A DNA stretch of 32,480 bases from a virus: the IMG/VR virus record IMGVR_UViG_3300008107_000688, positions 1 through 32,480 of that record; one strand, given 5' to 3'. The notes under the pieces were generated by a model. The model worked only from the letters and a program-made list of their open reading frames with translations, did no database searches and was not told the origin of the DNA. This document shows, piece by piece, positions 1 through 32,480 of the stretch. Made by a program: the position numbers and the translations under genes. Numbering within the stretch: the stretch's first letter is position 1; every line of letters starts with the position of its first letter.

Positions 1-106
1 CACCATTGTTGGCGTATCTTATTACAGCAGTATCCTCGTTTTGTACGAGATCATAATCGTAGCGATCTACTTCACCACCGATTATTGAGTTTGTCCAAAC
101 TTGCAT
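1..106 (-). CDS. Partial hypothetical protein (runs off left edge)
   Basis: The first 35 codons of a leftward gene start at an ATG whose complement is at 104-106 and continue beyond base 1. The visible part begins MQVWTNSIIGGEVDRYDYD and has no motif I recognise. It follows a terminator-like hairpin (121-136) after the SSB-like gene, so it may be a separate transcription unit or be read by read-through. Seen: an open frame with a clear start. The function is unknown and the full length cannot be judged. Confidence 0.55.
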   Translation of the reverse strand, partial: MQVWTNSIIGGEVDRYDYDLVQNEDTAVIRYANNG

Positions 107-114
107 AAGAAGAG

Positions 115-136
115 TTTAAAGGGGGATTGCTCCCCC
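115..136 (-). terminator. Rho-independent terminator after the SSB-like gene
   Basis: On the minus strand GGGGGA, loop GCAA, TCCCCC forms a six-pair GC-rich hairpin followed by CTTTAAA. It lies six bases past the stop of the 142-405 gene. The T tract is short, so termination may be partial. Confidence 0.6.
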
Positions 137-141
137 TGGTT

Positions 142-405
142 TTAGAATGGTAGATCCTCATTCTGAATAGTCTTCAGCTTCTGCTTGTTTACAGCAGCCT
201 GCTTAGCGTCTTCAGCATTTACTTTAGGTTCATAGGTGTCAATCTGTAACCTGTAGTCTGGCGATCTTTCACCTTCCTTCTTGAATGTGTTTGGCCATGC
301 GGTGTAACGCTTGTCGCCAATAGTGATGGATAATACTTCTACTTCTCCGTTCTTGGTGTTGATCACCTTCTTCCAGGCTGCGCCTGCTGATTGATTGTTA
401 CTCAT
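142..405 (-). CDS. Small SSB-like / DUF736-like protein
   Basis: An 87-residue protein. A core with WPNTFKKEGERSPDYRLQI resembles the small DUF736-type OB-fold proteins of phages and plasmids. The C-terminus NEDLPF resembles the acidic hydrophobic tail (DDIPF-type) that single-stranded DNA-binding proteins use to recruit partners. It lies at the distal end of the replication/recombination cluster (primase-helicase, ERF, YqaJ), which fits a role coating single-stranded DNA. What is seen is the tail and the motif; the ssDNA-binding role is inferred. It starts at ATG 405 and is followed by a terminator hairpin. Confidence 0.55.
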   Translation of the reverse strand: MSNNQSAGAAWKKVINTKNGEVEVLSITIGDKRYTAWPNTFKKEGERSPDYRLQIDTYEPKVNAEDAKQAAVNKQKLKTIQNEDLPF

Positions 406-407
406 AA

Positions 408-533
408 TTATGATTGTTTAGTGAATACGATTGCTTTGTTATAAAATGCTAGGACTAATTCTTTCTCTATCTTATCCCAGGCAATTACAGGGAGGAAGAA
501 GAGGACATCTAAATGTTCGATTCTAATGTTCAT
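408..533 (-). CDS. Hypothetical 41-residue protein
   Basis: A short leftward frame, MNIRIEHLDVLFFLPVIAWD..., ending TKQS. It begins at ATG 533, overlapping the stop of the upstream gene (530-532) by four bases in the ATGA manner common in this operon. That overlap is the main support for it being translated. The stretch LFFLPVIAW is hydrophobic but too short for a confident membrane segment. No family recognised. Confidence 0.45.
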   Translation of the reverse strand: MNIRIEHLDVLFFLPVIAWDKIEKELVLAFYNKAIVFTKQS

Positions 534-870
534 GGTTTTATTATTTGGTTCGTGATTAACATTTGAAGGATCTCTTTGAAATCTTCAAGAGTCATGGCGA
601 CTATAGTACCCTTGCGATTACGTTTGTGGAATACCAGGTTGTAATTATTCTTAGGCATCTTGGCGAGAATATCATGGATACTGCCGAGCTTCTCTACTGC
701 TTTAGCTTGTACATGAAATCTGTGTAACATAGATCGATACCCTGATCATCCTTACGTTTGCTTTCGGATCGGGAGCTAACACATTCAGACCATCCTAGTT
801 CTTTGAACCAGTCTCTAATCTGTAGTTCATATCCGTGGCCCTTCTTACGAGCGTTTATTTTCTGCGCCAT
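530..870 (-). pseudogene. Holliday-junction-resolvase-like PD-(D/E)XK nuclease, split by a frame change
   Basis: Two leftward frames together make one nuclease. Frame A (870-694) starts MAQKINARKKGHGYELQIRD, continues through SSRSESKRKDDQGIDL and stops at 694. Frame B (ending at 530) carries FHVQAKAVEKLG and then a typical resolvase C-terminal half with NLVFHKRN and MTLEDFKEIL. The catalytic D (in GID) lies in frame A and the Q-A-K motif in frame B. A single -1 shift in the TTT at 716-718 gives ...LCYTDFHVQAKAVE..., an uninterrupted active site of about 111 residues. Explanations are a one-base deletion in a T run, a sequencing error, or programmed frameshifting; no strong slippery heptamer is seen. 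Frame B alone could also start at ATG 730 (66 residues). The likely role is branched-DNA processing with the recombination genes nearby. Confidence 0.65.
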
Positions 871-1133
871 ACTCTTGGTTGTAGTTCTTTTATTGTTGAC
901 CAGCTCACTATAGGATCAAAAACAGTAGGGTGGAAGTGATTGGGTTTTGATATCTGTTGCATGTAGTACTTTTCTCCTGGTACAATCTCATCAAGCGGAA
1001 CCTTCTCAAGAAGATTTTCACCTCTCATATCTTCTACATACTCTAACCATTGGCCTCCGCCATTGAAATACCTCCACTGCTCTTTAAACAAGATCTGTGA
1101 GGCTTTTGAATTTTTGGATGTCTTCCTTGCCAT
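855..1133 (-). CDS. Hypothetical 92-residue protein
   Basis: A basic N-terminus (MARKTSKNSKAS) is followed by a compact region with FKEQWRYFNGGGQWLEYVED and a C-terminus ending QPRVWRRK. The start lies inside the 3' end of the primase-helicase gene (50-base overlap), and its end overlaps the start of the resolvase-like gene by 16 bases, so it belongs to the same polycistronic message. No family recognised. The aromatic- and proline-rich sequence does not look like a shadow frame. Confidence 0.55.
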   Translation of the reverse strand: MARKTSKNSKASQILFKEQWRYFNGGGQWLEYVEDMRGENLLEKVPLDEIVPGEKYYMQQISKPNHFHPTVFDPIVSWSTIKELQPRVWRRK

Positions 1134-2814
1134 ATGGTTGTCCTACGAATTTTGTATCGTCCGAACCATCGTTGATTTTTTCTGCTGGCTCGAAACGAGA
1201 GTTATTAATGTTATACGTGAAGTAAGAAGTACCAACCTCGCCAGAGTATTTAAACCTAACCTTCCATCTATGTACTTCGGTTTGCTTAGTTTCAAAGTTT
1301 CTGTACACAGTCAGACCATTATCTACCAGGTTGAACCAGTGAGAGGAATCTCCAACATCATATCCGTTAGGTACTTCGTAAGTATTCTTAAGCTTAGATA
1401 TCTTTTTAGGATGAGCCACCATGTACACATGTACTCCATAGTTCCTGGCGAACCTGGAAACATCATTCATGATCAGCTTGATTTGGTGGTGGCGTGTATC
1501 AGATTGATTAGACAAACTCTTCTCAACGGTACTCATGTTATCTATTACTAACCCATTGATGCCGTATCGCTTCACCATCTCTTTAGCCTTACCCAGTATG
1601 CCTTCAATAGTCAGATCGTTATCACTCAGTCTGTAGTACTTGAAGTGTTCGTTCATGAATGGGGTCAGTGCCTCAACTTCTTCTTTCGGTAATCTATCCG
1701 CATAAGGAGTCTTAAAGAAACTCTTGCCTGTTACGATTTGGAACATCTCACTAAGTGCATGTGCAGTATTAGCTTCTTCGGCTGAGTAGATAAAGAACCT
1801 TTGCCCATAGTCTAAGGCTAGGAGAGACATTACATTTCTTAGGAAAGATGATTTACCATGACCAGGGATACCCGTGATGAGACTAACCTGGCCCGGATGC
1901 CATATCATACCCGATCCTACGTCAGCACCTTTAGGATAGCCCTCTTCGTATAGGCGAAGGATCTCTTCTCTTACAGAGTAAGCATCGTCTATACCCTCAA
2001 CTGGAAATGGAGTGGCGGAGTTATAACATTCTACTAGCTTGTCTGTACCATAGGTGGTCAGTACTTCATTGGCATCCTTACAAGGGAAGTCAATGATCAT
2101 ACAATTTTCCTTACCTAAACGTCTAGCTAGTTCATTTCTAAGAGCTAGTCCTGGTTCGTCAGTATCGGTAGCGATATAGATCTTCTTGCCCTCGAACACA
2201 TGGACAAACTCATCTAACCACTCTAGCTTTTGTGATCCTTTGCTTGCCCCGTTAGGAACTGATACAGCCGTCTTAATCCCCGCCTCATAGAATGATAGAG
2301 CATCGATCTCTCCCTCGCAAATAATAATTTCAGTATCGCTATTATCACATGCAACGTCAATGCCATAAGGCCCAAGAAGAGCACCACTGACCAGCTTAAA
2401 ATTTTTATCCCTATCTCTGTGCTTAATGTTAAAGATCTTCTCATTGTAGTAATAGTTGAAATGTATCGTTCTTACTTCTTTCTCAGCTTGAGGCATGTAG
2501 TCTATACCTTCGGTAACTTGGTAGCGAAGAAGGGTCTGATTGGATATCCCCCGATCTGCGAACCAATTGATAACCTGTTCGGATAGGTTCTTATGTTCTA
2601 CTTGTGGTACTACATATTCTTTTTCTACTCTTCTAGTTACAGCTCCTCTGAATCCACAGTTATGACAATTCCAGACACCCTCCTCGACATCTACGCTGAG
2701 ACATGGATCATTCTTTTTCTTACGATCCTGGCTACACTTTGGGCATGTGGTCTTTACATTACCACGTTGGCCAAAGCGAACATTGATTCCGAGCTTCTGT
2801 AATTCTTGTATCAT
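1084..2814 (-). CDS. Bifunctional DNA primase-helicase (T7 gp4 type)
   Basis: A 576-residue replication protein. Its N-terminal zinc ribbon has C24-x2-C27 and C50-x2-C53 (CPKC and CHNC). A TOPRIM domain carries EGEID (about 167-171) and ATDTDEPG (about 217). The C-terminal RecA-like helicase carries a Walker A (TGIPGHGKSS, about 318-328) and a Walker-B-like GLVIDN. The length and order match the gp4-type fusion, which primes the lagging strand and unwinds the fork as a hexameric ring. It starts at ATG 2814, overlapping the preceding loader-like gene by four bases, which suggests translational coupling. All main motifs look intact. Confidence 0.93.
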   Translation of the reverse strand: MIQELQKLGINVRFGQRGNVKTTCPKCSQDRKKKNDPCLSVDVEEGVWNCHNCGFRGAVTRRVEKEYVVPQVEHKNLSEQVINWFADRGISNQTLLRYQVTEGIDYMPQAEKEVRTIHFNYYYNEKIFNIKHRDRDKNFKLVSGALLGPYGIDVACDNSDTEIIICEGEIDALSFYEAGIKTAVSVPNGASKGSQKLEWLDEFVHVFEGKKIYIATDTDEPGLALRNELARRLGKENCMIIDFPCKDANEVLTTYGTDKLVECYNSATPFPVEGIDDAYSVREEILRLYEEGYPKGADVGSGMIWHPGQVSLITGIPGHGKSSFLRNVMSLLALDYGQRFFIYSAEEANTAHALSEMFQIVTGKSFFKTPYADRLPKEEVEALTPFMNEHFKYYRLSDNDLTIEGILGKAKEMVKRYGINGLVIDNMSTVEKSLSNQSDTRHHQIKLIMNDVSRFARNYGVHVYMVAHPKKISKLKNTYEVPNGYDVGDSSHWFNLVDNGLTVYRNFETKQTEVHRWKVRFKYSGEVGTSYFTYNINNSRFEPAEKINDGSDDTKFVGQPYGKEDIQKFKSLTDLV

Positions 2815-3371
2815 TTAGTATTCCAATAGATGGTGGCTTGATCTAGGTATTCCATAAACTTCTTAGGACTTCTAAAGAGTGTAGTAGGGCGGTTGTATTC
2901 CTTCATCTTCTCATCGTTGCCCCAGGTTTCTTTCTTGTGAATGATTACACTCTTGAAGTGATCTATAGTAAGTCTTGGCATTACCTTTAGGATAGCCTTA
3001 ACCAGTTCGATATTGTTAGGTAATTGGTATCTAGTACCATTTAATTCATTGAATTGCTCAACAACTTCCTTTGCTAGTTCTGTATTGGCGGTAGTCACTT
3101 CTACGTTATTATCGATAGTCGCCAAGTACCAATGCTTTGTAGGGTAGATGCTACCATTCTCAGCGATCTCTAGCAATGCAGGTTTAGATGTTCGCATATC
3201 ATCCACTGCTACAGACACTGCTCTTACACTCAGGCCCAGAGCCTCCGCCACAGAAGTGATGGAGGTATGGAGCCAAAGGTTCTTGTATTGGGAACAGAGG
3301 TCTGCAACTAAGTAATGAACCGATGATATGCCTAGCTTTTGCCGGACATTATGATCGATTGCTTGTATCAT
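2811..3371 (-). CDS. Replication initiation/helicase-loader-like protein with Phg_2220_C-type C-terminus
   Basis: A 186-residue protein. The N-terminal half (about 15-95) looks like a winged helix (TSITSVAEALGLSVRAVSVAV, then a strand-rich wing). The C-terminal half, with VVEQFNELNGTRY, then DHFKSVIIHKKETWG and a TLFRSPKKFMEYLDQ ending, matches the pattern of the conserved phage C-terminal domain (Phg_2220_C). That domain is common in phage replication proteins encoded next to helicases. It sits immediately upstream of the primase-helicase with a four-base overlap. Family membership is from memory of the motif; a loader or origin-binding role is inferred from position. Confidence 0.75.
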   Translation of the reverse strand: MIQAIDHNVRQKLGISSVHYLVADLCSQYKNLWLHTSITSVAEALGLSVRAVSVAVDDMRTSKPALLEIAENGSIYPTKHWYLATIDNNVEVTTANTELAKEVVEQFNELNGTRYQLPNNIELVKAILKVMPRLTIDHFKSVIIHKKETWGNDEKMKEYNRPTTLFRSPKKFMEYLDQATIYWNTK

Positions 3372-3757
3372 ACCTGGATATATTGTTCCATTTTTAAATA
3401 TGGGTTACTCTTGGAGCTATACTTTATAGCATTCAGACAAAGACCCGTCTTGATATATATCTTAGATGTGTTGTCGTTGTATTCACGTAACACCCCTGCA
3501 TTCTCTCTTCTCCTCCCTTCTCTCCATGACTCACGAAAGTTCATCAGCTTATTTCTGTACGTATCATATCCACAGTCTAGATATTCCATCACCTCAGTCT
3601 GCTTGTGTCCATACATATCAGCCAGTCCTACGAATACTATCCTGGCCAGTTCTAGATTGCCTTCAAAATCTTCATTGACTTGCATCTTCTTTTGAGGATT
3701 CTTATGCCATATAAACTGAGGGCGCATGATCGCCTCGATGTCTGTTAGTTTGATCAT
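3368..3757 (-). CDS. HTH-containing hypothetical protein
   Basis: A 129-residue protein. The segment ELARIVFVGLADMYGHKQTEVMEYLDCGYDTYRNKL (about 36-71) reads as consecutive helices with a helix-turn-helix look, faintly like DnaA domain IV. The C-terminal part has DNTSKIYIKTGLCLNAIKY. The start overlaps the YqaJ gene's stop (3754-3757) and its stop overlaps the loader-like gene by four bases, so it is tightly coupled within the replication operon. It is probably DNA-binding; the assignment is weak. Confidence 0.6.
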   Translation of the reverse strand: MIKLTDIEAIMRPQFIWHKNPQKKMQVNEDFEGNLELARIVFVGLADMYGHKQTEVMEYLDCGYDTYRNKLMNFRESWREGRRRENAGVLREYNDNTSKIYIKTGLCLNAIKYSSKSNPYLKMEQYIQV

Positions 3758-4734
3758 AAACGGATATTGAATTGTTTGCGCCAGGTAATTTTGCCGTTCG
3801 GGAGAACCAGGTTGGTTGCACCATCCTTCTCCATAACTTGCTTTAGGCGGTTCTGAAATAATTGTTTCTCTGATTCCAATGATTTGATCTGATTAGTAAG
3901 TTCCTGGTGAGATCTAGCCCACTCTTCATGCTCTTCTGTACCTTGTATGGTGATCTCTTCCTCACGAGCTTTGTGCTTTTCAGATATGAATGCATCAAAC
4001 GCTTTAGAGTTATCCGCCTCAGGCTCGTAGATAGTAGCCATCTGCCATGCCTCATCGCCTTCAAGCTGAGCAATAGCTTCTCTTGCTTCACGAACTCTAT
4101 TGTAATACTGCTCTGCTTCAAACAAGATTCTATCCTGCAATTCCTGGTCACGTTCAAATGTTACGAGCCCCAGTGTTCTACCATCCTTTAAGTAACAGAT
4201 CTCTGCATATCTCAACTCAGTCACTAACATGTAGTGTTGTACCTGGAGTAGATAGCTTGGTGGAATACCTGCTTCGTAAGCATCAGCGGAATAGCCGGAG
4301 ATCGTTTTGATCTCCAGTATTCCCTGTCCCTTGTAGTCGGGATGTTTGGTGATTATGCCATCTACATTAGCGAATAGAAATGGATATTTCGGATTGATGG
4401 CAATAGCTTTAAGCTTCTTATACTTCTTGATCTTATTGTCATTGAGTGTATTCTCAACCCATCCTTCCTCTGTTCCGTCAAAATACTGCCAACAACTAGC
4501 GACATAATCTTCTAGTTGTTTACCATGTAACATAGCGGCATTCATCTTATTGGGTACATTGGATAAACCTATCGCCTGATAGAACAGATTGATAGGGGAT
4601 TTATATTGGTTGAGACCGAGTAGCGTTCCGGCATCTGAACCCCCGACCATACCCTTTACTACAAAGGACTGGCGCAGGCTCTGCCATTCAGCCTCGCTAA
4701 GCTTGGCTGTGGGTATGAGTTGTAAGTGTTTCAT
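3754..4734 (-). CDS. YqaJ / lambda-Exo-family exonuclease
   Basis: A 326-residue protein with the YqaJ viral recombinase layout. It has GGSDAGTLLGLNQYKSP near 32-48, HGKQLEDYV, then the PD-(D/E)XK core FANVDGIIT and LEIKT, followed by YLLQVQHYMLV. In this fold D (of VDG) and E-x-K (of EIK) bind the catalytic metals. The enzyme resects 5' strands to give 3' overhangs for the ERF annealing protein encoded just upstream, forming a two-component phage recombination system. A C-terminal coiled coil (about 262-310) may oligomerise or contact the partner. Its start abuts the ERF stop at 4734. Confidence 0.9.
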   Translation of the reverse strand: MKHLQLIPTAKLSEAEWQSLRQSFVVKGMVGGSDAGTLLGLNQYKSPINLFYQAIGLSNVPNKMNAAMLHGKQLEDYVASCWQYFDGTEEGWVENTLNDNKIKKYKKLKAIAINPKYPFLFANVDGIITKHPDYKGQGILEIKTISGYSADAYEAGIPPSYLLQVQHYMLVTELRYAEICYLKDGRTLGLVTFERDQELQDRILFEAEQYYNRVREAREAIAQLEGDEAWQMATIYEPEADNSKAFDAFISEKHKAREEEITIQGTEEHEEWARSHQELTNQIKSLESEKQLFQNRLKQVMEKDGATNLVLPNGKITWRKQFNIRL

Positions 4735-5351
4735 TATTTCTTTTTAGCGGCTTTAACTACGGCTTCTGATTTTGCCTTATTGATAAGAGAGGTGAGTACC
4801 TTTTTCTGTGCATCGTTTAGTGAGTACTTCTTCAATGCAGCTTCTACTTCATTGATCTTTCCCTCGTTGATGAACTTGACCATCGCATCATACTTTTCTT
4901 GAGTAAGTGTTGGCGGTTCGGGGGAAGAAACATTGACAGAAGAACTAGCCTTTATAGTGGTGGTGCGAACATTTCCAACGGCATTATTGCCATCATCATC
5001 TTCGTCCTGAATAATTAGGTTTAATAACCCTGTAAGTGAGTAACGCTTGGCGTATGATACTGCTGATCCATAGTCCTGGGCGGTGGATTTAGCCACTACT
5101 ACCGGGAATACAGATAATACAGATTCGCCAGACTCCACATGCCATACTGTGGTCTGTACAAAAGGAAGATCGTTGATAATAGTATTGGCTTGGGTTACTA
5201 CTAGGCCACATTCATTTAGATATGGCTTGATATGTTGTTGAATAGACTCTAAAGTGGCATACTTAGACTTGAAGAACGGATTATTTTCCGCCCTCTTGAT
5301 TGCTGGACATGTTGACTGGAACTTCGCCAGTGCTTTTAGAATTGATTTCAT
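4734..5351 (-). CDS. erf: ERF-family single-strand annealing protein
   Basis: It contains the ERF signature: KALAKFQSTCPAIKRAENNPF with FFKSKYATLESI near the N-terminus, then AQDYGSAVSYAKRYSL and LIIQDEDDDGN. ERF proteins form rings and anneal complementary single strands, here probably those made by the neighbouring YqaJ exonuclease. The start chosen is ATG 5351 (MKSILKALAKF), which fits the family. An ATG ten codons earlier (5381) would extend the overlap with the upstream gene. The C-terminal third is Lys/Ala-rich (KAKSEAVVKAAKKK) and probably flexible. One TCGGGGG motif lies inside the gene at 4918. Confidence 0.87.
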   Translation of the reverse strand: MKSILKALAKFQSTCPAIKRAENNPFFKSKYATLESIQQHIKPYLNECGLVVTQANTIINDLPFVQTTVWHVESGESVLSVFPVVVAKSTAQDYGSAVSYAKRYSLTGLLNLIIQDEDDDGNNAVGNVRTTTIKASSSVNVSSPEPPTLTQEKYDAMVKFINEGKINEVEAALKKYSLNDAQKKVLTSLINKAKSEAVVKAAKKK

Positions 5352-5568
5352 CGGTAAATTGTTTAGTGAACTGGTATTCATTGGCTAGAAAATAGATTTG
5401 CTGCCAATCGTATGTAAACTTGGTGCGGTCTTTAAGACGTATTGCCTTTATGAAATGACCGTTGCATAGCTGCTCGTAGTTAGACAAAAGCCATTGTCTA
5501 AACGGCTTTAGAGGGTAAATTTTACCCTCAACCGTCATGGTATCGTGGTTATAATCGTATTTAATCAC
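5281..5568 (-). CDS. Hypothetical first gene of the leftward recombination operon
   Basis: A 95-residue protein beginning MIKYDYNHDTMTVEGKIYPL. It is rich in aromatic residues, with a Ser/Asn/Gly tail, and no family is recognised. It is the first gene of the leftward operon. A minus-strand TAACTTTG (5574-5581), matching the Bacteroidota -7 element TAnnTTTG, lies only six bases upstream of the start, with an operator-like palindrome (5584-5602) over its upstream region. The message may therefore be nearly leaderless. Its 3' end overlaps the ERF gene by 71-101 bases depending on the ERF start. Confidence 0.6.
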   Translation of the reverse strand: MIKYDYNHDTMTVEGKIYPLKPFRQWLLSNYEQLCNGHFIKAIRLKDRTKFTYDWQQIYFLANEYQFTKQFTDEINSKSTGEVPVNMSSNQEGGK

Positions 5569-5573
5569 GAATA

Positions 5574-5581
5574 CAAAGTTA
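5574..5581 (-). promoter_or_regulatory. Candidate leftward early promoter (-7 element)
   Basis: TAACTTTG on the minus strand fits the Bacteroidota primary sigma -7 consensus TAnnTTTG. No clear TTTG is seen at the expected -33 position; the operator palindrome at 5584-5602 occupies that region, so binding there would compete with RNA polymerase. Confidence 0.5.
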
Positions 5582-5583
5582 AA

Positions 5584-5602
5584 ACTATCTAAAATAGAGA
5601 TC
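5584..5602. promoter_or_regulatory. Operator-like palindrome O1
   Basis: ACTATCT-AAAAT-AGAGATC is an imperfect inverted repeat placed between the two divergent promoters of the repressor region. It matches five other sites in the window (7755, 13956, 14851, 15852, 18208). Confidence 0.6.
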
Positions 5603-5603
5603 G

Positions 5604-5637
5604 TTTGACTTTTCCACGTAGTTTTCCTCTATATTTG
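5604..5637 (+). promoter_or_regulatory. Repressor promoter (TTTG / TATATTTG)
   Basis: TTTG at 5604-5607 and TATATTTG at 5630-5637 are separated by 22 bases, fitting the Bacteroidota -33/-7 pattern. Transcription would begin near 5643, leaving roughly ten bases before the repressor ATG at 5655. Confidence 0.6.
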
Positions 5638-5664
5638 AGTTATAAATCCTCTATATGCGAGTTA
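5626..5664 (+). repeat. Tandem 17-bp repeat over the repressor promoter and start codon
   Basis: CCTCTATATTTGAGTTA (5626-5642) and CCTCTATATGCGAGTTA (5648-5664) are 22 bp apart centre to centre, about two helical turns. The first covers the -7 element and the second contains the repressor's ATG. Each carries a CTC-N7-GAG dyad. This placement suits autoregulation. Confidence 0.6.
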
Positions 5665-5969
5665 AAAGATCTAAAAACCTTGATGATATTGGCGCAAGAT
5701 TGCGTGAAGTAAGAATTGAAAACCGTCTAACACAGAAAGAGATGGCGAAAATTATTTCAATGACACCTGGATCAGTTGGTGCATTAGAAAACAACTTATA
5801 CACGCCTAATTATGACGTGCTTAGACTTCTTAAAAAAAGATTGCACGTTTCGTATGATTATTTGTTAGACGGTGAAAAGGGAGATAATGTTTTTCTTAGA
5901 CAAGAAAATGAACATTTGAAAAAAGAAGTTGCTCGACTAACAAAGATTGTTGACAAGCTACTCAAGTGA
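5655..5969 (+). CDS. Cro/C1-type (XRE) transcriptional repressor
   Basis: The only rightward gene in the left half. It has 104 residues with a classic lambda-repressor-type HTH (about 11-65): IGARLREVRIENRLTQKEMAKIISMTPGSVGALE..., with the TQKEMA turn and SVGALE recognition helix. The C-terminal ENEHLKKEVARLTKIVDKLL (about 84-104) is a leucine-zipper-like coiled coil, probably for dimerisation. There is no peptidase domain of the LexA/C1 autocleavage type, so induction would need another route. It is divergent from the recombination operon, with an operator palindrome and tandem repeats in the intergenic region. It probably controls the life-cycle switch. The last 12 bases overlap the convergent gene. 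Confidence 0.88.
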   Translation: MRVKRSKNLDDIGARLREVRIENRLTQKEMAKIISMTPGSVGALENNLYTPNYDVLRLLKKRLHVSYDYLLDGEKGDNVFLRQENEHLKKEVARLTKIVDKLLK

Positions 5970-6149
5970 TTCTTTTAACTTCTCTTCTGTCCATACGTAT
6001 TGGAAATCATCTCCCCAATAGTGATCGCATTTGCCATCCTTGATTGGAGGATCAGCAAAGTAGTATTGGAATTCTCCAGGTTCAGCAGTGTAGCGATAGC
6101 ACTGGTTTTTGAATGGGCAGTCAACGCCCGTACACATTGTGATATCCAT
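5958..6149 (-). CDS. Small Cys-rich protein (putative zinc-binding)
   Basis: A 63-residue protein, MDITMCTGVDCPFKNQCYRY followed by DGKCDHYWG. The spacing C-x4-C-x4-C plus a distal C/H resembles a small phage family with a C....CP....C.R pattern that often lies in early clusters. It may bind one metal ion. It converges on the repressor gene with a 12-base overlap, so transcription of the two would interfere. Motifs are seen; the function is unknown. Confidence 0.65.
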   Translation of the reverse strand: MDITMCTGVDCPFKNQCYRYTAEPGEFQYYFADPPIKDGKCDHYWGDDFQYVWTEEKLKESLE

Positions 6150-6176
6150 ATGTTATTGTTTAAGTTTTCGATGTAG

Positions 6177-6371
6177 TTAATCCACTTCAAAACAATTGGG
6201 TCTAGGATTTAGGCCAAAGAGTCTATCGTATTCTGATACTCCGGCATCAAAGTGTGCCGTTTGATATTCGATCTCAATATTTATTGCTATTTGAAAGTCT
6301 TCATCAGTTAGTTTATCCCCGTTTGCCTTGTATCGTTCAATTAAAAACTCTACTGCTGTTTGTTGCAACAT
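6177..6371 (-). CDS. Hypothetical early protein, 64 residues
   Basis: MLQQTAVEFLIERYKANGDKL then EDFQIAINIEIEYQTAHFDAG. Small, acidic and mostly helical. Proteins of this look, with a Q-rich start and an AxEFL helix, are frequent in phages of Bacteroidota, but none has a function I can name. It follows the integrase terminator on the same strand, so it has its own promoter or read-through supply. Confidence 0.6.
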   Translation of the reverse strand: MLQQTAVEFLIERYKANGDKLTDEDFQIAINIEIEYQTAHFDAGVSEYDRLFGLNPRPNCFEVD

Positions 6372-6392
6372 GTTATTAGAATTTTAGGTATT

Positions 6393-6415
6393 AAAAAGCC
6401 CCCAGTTCGGGGGCT
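6393..6415 (-). terminator. Integrase terminator
   Basis: On the minus strand AGCCCCC, loop GAACT, GGGGGCT, followed by TTTTT (complement of 6393-6397): a canonical intrinsic terminator just past the integrase stop. Its 5' arm and loop are the same CCCCCGAACTG string that recurs through the window. Confidence 0.85.
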
Positions 6416-6420
6416 ATCTT

Positions 6421-7725
6421 TTATTCGCCAAGAAATTGTTTATAATAACTCGTAACCTCAGACTTAAAGTGCCGTTCTACAAAGGCAACGTATCGTTCAA
6501 AGGCTACGCTATTGGAAGCATGACCACTACAGAACTTGATGTGTCTCTCAGGTACTTTATAGTAGATCATAGTAGTGATGGCGGTTTTCCTTAACATGTG
6601 CGGATGAACGTGTTGATACATGGGTTTGGTTTCGATAACCTCTTCCCCCCGAACTCCGATAGTTTTGACCGTTGTTGGATTATGCATCTCGGGATATAGG
6701 CTAAACAAATCCGCCATGTTATTATATATGGTAGCGTAGCGATTGTCTTTTAGCGTGTAGATTCTCCCAAACTGAGCTAGGTTACAATCAAATACCTTCG
6801 CCAAAAACTTGGGCAGAGGAACATCTGTGTATTCCCTGGTCTTTCCATTCATCTTAGACATGAACATATCGTTCTTGACGATCCGAATATCGCTAACCGA
6901 TAAATCAATGGCGTCCCTTACCCTCATTGTAGTCACAAGCATCACCGAACAGACTTCCCATACATATTTTAGCAGTTCGGGGAGATCATTATAGGTCTTT
7001 TCATCCGTCAGAAATCGTTGTACAAACTCAGGTTCTAATACGACTACTGGATTAGGATCAGCCTGGTAAAGTTTAATCTTTGGCGGCTGCAGATATAGAT
7101 GTTCCTTCCAATAGTTCAGCATTACGGATACATTAAGAATGTAATTCGCCCTGGTTGCCATGCTATAGTTCATATCGATCATCCATTCATCCCATCCCAT
7201 GAAGTAACTATCCCATTTGTCGGTGATTAGTCGCTTACGTTGGATGGTATCCTTTGGACTGATAGACATCTCTAACAGATCCAGGTTTCCTGCGATCTCG
7301 CTATACTCATATAAGGATTCTATTGAATATTTATAGGCACTGATCGTACCAGGTTTCAGTTGTCTGTTTCCCCTGGATTTGATCTCACCCTTGATCGCTT
7401 TTCTTAAATACTCCCGACACAGATAAGCCAGTTCGTAGGATTCTTTAGGATCTTCCTGGATGTCGGTGTAGCATGGGTTGAAACTAGCCTTGATCTTTTT
7501 CAGATCGCCCTTATAGGTAACGTATAGGTCTGTCAGCCGCACTCGGTTTCTATTCAGATCGTTATTCATAGCCACAACTTCGGGCGAGTTCCCGATAAAT
7601 TTACCTTTCTCAAACTTCATGCTCCTTGGAATCTTGATGCCTGTACTTAGCCGGAGGGAAATAGTCTTTCCGTCTGTCAGCCTAGCCTGGATGGTGTTAC
7701 CCCTAGCATTGAATGAAACTGTCAT
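6421..7725 (-). CDS. int: Tyrosine recombinase / phage integrase
   Basis: A 434-residue site-specific recombinase with the full catalytic set. It has Arg in TTMRVRDAIDL (about 270), Lys in SKMNGKTREYTD, the H-x-x-R box HPHMLRK, His in CSGHASNS, and the nucleophile Tyr in FERYVAF. A SAM-like core-binding domain (about 105-220) and an N-terminal arm-binding-like domain precede it, as in CTnDOT/Bacteroidota integrases. It would join phage and host DNA through a covalent phosphotyrosine intermediate. It has its own terminator, and upstream an operator-like half-palindrome (7755-7773). No attP core could be recognised; the adjacent 7726-8021 gap is the natural place to look. Confidence 0.93.
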   Translation of the reverse strand: MTVSFNARGNTIQARLTDGKTISLRLSTGIKIPRSMKFEKGKFIGNSPEVVAMNNDLNRNRVRLTDLYVTYKGDLKKIKASFNPCYTDIQEDPKESYELAYLCREYLRKAIKGEIKSRGNRQLKPGTISAYKYSIESLYEYSEIAGNLDLLEMSISPKDTIQRKRLITDKWDSYFMGWDEWMIDMNYSMATRANYILNVSVMLNYWKEHLYLQPPKIKLYQADPNPVVVLEPEFVQRFLTDEKTYNDLPELLKYVWEVCSVMLVTTMRVRDAIDLSVSDIRIVKNDMFMSKMNGKTREYTDVPLPKFLAKVFDCNLAQFGRIYTLKDNRYATIYNNMADLFSLYPEMHNPTTVKTIGVRGEEVIETKPMYQHVHPHMLRKTAITTMIYYKVPERHIKFCSGHASNSVAFERYVAFVERHFKSEVTSYYKQFLGE

Positions 7726-7754
7726 AAATATTTAGATTGGTGAAAAAACGATTA

Positions 7755-7773
7755 ACTCTCTAAAATATTGCCA
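7755..7773 (-). promoter_or_regulatory. Operator-like site O2 upstream of integrase
   Basis: ACTCTCT-AAAAT-ATTGCCA: one intact half and the conserved centre of the window's operator palindrome, 30 bases upstream of the integrase start. The other half has diverged. Confidence 0.45.
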
Positions 7774-7955
7774 CAATTCCTATTCCACGATTACCCGTGT
7801 GACAACAATAATTAAGAGGCCGAACTTCATTATCTTACACCGATAAGTGGACACAGAAAATGGATACATTGCACAATTCTTGTCGGCACGTTTTGGCCTA
7901 ACACAATGATATTCAATTGGTTGTCTTTTTGCATTTATATTAGACAGCACCGACA

Positions 7956-7976
7956 TACTAACAAAAATAGTTAGTA
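7956..7976. repeat. Perfect 7-bp inverted repeat
   Basis: TACTAAC-AAAAATA-GTTAGTA, in the putative origin/attP gap. It has no T tract on either side, so it is not an obvious terminator. Confidence 0.6.
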
Positions 7977-8021
7977 GTCAATACTATTCCAAACTTATCC
8001 ACTAAATAGTCCACAAAATTG

Positions 8022-8384
8022 TCACACAATTTCACGTATCATTTGCACAACTTCATCCACGTCTATGAAGTAAGGATTTTTGTTGTTCGTTTCTTTTTTT
8101 AGCACATCGAATAGTTTTTTGTACTCGGGTTCGTATTGATACCTTTGATCATGTGCCTGTACGTGGTGAATGATTGTTGTATGGTCGAATCCCATCAGAT
8201 TCCCAATCTTGGATACGCCAAGTTTATGTTCGTTCTGTAGGATATTGATGATACATGCCTTGATCATGACTGCATCGAACTTTCTTGATCGGGTAGTCCT
8301 AATTTCAGAGTCCTTAATATACACCACACCCAACCCGGTATAATCTTTAGCTATTTGAGCTAGTCTCAGTAGTTCCTCGTTCAT
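8022..8384 (-). CDS. DnaA domain-IV-like DNA-binding protein
   Basis: A 120-residue protein that resembles only the C-terminal DNA-binding domain of DnaA. A helical repeat (FDAVMIKACIINILQN) leads to GVSKIGNLMGFDHTTIIHHV (about 56-75), which carries the DnaA signature pattern (G-x-DHTT-x-x-H). In DnaA, the DHT residues read the 9-mer TTATCCACA. There is no AAA+ domain. A DnaA-box-like TTATCCACT lies 19 bases past its stop, and similar 8-mers occur at 14636, 15870, 18198 and 25481. It could be a phage origin-binding protein or could compete with host DnaA. The domain call is sound; the role is inferred. Confidence 0.8.
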   Translation of the reverse strand: MNEELLRLAQIAKDYTGLGVVYIKDSEIRTTRSRKFDAVMIKACIINILQNEHKLGVSKIGNLMGFDHTTIIHHVQAHDQRYQYEPEYKKLFDVLKKETNNKNPYFIDVDEVVQMIREIV

Positions 8385-8538
8385 TTTTCTCGTTTAAAAT
8401 TTCAATAAACTTATCACAAAGCTCTTCGTTAATTAGTTTTAGAGCCTCTGCTATCCTTGCTGCTTCCCCTCTTGGGGCTGTTTCGATTCTTGTTAGTCCA
8501 TCGTTGATCTTGTGGAACACTTGCAATACTTTGTTCAT
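8347..8538 (-). CDS. Hypothetical 63-residue protein
   Basis: MNKVLQVFHKINDGLTRIET, then a clearly amphipathic helix PRGEAARIAEALKLINEEL. It overlaps the start of the DnaA-like gene by 38 bases and, at its 5' end, another frame (8429-8608) by 110 bases. The two upstream frames may be separate genes or one gene broken by a shift: the 8608 frame looks protein-like in its first 35 residues, while this one looks protein-like throughout its C-terminal part. Confidence 0.5.
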   Translation of the reverse strand: MNKVLQVFHKINDGLTRIETAPRGEAARIAEALKLINEELCDKFIEILNEKNERGTTETSSNS

Positions 8539-8608
8539 ACTTTTCTAGGATTTCTTTAGGGTAATTGAGTTCTCTTCGGATGTGGAGCATCCATTCGTTA
8601 AAAGTCAT
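8429..8608 (-). CDS. Hypothetical 59-residue protein, possibly the 5' part of a shifted gene
   Basis: MTFNEWMLHIRRELNYPKEI continues to a Lys/Ser/Arg-rich tail. The start overlaps the stop of the upstream gene as ATGA (8605-8608), which supports translation. The tail beyond about residue 36 looks like a shadow of the overlapping 8347-8538 frame, so a frame change fusing the two is possible. No family recognised. Confidence 0.4.
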   Translation of the reverse strand: MTFNEWMLHIRRELNYPKEILEKYEQSIASVPQDQRWTNKNRNSPKRGSSKDSRGSKTN

Positions 8609-8961
8609 AGTTCGGTGAGTTTAAATATGCCAATCAAATCCTTCTGTTGATGCTTCTCTGTATATGCGGCCAGGGCATCGGCATAATTTGGATAGATCTT
8701 AAATGATAATACATTAACTCCAAGTGATCGAAATAAATACACCCACATTTCATCCTCTGCTATTACTAAATCATCGGGATGTTCAAATATTTCATGATCA
8801 AACTTTCCATTCTTAGTCCATGAGCAAATCTCTCCATCGACTAGTCCTGCAAATTGGTACTGATTGGCATTGGGGAAGTGAGTTAGGTTTTCCACTTCTT
8901 GCCCAGTTCGGGTGCGTACTTTAGCACCATCTTTCCATTTCTGTAAAGTAAAATCTCCCAT
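8605..8961 (-). CDS. Hypothetical 118-residue protein
   Basis: The frame is open from further upstream, but the first convincing start is ATG 8961 (MGDFTLQKWKDGAKVRTRTG). This sits 15 bases after the GCAGTTCC-like end of a leader element, the same spacing seen before three other small genes. The sequence alternates polar strands (NQYQFAGLVDGEICSWTKNG), suggesting a small beta-rich fold of the kind common in phage early proteins. A GTG at 9000 is the alternative start. Function unknown. Confidence 0.6.
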   Translation of the reverse strand: MGDFTLQKWKDGAKVRTRTGQEVENLTHFPNANQYQFAGLVDGEICSWTKNGKFDHEIFEHPDDLVIAEDEMWVYLFRSLGVNVLSFKIYPNYADALAAYTEKHQQKDLIGIFKLTEL

Positions 8962-8972
8962 AAGTGTAAAAT

Positions 8973-9092
8973 TTAGGAACTGGTTGCCATCGAAGGCCAC
9001 GGCTTTACCGCCAGTTCGGGGGCGACTATCTCGTTGTCAACGCCTCTGTATAGCTTATGCCCAATGAAGCCAGTCCAATCCAACCTAGGCAA
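8973..9092 (-). CDS. Possible 39-residue ORF (TTG start)
   Basis: A leftward frame from TTG 9092 reads MPRLDWTGFIGHKLYRGVDN and ends MATSS. Its composition is protein-like, and it fills part of an otherwise gene-free gap. Against it: an unusual start, short length, and overlap with both an inverted-repeat region and a candidate RNA leader. It may be a remnant. Confidence 0.28.
   Translation of the reverse strand: MPRLDWTGFIGHKLYRGVDNEIVAPELAVKPWPSMATSS
8976..9022 (-). ncRNA. Candidate structured leader E4 (weak member)
   Basis: On the minus strand CCCCCGAACTGG opens a P1 stem closed by CCAGTTC (8977-8983 with 9011-9017). Inside are a small CGG/CCG hairpin and a GCC/GGC hairpin with loop TTCGAT. 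The start codon at 8961 follows 15 bases later. The inner stems are only three pairs, so this is the weakest of the family. Confidence 0.4.
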
Positions 9093-9165
9093 ATGCAGCT
9101 ATACTATGTCTTACCCAACCCTGAGGCAAGGGTGCAAGGGTTAATTTAGGTTGGTTGGATTATGC
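9045..9165 (-). other. Inverted-repeat-rich intergenic stretch
   Basis: Three nested or overlapping dyads lie here: GTATAGCT with AGCTATAC (perfect eight pairs, about 50 bases apart); AATCCAACCTA with TTAGGTTGG-TTGGATT (about 80 apart, the latter inside the end of the next gene); and AACCCT with AGGGTT. There is no T tract. It could fold alternatively as RNA. No family recognised. Confidence 0.45.
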
Positions 9166-9353
9166 AGTAGGTTAAGCAGTTCAAGTTCTAACCGATCTTC
9201 ATCATACGCTTCGAGTGCCCTTGTAACCAATTCTCGAAACTCATAGTCCGTAGATACTGCTAACACTAATAAGGTAAAAAGCTCAAGTTCTTCGCCTTCA
9301 ATACGTTTTCTAGCACCACCATCAGGGGTGCGTTCTAATAATATTCTTCCCAT
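9141..9353 (-). CDS. Hypothetical acidic 70-residue protein
   Basis: MGRILLERTPDGGARKRIEG is followed by a helical, Glu/Leu-rich body (EELELFTLLVLAVSTDYEF) and ends NPTNLN. The ATG at 9353 is preceded by an AT-rich stretch, as usual for Bacteroidota. The last codons form one arm of the inverted repeat with 9080-9090. No family recognised. Confidence 0.6.
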   Translation of the reverse strand: MGRILLERTPDGGARKRIEGEELELFTLLVLAVSTDYEFRELVTRALEAYDEDRLELELLNLLHNPTNLN

Positions 9354-9364
9354 AATTTAAAAAT

Positions 9365-9392
9365 TAAAAAACCTGAGCAAGTGTACTCATGG
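9365..9392 (-). terminator. Likely terminator after the secreted-protein gene
   Basis: On the minus strand CCATGAG / CTCAGG (one bulged A) is followed by TTTTTTAATTT. The stem includes the TGA stop codon of the 9387-9788 gene. Confidence 0.55.
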
Positions 9393-9788
9393 TGTGATGT
9401 TATCATACAGAAATATCAGTTGATACACTTCGCTTCCAATCAACATGGTGATCCTAAATACCTTTCTTCCATCTTGATGGGCAATGATATCAAAAAGACA
9501 TTCTGTTTTATTTACTATCTCTGTTGCTCTGTATCGAATACCTGAGTAGTATTTTTCTGTGATCTTTTGCTTGGATTCTTCGTTGATCCTGTAGGTAGTT
9601 GGCGATTCAGCATCTATGGTGACCAGGTTTCCGTTTATAAAGATCGGAATGTTGACATCTTCATTCTCGTCCAATTTTATAAACTCTTTTTTAACTCCAA
9701 CGAATAGGGCAGTTTTGTAGGCGTAGTACTGGGCGTTTGTAGTGGCGTACAATACTATCGCCAATACTAATAGTGATATTTTTTTCAT
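9387..9788 (-). CDS. Small exported protein of unknown function
   Basis: A 133-residue protein with a textbook Sec signal peptide: MKKISLLVLAIVLYATTNAQ, with probable cleavage between A19 and Q20, the ...NAQ ending so frequent in Bacteroidota exported proteins. The mature part is about 114 residues, rich in beta-strand-like segments (DVNIPIFINGNLVTIDAES, KVFRITMLIGSEVYQLIF) with one Cys. It would act in the periplasm after early expression, suggesting a host-surface or superinfection-related role; that is inference. It directly follows the 9790-9978 gene with one base between. Confidence 0.72.
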   Translation of the reverse strand: MKKISLLVLAIVLYATTNAQYYAYKTALFVGVKKEFIKLDENEDVNIPIFINGNLVTIDAESPTTYRINEESKQKITEKYYSGIRYRATEIVNKTECLFDIIAHQDGRKVFRITMLIGSEVYQLIFLYDNITP

Positions 9789-9789
9789 G

Positions 9790-9978
9790 TTATTCTTCGT
9801 TTAATGCTCCGATATCCATGAGATACTGAGCATATGATTCACTCATAATTTCTGCGAATGGCGGGTTATTATGCATTGCTCCTACAATTAGGCTGATGAG
9901 CTGTTCGGGAGTGCCCTTTATATTGGTTTCAATAAGGCAGCTATCTCCCAATTCAGTTCCTTTAATCTGTATAATCAT
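9790..9978 (-). CDS. Hypothetical 62-residue protein
   Basis: MIIQIKGTELGDSCLIETNI, then a helix-rich half (GTPEQLISLIVGAMHNNPPF). Short acidic proteins with this kind of MxxNPxF helix appear in Bacteroidota phages and mobile elements, without known function. Tightly spaced with neighbours on both sides (one and two bases). Confidence 0.6.
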   Translation of the reverse strand: MIIQIKGTELGDSCLIETNIKGTPEQLISLIVGAMHNNPPFAEIMSESYAQYLMDIGALNEE

Positions 9979-9980
9979 GT

Positions 9981-10379
9981 TTAAAAGTTTAGGTATAAAA
10001 ACATTTTTGCTCCGAGGCTATTTAACCAATCGTAGGCTAGGGTAGAAGAGTAGTCATTCCCCTTTCTGTGGGGTGCTACCTTCACTACGCTTACTCCATG
10101 ATCAATTAGTGCTTTGTCTATTAGTTCGTACCAGTAATCAGCATCCATATCGGTTAGTAGGATAACTTTTGATGGTTCGCCAGTTACTACGAATTTCCTC
10201 CAGTCTAGACCTCGGTTTACACAATACTCTACCATATCCATTACCTGATCGGTAATAACATAATCTGTAACGGCTACAAAATTTAGATAATCATCTACCT
10301 CTTCCTTGGAAGTGAAGGTTTTAATAAAACCAACCTCGTTTGCTCTGCTATTGTCGAGCAGCCAGTATTTTACTTTCAT
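9981..10379 (-). CDS. Hypothetical 132-residue protein
   Basis: Begins MKVKYWLLDNSRANEVGFIK. The central region VVTGEPSKVILLTDMDADYWYELIDKAL looks like an alpha/beta fold, with an acidic DMDAD loop after a hydrophobic strand, somewhat like a Rossmann or TOPRIM strand-loop. The C-terminus ends MFLYLNF. No nucleotide-binding glycine motif is seen. The start overlaps the end of the upstream gene by four bases. Unknown function. Confidence 0.6.
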   Translation of the reverse strand: MKVKYWLLDNSRANEVGFIKTFTSKEEVDDYLNFVAVTDYVITDQVMDMVEYCVNRGLDWRKFVVTGEPSKVILLTDMDADYWYELIDKALIDHGVSVVKVAPHRKGNDYSSTLAYDWLNSLGAKMFLYLNF

Positions 10380-10579
10380 GGTGTTTCAAATATGTCTTCG
10401 CCAGTAATCGGTTCTAAATCCCAGTAGTCATTGTATTCAACAACCTTTGTTTCACCATTTCTTGTCAGATGGTATTCAATGTGCTGACCCTGTTTCGGCA
10501 GGTCACGTTTGTACACCTCGTCAACTTGGTAAACTTTTCCGTCCTTTAATAGTGCCTTGTAGCTTTTTAGAATTGTCAT
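10376..10579 (-). CDS. Hypothetical 67-residue protein
   Basis: MTILKSYKALLKDGKVYQVD is followed by LPKQGQHIEYHLTRNGETKV and an acidic end. It looks like a compact beta barrel or SH3-like strand set. It is coupled to the 9981-10379 gene by a four-base overlap and lies three bases after the 10583-10777 gene. No family recognised. Confidence 0.55.
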   Translation of the reverse strand: MTILKSYKALLKDGKVYQVDEVYKRDLPKQGQHIEYHLTRNGETKVVEYNDYWDLEPITGEDIFETP

Positions 10580-10582
10580 ATT

Positions 10583-10777
10583 TTAGTTTTTAAATTCCCA
10601 AATTTTATAGTTCGCAGTTGTGTCGGTATCGGTGGTGTCAATTTCACCCACGATCAGTTCTTCAATTTTGAGGATGGCAGAATTTAACTCTGACCTTTCC
10701 TTGCCGAGCCTTCTTAGGTAGTTTTTATACGCCATCAGCGAAATATGGATGGCATCAAGTTCATTTTCTGTAAACAT
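10583..10777 (-). CDS. Hypothetical 64-residue helical protein
   Basis: MFTENELDAIHISLMAYKNYLRRLGKERSELN forms an amphipathic helix pair, then a Thr/Asp-rich linker and the end NYKIWEFKN. It lies downstream of a strong terminator (10798-10821), so it probably starts a sub-operon or depends on read-through. Function unknown. Confidence 0.55.
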   Translation of the reverse strand: MFTENELDAIHISLMAYKNYLRRLGKERSELNSAILKIEELIVGEIDTTDTDTTANYKIWEFKN

Positions 10778-10797
10778 GGGCGTTGATTTTAGGTAAT

Positions 10798-10821
10798 AAA
10801 AAAGCCGGAGGTTATTCCGGC
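10798..10821 (-). terminator. Strong intrinsic terminator inside the early gene array
   Basis: On the minus strand GCCGGA, loop ATAACC, TCCGGC is followed by TTTTTT. It lies just past the stop of the 10826-11017 gene and would divide the early array into two transcripts. Confidence 0.85.
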
Positions 10822-10825
10822 ATGA

Positions 10826-11017
10826 TTAAATTAATGGGGCGTGTTCTGTAAGATATGCGGAGATACATTCGTACTCTCCATAGTTCGGATTGTTATACTT
10901 AGATGTCAGGTAGTCTTGATACATCTTAGATATTTCCTTAAATTTTTCATCGTAAGTAGCATCCGTAGTGTGGAACACGTCAAATAACTGACTGAATAAA
11001 TAAAATGAGTAGTTCAT
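10826..11017 (-). CDS. Hypothetical protein, MNYSF paralogue A
   Basis: A 63-residue protein opening MNYSFYLFSQLFDVFHTTDA. It is clearly paralogous to the product of 11276-11467 (MNYSFFLFSKLFDVHHATDQ): shared start, shared TD turn, then a DxxFxEixxMYxDw-type helix and a GxYExxxxYLxxH ending. Two copies separated by one gene imply local duplication. Function unknown. Confidence 0.65.
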   Translation of the reverse strand: MNYSFYLFSQLFDVFHTTDATYDEKFKEISKMYQDYLTSKYNNPNYGEYECISAYLTEHAPLI

Positions 11018-11027
11018 AGTAATTTTT

Positions 11028-11210
11028 TTAAAGTGTTATTATTCTTATGTACCATTCGTCTGATATTTCTCCCGAATTAAACGCTTCGGCAAACCCTTGC
11101 AGACTCCAAACTAAACCTTCTTGTTCTGCTTCGTAGATAAACTGCTCATCGTTAAATAAGTTGGGGTCTACCTTACCATCCAATTCAATGGCGTATACTC
11201 TTGTTTCCAT
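11028..11210 (-). CDS. Hypothetical protein with GLVW-x-x-QGF motif
   Basis: A 60-residue protein, METRVYAIELDGKVDPNLFN, ending with EGLVWSLQGFAEAFNSGEIS. The GLVW..QGF segment followed by a short helix and G-E/L-I recurs at the C-terminus of the 12405-13124 product (GLVWQMQGFYGRTAVELIEA), so the two share a small domain. A structured leader (E1, 11226-11274) lies 15 bases before its ATG. Function unknown. Confidence 0.62.
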   Translation of the reverse strand: METRVYAIELDGKVDPNLFNDEQFIYEAEQEGLVWSLQGFAEAFNSGEISDEWYIRIITL

Positions 11211-11225
11211 ATTTATTAATTTTTA

Positions 11226-11274
11226 GGAACTGCCGGATGAATCGAACATCCGTACAACCATTGCAGTTCGGGGG
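11226..11274 (-). ncRNA. Structured leader E1
   Basis: Minus-strand order: CCCCCGAACTGC, a small CAA/TTG hairpin, a six-pair hairpin CGGATG-TTCGATT-CATCCG, then GCAGTTCC. GAACTGC and GCAGTTC pair to close a three-way junction. It occupies the whole gap between the stop of the 11276 gene and the 11028-11210 gene, ending 15 bases before the ATG. Confidence 0.65.
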
Positions 11275-11275
11275 A

Positions 11276-11467
11276 TTAGTTTGGGACATGAGTAGCCAAA
11301 TATTCCTGCATGGATTCATATCCGCCAATATTCTTTCCGTTCTCTTCATCCCATACTTCCCAATCCTTGTACATATCCTTTAACTCATCGAAGAGAATGT
11401 CATATGGTTGGTCAGTGGCATGGTGGACATCGAATAACTTGCTGAAAAGAAAAAATGAGTAATTCAT
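11276..11467 (-). CDS. Hypothetical protein, MNYSF paralogue B
   Basis: A 63-residue protein, MNYSFFLFSKLFDVHHATDQ, paralogue of the 10826-11017 product. The middle helix reads DILFDELKDMYKDWEVW and the end is MQEYLATHVPN. Leader E2 (11485-11538) precedes its ATG by 18 bases, whereas paralogue A has no such leader and is served by the E1 message. Function unknown. Confidence 0.65.
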   Translation of the reverse strand: MNYSFFLFSKLFDVHHATDQPYDILFDELKDMYKDWEVWDEENGKNIGGYESMQEYLATHVPN

Positions 11468-11484
11468 GTGAGTGTGTTTTAATG

Positions 11485-11538
11485 AGGACTGCTTCCGGTC
11501 ACGAGCCGGATGCCATCGGTATGGGAGCAGTTCGGGGG
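11485..11538 (-). ncRNA. Structured leader E2
   Basis: Minus-strand order: CCCCCGAACTGCT, hairpin CCAT-ACCG-ATGG, hairpin TCCGG-CTCGTGA-CCGGA, then AGCAGTCC. The terminal P1 stem has seven pairs and one A-C mismatch. The inner stems differ in sequence from E1 and E3 but keep their form, including the seven-base loop. The ATG is 18 bases beyond. Confidence 0.65.
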
Positions 11539-11545
11539 TGGGTAA

Positions 11546-11704
11546 TTAGAACTCTTCAGCATAGTAGTTCTTGGTCTCGACAAAATCTAAATCACCTTCA
11601 ACTGGGGTTGATTCTGCTATTTTTATTGCCTCGTATTCATCTTCTGCTGTCACTTGAATGACTTCATTGAAAATTACTTGTCTAACAACATTGTAAGATT
11701 TCAT
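11546..11704 (-). CDS. Hypothetical 52-residue protein
   Basis: MKSYNVVRQVIFNEVIQVTA is followed by EDEYEAIKIAESTPVEGDLD and ends YYAEEF. The strand-strand-helix pattern with alternating charged residues is typical of small phage early proteins. Its leader contains CCCCCGAACTG (11734-11744) but no hairpins, just a T/A-rich stretch before the ATG. That could be a deleted form of the leader element. Function unknown. Confidence 0.6.
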   Translation of the reverse strand: MKSYNVVRQVIFNEVIQVTAEDEYEAIKIAESTPVEGDLDFVETKNYYAEEF

Positions 11705-11745
11705 TGTGTGTGTTTTTTAGTGTTAAAAAATTTCAGTTCGGGGGA

Positions 11746-11928
11746 TTAATTAGTCGAAAATTGTTGCCCAATCCAACCCATATCTACCTTAATAGCGAAA
11801 CGCTTGGCCTCCTCTCTAAGGTCAAGGCCAAGAGCCTTCCTTAGTTGGATAATTTTTTCTTCGGTGGTTTTTTTGTTGATGGTGCGGATAACTTTACCCT
11901 GTCGTACCCTAGCTACTAGTGTTGGCAT
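11746..11928 (-). CDS. Hypothetical basic 60-residue protein
   Basis: MPTLVARVRQGKVIRTINKK, then a helical section TTEEKIIQLRKALGLDLREE and the end MGWIGQQFSTN. Basic N-terminal half. The start overlaps the end of the 11916-12131 gene by 13 bases. No family recognised. Confidence 0.55.
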   Translation of the reverse strand: MPTLVARVRQGKVIRTINKKTTEEKIIQLRKALGLDLREEAKRFAIKVDMGWIGQQFSTN

Positions 11929-12131
11929 CTTGACTCTTTTAAGTATTCCAAAATATCGTTGTATTCCGCATCACGTTCCGCTTCTGTTTTATACTGAAAC
12001 TGATGCTCTATTTCCAATACTCCGCTATGTTCTACTATGTAGATTTCCCATATCTTTTTGCCGTACTTCATATCGGCTTCTTTATAGACCTCAATATCTA
12101 GGTCTAGCAATTTTTCTAGTCTTAAGTTCAT
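11916..12131 (-). CDS. Hypothetical 71-residue protein
   Basis: MNLRLEKLLDLDIEVYKEAD is followed by a strand pair (KKIWEIYIVEHSGVLEIEHQ) and a helical end NDILEYLKESRCQH. It is coupled to the upstream gene by a four-base overlap (12128-12131). Function unknown. Confidence 0.55.
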   Translation of the reverse strand: MNLRLEKLLDLDIEVYKEADMKYGKKIWEIYIVEHSGVLEIEHQFQYKTEAERDAEYNDILEYLKESRCQH

Positions 12132-12400
12132 ATCTTATCAATTAAAATTTTGAATCCTTTATATACTCCCGACCTATAATTATTCGACTGATGGAATAAT
12201 TGTCGGGACAATAGGATAGAGGTGATGGAAGTGAACCTCATCTCTATTTCTTCTAGTAGTTCTGAGAAGGTTTTACCTGACAATAGAGCCTCTATTAATT
12301 CTTCCTTAGTGGTAACCTTAGGGTCATCAAAATTGCCCTCCAATCGTGCCTTAATGTGGGCATCAGCGATAGCTTTTGCCTGTTTACTTATGCGCTTCAT
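12128..12400 (-). CDS. Hypothetical 90-residue protein
   Basis: MKRISKQAKAIADAHIKARL, then TTKEELIEALLSGKTFSELLEEIEM, a helix-rich region with an N-terminal basic face, and a C-terminus ending KGFKILIDKI. It begins four bases after the stop of the 12405-13124 gene. Function unknown. Confidence 0.55.
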   Translation of the reverse strand: MKRISKQAKAIADAHIKARLEGNFDDPKVTTKEELIEALLSGKTFSELLEEIEMRFTSITSILLSRQLFHQSNNYRSGVYKGFKILIDKI

Positions 12401-12404
12401 ATTT

Positions 12405-13124
12405 TTACTTTTTAGGGGTTATTAATCCGGCCTCGATTAGTTCAACTGCCGTTCTACCATAGAATCCTTGCATTTGCCATACTAGGCCAGTATCTAAGAG
12501 GAATTGGAATGCATTCAGTACTTCCTGTTCTTCGGGTTCGTATCCGCAGAAGCCTTCAATGATGCTACATGCATCGTAAATTGTCATTTCCATTACAGAG
12601 TATCCAGTATACTCAGCCAACCATTCCGTAAAGGATTCTAAATCTCTTGTCTTGATAATTACATCGGAGGAAACAGAGAATACATTCGAGGTAAGTCCAA
12701 AGGCAAAAACCAGTTCAAAGGGGCATTCAATTTCTCCCTGGGCAATCTCTTCCACGAAGTCGTTAAACTTGTGTTTGTAGGCCACATCTGACCACTTACC
12801 AGTTGACCAACCCGAAGCAAGGGTAGTGTATCCCTCTTCGATTATTACATCGTGATAGCCTCGCCATGCATCGGTACGGACATATTTAAATCCAGTTACT
12901 CCGTTGGGTGAAGCCTCTTCCCAGTATTCAGCATCTCTGAAACCAAATTCCGTGCAATGGAGGTATTTTTTAGTTTCGCCATCCTTTACTACCAGTACGC
13001 TATTGGCGTAATTCCACGCCTCAGATTCGCAGGTTTCGCAGTAAGGATTGCCATCTTGATTAAAGTAGATCCCATAGTTCTCATTGATCTCTTGTTCGCA
13101 ACATTTACAGATTTCCATTTTCAT
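12405..13124 (-). CDS. Zinc-ribbon-containing hypothetical protein, 239 residues
   Basis: The N-terminus has a four-Cys zinc ribbon, C-x2-C (CKCCE, about 7-9) and C-x2-C (YCETC, about 29-32). A long middle part contains TEFGFRDAEYWEEASPNGV and VTGFKYVRTDAWRGYHDV. The C-terminus (about 205-239) carries LDTGLVWQMQGFYGRTAVEL, the same GLVW..QGF motif as the 11028-11210 protein. It is the largest gene of the early array. It may be a regulator or host-interaction protein. Function unknown; the zinc ribbon is visible, the rest is unassigned. Confidence 0.68.
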   Translation of the reverse strand: MKMEICKCCEQEINENYGIYFNQDGNPYCETCESEAWNYANSVLVVKDGETKKYLHCTEFGFRDAEYWEEASPNGVTGFKYVRTDAWRGYHDVIIEEGYTTLASGWSTGKWSDVAYKHKFNDFVEEIAQGEIECPFELVFAFGLTSNVFSVSSDVIIKTRDLESFTEWLAEYTGYSVMEMTIYDACSIIEGFCGYEPEEQEVLNAFQFLLDTGLVWQMQGFYGRTAVELIEAGLITPKK

Positions 13125-13140
13125 TAAATTTTGAGGTTAT

Positions 13141-13305
13141 TTAATATTCAATTTTGTTACCTTGTTCATCGGTTACATTCTCTTCAATTACGCAGCACTG
13201 CTCTAGTTCAATAGCGTATATATCTAATTGGGGAAGTTGCTTAACTGCTGAATTAATTTTGTGGTTAAGACTGGCCGAAGCCAGTTTCGCAGATTTACTG
13301 CTCAT
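13141..13305 (-). CDS. Hypothetical 54-residue protein whose start lies in a hammerhead ribozyme
   Basis: MSSKSAKLASASLNHKINSA continues through LPQLDIYAIELEQCCVIEEN to KIEY. The ATG (13303-13305) overlaps the 3' end of the upstream gene by 11 bases. The first 12 codons are also the right half of a type I hammerhead, whose predicted cleavage point (13269/13268) falls inside codon 13. Self-cleavage would detach the start codon from the rest of the gene. Expression would therefore depend on the uncut RNA, or the frame is partly incidental. The C-terminal 35 residues look protein-like. No family recognised. Confidence 0.5.
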   Translation of the reverse strand: MSSKSAKLASASLNHKINSAVKQLPQLDIYAIELEQCCVIEENVTDEQGNKIEY

Positions 13306-13314
13306 CAGTTAACC
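13263..13314 (-). ncRNA. Type I hammerhead ribozyme (HHR-B)
   Basis: Minus-strand order: stem I GGUUAA (13314-13309); core CUGAUGA (13308-13302); stem II GCAG-UAAAU-CUGC (13301-13289); core GAAA (13288-13285); stem III CUGGC-UUCG-GCCAG (13284-13271); U16.1-C17 (13270-13269); then stem I UUAACC (13268-13263). Every canonical core base is present and all three stems are fully paired. The cleavage triplet is GUC, cutting between 13269 and 13268. The element spans the last codons of the 13295-13666 gene and the first codons of the 13141-13305 gene. Confidence 0.93.
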
Positions 13315-13666
13315 TTTTCTCATATTCATCTTGAAGTGCCTTTTCAAAGGCTTTTACCTCTTTCTTTAAAGAAGTTGGCAGATAGTCAGAAACGTGTCTA
13401 TAATCATGTATAGAATCATTTATGCTATTAATCAGAGCAATCAATTCTTCTAAAGAATTCTCAGAGATGTTTTGAATATTCATTGTATTAATTTGAAGCA
13501 ATTTTATTGCTCTATCGTCACCCTGTATGGCTTCGCTATTAATGTAGTCTAGCATTATTTCACTGGTGATTGTATAGCCATACTTATCAATCAACTCTTC
13601 TGCTTTTTCGCTTCCTTCAATCATTTTTTGGTCTAAAAAGTCGTAAAGAATGTCCCAATTATTCAT
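13295..13666 (-). CDS. Hypothetical 123-residue helical protein
   Basis: Start taken at ATG 13666 (MNNWDILYDFLDQKMIEGSE) because it lies 18 bases after the E3 leader, as in the sister genes; upstream codons of the same frame run into the leader. The protein is largely helical and acidic, with ITSEIMLDYINSEAIQGDD and a C-terminal coiled-coil-like KEVKAFEKALQDEYEKRL. Its last codons (RLTDEQ and the stop) form the 5' arm, the conserved core CUGAUGA and the start of stem II of hammerhead HHR-B, so the coding sequence is constrained by the ribozyme. Function unknown. Confidence 0.65.
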   Translation of the reverse strand: MNNWDILYDFLDQKMIEGSEKAEELIDKYGYTITSEIMLDYINSEAIQGDDRAIKLLQINTMNIQNISENSLEELIALINSINDSIHDYRHVSDYLPTSLKKEVKAFEKALQDEYEKRLTDEQ

Positions 13667-13683
13667 TTTTGTATTTTTTGATG

Positions 13684-13737
13684 AGGAACTGCATTGGTCA
13701 CGAACCAATTGTCAAGCGGCCTTGAGCAGTTCGGGGG
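13684..13737 (-). ncRNA. Structured leader E3
   Basis: Minus-strand order: CCCCCGAACTGC, hairpin TCAAG-GCCG-CTTGA, hairpin ATTGG-TTCGTGA-CCAAT, then GCAGTTCC. P1 is a perfect seven pairs (13686-13692 with 13726-13732). This is the cleanest member: both inner hairpins have five perfect pairs. The ATG of the next gene (13666) is 18 bases downstream. Confidence 0.7.
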
Positions 13738-13812
13738 TTACATACATAACCCTAAGCACATGGCCGCAAATGCTATCAGCAGCCACATAATATCCTGTTG
13801 ATTCTTTTTCAT
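13738..13812 (-). CDS. Very small membrane peptide, 24 residues
   Basis: MKKNQQDIMWLLIAFAAMCL plus GLCM: a charged N-terminus and one hydrophobic stretch long enough to cross the membrane. The ATG overlaps the stop of the 13809-13940 gene as ATGA, which supports real translation. Single-span peptides paired like this can be holin- or toxin-like, but nothing here is diagnostic. Confidence 0.5.
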   Translation of the reverse strand: MKKNQQDIMWLLIAFAAMCLGLCM

Positions 13813-13940
13813 ATTGATTCTATTAAGGTTCGTAATGATTTCGCCACAATAGACTGAGGAAAGAATACGTAGGCGATAATCTGTGTCAGGTCAAAAAAGG
13901 CCACCATACAAAGGAGGCCAATGAGTAGTTTTTCTTTCAT
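13809..13940 (-). CDS. Small membrane protein, 43 residues
   Basis: MKEKLLIGLLCMVAFFDLTQ continues with IIAYVFFPQSIVAKSLRTLI: one or two hydrophobic segments (about 5-16 and 20-28) and a basic C-terminal part. The gene has an operator-like palindrome 16 bases upstream (13956-13974) and is coupled to the next tiny membrane peptide by an ATGA overlap. The pair may act at the host membrane early in infection. Function unknown. Confidence 0.5.
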   Translation of the reverse strand: MKEKLLIGLLCMVAFFDLTQIIAYVFFPQSIVAKSLRTLIESI

Positions 13941-13955
13941 TGTAATTAGTGTTTA

Positions 13956-13974
13956 AATCTCTAAAATAGATAGT
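13956..13974 (-). promoter_or_regulatory. Operator-like palindrome O3
   Basis: AATCTCT-AAAAT-AGATAGT, 16 bases upstream of the 13809-13940 start. It matches the site in the repressor intergenic region with the halves exchanged. Confidence 0.55.
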
Positions 13975-13981
13975 TGCGAGA

Positions 13982-14029
13982 TAGGCAGTTACAATTCCAA
14001 TGCCACAGGATGTGGATTAGAACTGCTTA
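13982..14029. repeat. Inverted repeat GCAGTT ... AACTGC with inner hairpin
   Basis: Outer arms GCAGTT and AACTGC enclose CCACA-GGA-TGTGG. It overlaps the last codons of the 14017-14211 gene. It shares the GCAGTT/AACTGC stem letters of the E leaders but in the opposite order and without the CCCCC tract. Confidence 0.45.
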
Positions 14030-14211
14030 AGCATCTCTAATGCTTTAATTTTCTTCAGTTGATTTCTAATGGCCTTGCCATATAATACACGTTCATTTCG
14101 GTCTTTACAGAGGAGTAACTTGCTCTCTAGGTAGTCTAAAAATGATTTTTCAATCTCCAAAATTTTCGGAACTGACTTGTAAAACTTTGTTTTTGAAAAA
14201 GTGTTCACCAT
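14017..14211 (-). CDS. Hypothetical basic 64-residue protein, first gene of the leftward early operon
   Basis: Start taken at ATG 14211 (MVNTFSKTKFYKSVPKILEI); two upstream TTG codons are less likely. The body ESKLLLCKDRNERVLYGKAI and the end KKIKALEMLKQF are Lys-rich and helical. It is preceded by about 220 bases of leader between the hammerhead HHR-A cleavage point and the start. No family recognised. Confidence 0.55.
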   Translation of the reverse strand: MVNTFSKTKFYKSVPKILEIEKSFLDYLESKLLLCKDRNERVLYGKAIRNQLKKIKALEMLKQF

Positions 14212-14385
14212 ATGCAACAAAAAATAGGTTCATAATCAACTAGTTATGGTATGTCCAATAATTTATAATATGTCAACACATACTCATGTACTAACCCAAT
14301 TGTTTAATCAGCATATTTTTTTATGCTAACCATATTGTACAACTAGCAGCTATAAGAACACAAATTTTATTCCCGCACGTATAAT
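14212..14385. other. Leader between HHR-A and the first early gene
   Basis: AT-rich and without genes. It contains a six-pair hairpin AGCATA-TTTTTT-TATGCT (14310-14327; loop all T on the plus strand, all A on the other), and CAACTAG/CTAGTTG-like repeats near 14240 and 14340. It would form the 5' part of the RNA released by HHR-A cleavage. Confidence 0.4.
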
Positions 14386-14441
14386 GTTAGCGTTTCGACC
14401 TCTTGGTCTCATCAGTAGTGAGATTATCACTAAACGCTAAC
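14386..14441 (-). ncRNA. Type III hammerhead ribozyme (HHR-A)
   Basis: Minus-strand order: stem III GUUAGCG (14441-14435); U16.1-U17 (14434-14433); stem I UAGUG-AUAAUCU-CACUA (14432-14416); core CUGAUGA (14415-14409); stem II GACC-AAGA-GGUC (14408-14397); core GAAA (14396-14393); stem III CGCUAAC (14392-14386). All core bases are canonical and all stems perfectly paired. The cleavage triplet is GUU, cutting between 14433 and 14432. It lies in gene-free leader DNA downstream of a TTTG/TATGTTTG promoter. Confidence 0.95.
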
Positions 14442-14442
14442 A

Positions 14443-14655
14443 AGTGGAGTCCGCCTCATCTTTTCGCCTATGGGATAGCTACGGATGAAGGCCGCTATGT
14501 CTCCCTTTTTCGTCTGCACGTTTATTCGCAATGGACACCGCTTAGAATAGTTTCTTTTCACCCTTGCAGGATACTCAGTCCTAATTGGCCGTCATTCAGA
14601 CTACTTGCTTAACAATAAATCGAAGAACTAGTGTCGTGGATAACTCCGTTGACAA
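14443..14655 (-). other. Structured 5' leader upstream of HHR-A
   Basis: No gene seen. As leftward RNA it folds into a long hairpin: GGAG (near 14502) pairs with CTCC (near 14448), GCCTTCATC with GATGAGGC (one bulge), and an inner CTAT-CCC-ATAG closes it. GTGGATAA on the plus strand (14636-14643) resembles a DnaA box. This segment would be cut away by HHR-A. Confidence 0.5.
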
Positions 14656-14657
14656 TG

Positions 14658-14690
14658 CAAACATACTAACGGCAATGCATACACTCCAAA
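14658..14690 (-). promoter_or_regulatory. Leftward early promoter (TTTG / TATGTTTG)
   Basis: On the minus strand TTTG (14690-14687), 21 bases, then TATGTTTG (14665-14658): a close match to the Bacteroidota -33 and -7 elements and spacing. Transcription would start near 14650 and run through the structured leader and HHR-A into the early genes. Confidence 0.65.
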
Positions 14691-14850
14691 TTTTCAAAAT
14701 TGCAAATCCGTAAAAAATACCATTTTTGGCCTCTTTAACCTATTTGGATAGTAGTGAAATATACCATTGGCGCACGTTTGCTGATGATGCTATCTTGAAA
14801 GCCTTATTGCCGTTGGATTGTAGCGTTTAATGCTCATTATGTAGCGACAA

Positions 14851-14869
14851 TTACACTATTTTAGAGAAT
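14851..14869 (-). promoter_or_regulatory. Operator-like site O4
   Basis: On the minus strand AATTCTCT-AAAAT-AGTGT: one good half and the conserved centre, about 160 bases upstream of the leftward early promoter. Confidence 0.45.
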
Positions 14870-14985
14870 TGTTAAAGTTTAGTTAAGACTATTGTTAAGG
14901 GTTGGAAATATCCCCAAATGTGGTTCGAAAACTAATAAACGTGTATAGATGTCCATTCACAAAAGTTGCCCAGCTCGGGGGCATA

Positions 14986-15306
14986 CTATAGCCTCTTATG
15001 TAGTAGATATCTTCGTATATAGGATAAGTAATCTCTGCCTCTATAGGTAAGGGAATAGAGAGCATCAGACCCTTCAATTAATCCGTATCGGGTAAGAATA
15101 GAAACATTGTTAGCAAGGGATGGATAGTTAGCCACTAGTTCCGCTTTCTTGCAGATATTGAAAAGTACAATAGTCTTGACAGGCGAATGGGTACGGATAA
15201 GGAATAGTAAGGTTAGTTGCAAGGTAGTAAGCCTGGGTAATTCCATCCGCTTGGATGCTATCCGAATGGAGGCGGGAAGATGCAGTAAGTACTTCTCTAT
15301 TTTCAT
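14986..15306 (-). CDS. Winged-helix DNA-binding protein
   Basis: A 106-residue protein. After a short N-terminus come helices TTLQLTLLFLIRTH and KTIVLFNICKKAELVAN, then SLANNVSILTRYGLIEG as recognition helix and turn, and ALYSLTYRGRDYLSYIRRYL as wing plus terminal helix. This is the MarR/PadR-like winged-helix pattern, in which YSLTYRGRDYL is the typical L-T-x-x-G wing. It is isolated in the control region between leftward early and rightward late genes, so it may be a late or early regulator. Strong pattern, target unknown. The stop is followed by TGCCCCCGAGCTGGGCA, a five-pair hairpin with only a short T tract. Confidence 0.75.
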   Translation of the reverse strand: MKIEKYLLHLPASIRIASKRMELPRLTTLQLTLLFLIRTHSPVKTIVLFNICKKAELVANYPSLANNVSILTRYGLIEGSDALYSLTYRGRDYLSYIRRYLLHKRL

Positions 15307-15427
15307 GGGGTTAATTTTGTGATGTGATATTGGAAGAGTGGGGAGAGGGGGTTATTGTAATTGGTCAGACATCCGCACATATGCGCCCAATTCCCCTGTG
15401 ATGCCCCCATATTTTATGGGTTTGGAT
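15307..15427. other. Short gene-free segment
   Basis: Nothing recognisable beyond a G-rich stretch (GGGGAGAGGGGG, about 15338-15349) just upstream of the winged-helix gene. Confidence 0.3.
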
Positions 15428-15538
15428 TTAGTTTTTACGGATTCTTTTTATCATGTCGTCACAATAGTATTCCCACGCTGTTCTAAATAATCCCATGTAA
15501 CGCAATGTGTATCTAGCTTTTATCGTTTCCATGTACAT
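15428..15538 (-). CDS. Possible 36-residue basic protein
   Basis: From ATG 15538: MYMETIKARYTLRYMGLFRT then AWEYYCDDMIKRIRKN. Basic and aromatic with a helical end. A GTG start at 15631 would give 67 residues, but the extra part looks less protein-like. It stands alone in the control region on the leftward strand. Function unknown. Confidence 0.4.
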   Translation of the reverse strand: MYMETIKARYTLRYMGLFRTAWEYYCDDMIKRIRKN

Positions 15539-15929
15539 AATGATGTATTTAATATTGTGCCGATTTATGGATTTTGGAATTAACTTTTTGACCCCCACCC
15601 AGTCCCGATTTTGCGATTCGCACTTGGTCACGCATGGGTGTATTTATATACATCCCACACACCAGGTTTATTTTTCTCCTCCACAATTCTCACGACTTTT
15701 TGCATAGGTCTGTAAGCCCATTACGGACGATCCTGAGCGATTTATTTCGCCACATTACACTCTCTATGTTCAGGGAACCAGGTGGCCGATTAGACCACCA
15801 AGAACCCCAGGATATCGCTTTAAAAACGGGCGATGTAAAGATAAACTCCTAACTCTCGAAAATATTGTGTTATCCACTAACGGGGATAAGTACAAATTTG
15901 TTTTAAATAGTTTACTATTATTGTCGGAC
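15539..15929. other. Control region upstream of the late genes
   Basis: About 390 bases without a convincing gene. It contains an operator-like site (15852-15870), a DnaA-box-like TTATCCACT (15870-15878) that forms a TTATCC-ACTAACGG-GGATAA inverted repeat, and an AATAG-TTTA-CTATT dyad near 15906-15919. No TAnnTTTG promoter was found on the plus strand, so the late promoter remains unidentified. Confidence 0.45.
15852..15870 (+). promoter_or_regulatory. Operator-like site O5 before the late genes
   Basis: ACTCTCG-AAAAT-ATTGTGT. It resembles O2 most closely (shared ACTCTC-AAAATATTG) and abuts the DnaA-box-like TTATCCACT. Confidence 0.45.
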
Positions 15930-15998
15930 ATGGTTCCACCTGCTAGGGAGTCTCCATTCAAAAGGCTGGCTAGGTTTACTCCAAGGGGAGATGTTTAA
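15930..15998 (+). CDS. Possible 22-residue leader peptide ORF
   Basis: MVPPARESPFKRLARFTPRG ends DV and overlaps the next tiny frame: the stop TAA (15996-15998) lies inside codons 2-3 of the next ATG frame at 15991. Arg- and Pro-rich. With the following frame it forms a chain of overlapping ORFs leading into the first late gene. It could be a leader peptide or a fragment of a decayed gene. Confidence 0.35.
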   Translation: MVPPARESPFKRLARFTPRGDV

Positions 15999-16050
15999 GC
16001 TGATAGCAGGAGCGACAGGGAAACCTGCTGGATTATCCAGAGCTGCGTGA
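15991..16050 (+). CDS. Possible 19-residue ORF coupled to the first late gene
   Basis: MFKLIAGATGKPAGLSRAA ends at a TGA that overlaps the GTG start of the next gene (GTGA at 16047-16050). The same GTGA coupling occurs at 18792-18795, which supports that start. The peptide itself has no known relative; frame shifts in an older, longer gene are an alternative. Confidence 0.35.
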   Translation: MFKLIAGATGKPAGLSRAA

Positions 16051-16610
16051 CGGACGACAGGGTTGACGGTGCAGTATTTCTTCGCAAAGGTTCATGCCTT
16101 TTAAGCGAAGCTTTGTTCAGAACTCAAAAGTTTCAGGTGCAGTATATAGCTAGACAGTATAGACCACAAGACAAGGAACAGAGTGACTTACTCTGTAAAC
16201 TAGAGACGATCAGGTTGTTCTCTACCCATCCCAAGTATAGAGCTGTAATGGCGGAAGACTTCTACCCAGATGATAAGAGGGTTCAGTACCGAGCCGACAT
16301 GATCCTGGTGGAGGATGGCGTACACAAGTACAGTTTAGAGGTGGAACACAAGTGGATCTGGGATCAAGAGTTCCCTTGGCCGGATGTACAGTTCCTACCC
16401 AGGAAGAAAGAGAAGTGGGACGACCCAAGGTTTACGTATGGCAAGCCAACCCATTTCATTATGTATAATCGAGATGCCTCCCGGCATCTGGTCATCTTCG
16501 ATGACACGATACGAAACCTAGAGAATAGGAGAATGGTCAACTGTCAGCAGAGGGGGCTAGAGGAATTATACTACGTACCGCTAGACCAGGTGCATTTTGA
16601 CTATCTATGA
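16047..16610 (+). CDS. PD-(D/E)XK-like nuclease-fold protein
   Basis: A 187-residue protein from GTG 16047. The core runs RVQYRADMILVEDGVHKYSLEVEHKWIW (about 76-103): a D in a first strand, then LEVEHK, giving the D ... E-x-K arrangement of PD-(D/E)XK nucleases. GKPTHFIMYNRDASRHLVIF follows, as in the beta-sheet end of that fold. First full gene of the late cluster, directly before an HNH nuclease; a packaging or DNA-processing role is plausible. The fold call is by motif only. Confidence 0.6.
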   Translation: MTDDRVDGAVFLRKGSCLLSEALFRTQKFQVQYIARQYRPQDKEQSDLLCKLETIRLFSTHPKYRAVMAEDFYPDDKRVQYRADMILVEDGVHKYSLEVEHKWIWDQEFPWPDVQFLPRKKEKWDDPRFTYGKPTHFIMYNRDASRHLVIFDDTIRNLENRRMVNCQQRGLEELYYVPLDQVHFDYL

Positions 16611-16858
16611 AAAAACACACTAAGATTTATTTAAAGCATTTTAATTATGGTATCGATGATTTTATTCCCTGCGAGACATGCGGAAGTCGTGCTGTTGACA
16701 TTCACCATATTGATTGTCGGGGTATGGGTGGCAGCAAAGCTAAAGACGAGATCGAAAATCTAATGGCCTTATGTAGGTCATGCCATATAAAGTATGGCGA
16801 TAAAAAACAACACATAGAATTTTTAAAATCCAAACATCAATGCAGATTAGACAAGTAG
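16607..16858 (+). CDS. HNH endonuclease
   Basis: An 83-residue minimal HNH protein: CETCG, then VDIHHID (catalytic His pair), IENLMALCRSCHIKYGD with the Asn and the second zinc-binding C-x2-C. The four Cys build the structural zinc knuckle and the H-N-H residues bind the metal. Stand-alone HNH proteins next to terminase genes assist DNA packaging in many tailed phages. It overlaps both neighbours (four bases upstream, 19 downstream). Residues look complete, so it is probably active. Confidence 0.88.
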   Translation: MKKHTKIYLKHFNYGIDDFIPCETCGSRAVDIHHIDCRGMGGSKAKDEIENLMALCRSCHIKYGDKKQHIEFLKSKHQCRLDK

Positions 16859-17484
16859 ACTTCCCTGCAAACCAGTACATCCAGGAGGAGCATCCTAAGA
16901 AACAGATCTATCTACACCATACCGCTGGTGGCCCAGATGGGGTAAGAACATTTAGCAGCTGGGCGAATAACAAAGAAAGAATAGCAACCTGTGTAGCCAT
17001 ATCGGGTAAAGGTCGTGGCTGTAAGGATGGAGAAATCATCCAGGGTTTTTCTTCTAAGCACTGGGCCTTTCATTTAGGGCTGAAGGAATCCACCTTTCAG
17101 AAGCATGGCGTTAAGTACAAATCTCTAGATAAGATATCTATTGGTATTGAGATCTGCAACTGGGGACATCTTACGGAGAAGGACGGTAAGTTCTATAACT
17201 ATGTGGGAGGTGTTGTAGAGGATGTGATCAAGCTGCCTAATAAATACAAGGGGCATCAGTTTTATCATAACTATACGGATGCTCAGATAGAGTCAACCAG
17301 GGATCTATTGTTATTATGGAGGGAGCGGTATAAGATACCGATTACTTATAATGAGGATATATGGGACATATGCCCCCGAGCTCTCGAAGGCAAGGCTGGC
17401 GTCTTTACCCACAACAGTGTGCGTACAGACAAGATTGACATCTATCCTCATCCCAAGATGATTGAGATGTTAAAGAGCCTTTAA
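16840..17484 (+). CDS. N-acetylmuramoyl-L-alanine amidase (endolysin)
   Basis: A 214-residue Amidase_2-type enzyme. YLHHTAGGPDG (about 24-34) gives the first zinc His. HWAFHLG and SIGIEICNWG form the central core. FTHNSVRTDKIDIYPHP near the C-terminus carries the second His and the K/D region that completes the zinc site. It would cut the amide bond between MurNAc and the stem peptide at lysis. There is no signal peptide, so a holin or other export route is needed. It overlaps the HNH gene and is followed by the DUF4846 gene. Confidence 0.9.
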   Translation: MQIRQVDFPANQYIQEEHPKKQIYLHHTAGGPDGVRTFSSWANNKERIATCVAISGKGRGCKDGEIIQGFSSKHWAFHLGLKESTFQKHGVKYKSLDKISIGIEICNWGHLTEKDGKFYNYVGGVVEDVIKLPNKYKGHQFYHNYTDAQIESTRDLLLLWRERYKIPITYNEDIWDICPRALEGKAGVFTHNSVRTDKIDIYPHPKMIEMLKSL

Positions 17485-17532
17485 ATCTATGAGTATAAAT
17501 CAACCTTAATATTATATCAATAATTTAGCAGT

Positions 17533-18189
17533 ATGGTGGCGTTATTAATTATACTAACAATCAACTCTGTTTCGACACCAGATGGGTACACAAGAATTAA
17601 GACAGACTCATTTGGCGAATACCTTAGAAGCTTATCTCTTAAAAAAGACAATACTGTTTATTTATACAATGGTAAGAGGAAGGAGAATCAAGACGCTCAG
17701 TATGCAGTTCTTGATGTTTCTGTAGGGAATAGAGATCTACAGCAATGTGCAGATGCTGTAATGAGGCTACGAGCCGAGTGGCTGTTTAAGACTGGTCAAT
17801 ACGAAAGAATAGCATTTAAATCGGTGGCTGGTAAGACAATGGCATTAAGACCCCCATATACATATGATAATTTTATAAAACATATGTACAATGTATTCAG
17901 CGTTTGCAACAGTTGGAGTCTTGAAAAGGAGCTGAGGCCCAAAAGATTGCAGGACGTCCAAATAGGGGATGTTCTTATTAAGGGAGGTTTCCCAGGTCAT
18001 GTGGTCATCGTTGTGGATGTAGCAGTAAATAAAAATGGAGATAAGGCATTTATGTTGGCCCAATCGTATATGCCAGCTCAAGATATTCATATATTAAAAG
18101 GAGAGGAAGGCCCTTGGTACTTTGTTAAAGAAGGGACTATTGATACTCCAGAATATACATTCTATTCCAATCAGTTAAAGACTTGGTAG
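17533..18189 (+). CDS. DUF4846-family protein, probably exported
   Basis: A 218-residue protein. The first 16 residues (MVALLIILTINSVSTP) look like a short signal or anchor. The rest matches the Bacteroidota family DUF4846 as I remember it: DGYTRIKTDSFGEYLRSLSL, LDVSVGNRDLQQCADAVMRL, RLRAEWLFK, PGHVVIVVDVAVNKNGDKAF and MLAQSYMPAQDIHIL. The conserved GH and Q-S-Y-M-P-A-Q blocks suggest an enzyme, possibly acting on the cell wall, but no activity is established. Its place after the amidase suggests a lysis or envelope role. The leader AATTTAGCAG before the ATG recurs before the next gene. Confidence 0.82.
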   Translation: MVALLIILTINSVSTPDGYTRIKTDSFGEYLRSLSLKKDNTVYLYNGKRKENQDAQYAVLDVSVGNRDLQQCADAVMRLRAEWLFKTGQYERIAFKSVAGKTMALRPPYTYDNFIKHMYNVFSVCNSWSLEKELRPKRLQDVQIGDVLIKGGFPGHVVIVVDVAVNKNGDKAFMLAQSYMPAQDIHILKGEEGPWYFVKEGTIDTPEYTFYSNQLKTW

Positions 18190-18207
18190 AAAACTAGGTG
18201 GATAAAT

Positions 18208-18226
18208 ACTATCTAAAATAGAGAGT
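18208..18226 (+). promoter_or_regulatory. Operator-like palindrome O6 upstream of the GroES-like gene
   Basis: ACTATCT-AAAAT-AGAGAGT: the best palindrome of the six (one mismatch), 21 bases before the ATG at 18247. GTGGATAA (18198-18205) lies just upstream. Confidence 0.6.
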
Positions 18227-18246
18227 TAATCTTTAATTTAGCAGGT

Positions 18247-18795
18247 ATGCAATCACCTACGAGAATTATCGTACAGATAGATAAGAAGTTTAACGACACG
18301 TCTAAAGGCGGTTTATATATTGACACTACTTACAAACCAGAGTATCATGTAAACATATCTGGTAAAGTAGTGGCGATTCCCAAACGCCTTCCTAAAGATT
18401 TTTCCAGAGAAGGGTATTACCCAACAGTTGAAGTTGGCGACAAGCTATACTTCCACTACCTGGTAGTTCTGGATCCAGACTGCCATCTGTTTGACAACTA
18501 TTATACGGTTGATTACTTCCAAGCTTTAGCTACAGTTAAGCCTGATGGTAAGATCTTTCCTGTAGGGGAGCATATACTTATTGAACCTATGGAAGAGGAG
18601 GTTACACATGATACGTTGATTATCCCCGACCTGGCCAAAAAGGTATCTCTCAATAAGGGTAAGGTTTTCTCATCTAACGATCCATCTATTCCTAATGGGG
18701 CTATTGTAGGATTTGAAGAGCAAGGCAAATTTGAAAATGAAATCGAAGGTCATACCCTATACGTAATGTACAACAACAACATTCTTTATAAGTGA
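18247..18795 (+). CDS. GroES-like co-chaperonin with two Cpn10-type domains
   Basis: A 182-residue protein with two Cpn10-like halves. The first (about 5-95) has RIIVQIDKK, NISGKVVAIPK and VEVGDKLYFHYLV. The second (about 103-182) has VGEHILIEPMEEEV, LIIPDLAKKVSLNKGKV and HTLYVMYNN. Each repeats the GroES layout: initial beta strand, mobile-loop region, G-K-V turn, and V-G-D/Y-x-Y closing strand. Phage GroES analogues (T4 gp31 type) cap host GroEL to fold the major capsid protein. The double-domain form is unusual, and the operator-like palindrome just upstream may control it. Confidence 0.75.
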   Translation: MQSPTRIIVQIDKKFNDTSKGGLYIDTTYKPEYHVNISGKVVAIPKRLPKDFSREGYYPTVEVGDKLYFHYLVVLDPDCHLFDNYYTVDYFQALATVKPDGKIFPVGEHILIEPMEEEVTHDTLIIPDLAKKVSLNKGKVFSSNDPSIPNGAIVGFEEQGKFENEIEGHTLYVMYNNNILYK

Positions 18796-19031
18796 AAAAA
18801 AATAAACAAATAAAGGAGATAGCTGAAATGCTTCCACCTGTTATAGAACAAACCATATCTGGTTTTTACCAGGAGGATGGTAAGGTCTTGCCTAATATTG
18901 TAAGCCATCCTATCAATCATGAAAGGAGATTACGTAAGGCGTATGAAAAGCTGGGTATGGAAGGAATACACCAGTATTTAGATATGATCAAAAAACTACA
19001 GCAAGAAAGAAGAGATGCCTTTGAACGGTGA
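18792..19031 (+). CDS. Hypothetical 79-residue protein
   Basis: GTG start coupled as GTGA to the GroES-like stop. MKKNKQIKEIAEMLPPVIEQ continues to HPINHERRLRKAYEKLGMEG and a coiled end KKLQQERRDAFER. Helical, basic; the region IVSHPINHERRLRKAYEK recurs in small late proteins of Bacteroidota phages in my recollection, without function. The stop lies 17 bases inside the next gene. Confidence 0.6.
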   Translation: MKKNKQIKEIAEMLPPVIEQTISGFYQEDGKVLPNIVSHPINHERRLRKAYEKLGMEGIHQYLDMIKKLQQERRDAFER

Positions 19032-19368
19032 TGCTATCGAATCGTTGTTTGATTATGTGGCTATGTCCAAAGGGTTTACTGTCTCTGCACCTCGTTCAAA
19101 TATGGCGCAATACGATAGAATCATTGACGTCAATAATAAACTGTTTAGGGTTCAGATCAAAGGAAGAAAGGGTGCTGACAAACATGTACTAGTACACCCT
19201 AAAAGAAAACAAGGGAAGTTGGAGTATAAGGATGAAGATTATGATGTGTTGGCGGTATATATCGAAAACAATGACTCATGGTACTTCTACACGGATAAGA
19301 AAAAATCCTTCAAGATTAACACAGATAAATTAGCACTAAACAACTGGGACATATTTGAAACGCTTTAA
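19015..19368 (+). CDS. PD-(D/E)XK endonuclease / resolvase-like protein
   Basis: A 117-residue protein. GDAIESLFDYVAMSKGFTVS (about 5-24) gives the family's N-terminal helix with the conserved E. YDRIIDVNNKLFRVQIKGRK (about 33-52) gives D in the first strand and Q-I-K as the (E/Q)-x-K motif. The later part DVLAVYIENNDSWYFY fits the fold's last strands. This matches the small PD-(D/E)XK endonuclease group related to Holliday-junction resolvases. In a late cluster it could debranch DNA before packaging. The disrupted resolvase at 530-870 is a second, separate member. Confidence 0.78.
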   Translation: MPLNGDAIESLFDYVAMSKGFTVSAPRSNMAQYDRIIDVNNKLFRVQIKGRKGADKHVLVHPKRKQGKLEYKDEDYDVLAVYIENNDSWYFYTDKKKSFKINTDKLALNNWDIFETL

Positions 19369-19624
19369 AGTCATATACAAGAATCTAAAGAAAGCCTGGG
19401 GATATGCAGACTTAGGCATGAACCATGTAGTCATGGATAAACAACTTCACGGGAAAAAACATCTCGAGATACTCATCCATGAAATGACTCATCTATGTAT
19501 GCCAGATGCCACCGAGGAAGAGGTTGAAAGAATATCCATTCTAATGACCAATACTCTATGGCAACAAAAGTACCGCAGGGTTGATGACCGAAATATTTTA
19601 CCACTACAAGACGGATCCAAATGA
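19355..19624 (+). CDS. HExxH zinc-metalloprotease-like protein
   Basis: An 89-residue protein from TTG 19355. The stretch HLEILIHEMTHLCMPDATEE (about 35-54) contains H-E-M-T-H, the zinc-binding signature of zincins, within a helix; VERISILMTNTLWQQ follows. It resembles small SprT- or IrrE-like metallopeptidase cores and similar phage proteins near terminase genes. A capsid-maturation or anti-repressor protease are possible roles; neither is shown. It overlaps both neighbours (14 and 4 bases). TTG is the only start giving the whole domain. Confidence 0.7.
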   Translation: MKRFKVIYKNLKKAWGYADLGMNHVVMDKQLHGKKHLEILIHEMTHLCMPDATEEEVERISILMTNTLWQQKYRRVDDRNILPLQDGSK

Positions 19625-19854
19625 GTGAAAGATTTAATATAGTCCCAATGGTGTATGCAGAAGATGGAGACCTGTACACATCCGAACTTAGACTTCTTCT
19701 CTTCCAGGTAGAAGGCTATGCACCAACTTCAATTCCATTTAATGACGAAGACGGCATACCAGCTGAGGCTGAAGCCACTAAGGTCTTTATGAAGAGTGGA
19801 TGTGAGTATGATATACTCATGCCTATTACGGATTTTGATCAACTCTTCAAGTAA
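19621..19854 (+). CDS. Hypothetical acidic 77-residue protein
   Basis: MSERFNIVPMVYAEDGDLYT, then RLLLFQVEGYAPTSIPFNDE and the end PITDFDQLFK. Acidic and strand-rich. Coupled to the metalloprotease-like gene by an ATGA overlap. No family recognised. Confidence 0.6.
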   Translation: MSERFNIVPMVYAEDGDLYTSELRLLLFQVEGYAPTSIPFNDEDGIPAEAEATKVFMKSGCEYDILMPITDFDQLFK

Positions 19855-19921
19855 ATCCACCCCCTGTTTTTCAACGACTTCCCACTGGTACGAAAGAACT
19901 TTGCAAGGTAATCCGTACCAA

Positions 19922-20512
19922 ATGATCCCAAACGAAGAGTTCTCAAGAATGGAGTTTAATCCCTTGATTAAGGGTAAGCTACTGGATAAACATCCAAAGC
20001 TAAAGTCTATTCTAAAAGAAGGTGATGATCGTATGATTAGGTATATCCTTTTGATGTACGATCAACATTCTCCACTACGTCACCACTACCCAGACCTTTT
20101 CAAGAGAAAGCAGTTTGCTGCAGATCTTGCCGGATATGATCTCGATAAAGAAGATGTCGTATCCGTGTATGAGTTTAGGATAAAGGTAGAGGATGGGTAT
20201 GAGCCATATGAGGAGTTGATTGAGTTGACTATGAAGTATCTGAAATATCAGAACAACATGGTGTGGCAGATGATCGTGAGTAATGAGCAGGCGTTCTATG
20301 AATACAATAGAAGAGTAATGATGCCTGTAGATGGAGCCAAGGATAAAGATATACTCCAGGCGGTAGAGATTAAGACTAAGATCATGGCGGCAATGGATGA
20401 TATATTCCAGAGGCTGCAGAAGTATAAAAGAGAATTGACAGGTGGAGATGAAAAGCTAGAGGATGTGGTGGTGAAAAAAAGATTAACCCCCGAAAGTTTA
20501 GCTAAGAGGTAA
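19922..20512 (+). CDS. Probable small terminase subunit or terminase-associated protein
   Basis: Start taken at ATG 19922 (MIPNEEFSRMEFNPLIKGKL); the frame is open further upstream but that part is a shadow of the previous gene. 196 residues, almost all helical: HPKLKSILKEGDDRMIRYIL, YEELIELTMKYLKYQNNMVW, then a coiled-coil-like IFQRLQKYKRELTGGDEKLE. Position directly before the large terminase, with stop and start sharing TAATG at 20510-20514, points to the DNA-recognition subunit, but no HTH is obvious. The assignment is mainly positional. Confidence 0.55.
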   Translation: MIPNEEFSRMEFNPLIKGKLLDKHPKLKSILKEGDDRMIRYILLMYDQHSPLRHHYPDLFKRKQFAADLAGYDLDKEDVVSVYEFRIKVEDGYEPYEELIELTMKYLKYQNNMVWQMIVSNEQAFYEYNRRVMMPVDGAKDKDILQAVEIKTKIMAAMDDIFQRLQKYKRELTGGDEKLEDVVVKKRLTPESLAKR

Positions 20513-22512
20513 TGTATAATAAGGTAGAAGAAGGTACGCTTGAGGTTGTAAATGGGATTGAGTGTTGGATCCCGCCTGTTGGTTACGGTGTAGATCGTAT
20601 TACTGGCGAGTTGGTACGTGTAGGTGTGTATGAGAGAAGTCCTAAAAAGTCTGAGCAAAAGTGGGAGAGAATAGATCTACCAAGAGATTATGAAAAGAAA
20701 CGAGCTAAGGAGCAGGCTCGACAAAAAGATGATCCAGAGTTCTTTGACCCCGAACTGGAATCCATTCGTGAGAAACATTGGATGTATAGACGATGTGGAT
20801 TTTGGTTCAAAAATAATGGAGTACCTACTTACATCACAGGTACGCACTGGTATTATTTAAACTGGTGTGTAACCAATATCGGGTATATGGACTACAGGAA
20901 TACAGACAGAAAAATATTCTACTGTTTGGCTTCCGTAGAGAATGACCCCCGAGCTGGCGGACTGGTGTATGTATCGAGACGAAGAGGTGGTAAGACGTAT
21001 ATCGCAGGAGCCTGGTTGTTAGATCGGGTGAGTTTAGGATTAGATAAGATTGGCGGGATACAGAGTAAGACAGATGAGGACGCTAAGGTGGTATTTAATA
21101 AAACCATAGTAAACTATTTTGTCAACCTTCCTCACTTCTTTAAACCTATTTACGATACATCACAAGGTCTTCGTCCAAAGAAAGAGTTGAGGTTCTTTAA
21201 ACCAACCATCAAAGGTAAAAATGCAGATGACATGCTGCATGGTGATGAGCTAAGAAGTACTATAAACTTCGGATCTAGTGAACCATTTGCTTATGACGGA
21301 AATGCTCTGTATGGATACATACTGGATGAATTTGGTAAGCCACAACGTGCTAATGTTTGGGATACCTGGAACATCGTTCGATACTGTATGGATCAGGATG
21401 GTAGATGGGTAGGAAAGGCTTTTGTTACATCAACCATTGAAGATATAGATGTAACGGGCCAGGGCCCCAAAGACATATGGATCAACTCAGATCAGGGCAA
21501 GCGTGATGGTAACGGTAGAACAACTTCTGGATTATATAGACTATTCTTTGGCGCACATGAGTCAACATTCTTTGATGAGTTCGGAAATGAAATGGTTGAA
21601 AGAGGTCTTGAGTATTACAACAATATGCGTAAGGCATATGCACATGATACTCGCCAATTAAGTTCAATCATCAGAAAGAATCCGTTTACAATCGAAGAGG
21701 CTTTCAGAGTAGATGGCGACAAGTGTTTGTATGATGCCATGAAGTTGAATGAGAGGCTGGATCGATTAACCTGGAAGGAGAACCTAACAACAAGAGGAAA
21801 TTTTGTATGGGAGGGTGGCGTAAGAGATTCCAGAATAGTGTGGGAACCAGCAGATAATGGTAAGTGGGAGGTTGCTACCATGTTTGATAAAACAGAAGAA
21901 ACAAATAAAGTTAGTAAACGTGGAGATCTGTTCTACCCAAACAACACCAGGTTTGTGATGGGAGTTGACCCGATAGATCATAACACTACTGAAGATGGTA
22001 GAAGATCTAACGGTGCAGCACTGGTACTACAGAAGTATAGTCCATTAGATAGCAGTCCTTATAATAACGCCTTCATCTGTAAGTACAAACACAGACCAGA
22101 TTCAGTAGCAGTATTCTATGAGGATATGATAAAAATGGCGGTGTTCTATGGGTGTAGTGTTTTGTTTGAGAATAACAAAATTGGATTGCTCAGGTATTTT
22201 GAAGATCGGGGGTATGGTAACTTTTTAATATGGCTACCAGATAGACAACAACCTGGTATTGCCGCTTCACCAAAGACACATCAATACATCGCTGAGTTGA
22301 CAGAGACGTATATAAACGATAATCACGAACGAGTATTTTTTAAAGACTTGATTCAAGAGTGGTTGGAGTTTGACTTAAACAACACAACAAAATTTGACGT
22401 TGCGATGAGTGCTGGATACACACTGATTGCAGATCAATATAAAGTAGCAAAGAAAGAAAAGGAAGTAGTAGCAGACGTAGGGGGATTCTTTAAGACATAT
22501 AAGGTAGGATAA
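20512..22512 (+). CDS. terL: Terminase large subunit
   Basis: A 666-residue packaging ATPase/nuclease. Upstream of the motor are YRRCGFWFKNNGVPTYITG and THWYYLNW, typical of crAss-like and related Bacteroidota phage terminases. Walker A is SRRRGGKT (155-162), Walker B YILDEFG (about 269-275), and the coupling motif is probably VTSTIED. The RNase-H-like nuclease shows VMGVDPID (about 480), LFENNK (about 540) and DVAMS (about 628), supplying the three acidic residues. It cuts concatemers and pumps DNA through the portal encoded next. Complete length for the family. Confidence 0.93.
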   Translation: MYNKVEEGTLEVVNGIECWIPPVGYGVDRITGELVRVGVYERSPKKSEQKWERIDLPRDYEKKRAKEQARQKDDPEFFDPELESIREKHWMYRRCGFWFKNNGVPTYITGTHWYYLNWCVTNIGYMDYRNTDRKIFYCLASVENDPRAGGLVYVSRRRGGKTYIAGAWLLDRVSLGLDKIGGIQSKTDEDAKVVFNKTIVNYFVNLPHFFKPIYDTSQGLRPKKELRFFKPTIKGKNADDMLHGDELRSTINFGSSEPFAYDGNALYGYILDEFGKPQRANVWDTWNIVRYCMDQDGRWVGKAFVTSTIEDIDVTGQGPKDIWINSDQGKRDGNGRTTSGLYRLFFGAHESTFFDEFGNEMVERGLEYYNNMRKAYAHDTRQLSSIIRKNPFTIEEAFRVDGDKCLYDAMKLNERLDRLTWKENLTTRGNFVWEGGVRDSRIVWEPADNGKWEVATMFDKTEETNKVSKRGDLFYPNNTRFVMGVDPIDHNTTEDGRRSNGAALVLQKYSPLDSSPYNNAFICKYKHRPDSVAVFYEDMIKMAVFYGCSVLFENNKIGLLRYFEDRGYGNFLIWLPDRQQPGIAASPKTHQYIAELTETYINDNHERVFFKDLIQEWLEFDLNNTTKFDVAMSAGYTLIADQYKVAKKEKEVVADVGGFFKTYKVG

Positions 22513-22532
22513 AATAAAACAAACAGTTCGAG

Positions 22533-24938
22533 ATGAACGGAAACTTTCCATCCCATTTGATCAGCCCAGCCGATAAAGGCAAGGACTGGATTATGCAATA
22601 TTGTAAAGCTGCTTGGGACAGCTTTGAGACCGATAACCCAAGAAACATTTTCTACCACGCCAGGTATCGGTACGAAGTAATTAAATCATATGCTTTAGGG
22701 AACCAGTCAATCAGTAAGTATCGCCCATTGTTGGGTGTAGATGAAGAATCTAAGGAAGATTGGTTAGCGATAGACTGGAGCGTTATACCAATTGTTCCAA
22801 AGTTTAGACGTATTGCACTTGGTAAACTAAACAAGATAGGATATAATATAACAGCTACTCCAATAGATGCACTAGCTAATGATGAGGTAGAGGATTACTT
22901 CGCAGGGGTTAAGGCTAAGTTACTGATGCGTGAGCAAGCCATGAAGGTGGATCCATCTCTTTTGGAAGATCCTATACTTCAGCTGGAACAAGGAGAGGCT
23001 AAGGATATAGAGGAGTTAGAGATCCAGATGAATTACACCTTTAAGCACAACATGGCTATCGAGGCTGAGCAGGCCATTACACTAGTGCTTGAGCAGAACC
23101 AGGTAGAGAAACTTAGAGAGCAAATCAAGGAAGACATATTTGATTATGGTGTTGGTGGATATAAAGAATATATAGATTCTAATGGAGCTATTAAGATCCG
23201 CAACATTAATCCAAGGAATATAATTATTAATCAGTGTAAGAATAAAGATTTCAGTGACGCACAGTATGTAGGTGAAGTTATTGAAATGACTATTGCTGAT
23301 TTAAAACAAATGGCGGGTAATCAATTCACCGAAGAGGAATATGAAGATATCGCCAGAAATGTAATAGGTCGTTGGGGTAATCCTAAAGAATGGCCAACTT
23401 CTTTATCAGTTTATAATAAGGGTTATGATAAGTTCAGGCTTCGTCTACTTGACATGGAGTTCTTCTCCGTTAATGAAATGGTTTTCGAACAACGGATTGA
23501 CAGACGTGGAAACAAAATATACGCTCGTGCCAGATACGAAGACCGCAACAAAAGAAAAGATAAATTTGAGCGTGTCGCCTATAAGGTAGTATATAAGGGT
23601 AAATGGATCTTAGGAACCAATTACATATTTGACTACGGACTAGCTACAAACATGAAGCGAGCCAAGTCAAGCTTGATGGACACTACAATGTCTTATCATA
23701 TATACGCTCCTGAGTTTTGGGATATGAGAGCGTATGGAATCATGGAACAGTTGATTCCAATAGCTGATGCTATTCAAATTGCATGGTATCGTTTACAGAA
23801 TGCTATCAACCAGGCTAGACCAAAAGGTATCATGATTGAGCTTGGAGCTCTTGAAGATATCCCATTGGGTGCTGGCGGTAAGAAGATGACGCCAATGAAA
23901 GTAATTGACCTGTATAATAAGACAGGTACGTTAGTATATCGTAAGGCAGATCAGCAGGGAAGAATGACTAACTATAAACCAATCGAAGAATTAGAAAATG
24001 GATTGGGAAGAGATGTGATGACTTACTATCAGATCATCCAGAATCATATTCAGATGTTAAGAGACATTACGGGTATGAATGAGATGACCGATGGTTCTAC
24101 ACCAGATCCAAGAACACTAACTACAGTTGCTAAGCTTGCATACGAAGGAACTAACAATGCTCTTGCTCATATCATTGGCGGTGAAAAGAAATTGCTAGAA
24201 TCACTATCTAACGCCATTGTGTTAAGAATTCAGGATGTGGCCGAGGTCGGGGGAGTAAAGGGTTACGTAAGATCACTCGGATCAAATACAATGAAGTTCT
24301 TCCAGACTAGCCCTAACCTGGCTCTATATGAGTTTGGAATATTCATTGAAGATAAACCAACAGATGATCAAAGAGCTATGCTCCTGCAGCAGGTACAAGC
24401 TGGTCAAGCTGGTGGCATGTTGGATATTGAAGATGCAATTGTAATTCAGAATACAGATAACCTAAAGGTTGCTCAGCAGATTCTTGCGTACAAGATAAAG
24501 AAGCGTAGAGAACAAGCACAACAAGATGCTATGCAGCAACAGCAGATGAATGGTCAGATACAAATGCAATCTGCCCAGGCAGCTGAACAGGCTAAGCAAC
24601 AAACGCTTCAGCTGGAAGCTCAGGTTAAATCTCAGCTCATCCAGGTAGAAAAAGAAATGGATGCCAAGCTTCTAGAGATGAAGTACCAGTATGAATTGAT
24701 GTTAGAAGAACTGCGCCAAACTGGTAAGATTAAATCTAAGAAGATTGAGAACCGTGGTAAGAAATCTGTGCAAAAGATTAAGAATGGAATGCCAGATGAT
24801 GAGCCAGAAGAAGATGAGGAATTGTATGCTAAGGTAGCTCCACAAGAGCAAAAGATGGAAGATGGAATTGAACAGCAATATACCGAGCTTCAAGGCGAAG
24901 GTGAAGAGGGAATGGCTAACGAAGAGATCGAGTCCTGA
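22533..24938 (+). CDS. Portal protein with coiled-coil, Gln-rich C-terminus
   Basis: An 801-residue protein directly after the large terminase. The central part has KFRRIALGKLNKIGYNITAT, MDTTMSYHIYAPEFWDMRAY and LIPIADAIQIAWYRLQNAIN, consistent with the wing and stem of Bacteroidota phage portals; GMNEMTDGSTPDPRTLTTVA is a characteristic loop. From about residue 655 the sequence becomes Gln/Ala-rich and coiled (QQDAMQQQQMNGQIQMQSAQ, then LEAQVKSQLIQVEKEMDAKL) and ends in an acidic tail, like barrel-extended portals. It forms the dodecameric DNA gate. Family call from order and sequence style. Confidence 0.88.
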   Translation: MNGNFPSHLISPADKGKDWIMQYCKAAWDSFETDNPRNIFYHARYRYEVIKSYALGNQSISKYRPLLGVDEESKEDWLAIDWSVIPIVPKFRRIALGKLNKIGYNITATPIDALANDEVEDYFAGVKAKLLMREQAMKVDPSLLEDPILQLEQGEAKDIEELEIQMNYTFKHNMAIEAEQAITLVLEQNQVEKLREQIKEDIFDYGVGGYKEYIDSNGAIKIRNINPRNIIINQCKNKDFSDAQYVGEVIEMTIADLKQMAGNQFTEEEYEDIARNVIGRWGNPKEWPTSLSVYNKGYDKFRLRLLDMEFFSVNEMVFEQRIDRRGNKIYARARYEDRNKRKDKFERVAYKVVYKGKWILGTNYIFDYGLATNMKRAKSSLMDTTMSYHIYAPEFWDMRAYGIMEQLIPIADAIQIAWYRLQNAINQARPKGIMIELGALEDIPLGAGGKKMTPMKVIDLYNKTGTLVYRKADQQGRMTNYKPIEELENGLGRDVMTYYQIIQNHIQMLRDITGMNEMTDGSTPDPRTLTTVAKLAYEGTNNALAHIIGGEKKLLESLSNAIVLRIQDVAEVGGVKGYVRSLGSNTMKFFQTSPNLALYEFGIFIEDKPTDDQRAMLLQQVQAGQAGGMLDIEDAIVIQNTDNLKVAQQILAYKIKKRREQAQQDAMQQQQMNGQIQMQSAQAAEQAKQQTLQLEAQVKSQLIQVEKEMDAKLLEMKYQYELMLEELRQTGKIKSKKIENRGKKSVQKIKNGMPDDEPEEDEELYAKVAPQEQKMEDGIEQQYTELQGEGEEGMANEEIES

Positions 24939-25470
24939 TTTCGATGATTGTTATGTGTTTGGGGTGCAGTCAGTTTCTGGCAGCATCCTAACCTTTCATA
25001 TCATGACTGATTATGGAATGTTAAGGAGCCGTGTTCCTATTTCTGAGATCTACTTAAAACAACCCACTAACGATGTTGAAAGACATTATAAGCAGCTATG
25101 GGATTGCTTCGGTGAAGATGTGGCTGTAACTAGATATAGTTATCTGGATGGTAAAAGATGTGAGGTGGTATTAAGGGATGGATCAAAGGTATGGGCTACG
25201 TATATGTTTACTGTTGACTGGTGGAATAACCCATATTCAGAAGAACCTAGTGACTATAAATGTGGCCATGTACTGGCGGCAGATGATGGCTATCTCTTGT
25301 GTCAACCTAATAACAGAATTTTCTGGCGGGATTCAAATTGGATAACCAAAGACTTTCCAATACCGCCAAAAGAATTTAAGGTAGATGATGAGTTCATAAG
25401 TGTGGAAAGTACTTCAGATCGTTGGGTGAGTGAAGACTCTGACTGCTTCTACTATAATATCACCCCCTAA
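24901..25470 (+). CDS. Hypothetical protein between portal and scaffold
   Basis: The frame opens at ATG 24862, but GTG 24901 (VKREWLTKRSSPDFDDCYVF) reduces overlap with the portal to 38 bases, so it is preferred; the start is uncertain. About 190 residues, strand-rich: GSILTFHIMTDYGMLRSRVP, RCEVVLRDGSKVWATYMFTV and a C-terminal ISVESTSDRWVSEDSDCFYY. Several small beta repeats are suggested. Possibly a minor head or connector protein; no family recognised. A perfect DnaA box TTATCCACA lies 11 bases past its stop (25481-25489). Confidence 0.6.
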   Translation: MKREWLTKRSSPDFDDCYVFGVQSVSGSILTFHIMTDYGMLRSRVPISEIYLKQPTNDVERHYKQLWDCFGEDVAVTRYSYLDGKRCEVVLRDGSKVWATYMFTVDWWNNPYSEEPSDYKCGHVLAADDGYLLCQPNNRIFWRDSNWITKDFPIPPKEFKVDDEFISVESTSDRWVSEDSDCFYYNITP

Positions 25471-25480
25471 ATTCCATTGT

Positions 25481-25489
25481 TTATCCACA
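25481..25489 (+). promoter_or_regulatory. Perfect DnaA-box sequence
   Basis: TTATCCACA, the consensus DnaA 9-mer, in the short gap before the scaffold gene. A single site in a late operon may be chance, but four related TTATCCAC 8-mers sit in other gaps of the window. Confidence 0.4.
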
Positions 25490-25527
25490 TATAGTAAAAA
25501 ACTTTGCACGATCAAACAACATACTCT

Positions 25528-26487
25528 ATGGAAGATTTTGATTTCTCAAATGCCACGGCAGATGATTTTAAGATGCCTGGCGAAATTTCTGAGCCAGTAG
25601 TAGATACTACTAGTACAGAAGAAACTTCGGTTGCTGAAAGTACTCCTGAGCCAGCTCAAGAGGTAGCTCCACAGCCGGAACTCTCTAAAACAGAGACTAA
25701 AACTGCAGACCCAGTATATAATTTCAAAGATGATTTTATTAAGGGTGTTGTAGAGTTCTATGAAAAGACTGGTGATATCACACCGTATCTGCAAGCCAAG
25801 ACGGTTGACTTCAGCTCGATGTCTGACGAAGAGATCATGAGACGTGAACTTCGTGAACAATACAGCGAGTTGTCTGATAAAGCTTTTGATAAGCTGTTCA
25901 GGCAAGAAGTAATCGACAAGTACAAACTAGATGCTGACGAATGGGGAGAGGATGAAGCTGAATACGGCAGAGAATTGCTGAAGATTCAAGCTGCCAAATC
26001 CCGTGAGAAGTTTCTAGACTGGCAACGCAACTTCCAGGCCCCGGAACCTGAGCAAGTTGAAGACAACACACAAGAGTTGTTACAGCAGTTCGAAGAGAGT
26101 GTACGCAACAACGAGATTACTCGTCAGATTCTGGATGCTAAAAAAATCAGCATTCAATCTGGAGATGATTCCTTTCAATTCGAAGTGCCTAATGCAGATG
26201 CGATGGTTGATATGACTATTGATAATGACAAGTTCTTTGGCCAATTCGCAACTGAACCAGGTAAACTAGACTATAACAAGTGGTATAAGACCGTGGCCTA
26301 TAGTCAGAATCCAGAGTTATTCGAGAAAGCCTTGATCAACTATGGTAAAACCTTGGGAAGAAGTGAAGTGACAAAGGAGCTTAAAAACCCAAGTACAGCT
26401 CCAGTGGGTGATGTGCCTACAGAAGGTTCGGGGGATTTTAAAACCGGGCTTTTGCAGGCATTCGCAAACAGGGGCATTTCAAAGTAA
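25528..26487 (+). CDS. Capsid scaffolding-like protein
   Basis: Start taken at ATG 25528 (MEDFDFSNATADDFKMPGEI); an upstream TTG is less likely. 319 residues, strongly acidic, with a low-complexity Glu/Pro/Ser/Thr N-terminal region (about 20-70), then helices such as EEIMRRELREQYSELSDKAF and KLFRQEVIDKYKLDADEWGE. Position between portal and major capsid protein plus charge and helical content fit a scaffold that templates procapsid assembly and leaves before DNA packaging. One TCGGGGG lies in codons near the end (26428). Confidence 0.75.
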   Translation: MEDFDFSNATADDFKMPGEISEPVVDTTSTEETSVAESTPEPAQEVAPQPELSKTETKTADPVYNFKDDFIKGVVEFYEKTGDITPYLQAKTVDFSSMSDEEIMRRELREQYSELSDKAFDKLFRQEVIDKYKLDADEWGEDEAEYGRELLKIQAAKSREKFLDWQRNFQAPEPEQVEDNTQELLQQFEESVRNNEITRQILDAKKISIQSGDDSFQFEVPNADAMVDMTIDNDKFFGQFATEPGKLDYNKWYKTVAYSQNPELFEKALINYGKTLGRSEVTKELKNPSTAPVGDVPTEGSGDFKTGLLQAFANRGISK

Positions 26488-26506
26488 AAATTAAAACTAA
26501 CTAACT

Positions 26507-27832
26507 ATGCCTGGAACAATTGGACAAATTCAAAAGAATTATGTCTCTTCCGTAAACTTCCTCGATCAGAGGGAGATCCTCAATAAGATTCTTGACGTAA
26601 CAAACGAAGAGTCTTCTTTCTTAGATGTAATGGAATTAACTGGTCGCTCTGAAGTGACTTCAGTTCCTGAGTACCATCATTTCGTAAACGAAGAGTTATA
26701 TGTACTTGGTACTGTAACTTCTGGTGGAGCAACACCTGGCGATACTCTTACATTGGTTATCGATGCTGATGCTTTCGCTTTCGTAAACTTAGGTGAATTG
26801 GTTCTTTTCCCAAGTGGTAAGGTTGGTATCGTAACTGCTAAGAACAGCGGTACTAGCGCAATCACTGTAAAGAATGTTGATGACGCTGATGGTAGCTTGA
26901 ATGTTGCTGACGGTGGTAAGATTGCATTCTTCTCTAACGCTGCTGGTGAAGGTTCTGAATCTCCTGCTGCAAAGCGTTGGAAGCCTACAAAATATGCTAA
27001 CCAAGTTCAGATCTTCAAAGGTAAATTCTCTATCACTGATATTCAGAAGGCATCTAAGATCGAAACTGAATTCAATGGTAAGCCATTCTATATGTATAAA
27101 GGTCAGCACGAATCTCTGTTGAAATTCCGTGGTGATATTTCTTTGGCTGCATGGTTTAGCCGTAAGAGTGCTACTAAGTTTTCTGATGCTAACCCTGCAT
27201 TGGTTGATGCAGAAGGTAAGCCTATTCAGACTACAATGGGTGTTGATCAGTACGTAACTTCAATGGGTAAAGATCTTACAACTGATGTAACTGGTGTTCT
27301 TGATCTTGATGATTGGGCTAAGTTAACTCAGACTTTGAACAAAGATCGTGCTCCACTGCAGTACTTCCTGTTCACTGGTACTTCTTCAAATATCCTGTTG
27401 GATAACTTATTCAACAACTTAGGTAACTCTGCTCTGTTATCACAGGGTGCTCGTTTCCAAATTGCTGGTAAGGAATTAGACCTGGGTATCGATACTATCA
27501 AGATCTACGGACGTACTTTCTACAAGAAGTACTTGCCTTTGTTGGATCATAAGAATATCTTGAACTTCACTGGTGGATACAATGCTAAAGATAGCATCTA
27601 TGGTATCCCTGCTGATAAGATCAAGACTCAAGATGGTCAGATGGTTGATCGCCTTCGCATGCGTTACATGGCTGGTGACGGAACTGATCTGAAGTATCGT
27701 GAGATTCTGACTGGTGGTCTTGCTCCAGTACCAACTGATGATCGTTCAGTATTGAATATCAGTTACGAATCAGTACAAGGTGTTGAGATCCTCGGAGCTC
27801 AGCAGACCTTCAAACTGAAGACTGTATTCTAA
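26507..27832 (+). CDS. Major capsid protein
   Basis: A 441-residue protein directly after the scaffold and followed by a strong terminator, as expected for the most abundant product. MPGTIGQIQKNYVSSVNFLD and LDVTNEESSFLDVMELTGRS begin a HK97-like N-arm. A beta-rich insertion (about 75-150, VLGTVTSGGATPGDTLTLVI) may be an added surface domain. FKGKFSITDIQKASKIETEF and the C-terminal part with RMRYMAGDGTDLKYREILTG resemble Bacteroidota phage capsid proteins. Codons here favour GCT, GGT and CGT, in keeping with high expression. No protease site is evident. Confidence 0.85.
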   Translation: MPGTIGQIQKNYVSSVNFLDQREILNKILDVTNEESSFLDVMELTGRSEVTSVPEYHHFVNEELYVLGTVTSGGATPGDTLTLVIDADAFAFVNLGELVLFPSGKVGIVTAKNSGTSAITVKNVDDADGSLNVADGGKIAFFSNAAGEGSESPAAKRWKPTKYANQVQIFKGKFSITDIQKASKIETEFNGKPFYMYKGQHESLLKFRGDISLAAWFSRKSATKFSDANPALVDAEGKPIQTTMGVDQYVTSMGKDLTTDVTGVLDLDDWAKLTQTLNKDRAPLQYFLFTGTSSNILLDNLFNNLGNSALLSQGARFQIAGKELDLGIDTIKIYGRTFYKKYLPLLDHKNILNFTGGYNAKDSIYGIPADKIKTQDGQMVDRLRMRYMAGDGTDLKYREILTGGLAPVPTDDRSVLNISYESVQGVEILGAQQTFKLKTVF

Positions 27833-27839
27833 TCTATAA

Positions 27840-27872
27840 GAGGGGGGAGAAATCCTCCCTCTATTTTATTTT
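27840..27872 (+). terminator. Terminator after the major capsid gene
   Basis: GAGGGGGGA, loop GAAA, TCCTCCCTC (nine pairs, one G-U) followed by TATTTTATTTT. Strong and partly bidirectional. Confidence 0.9.
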
Positions 27873-27887
27873 ACCAAACTTCCTAAT

Positions 27888-28721
27888 ATGAGAAAAACAG
27901 AACTGTTCAACAATGTAAGTCCTGAGCTTGTAAAGTCAACTAAACTTAAGCCAGGCGAAAAGGTTGTGTATAGAATATTAAACATTCAACGCAACCCAAT
28001 GGATCCAACTAAATGGGCCATTCCTTCTATTAAGGCTGTTCCGCCAGTGGATCAGATCTATGATGAGAAAGCGCAGGAGTATGTTGATATTGCTGCGGTA
28101 CGTACAGTAGATCCAAAGGGCGAACACTCTTTCCATGAGATTCATTTCTACGGTAATCAAGGTGGTATGTTAGTATTAAATGGAGGCAGAGCTGCCGACC
28201 AGGAAATACATTCATACTTAAGCTTGTGTAATTACAATGCATCGAATCCAAATCGTGACACGACTAAGGAAGCGATCTTTGAATTTGTAGATGAGAGTGC
28301 AAGAAGTGAGAAGGAGCGTAAAAATAGAAATCTTAAGCGTGAGGCTCTTAACGCTGCATACGATTTAAGTGGTGATGAGGTTAAGAACTTTATTGCTGCA
28401 TTAGGTCAAGATGATACAAGACCAATGGATGTATTGAGAAATCAATTAGAATCTATGGCGGATAGTGATCCTAAGGCTTTCCTGGATCTTATCAACAACA
28501 AACAAGCCTCAATGAAGGCCGTTATTAATAGAGCCGTATCAAAGGGTGTTATTCTTTTTGATAGTGAAAGCTCTAGATATACCTGGCCAAATGGAGAAGC
28601 TATCTTAACTGTTGCTCGTACTACTGCTGGTGACGCTGCCGATGAACTGGTAAGCTTCTGTGTAAGCAGTGCAAAAGGCGAGAAGGTTTTCCAAACAATA
28701 CAGTCAAAATCTAAGAAGTAA
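27888..28721 (+). CDS. Hypothetical structural protein downstream of capsid
   Basis: A 277-residue protein, MRKTELFNNVSPELVKSTKL, then PGEKVVYRILNIQRNPMDPT, DEKAQEYVDIAAVRTVDPKG and a helical C-terminal half with SARSEKERKNRNLKREALNA. N-terminal strands and C-terminal helices. Flanked on both sides by strong terminators, so it must be made from its own promoter or read-through of the capsid message. It may be a capsid accessory or DNA-binding protein; no family recognised with confidence. Confidence 0.6.
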   Translation: MRKTELFNNVSPELVKSTKLKPGEKVVYRILNIQRNPMDPTKWAIPSIKAVPPVDQIYDEKAQEYVDIAAVRTVDPKGEHSFHEIHFYGNQGGMLVLNGGRAADQEIHSYLSLCNYNASNPNRDTTKEAIFEFVDESARSEKERKNRNLKREALNAAYDLSGDEVKNFIAALGQDDTRPMDVLRNQLESMADSDPKAFLDLINNKQASMKAVINRAVSKGVILFDSESSRYTWPNGEAILTVARTTAGDAADELVSFCVSSAKGEKVFQTIQSKSKK

Positions 28722-28757
28722 AGATAGTCTCTCGTAGGAGGGTTGTTTGGTGAACAC

Positions 28758-28785
28758 GGCCTGGGTCTATACCTGGGCCTTTTTT
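28758..28785 (+). terminator. Terminator before the fibre genes
   Basis: GGCCTGGGT, loop CTAT, ACCTGGGCC (nine pairs, two G-U) followed by TTTTTT. Confidence 0.9.
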
Positions 28786-28838
28786 CATAGGTGCTTTTCC
28801 ATAGGAATGTTATAGTTGTTAAGGAAATTTGCAGAATC

Positions 28839-30161
28839 ATGTCTACTATCAACAATACCTTTGATGTCAGATTTAATCTGTCTGGTACATTAAATCTTGT
28901 ATTAACAGATACTACTGTTTCTGCACCTAATGGTATGGTAGGCTTCTTCACGATCACCCAGCCTGATGGATCAACCAGGACGGGTAATGTGAACAGTCCA
29001 GATATTACAGCTGCGGGAGGTAGTTATACATTTGCGCTGAATAGGGATAGTGCGGGAAATGTTCAATGTGGAACGTACACAATTAAATATACAGTAACAG
29101 CACCTGGTTATTTTTCTTCTGACTTTACTAGAAGTTTTGTATTTCAGTATAGTCCAGTTAGCCTAATCGTTACACAGCTATTTGATGTGTTTACACCTAA
29201 CTTGAGTGTAAGGGATAATACCACTTACGCTGTTTCCAATTTCACTGCCGGATCTCCTACAAGATCCTGGTCTGTATCCAGCACTCCAACTGGAACATTG
29301 ACTGGCTCGGGGGTAACTCAGAGTTTTGTATTTGGCGGACAATACTATTCTGCCCAGTATGCAATATCCCTTACCTCAAGTATTTTATATACCCATAGTC
29401 AGTATGCATGGTTAACCGTTAATCAGACTCTTACAAACTCTTCTAGTGCGTGTATTCAACCGCCACCAGATTTCCAACACCTGGTAGAAGATGTGTCTGC
29501 TTTAAAGCTTGAGCTTGATGAGGCAGTTAATACTTGCCAAACCTATGACAAACTAAAGGCAGATTTTGAGTATGCTATTACTCTACTGTCTCATATAATA
29601 AACAAACTTAAGACAGCAGAGACGGATAATATCTATAAAGATTTTAATGATCTTCTTTTAGTTCTTTCTAATAATCAGATACCCACTTGTACTCCAACAA
29701 ACCAACCCATACCAGCCTATAATATTGGTGGACTAGACGGTGCGGCATGGGGAACAATTACGGGTAATATTCAGCAACAAACTGACCTGTGGAATATTCT
29801 ACAGACGTTAACTGGTAATACTGCACAAGCTACTGAGACTACAAAGGGTATAGCAGAACTTGCTACACAAGCTGAAACGGATACTGGAACTGATGATCTA
29901 AGAATAGTTACACCACTTAAACTTAAAACATTATTAGACAGCAGAGTTGGTGGTTATTCGGTTACGATAGGCGATGGAGTTAATACTTCATATGCCTTAA
30001 GTCATGGTTTAAATACAAGAGATGTTGTGGTTGCTATATATAAGGTATCCACAAACGAGCAGGTGATTACAGACGTTACCGCTACATCAACAAGTGTGGT
30101 TACGGTATCGTTCTTTACTGCGCCTGCATCAAATTCATATAGAGTTGTAATCAAGAAATAA
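28839..30161 (+). CDS. Fibre or head-decoration protein with Ig-like and coiled-coil parts
   Basis: Start taken at ATG 28839 (MSTINNTFDVRFNLSGTLNL). 440 residues. The N-terminal 200 residues are strand-rich with Ig-like spacing (TITQPDGSTRTGNVNSPDIT, SFVFQYSPVSLIVTQLFDVF). About 205-275 is a helical, coiled-coil-like segment (HLVEDVSALKLELDEAVNTC). The C-terminal part ATETTKGIAELATQAETDTG with PLKLKTLLDSRVGG is the repeat typical of tail fibres, and it ends in a small beta domain ASNSYRVVIKK. It would be a trimeric fibre or head fibre. The next gene starts right at its stop. Confidence 0.78.
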   Translation: MSTINNTFDVRFNLSGTLNLVLTDTTVSAPNGMVGFFTITQPDGSTRTGNVNSPDITAAGGSYTFALNRDSAGNVQCGTYTIKYTVTAPGYFSSDFTRSFVFQYSPVSLIVTQLFDVFTPNLSVRDNTTYAVSNFTAGSPTRSWSVSSTPTGTLTGSGVTQSFVFGGQYYSAQYAISLTSSILYTHSQYAWLTVNQTLTNSSSACIQPPPDFQHLVEDVSALKLELDEAVNTCQTYDKLKADFEYAITLLSHIINKLKTAETDNIYKDFNDLLLVLSNNQIPTCTPTNQPIPAYNIGGLDGAAWGTITGNIQQQTDLWNILQTLTGNTAQATETTKGIAELATQAETDTGTDDLRIVTPLKLKTLLDSRVGGYSVTIGDGVNTSYALSHGLNTRDVVVAIYKVSTNEQVITDVTATSTSVVTVSFFTAPASNSYRVVIKK

Positions 30162-32480
30162 ATGGAGCACTTATCAAGGATATTTGCCAAGGCTGGGTTG
30201 ACTGTAGATAACGGTGCAACCTTCAATGGCCTGGTTAACGCAAACACAGATACAGACAGATTTTTAGTGGCGGATAATGGGGTATTGAAATTCCGTACCG
30301 GGGCTGAGATTCTTTCTGATATAGGTGGTGCATCTTCCGCTTCAGGTCTGCCAACTGGTGGAACTGCTGGTCAGATACTAGCAAAGATAGATGCCACTAA
30401 TTATAACACCGAGTGGATTGATAATTTTACAACAGATGTTCGTCAGTATGTAAAGGCTGGCGAGGCTATTAATAAAGGACAGGCGGTTTATATAAGCAGT
30501 GCAGACGGGACAAACCCTATTGTAAGTAAGGCTTCTAATGCTTCAGAGGCAACGTCATCTAAGACACTTGGATTGCTTGCCCAGAACTTGTCTCATAATG
30601 GTTTTGGATATGTAATAACAGAGGGTAGATTGTCTGGGTTAGATACTTCATCAGCTCAGATAGCAGATCCAGTGTGGTTAGGTACAAATGGTAATTTAAT
30701 ATTTGGCCTAGCAAACAAACCTATCGCACCAGCTCACCTGGTTTACCTGGGTGTGGTTACTAGGGTGAATGCCAATAACGGTGAGATATTTGTTCATGTT
30801 CAAAATGGAGTGGAGCTGAATGAAATACATGATGTATTAATCCAGTCTGTTGCCAATAAAGATATTATATACAGAGATGCTTCTACAAATCTTTGGAAGA
30901 ATGCATCTATTGCTACCGTATTAGGATTCACCCCAGCGGATAATGCTGCTCTAGCAAACTATCAGTTGACTAGCCAAAAGGCTCAACCTAATGGTTATGC
31001 TTCTCTAGATGGTAATGGTAAGGTTCCATTGGCGCAGATGAACGATAGTATTATCGGACAGGTGGAGTATATGGGATTGTGGAATGCAGCTACCAATACA
31101 CCAACATTGAGCAGTACCCCTCAGCAGAAGGGTCATTATTATATTGTATCTGCAGCAGGTACTCAATTTGGAATTACATTTGAGATTGGCGACTGGATCA
31201 TCAGTGATGGAACTACCTGGTCTAAGGTGGACAATACTGATGCAGTTAATTCTGTGTTTGGTAGAGTAGGGAATATTGCAGCAGCAGAGGCGGATTATCA
31301 ATCATTTTATCCTAGACTTTCCCAGGTGTATGCTAACCCATCATGGATAAGTGAATTAGCTTGGTCTAAGATTACGGGTACACCAACTACTCTTGCAGGA
31401 TACGGTATAACAGATCCAATTGTTATTACGAGTGGATCATATAGCAATCCATCATGGATAACTGCTCTTGCCTGGTCTAAGATTACAAATACTCCAACAA
31501 CGCTATCGGGTTATGGAATTTCCGATGCTGTTCCATCATCAAGGACAATTACAATAAACGGCACTACATATGATCTTAGTGCCAATAGATCTTGGACTAT
31601 ATCAGAGGCTGATACTTTAGCAACTGTTACAGCTCGGGGGAACACTACAAGTGCTAATGTATTCTTAGGTCAGTACTTAAGAACTGGATCTTATCCTCAT
31701 TTTGGTGAAACTGTAGGCGGTTTAGCTACTCTGGTTGGTAATAATGTTTTACCTGGAACAGGTGTCAATAAGATTGTTAGATATGCTGGAGGTGATAACG
31801 GAACTTATATAATACTGCGTTATAATGCGGGAATTATATTTGGAACAGCACTGGCATCTACGGTTGGATCAGAGGTAGATGATACTTCGGCAGAGGCTAT
31901 GAGGATCACAACCAACAGAAATGTTCTTATTAATACCAGTGTTGATACAGGTGACTACAGGCTTGATGCAAACGGATTCTTTAGGTTAGGGCCATCGACT
32001 GGACATAATATAAGTATTGGGCCAAACTATCAATTCAAGTCTCTTGTTTCAAATACAATCATAACTCAGGACAGTGAGAATATATCTTTGTATGCAAACA
32101 ATACAGGTAATATTGTATTGGGCACACAAGCAGTTCCACGATTTGCAGTTAATAATAATGGTACTATAACGGCTAGTTCTCTGTCGGGAACTGGAACCAG
32201 AATGGTGGTATCAGACAGTTCGGGAGTTCTATCCACACAGGCTATACCAGTTGGAACTGTTACATCTGTTGGATTGTCTACAGGAACATCTGGAACGGAT
32301 GTTAATGTGAGTGGATCTCCTGTTACAGGATCTGGTGTAATAACATTTAACATCCCAACGGCATCTTCTGTAAATAGAGGATTATTATCTTCTACAGATT
32401 GGACTACTTTTAATAATAAGGTAAGCAGTATCATAGCGGGTAACGCTATAACGGTCAGCAATGCTTCGGGTAACGTTACG
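30162..32480 (+). CDS. Long fibre protein, open at the right edge
   Basis: 773 codons are visible and the frame runs off the window. MEHLSRIFAKAGLTVDNGAT begins a glycine/threonine-rich fibre. YVKAGEAINKGQAVYISSAD is a phage fibre head motif. Two 37-residue tandem repeats start at 31329 and 31440 (PSWISELAWSKITGTPTTLA, then PSWITALAWSKITNTPTTLS). Later come VNSVFGRVGNIAAAEADYQS and GLLSSTDWTTFNNKVSS, strings common in receptor-binding fibres of Bacteroidota phages. It probably recognises the host surface; a C-terminal chaperone or tip would lie beyond the edge. It abuts the previous gene (stop TAA, then ATG). Confidence 0.82.
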   Translation, partial: MEHLSRIFAKAGLTVDNGATFNGLVNANTDTDRFLVADNGVLKFRTGAEILSDIGGASSASGLPTGGTAGQILAKIDATNYNTEWIDNFTTDVRQYVKAGEAINKGQAVYISSADGTNPIVSKASNASEATSSKTLGLLAQNLSHNGFGYVITEGRLSGLDTSSAQIADPVWLGTNGNLIFGLANKPIAPAHLVYLGVVTRVNANNGEIFVHVQNGVELNEIHDVLIQSVANKDIIYRDASTNLWKNASIATVLGFTPADNAALANYQLTSQKAQPNGYASLDGNGKVPLAQMNDSIIGQVEYMGLWNAATNTPTLSSTPQQKGHYYIVSAAGTQFGITFEIGDWIISDGTTWSKVDNTDAVNSVFGRVGNIAAAEADYQSFYPRLSQVYANPSWISELAWSKITGTPTTLAGYGITDPIVITSGSYSNPSWITALAWSKITNTPTTLSGYGISDAVPSSRTITINGTTYDLSANRSWTISEADTLATVTARGNTTSANVFLGQYLRTGSYPHFGETVGGLATLVGNNVLPGTGVNKIVRYAGGDNGTYIILRYNAGIIFGTALASTVGSEVDDTSAEAMRITTNRNVLINTSVDTGDYRLDANGFFRLGPSTGHNISIGPNYQFKSLVSNTIITQDSENISLYANNTGNIVLGTQAVPRFAVNNNGTITASSLSGTGTRMVVSDSSGVLSTQAIPVGTVTSVGLSTGTSGTDVNVSGSPVTGSGVITFNIPTASSVNRGLLSSTDWTTFNNKVSSIIAGNAITVSNASGNVT
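31329..31550 (+). repeat. 111-bp tandem repeat within the fibre gene
   Basis: Two copies (31329-31439 and 31440-31550) encode Y-x-N-P-S-W-I-x-x-L-A-W-S-K-I-T-x-T-P-T-T-L-x-G-Y-G-I and a variable end. The DNA differs more than the protein, so the duplication is old or selected. Confidence 0.75.

Follow-up and report, generated by a model that had tools for sequence, protein, structure and literature searches.

Hammerheads in phage DNA have been known since 2011, when Perreault et al. described hammerheads flanking prophage genes and proposed that they process phage transcripts; three arrays cut in vitro, one of them also in E. coli, and spliced or circular products were sought and none was found (PMC3088659). 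Those arrays resemble the locus described here in that several hammerheads of mixed type lie near single genes or short blocks of phage DNA, but stop-codon geometry, an order from type III to type I and tRNA-like elements do not appear in the available part of the paper (PMC3088659). In the present data, by contrast, gene junctions of at least 120 viral contigs share a single consensus type I module. The theta ribozymes of gut phages are likewise small, self-cleaving, found in Caudoviricetes and thought to process phage RNA, although they have a hepatitis delta virus (HDV)-like fold and have been proposed to trim the 3' trailers of phage tRNAs rather than to separate protein genes (PMC10879173). 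In retrozymes and satellite RNAs, tandem hammerheads also excise RNAs of unit length, but those units are circularized and replicate or retrotranspose, whereas the units considered here carry ordinary phage genes (PMC7761336). The reason why hammerheads adjoin particular bacterial and phage genes was still regarded as biologically unexplained in 2023 (PMC10085705). We found no earlier description, in the open-access literature, of hammerheads associated with stop codons or present in pelagiphages. Hammerheads beside prophage genes are the known part; their placement relative to stop codons, the succession of type III and type I, and the occurrence of tRNA-like elements at comparable junctions appear to be new.

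A type I hammerhead at the end of a phage gene

We analyzed a stretch of 32,480 nucleotides (the window) from the IMG/VR virus record IMGVR_UViG_3300008107_000688, whose relevant features are collected in Table 1. On the minus strand, positions 13314 to 13263 read GGUUAA CUGAUGA GCAG UAAAU CUGC GAA ACUGGC UUCG GCCAGU C UUAACC, which gives a stem I of 6 bp, a stem II of 4 bp and a stem III of 6 bp including A15.1-U16.1, with a UUCG cap, a GUC triplet and all 16 pairs intact. The core (C3 U4 G5 A6 N7 G8 A9 ... G12 A13 A14, A15.1-U16.1, H17) is complete. Both the fold and the R1 model leave stem I open and stems II and III capped, i.e., the type I topology, and the isolated 52-mer is predicted to adopt exactly this structure, with the cut expected between 13269 (C17) and 13268. 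When both strands of the window were scanned with strict three-way-junction criteria for this permutation, this site was the sole match, and R1, a covariance model of 40 hammerheads from other phages, scored it at 69 bits (E value of 1.7e-14 over 0.5 Mb), so that the match is more than a chance resemblance. The perfect type I hammerhead of the initial annotation was thus confirmed by reading, scan, fold and model, together with its coordinates, its cut site and the gene end and stop codon in its 5' arm.

Table 1 Features of the window discussed in the text
Feature	Position	Strand	Basis
Type III hammerhead, non-coding leader	14385..14442	-	Scan; R2 model; RF00163 below cut-off
43-aa gene	13809..13940	-	93% identical in L004
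tRNA-like mini-element with two arms and an acceptor-like stem of 7 bp	13686..13732	-	Scan; fold z -2.9
Upstream gene, 123 aa, ATG at 13666	13295..13666	-	Translation; homologues in L004 and L214
Type I hammerhead ribozyme	13263..13314	-	Direct reading; motif scan; fold; R1 model
54-aa ORF from core ATG	13141..13305	-	Translation; similarity to L011 protein
Next intact downstream gene, 239 aa	12405..13124	-	Translation; L214 homologue
tRNA-like mini-element, T-loop TTCGATT, between genes	11227..11269	-	Scan; fold z -2.86

The window copy of the type I hammerhead was not reported by Rfam at the gathering threshold, and no hammerhead match appeared in the type I region up to an E value of 10; the covariance check suggested in the initial annotation was therefore negative with the Rfam models and positive with R1. 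The topology and core of RF00163 (Hammerhead_1) are identical to those of the window copy, yet its gathering score was reached neither by this copy nor by any copy in 17 hammerhead-bearing loci, and tRNAs were all that Rfam detected in the window, in seven related loci and in these 17 loci. Since the copies of these 17 phage loci also went unreported, we take the silence of Rfam as a limit of its models. When the native flanks were included, stem I was predicted to be weak, with a mean probability of 0.16 to 0.20 with 0 to 12 nt of 3' flank and of 0.01 with 45 nt. Several clear members of the type I family folded equally poorly in their native flanks, so this calculation was dropped as a test of activity.

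The 5' half of the hammerhead encodes the final residues of the upstream gene, RLTDEQ, and its stop codon, a TAA located in loop II at +11 from C3, inside the family range (-20 to +13; see below). Homologues of this gene in L004 (27% identity) and L214 (44% over 57 aa) both carry a type I hammerhead at their 3' end. The L004 homologue runs into the hammerhead, ends in RLTDDA and has its stop in loop II; compared with the window, stems II and III are altered while the core and stem I are retained. L214 contains homologues of both neighboring genes, that of the 239-aa gene directly 3' of the hammerhead, with a near-identical hammerhead 5' half in between. There, the upstream gene stops elsewhere (TAG at -8) and the downstream gene begins with an ATG 36 nt beyond the cut; with the hammerhead kept and stop offset and ATG differing, it is the RNA that is conserved and not an overlapping protein reading. 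Relatives with both genes and a lost core, the case named beforehand as counting against the ribozyme, were not encountered: the core is retained in L214 along with both genes, and in L004 along with the upstream gene.

The initial annotation also had the bases of the ribozyme shared with a second, downstream gene. The core ATG does open a 54-codon frame, but its product resembles an L011 protein only from residue 20 on (57% over 28 aa). That protein is longer, begins at a start of its own without a hammerhead, and is matched only in its internal and C-terminal part. Residues 1 to 19 are read-through of the hammerhead and its flanking sequence, for which reason the ORF looks 5' deleted; it is probably a 5'-truncated remnant rather than a gene starting within the ribozyme. 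Sharing of bases thus holds for the end of the upstream gene and not for the start of the downstream one. The next intact gene has its start 144 nt further on, at 13124, so that the window lacks the start codon 0 to 45 nt past the cut that is usual in the family. Searches of the 137-aa and 54-aa proteins against viral_contigs found no relatives, and neither did the 54-aa ORF and local DNA against the phage collection. Altogether, the window hammerhead is genuine and most likely functional, sharing bases with the end of the upstream gene.

Conservation of the type I module in other phages

The consensus pattern TTAACTGATGA..GAAAC..GTCTTAA, with about 24 fixed bases, was found in at least 120 viral contigs (viral_contigs) and had 19 matches in genome_contigs, those with high model scores including Mucilaginibacter and Aquimarina contigs, while several of the 19 scored poorly with R1 and may be chance. 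The contigs compared are metagenomic and mostly fragments. A stem-specific pattern search provided a usable match in L002, and another, in L003, lay within a coding region, looked like chance and was discarded. Stems II and III are not fixed by the consensus pattern, and among the matches listed, which comprise 126 non-redundant copies, stem II pairs in 91 (19.5 after partner swapping) and stem III in 109 (8.7 after swapping). A structural alignment of 40 copies, whose rows were picked for paired stems II and III, kept 99.1% of the pairs, with a covariation score of 0.613 compared to 0.132 when shuffled. It contains many double changes, some of them in the outer pairs of stem I, which were neither searched nor selected for. 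Loop II is conserved as UNANU in at least 90% of the family and is kept in the window; no partner for a tertiary contact with the stem I region was identified. At the level of sequence comparison, this demonstrates that selection acting at the RNA level has preserved the stems and catalytic core of type I.

The position of the module relative to genes is also far from random. Among the matches listed, the stop codon of a long upstream ORF falls within -20 to +13 of C3 in 94 of 123 cases (16 at random positions), most frequently at -3 or +1, a peak that is partly built in because the motif itself has UAA at -3 and UGA at +1. The ATG of an ORF follows 0 to 45 nt past the cut in 104 of 123 (28 at random), at a median of 22 nt, and both features coincide in 87 of 120, again among the matches listed. 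The maps of L206, L121 and L214 read gene, hammerhead, gene, hammerhead, and every copy detected in G024 and G026 is confined to a single short region.

Within the phage family of the window, the type I module is patchy, being present in 3 of 17 related records at an E value of 0.01, one of them weak: L004 (42 bits, its stem II starting with a C-A mismatch), the record of L007, with three copies, and L012 (degenerate). The type I-like junction element of L012 (2460-2580, minus strand) has U at the C3 position, carries a very long insertion in stem III, and is possibly a dead or altered ribozyme. Hammerheads were also seen in the cultured marine phages HTVC019P (L258, KC465901.1), MEP301 (L260, MW452941.1) and HTVC131P (L261, OR420738.1). 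The records of HTVC019P and HTVC131P have no feature annotated under the hammerhead match, and an annotated gene of MEP301 ends in ribozyme loop II.

A type III hammerhead in the leader and tRNA-like elements at other junctions

The same strand of the window carries a second hammerhead, of type III, that was absent from the initial annotation. It has a GUU triplet, stem I TAGTGA/TCACTA, stem II GACC/GGTC and an open stem III. R2, a model of 14 type III copies that excludes that of the window, matched it at 14389-14438 with 54 bits (E value of 2.2e-12), and an RF00163 search of the window's record gave 16.5 bits at this site, below the cut-off. In the alignment of the 14 copies, 12 of 15 pairs show double changes. 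In most related contigs (recruited via terminase) that cover the upstream region, a type III copy stands ahead of the shared early operon; in L004, the first gene after it is the homologue of the 43-aa gene. Type III followed by type I on one strand was found in the window, L004, L002, L118, L129, L167, L199, L214, G004/record of L007 (where three type I copies follow) and HTVC019P, so that this order extends over relatives, one unrelated contig and a cultured pelagiphage; the opposite order, with type I upstream of type III, occurs in L124 and L093. A conserved non-coding leader, CGCCAAACC..TTAGGGTGTTGGG..GATTTATC, is located at about 14440-14690 (minus strand) of the window and in L004, L006, L012, L016 and L017, flanked on one side by a promoter-like sequence of Bacteroidota type and on the other by the type III hammerhead. 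It is clearest in relatives and has no Rfam counterpart.

Other junctions of the operon hold tRNA-like mini-elements, intergenic structures with a 7-bp acceptor-like stem, a T-arm and a T-loop that is often TTCGANT, placed at the same spacing to the neighboring genes, 5 to 9 nt after a stop and 16 to 22 nt before an ATG. They were not reported by ARAGORN or Rfam, and a structural scan gave 24 matches compared to 7 in shuffles, some of the matches being clearly in coding regions. That at 13686 lies 5 nt past a stop and 19 nt ahead of the ATG of the 123-aa gene. Further elements were recognized by eye on the minus strand of the window, with starts near 11536 and 9020, and in the relatives L006, L010, L011, L013, L016 and L021. 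The junction that bears the element at 13686 in the window is occupied by a type I hammerhead in L214, which suggests that tRNA-like elements and hammerheads may be interchangeable processing signals at operon junctions. The window and L004 are 94 to 98% identical in their best-matching stretches, and one homologous block (window 13727-13970, L004 992-1235) ends in L004 next to the type III hammerhead, which ends at 1236, and, on the other side, at 992, in the stub of a tRNA-like element. The block ends look as if cassettes had been swapped at RNA-processing signals.

Proposed role and alternative explanations

We consider it likely that the type I hammerheads are self-cleaving stop-and-cut punctuation in an early phage operon, giving rise to short mRNAs. 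As the sequences show, translation of the upstream gene ends in or just before the 5' half of the ribozyme, and the next gene normally begins some 22 nt past the cut. The nascent RNA would fold and cut itself after C17, leaving nearly the whole type I hammerhead on the upstream mRNA as a structured 3' end with a 2',3'-cyclic phosphate, and a short 5'-hydroxyl leader on the downstream mRNA. The leader type III hammerhead would play the mirror role, its bulk remaining attached to the first mRNA at the 5' side, and this placement of the bulk, upstream of the cut in type I and downstream in type III, suits mRNAs with structured ends when the order is III then I. Acting together, both types would divide one long polycistronic transcript into short mRNAs whose ends are either structured or short and defined, and we propose that each small early gene would therefore be translated and decay separately. 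More speculatively, termination at the stop codon would place the ribosome over the core and may thereby delay cutting.

The initial annotation had favored a translational off-switch, in which the downstream gene starts at the core AUG and a cut in codon 13 removes its start codon. The core ATG is indeed in frame with the 54-codon ORF, no other ATG lies ahead of the part homologous to L011, and among the raw matches listed, 10 of 148 have the core ATG (+3) as the start of their longest downstream ORF. We nevertheless hold this reading to be very improbable, as the ORF matches a longer protein only internally and C-terminally, its first 19 residues being read-through, and starts normally lie past the cut (104 of 123 among the matches listed); in L238, the core-ATG frame merely runs into a later ATG that is likely the natural start. 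That the window copy has decayed or misfolds, and is a remnant that no longer has a function, would agree with the 5'-deleted ORF fragment that directly follows it and whose sequence competes for stem I, and with the core-proximal defects of L004 and L012, but the core bases and 16 pairs of the window copy are perfect and its loop II retains the UNANU of the family, which makes this idea hardly credible.

The hammerheads might instead serve mainly as conserved junction sequence for swapping small early genes as cassettes, self-cutting keeping expression independent. The block shared by the window and L004 ends at a type III hammerhead (L004 1235) and at a tRNA-like stub (992), and copies are clustered in one short region in G024 and G026. 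Still, core, loop II and compensatory stem changes have been kept despite the divergence of the stems, and recombination alone needs none of them, so we regard this explanation as unlikely. Closure of the pieces between cuts into circular or rejoined mRNAs, whether the hammerhead or an RNA ligase of the host does the ligation, would fit the ends of the excised units: of 78 pairs of adjacent type I copies, 56 have unit ends able to pair 6/6, compared to 39 for random partners, although most of this excess may stem from phages reusing one stem I sequence. The remaining 22 of 78 units cannot re-pair, the 5' end of the window unit, which comes from the type III hammerhead, has no match, and Perreault et al. 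found no circular product (PMC3088659); such mRNAs seem highly doubtful to us.

Stop-and-cut punctuation by type I hammerheads could be part of a wider scheme, which we put forward only tentatively and judge rather unlikely as a whole, in which type III hammerheads in the leader, type I hammerheads that contain a stop codon and, as targets of host RNases, tRNA-like mini-helices are interchangeable punctuation marks that divide early operons gene by gene, the cut being gated by the ribosome terminating within the ribozyme. The junction geometry offers a testable answer to the question of why hammerheads adjoin particular phage genes: they mark gene ends, supply stop codons and would set mRNA ends. 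The covariance models recover copies missed by Rfam, and HTVC019P, HTVC131P and MEP301 are cultured carriers. If cutting occurs during infection, the virus would make short mRNAs from a polycistronic transcript without a protein nuclease.
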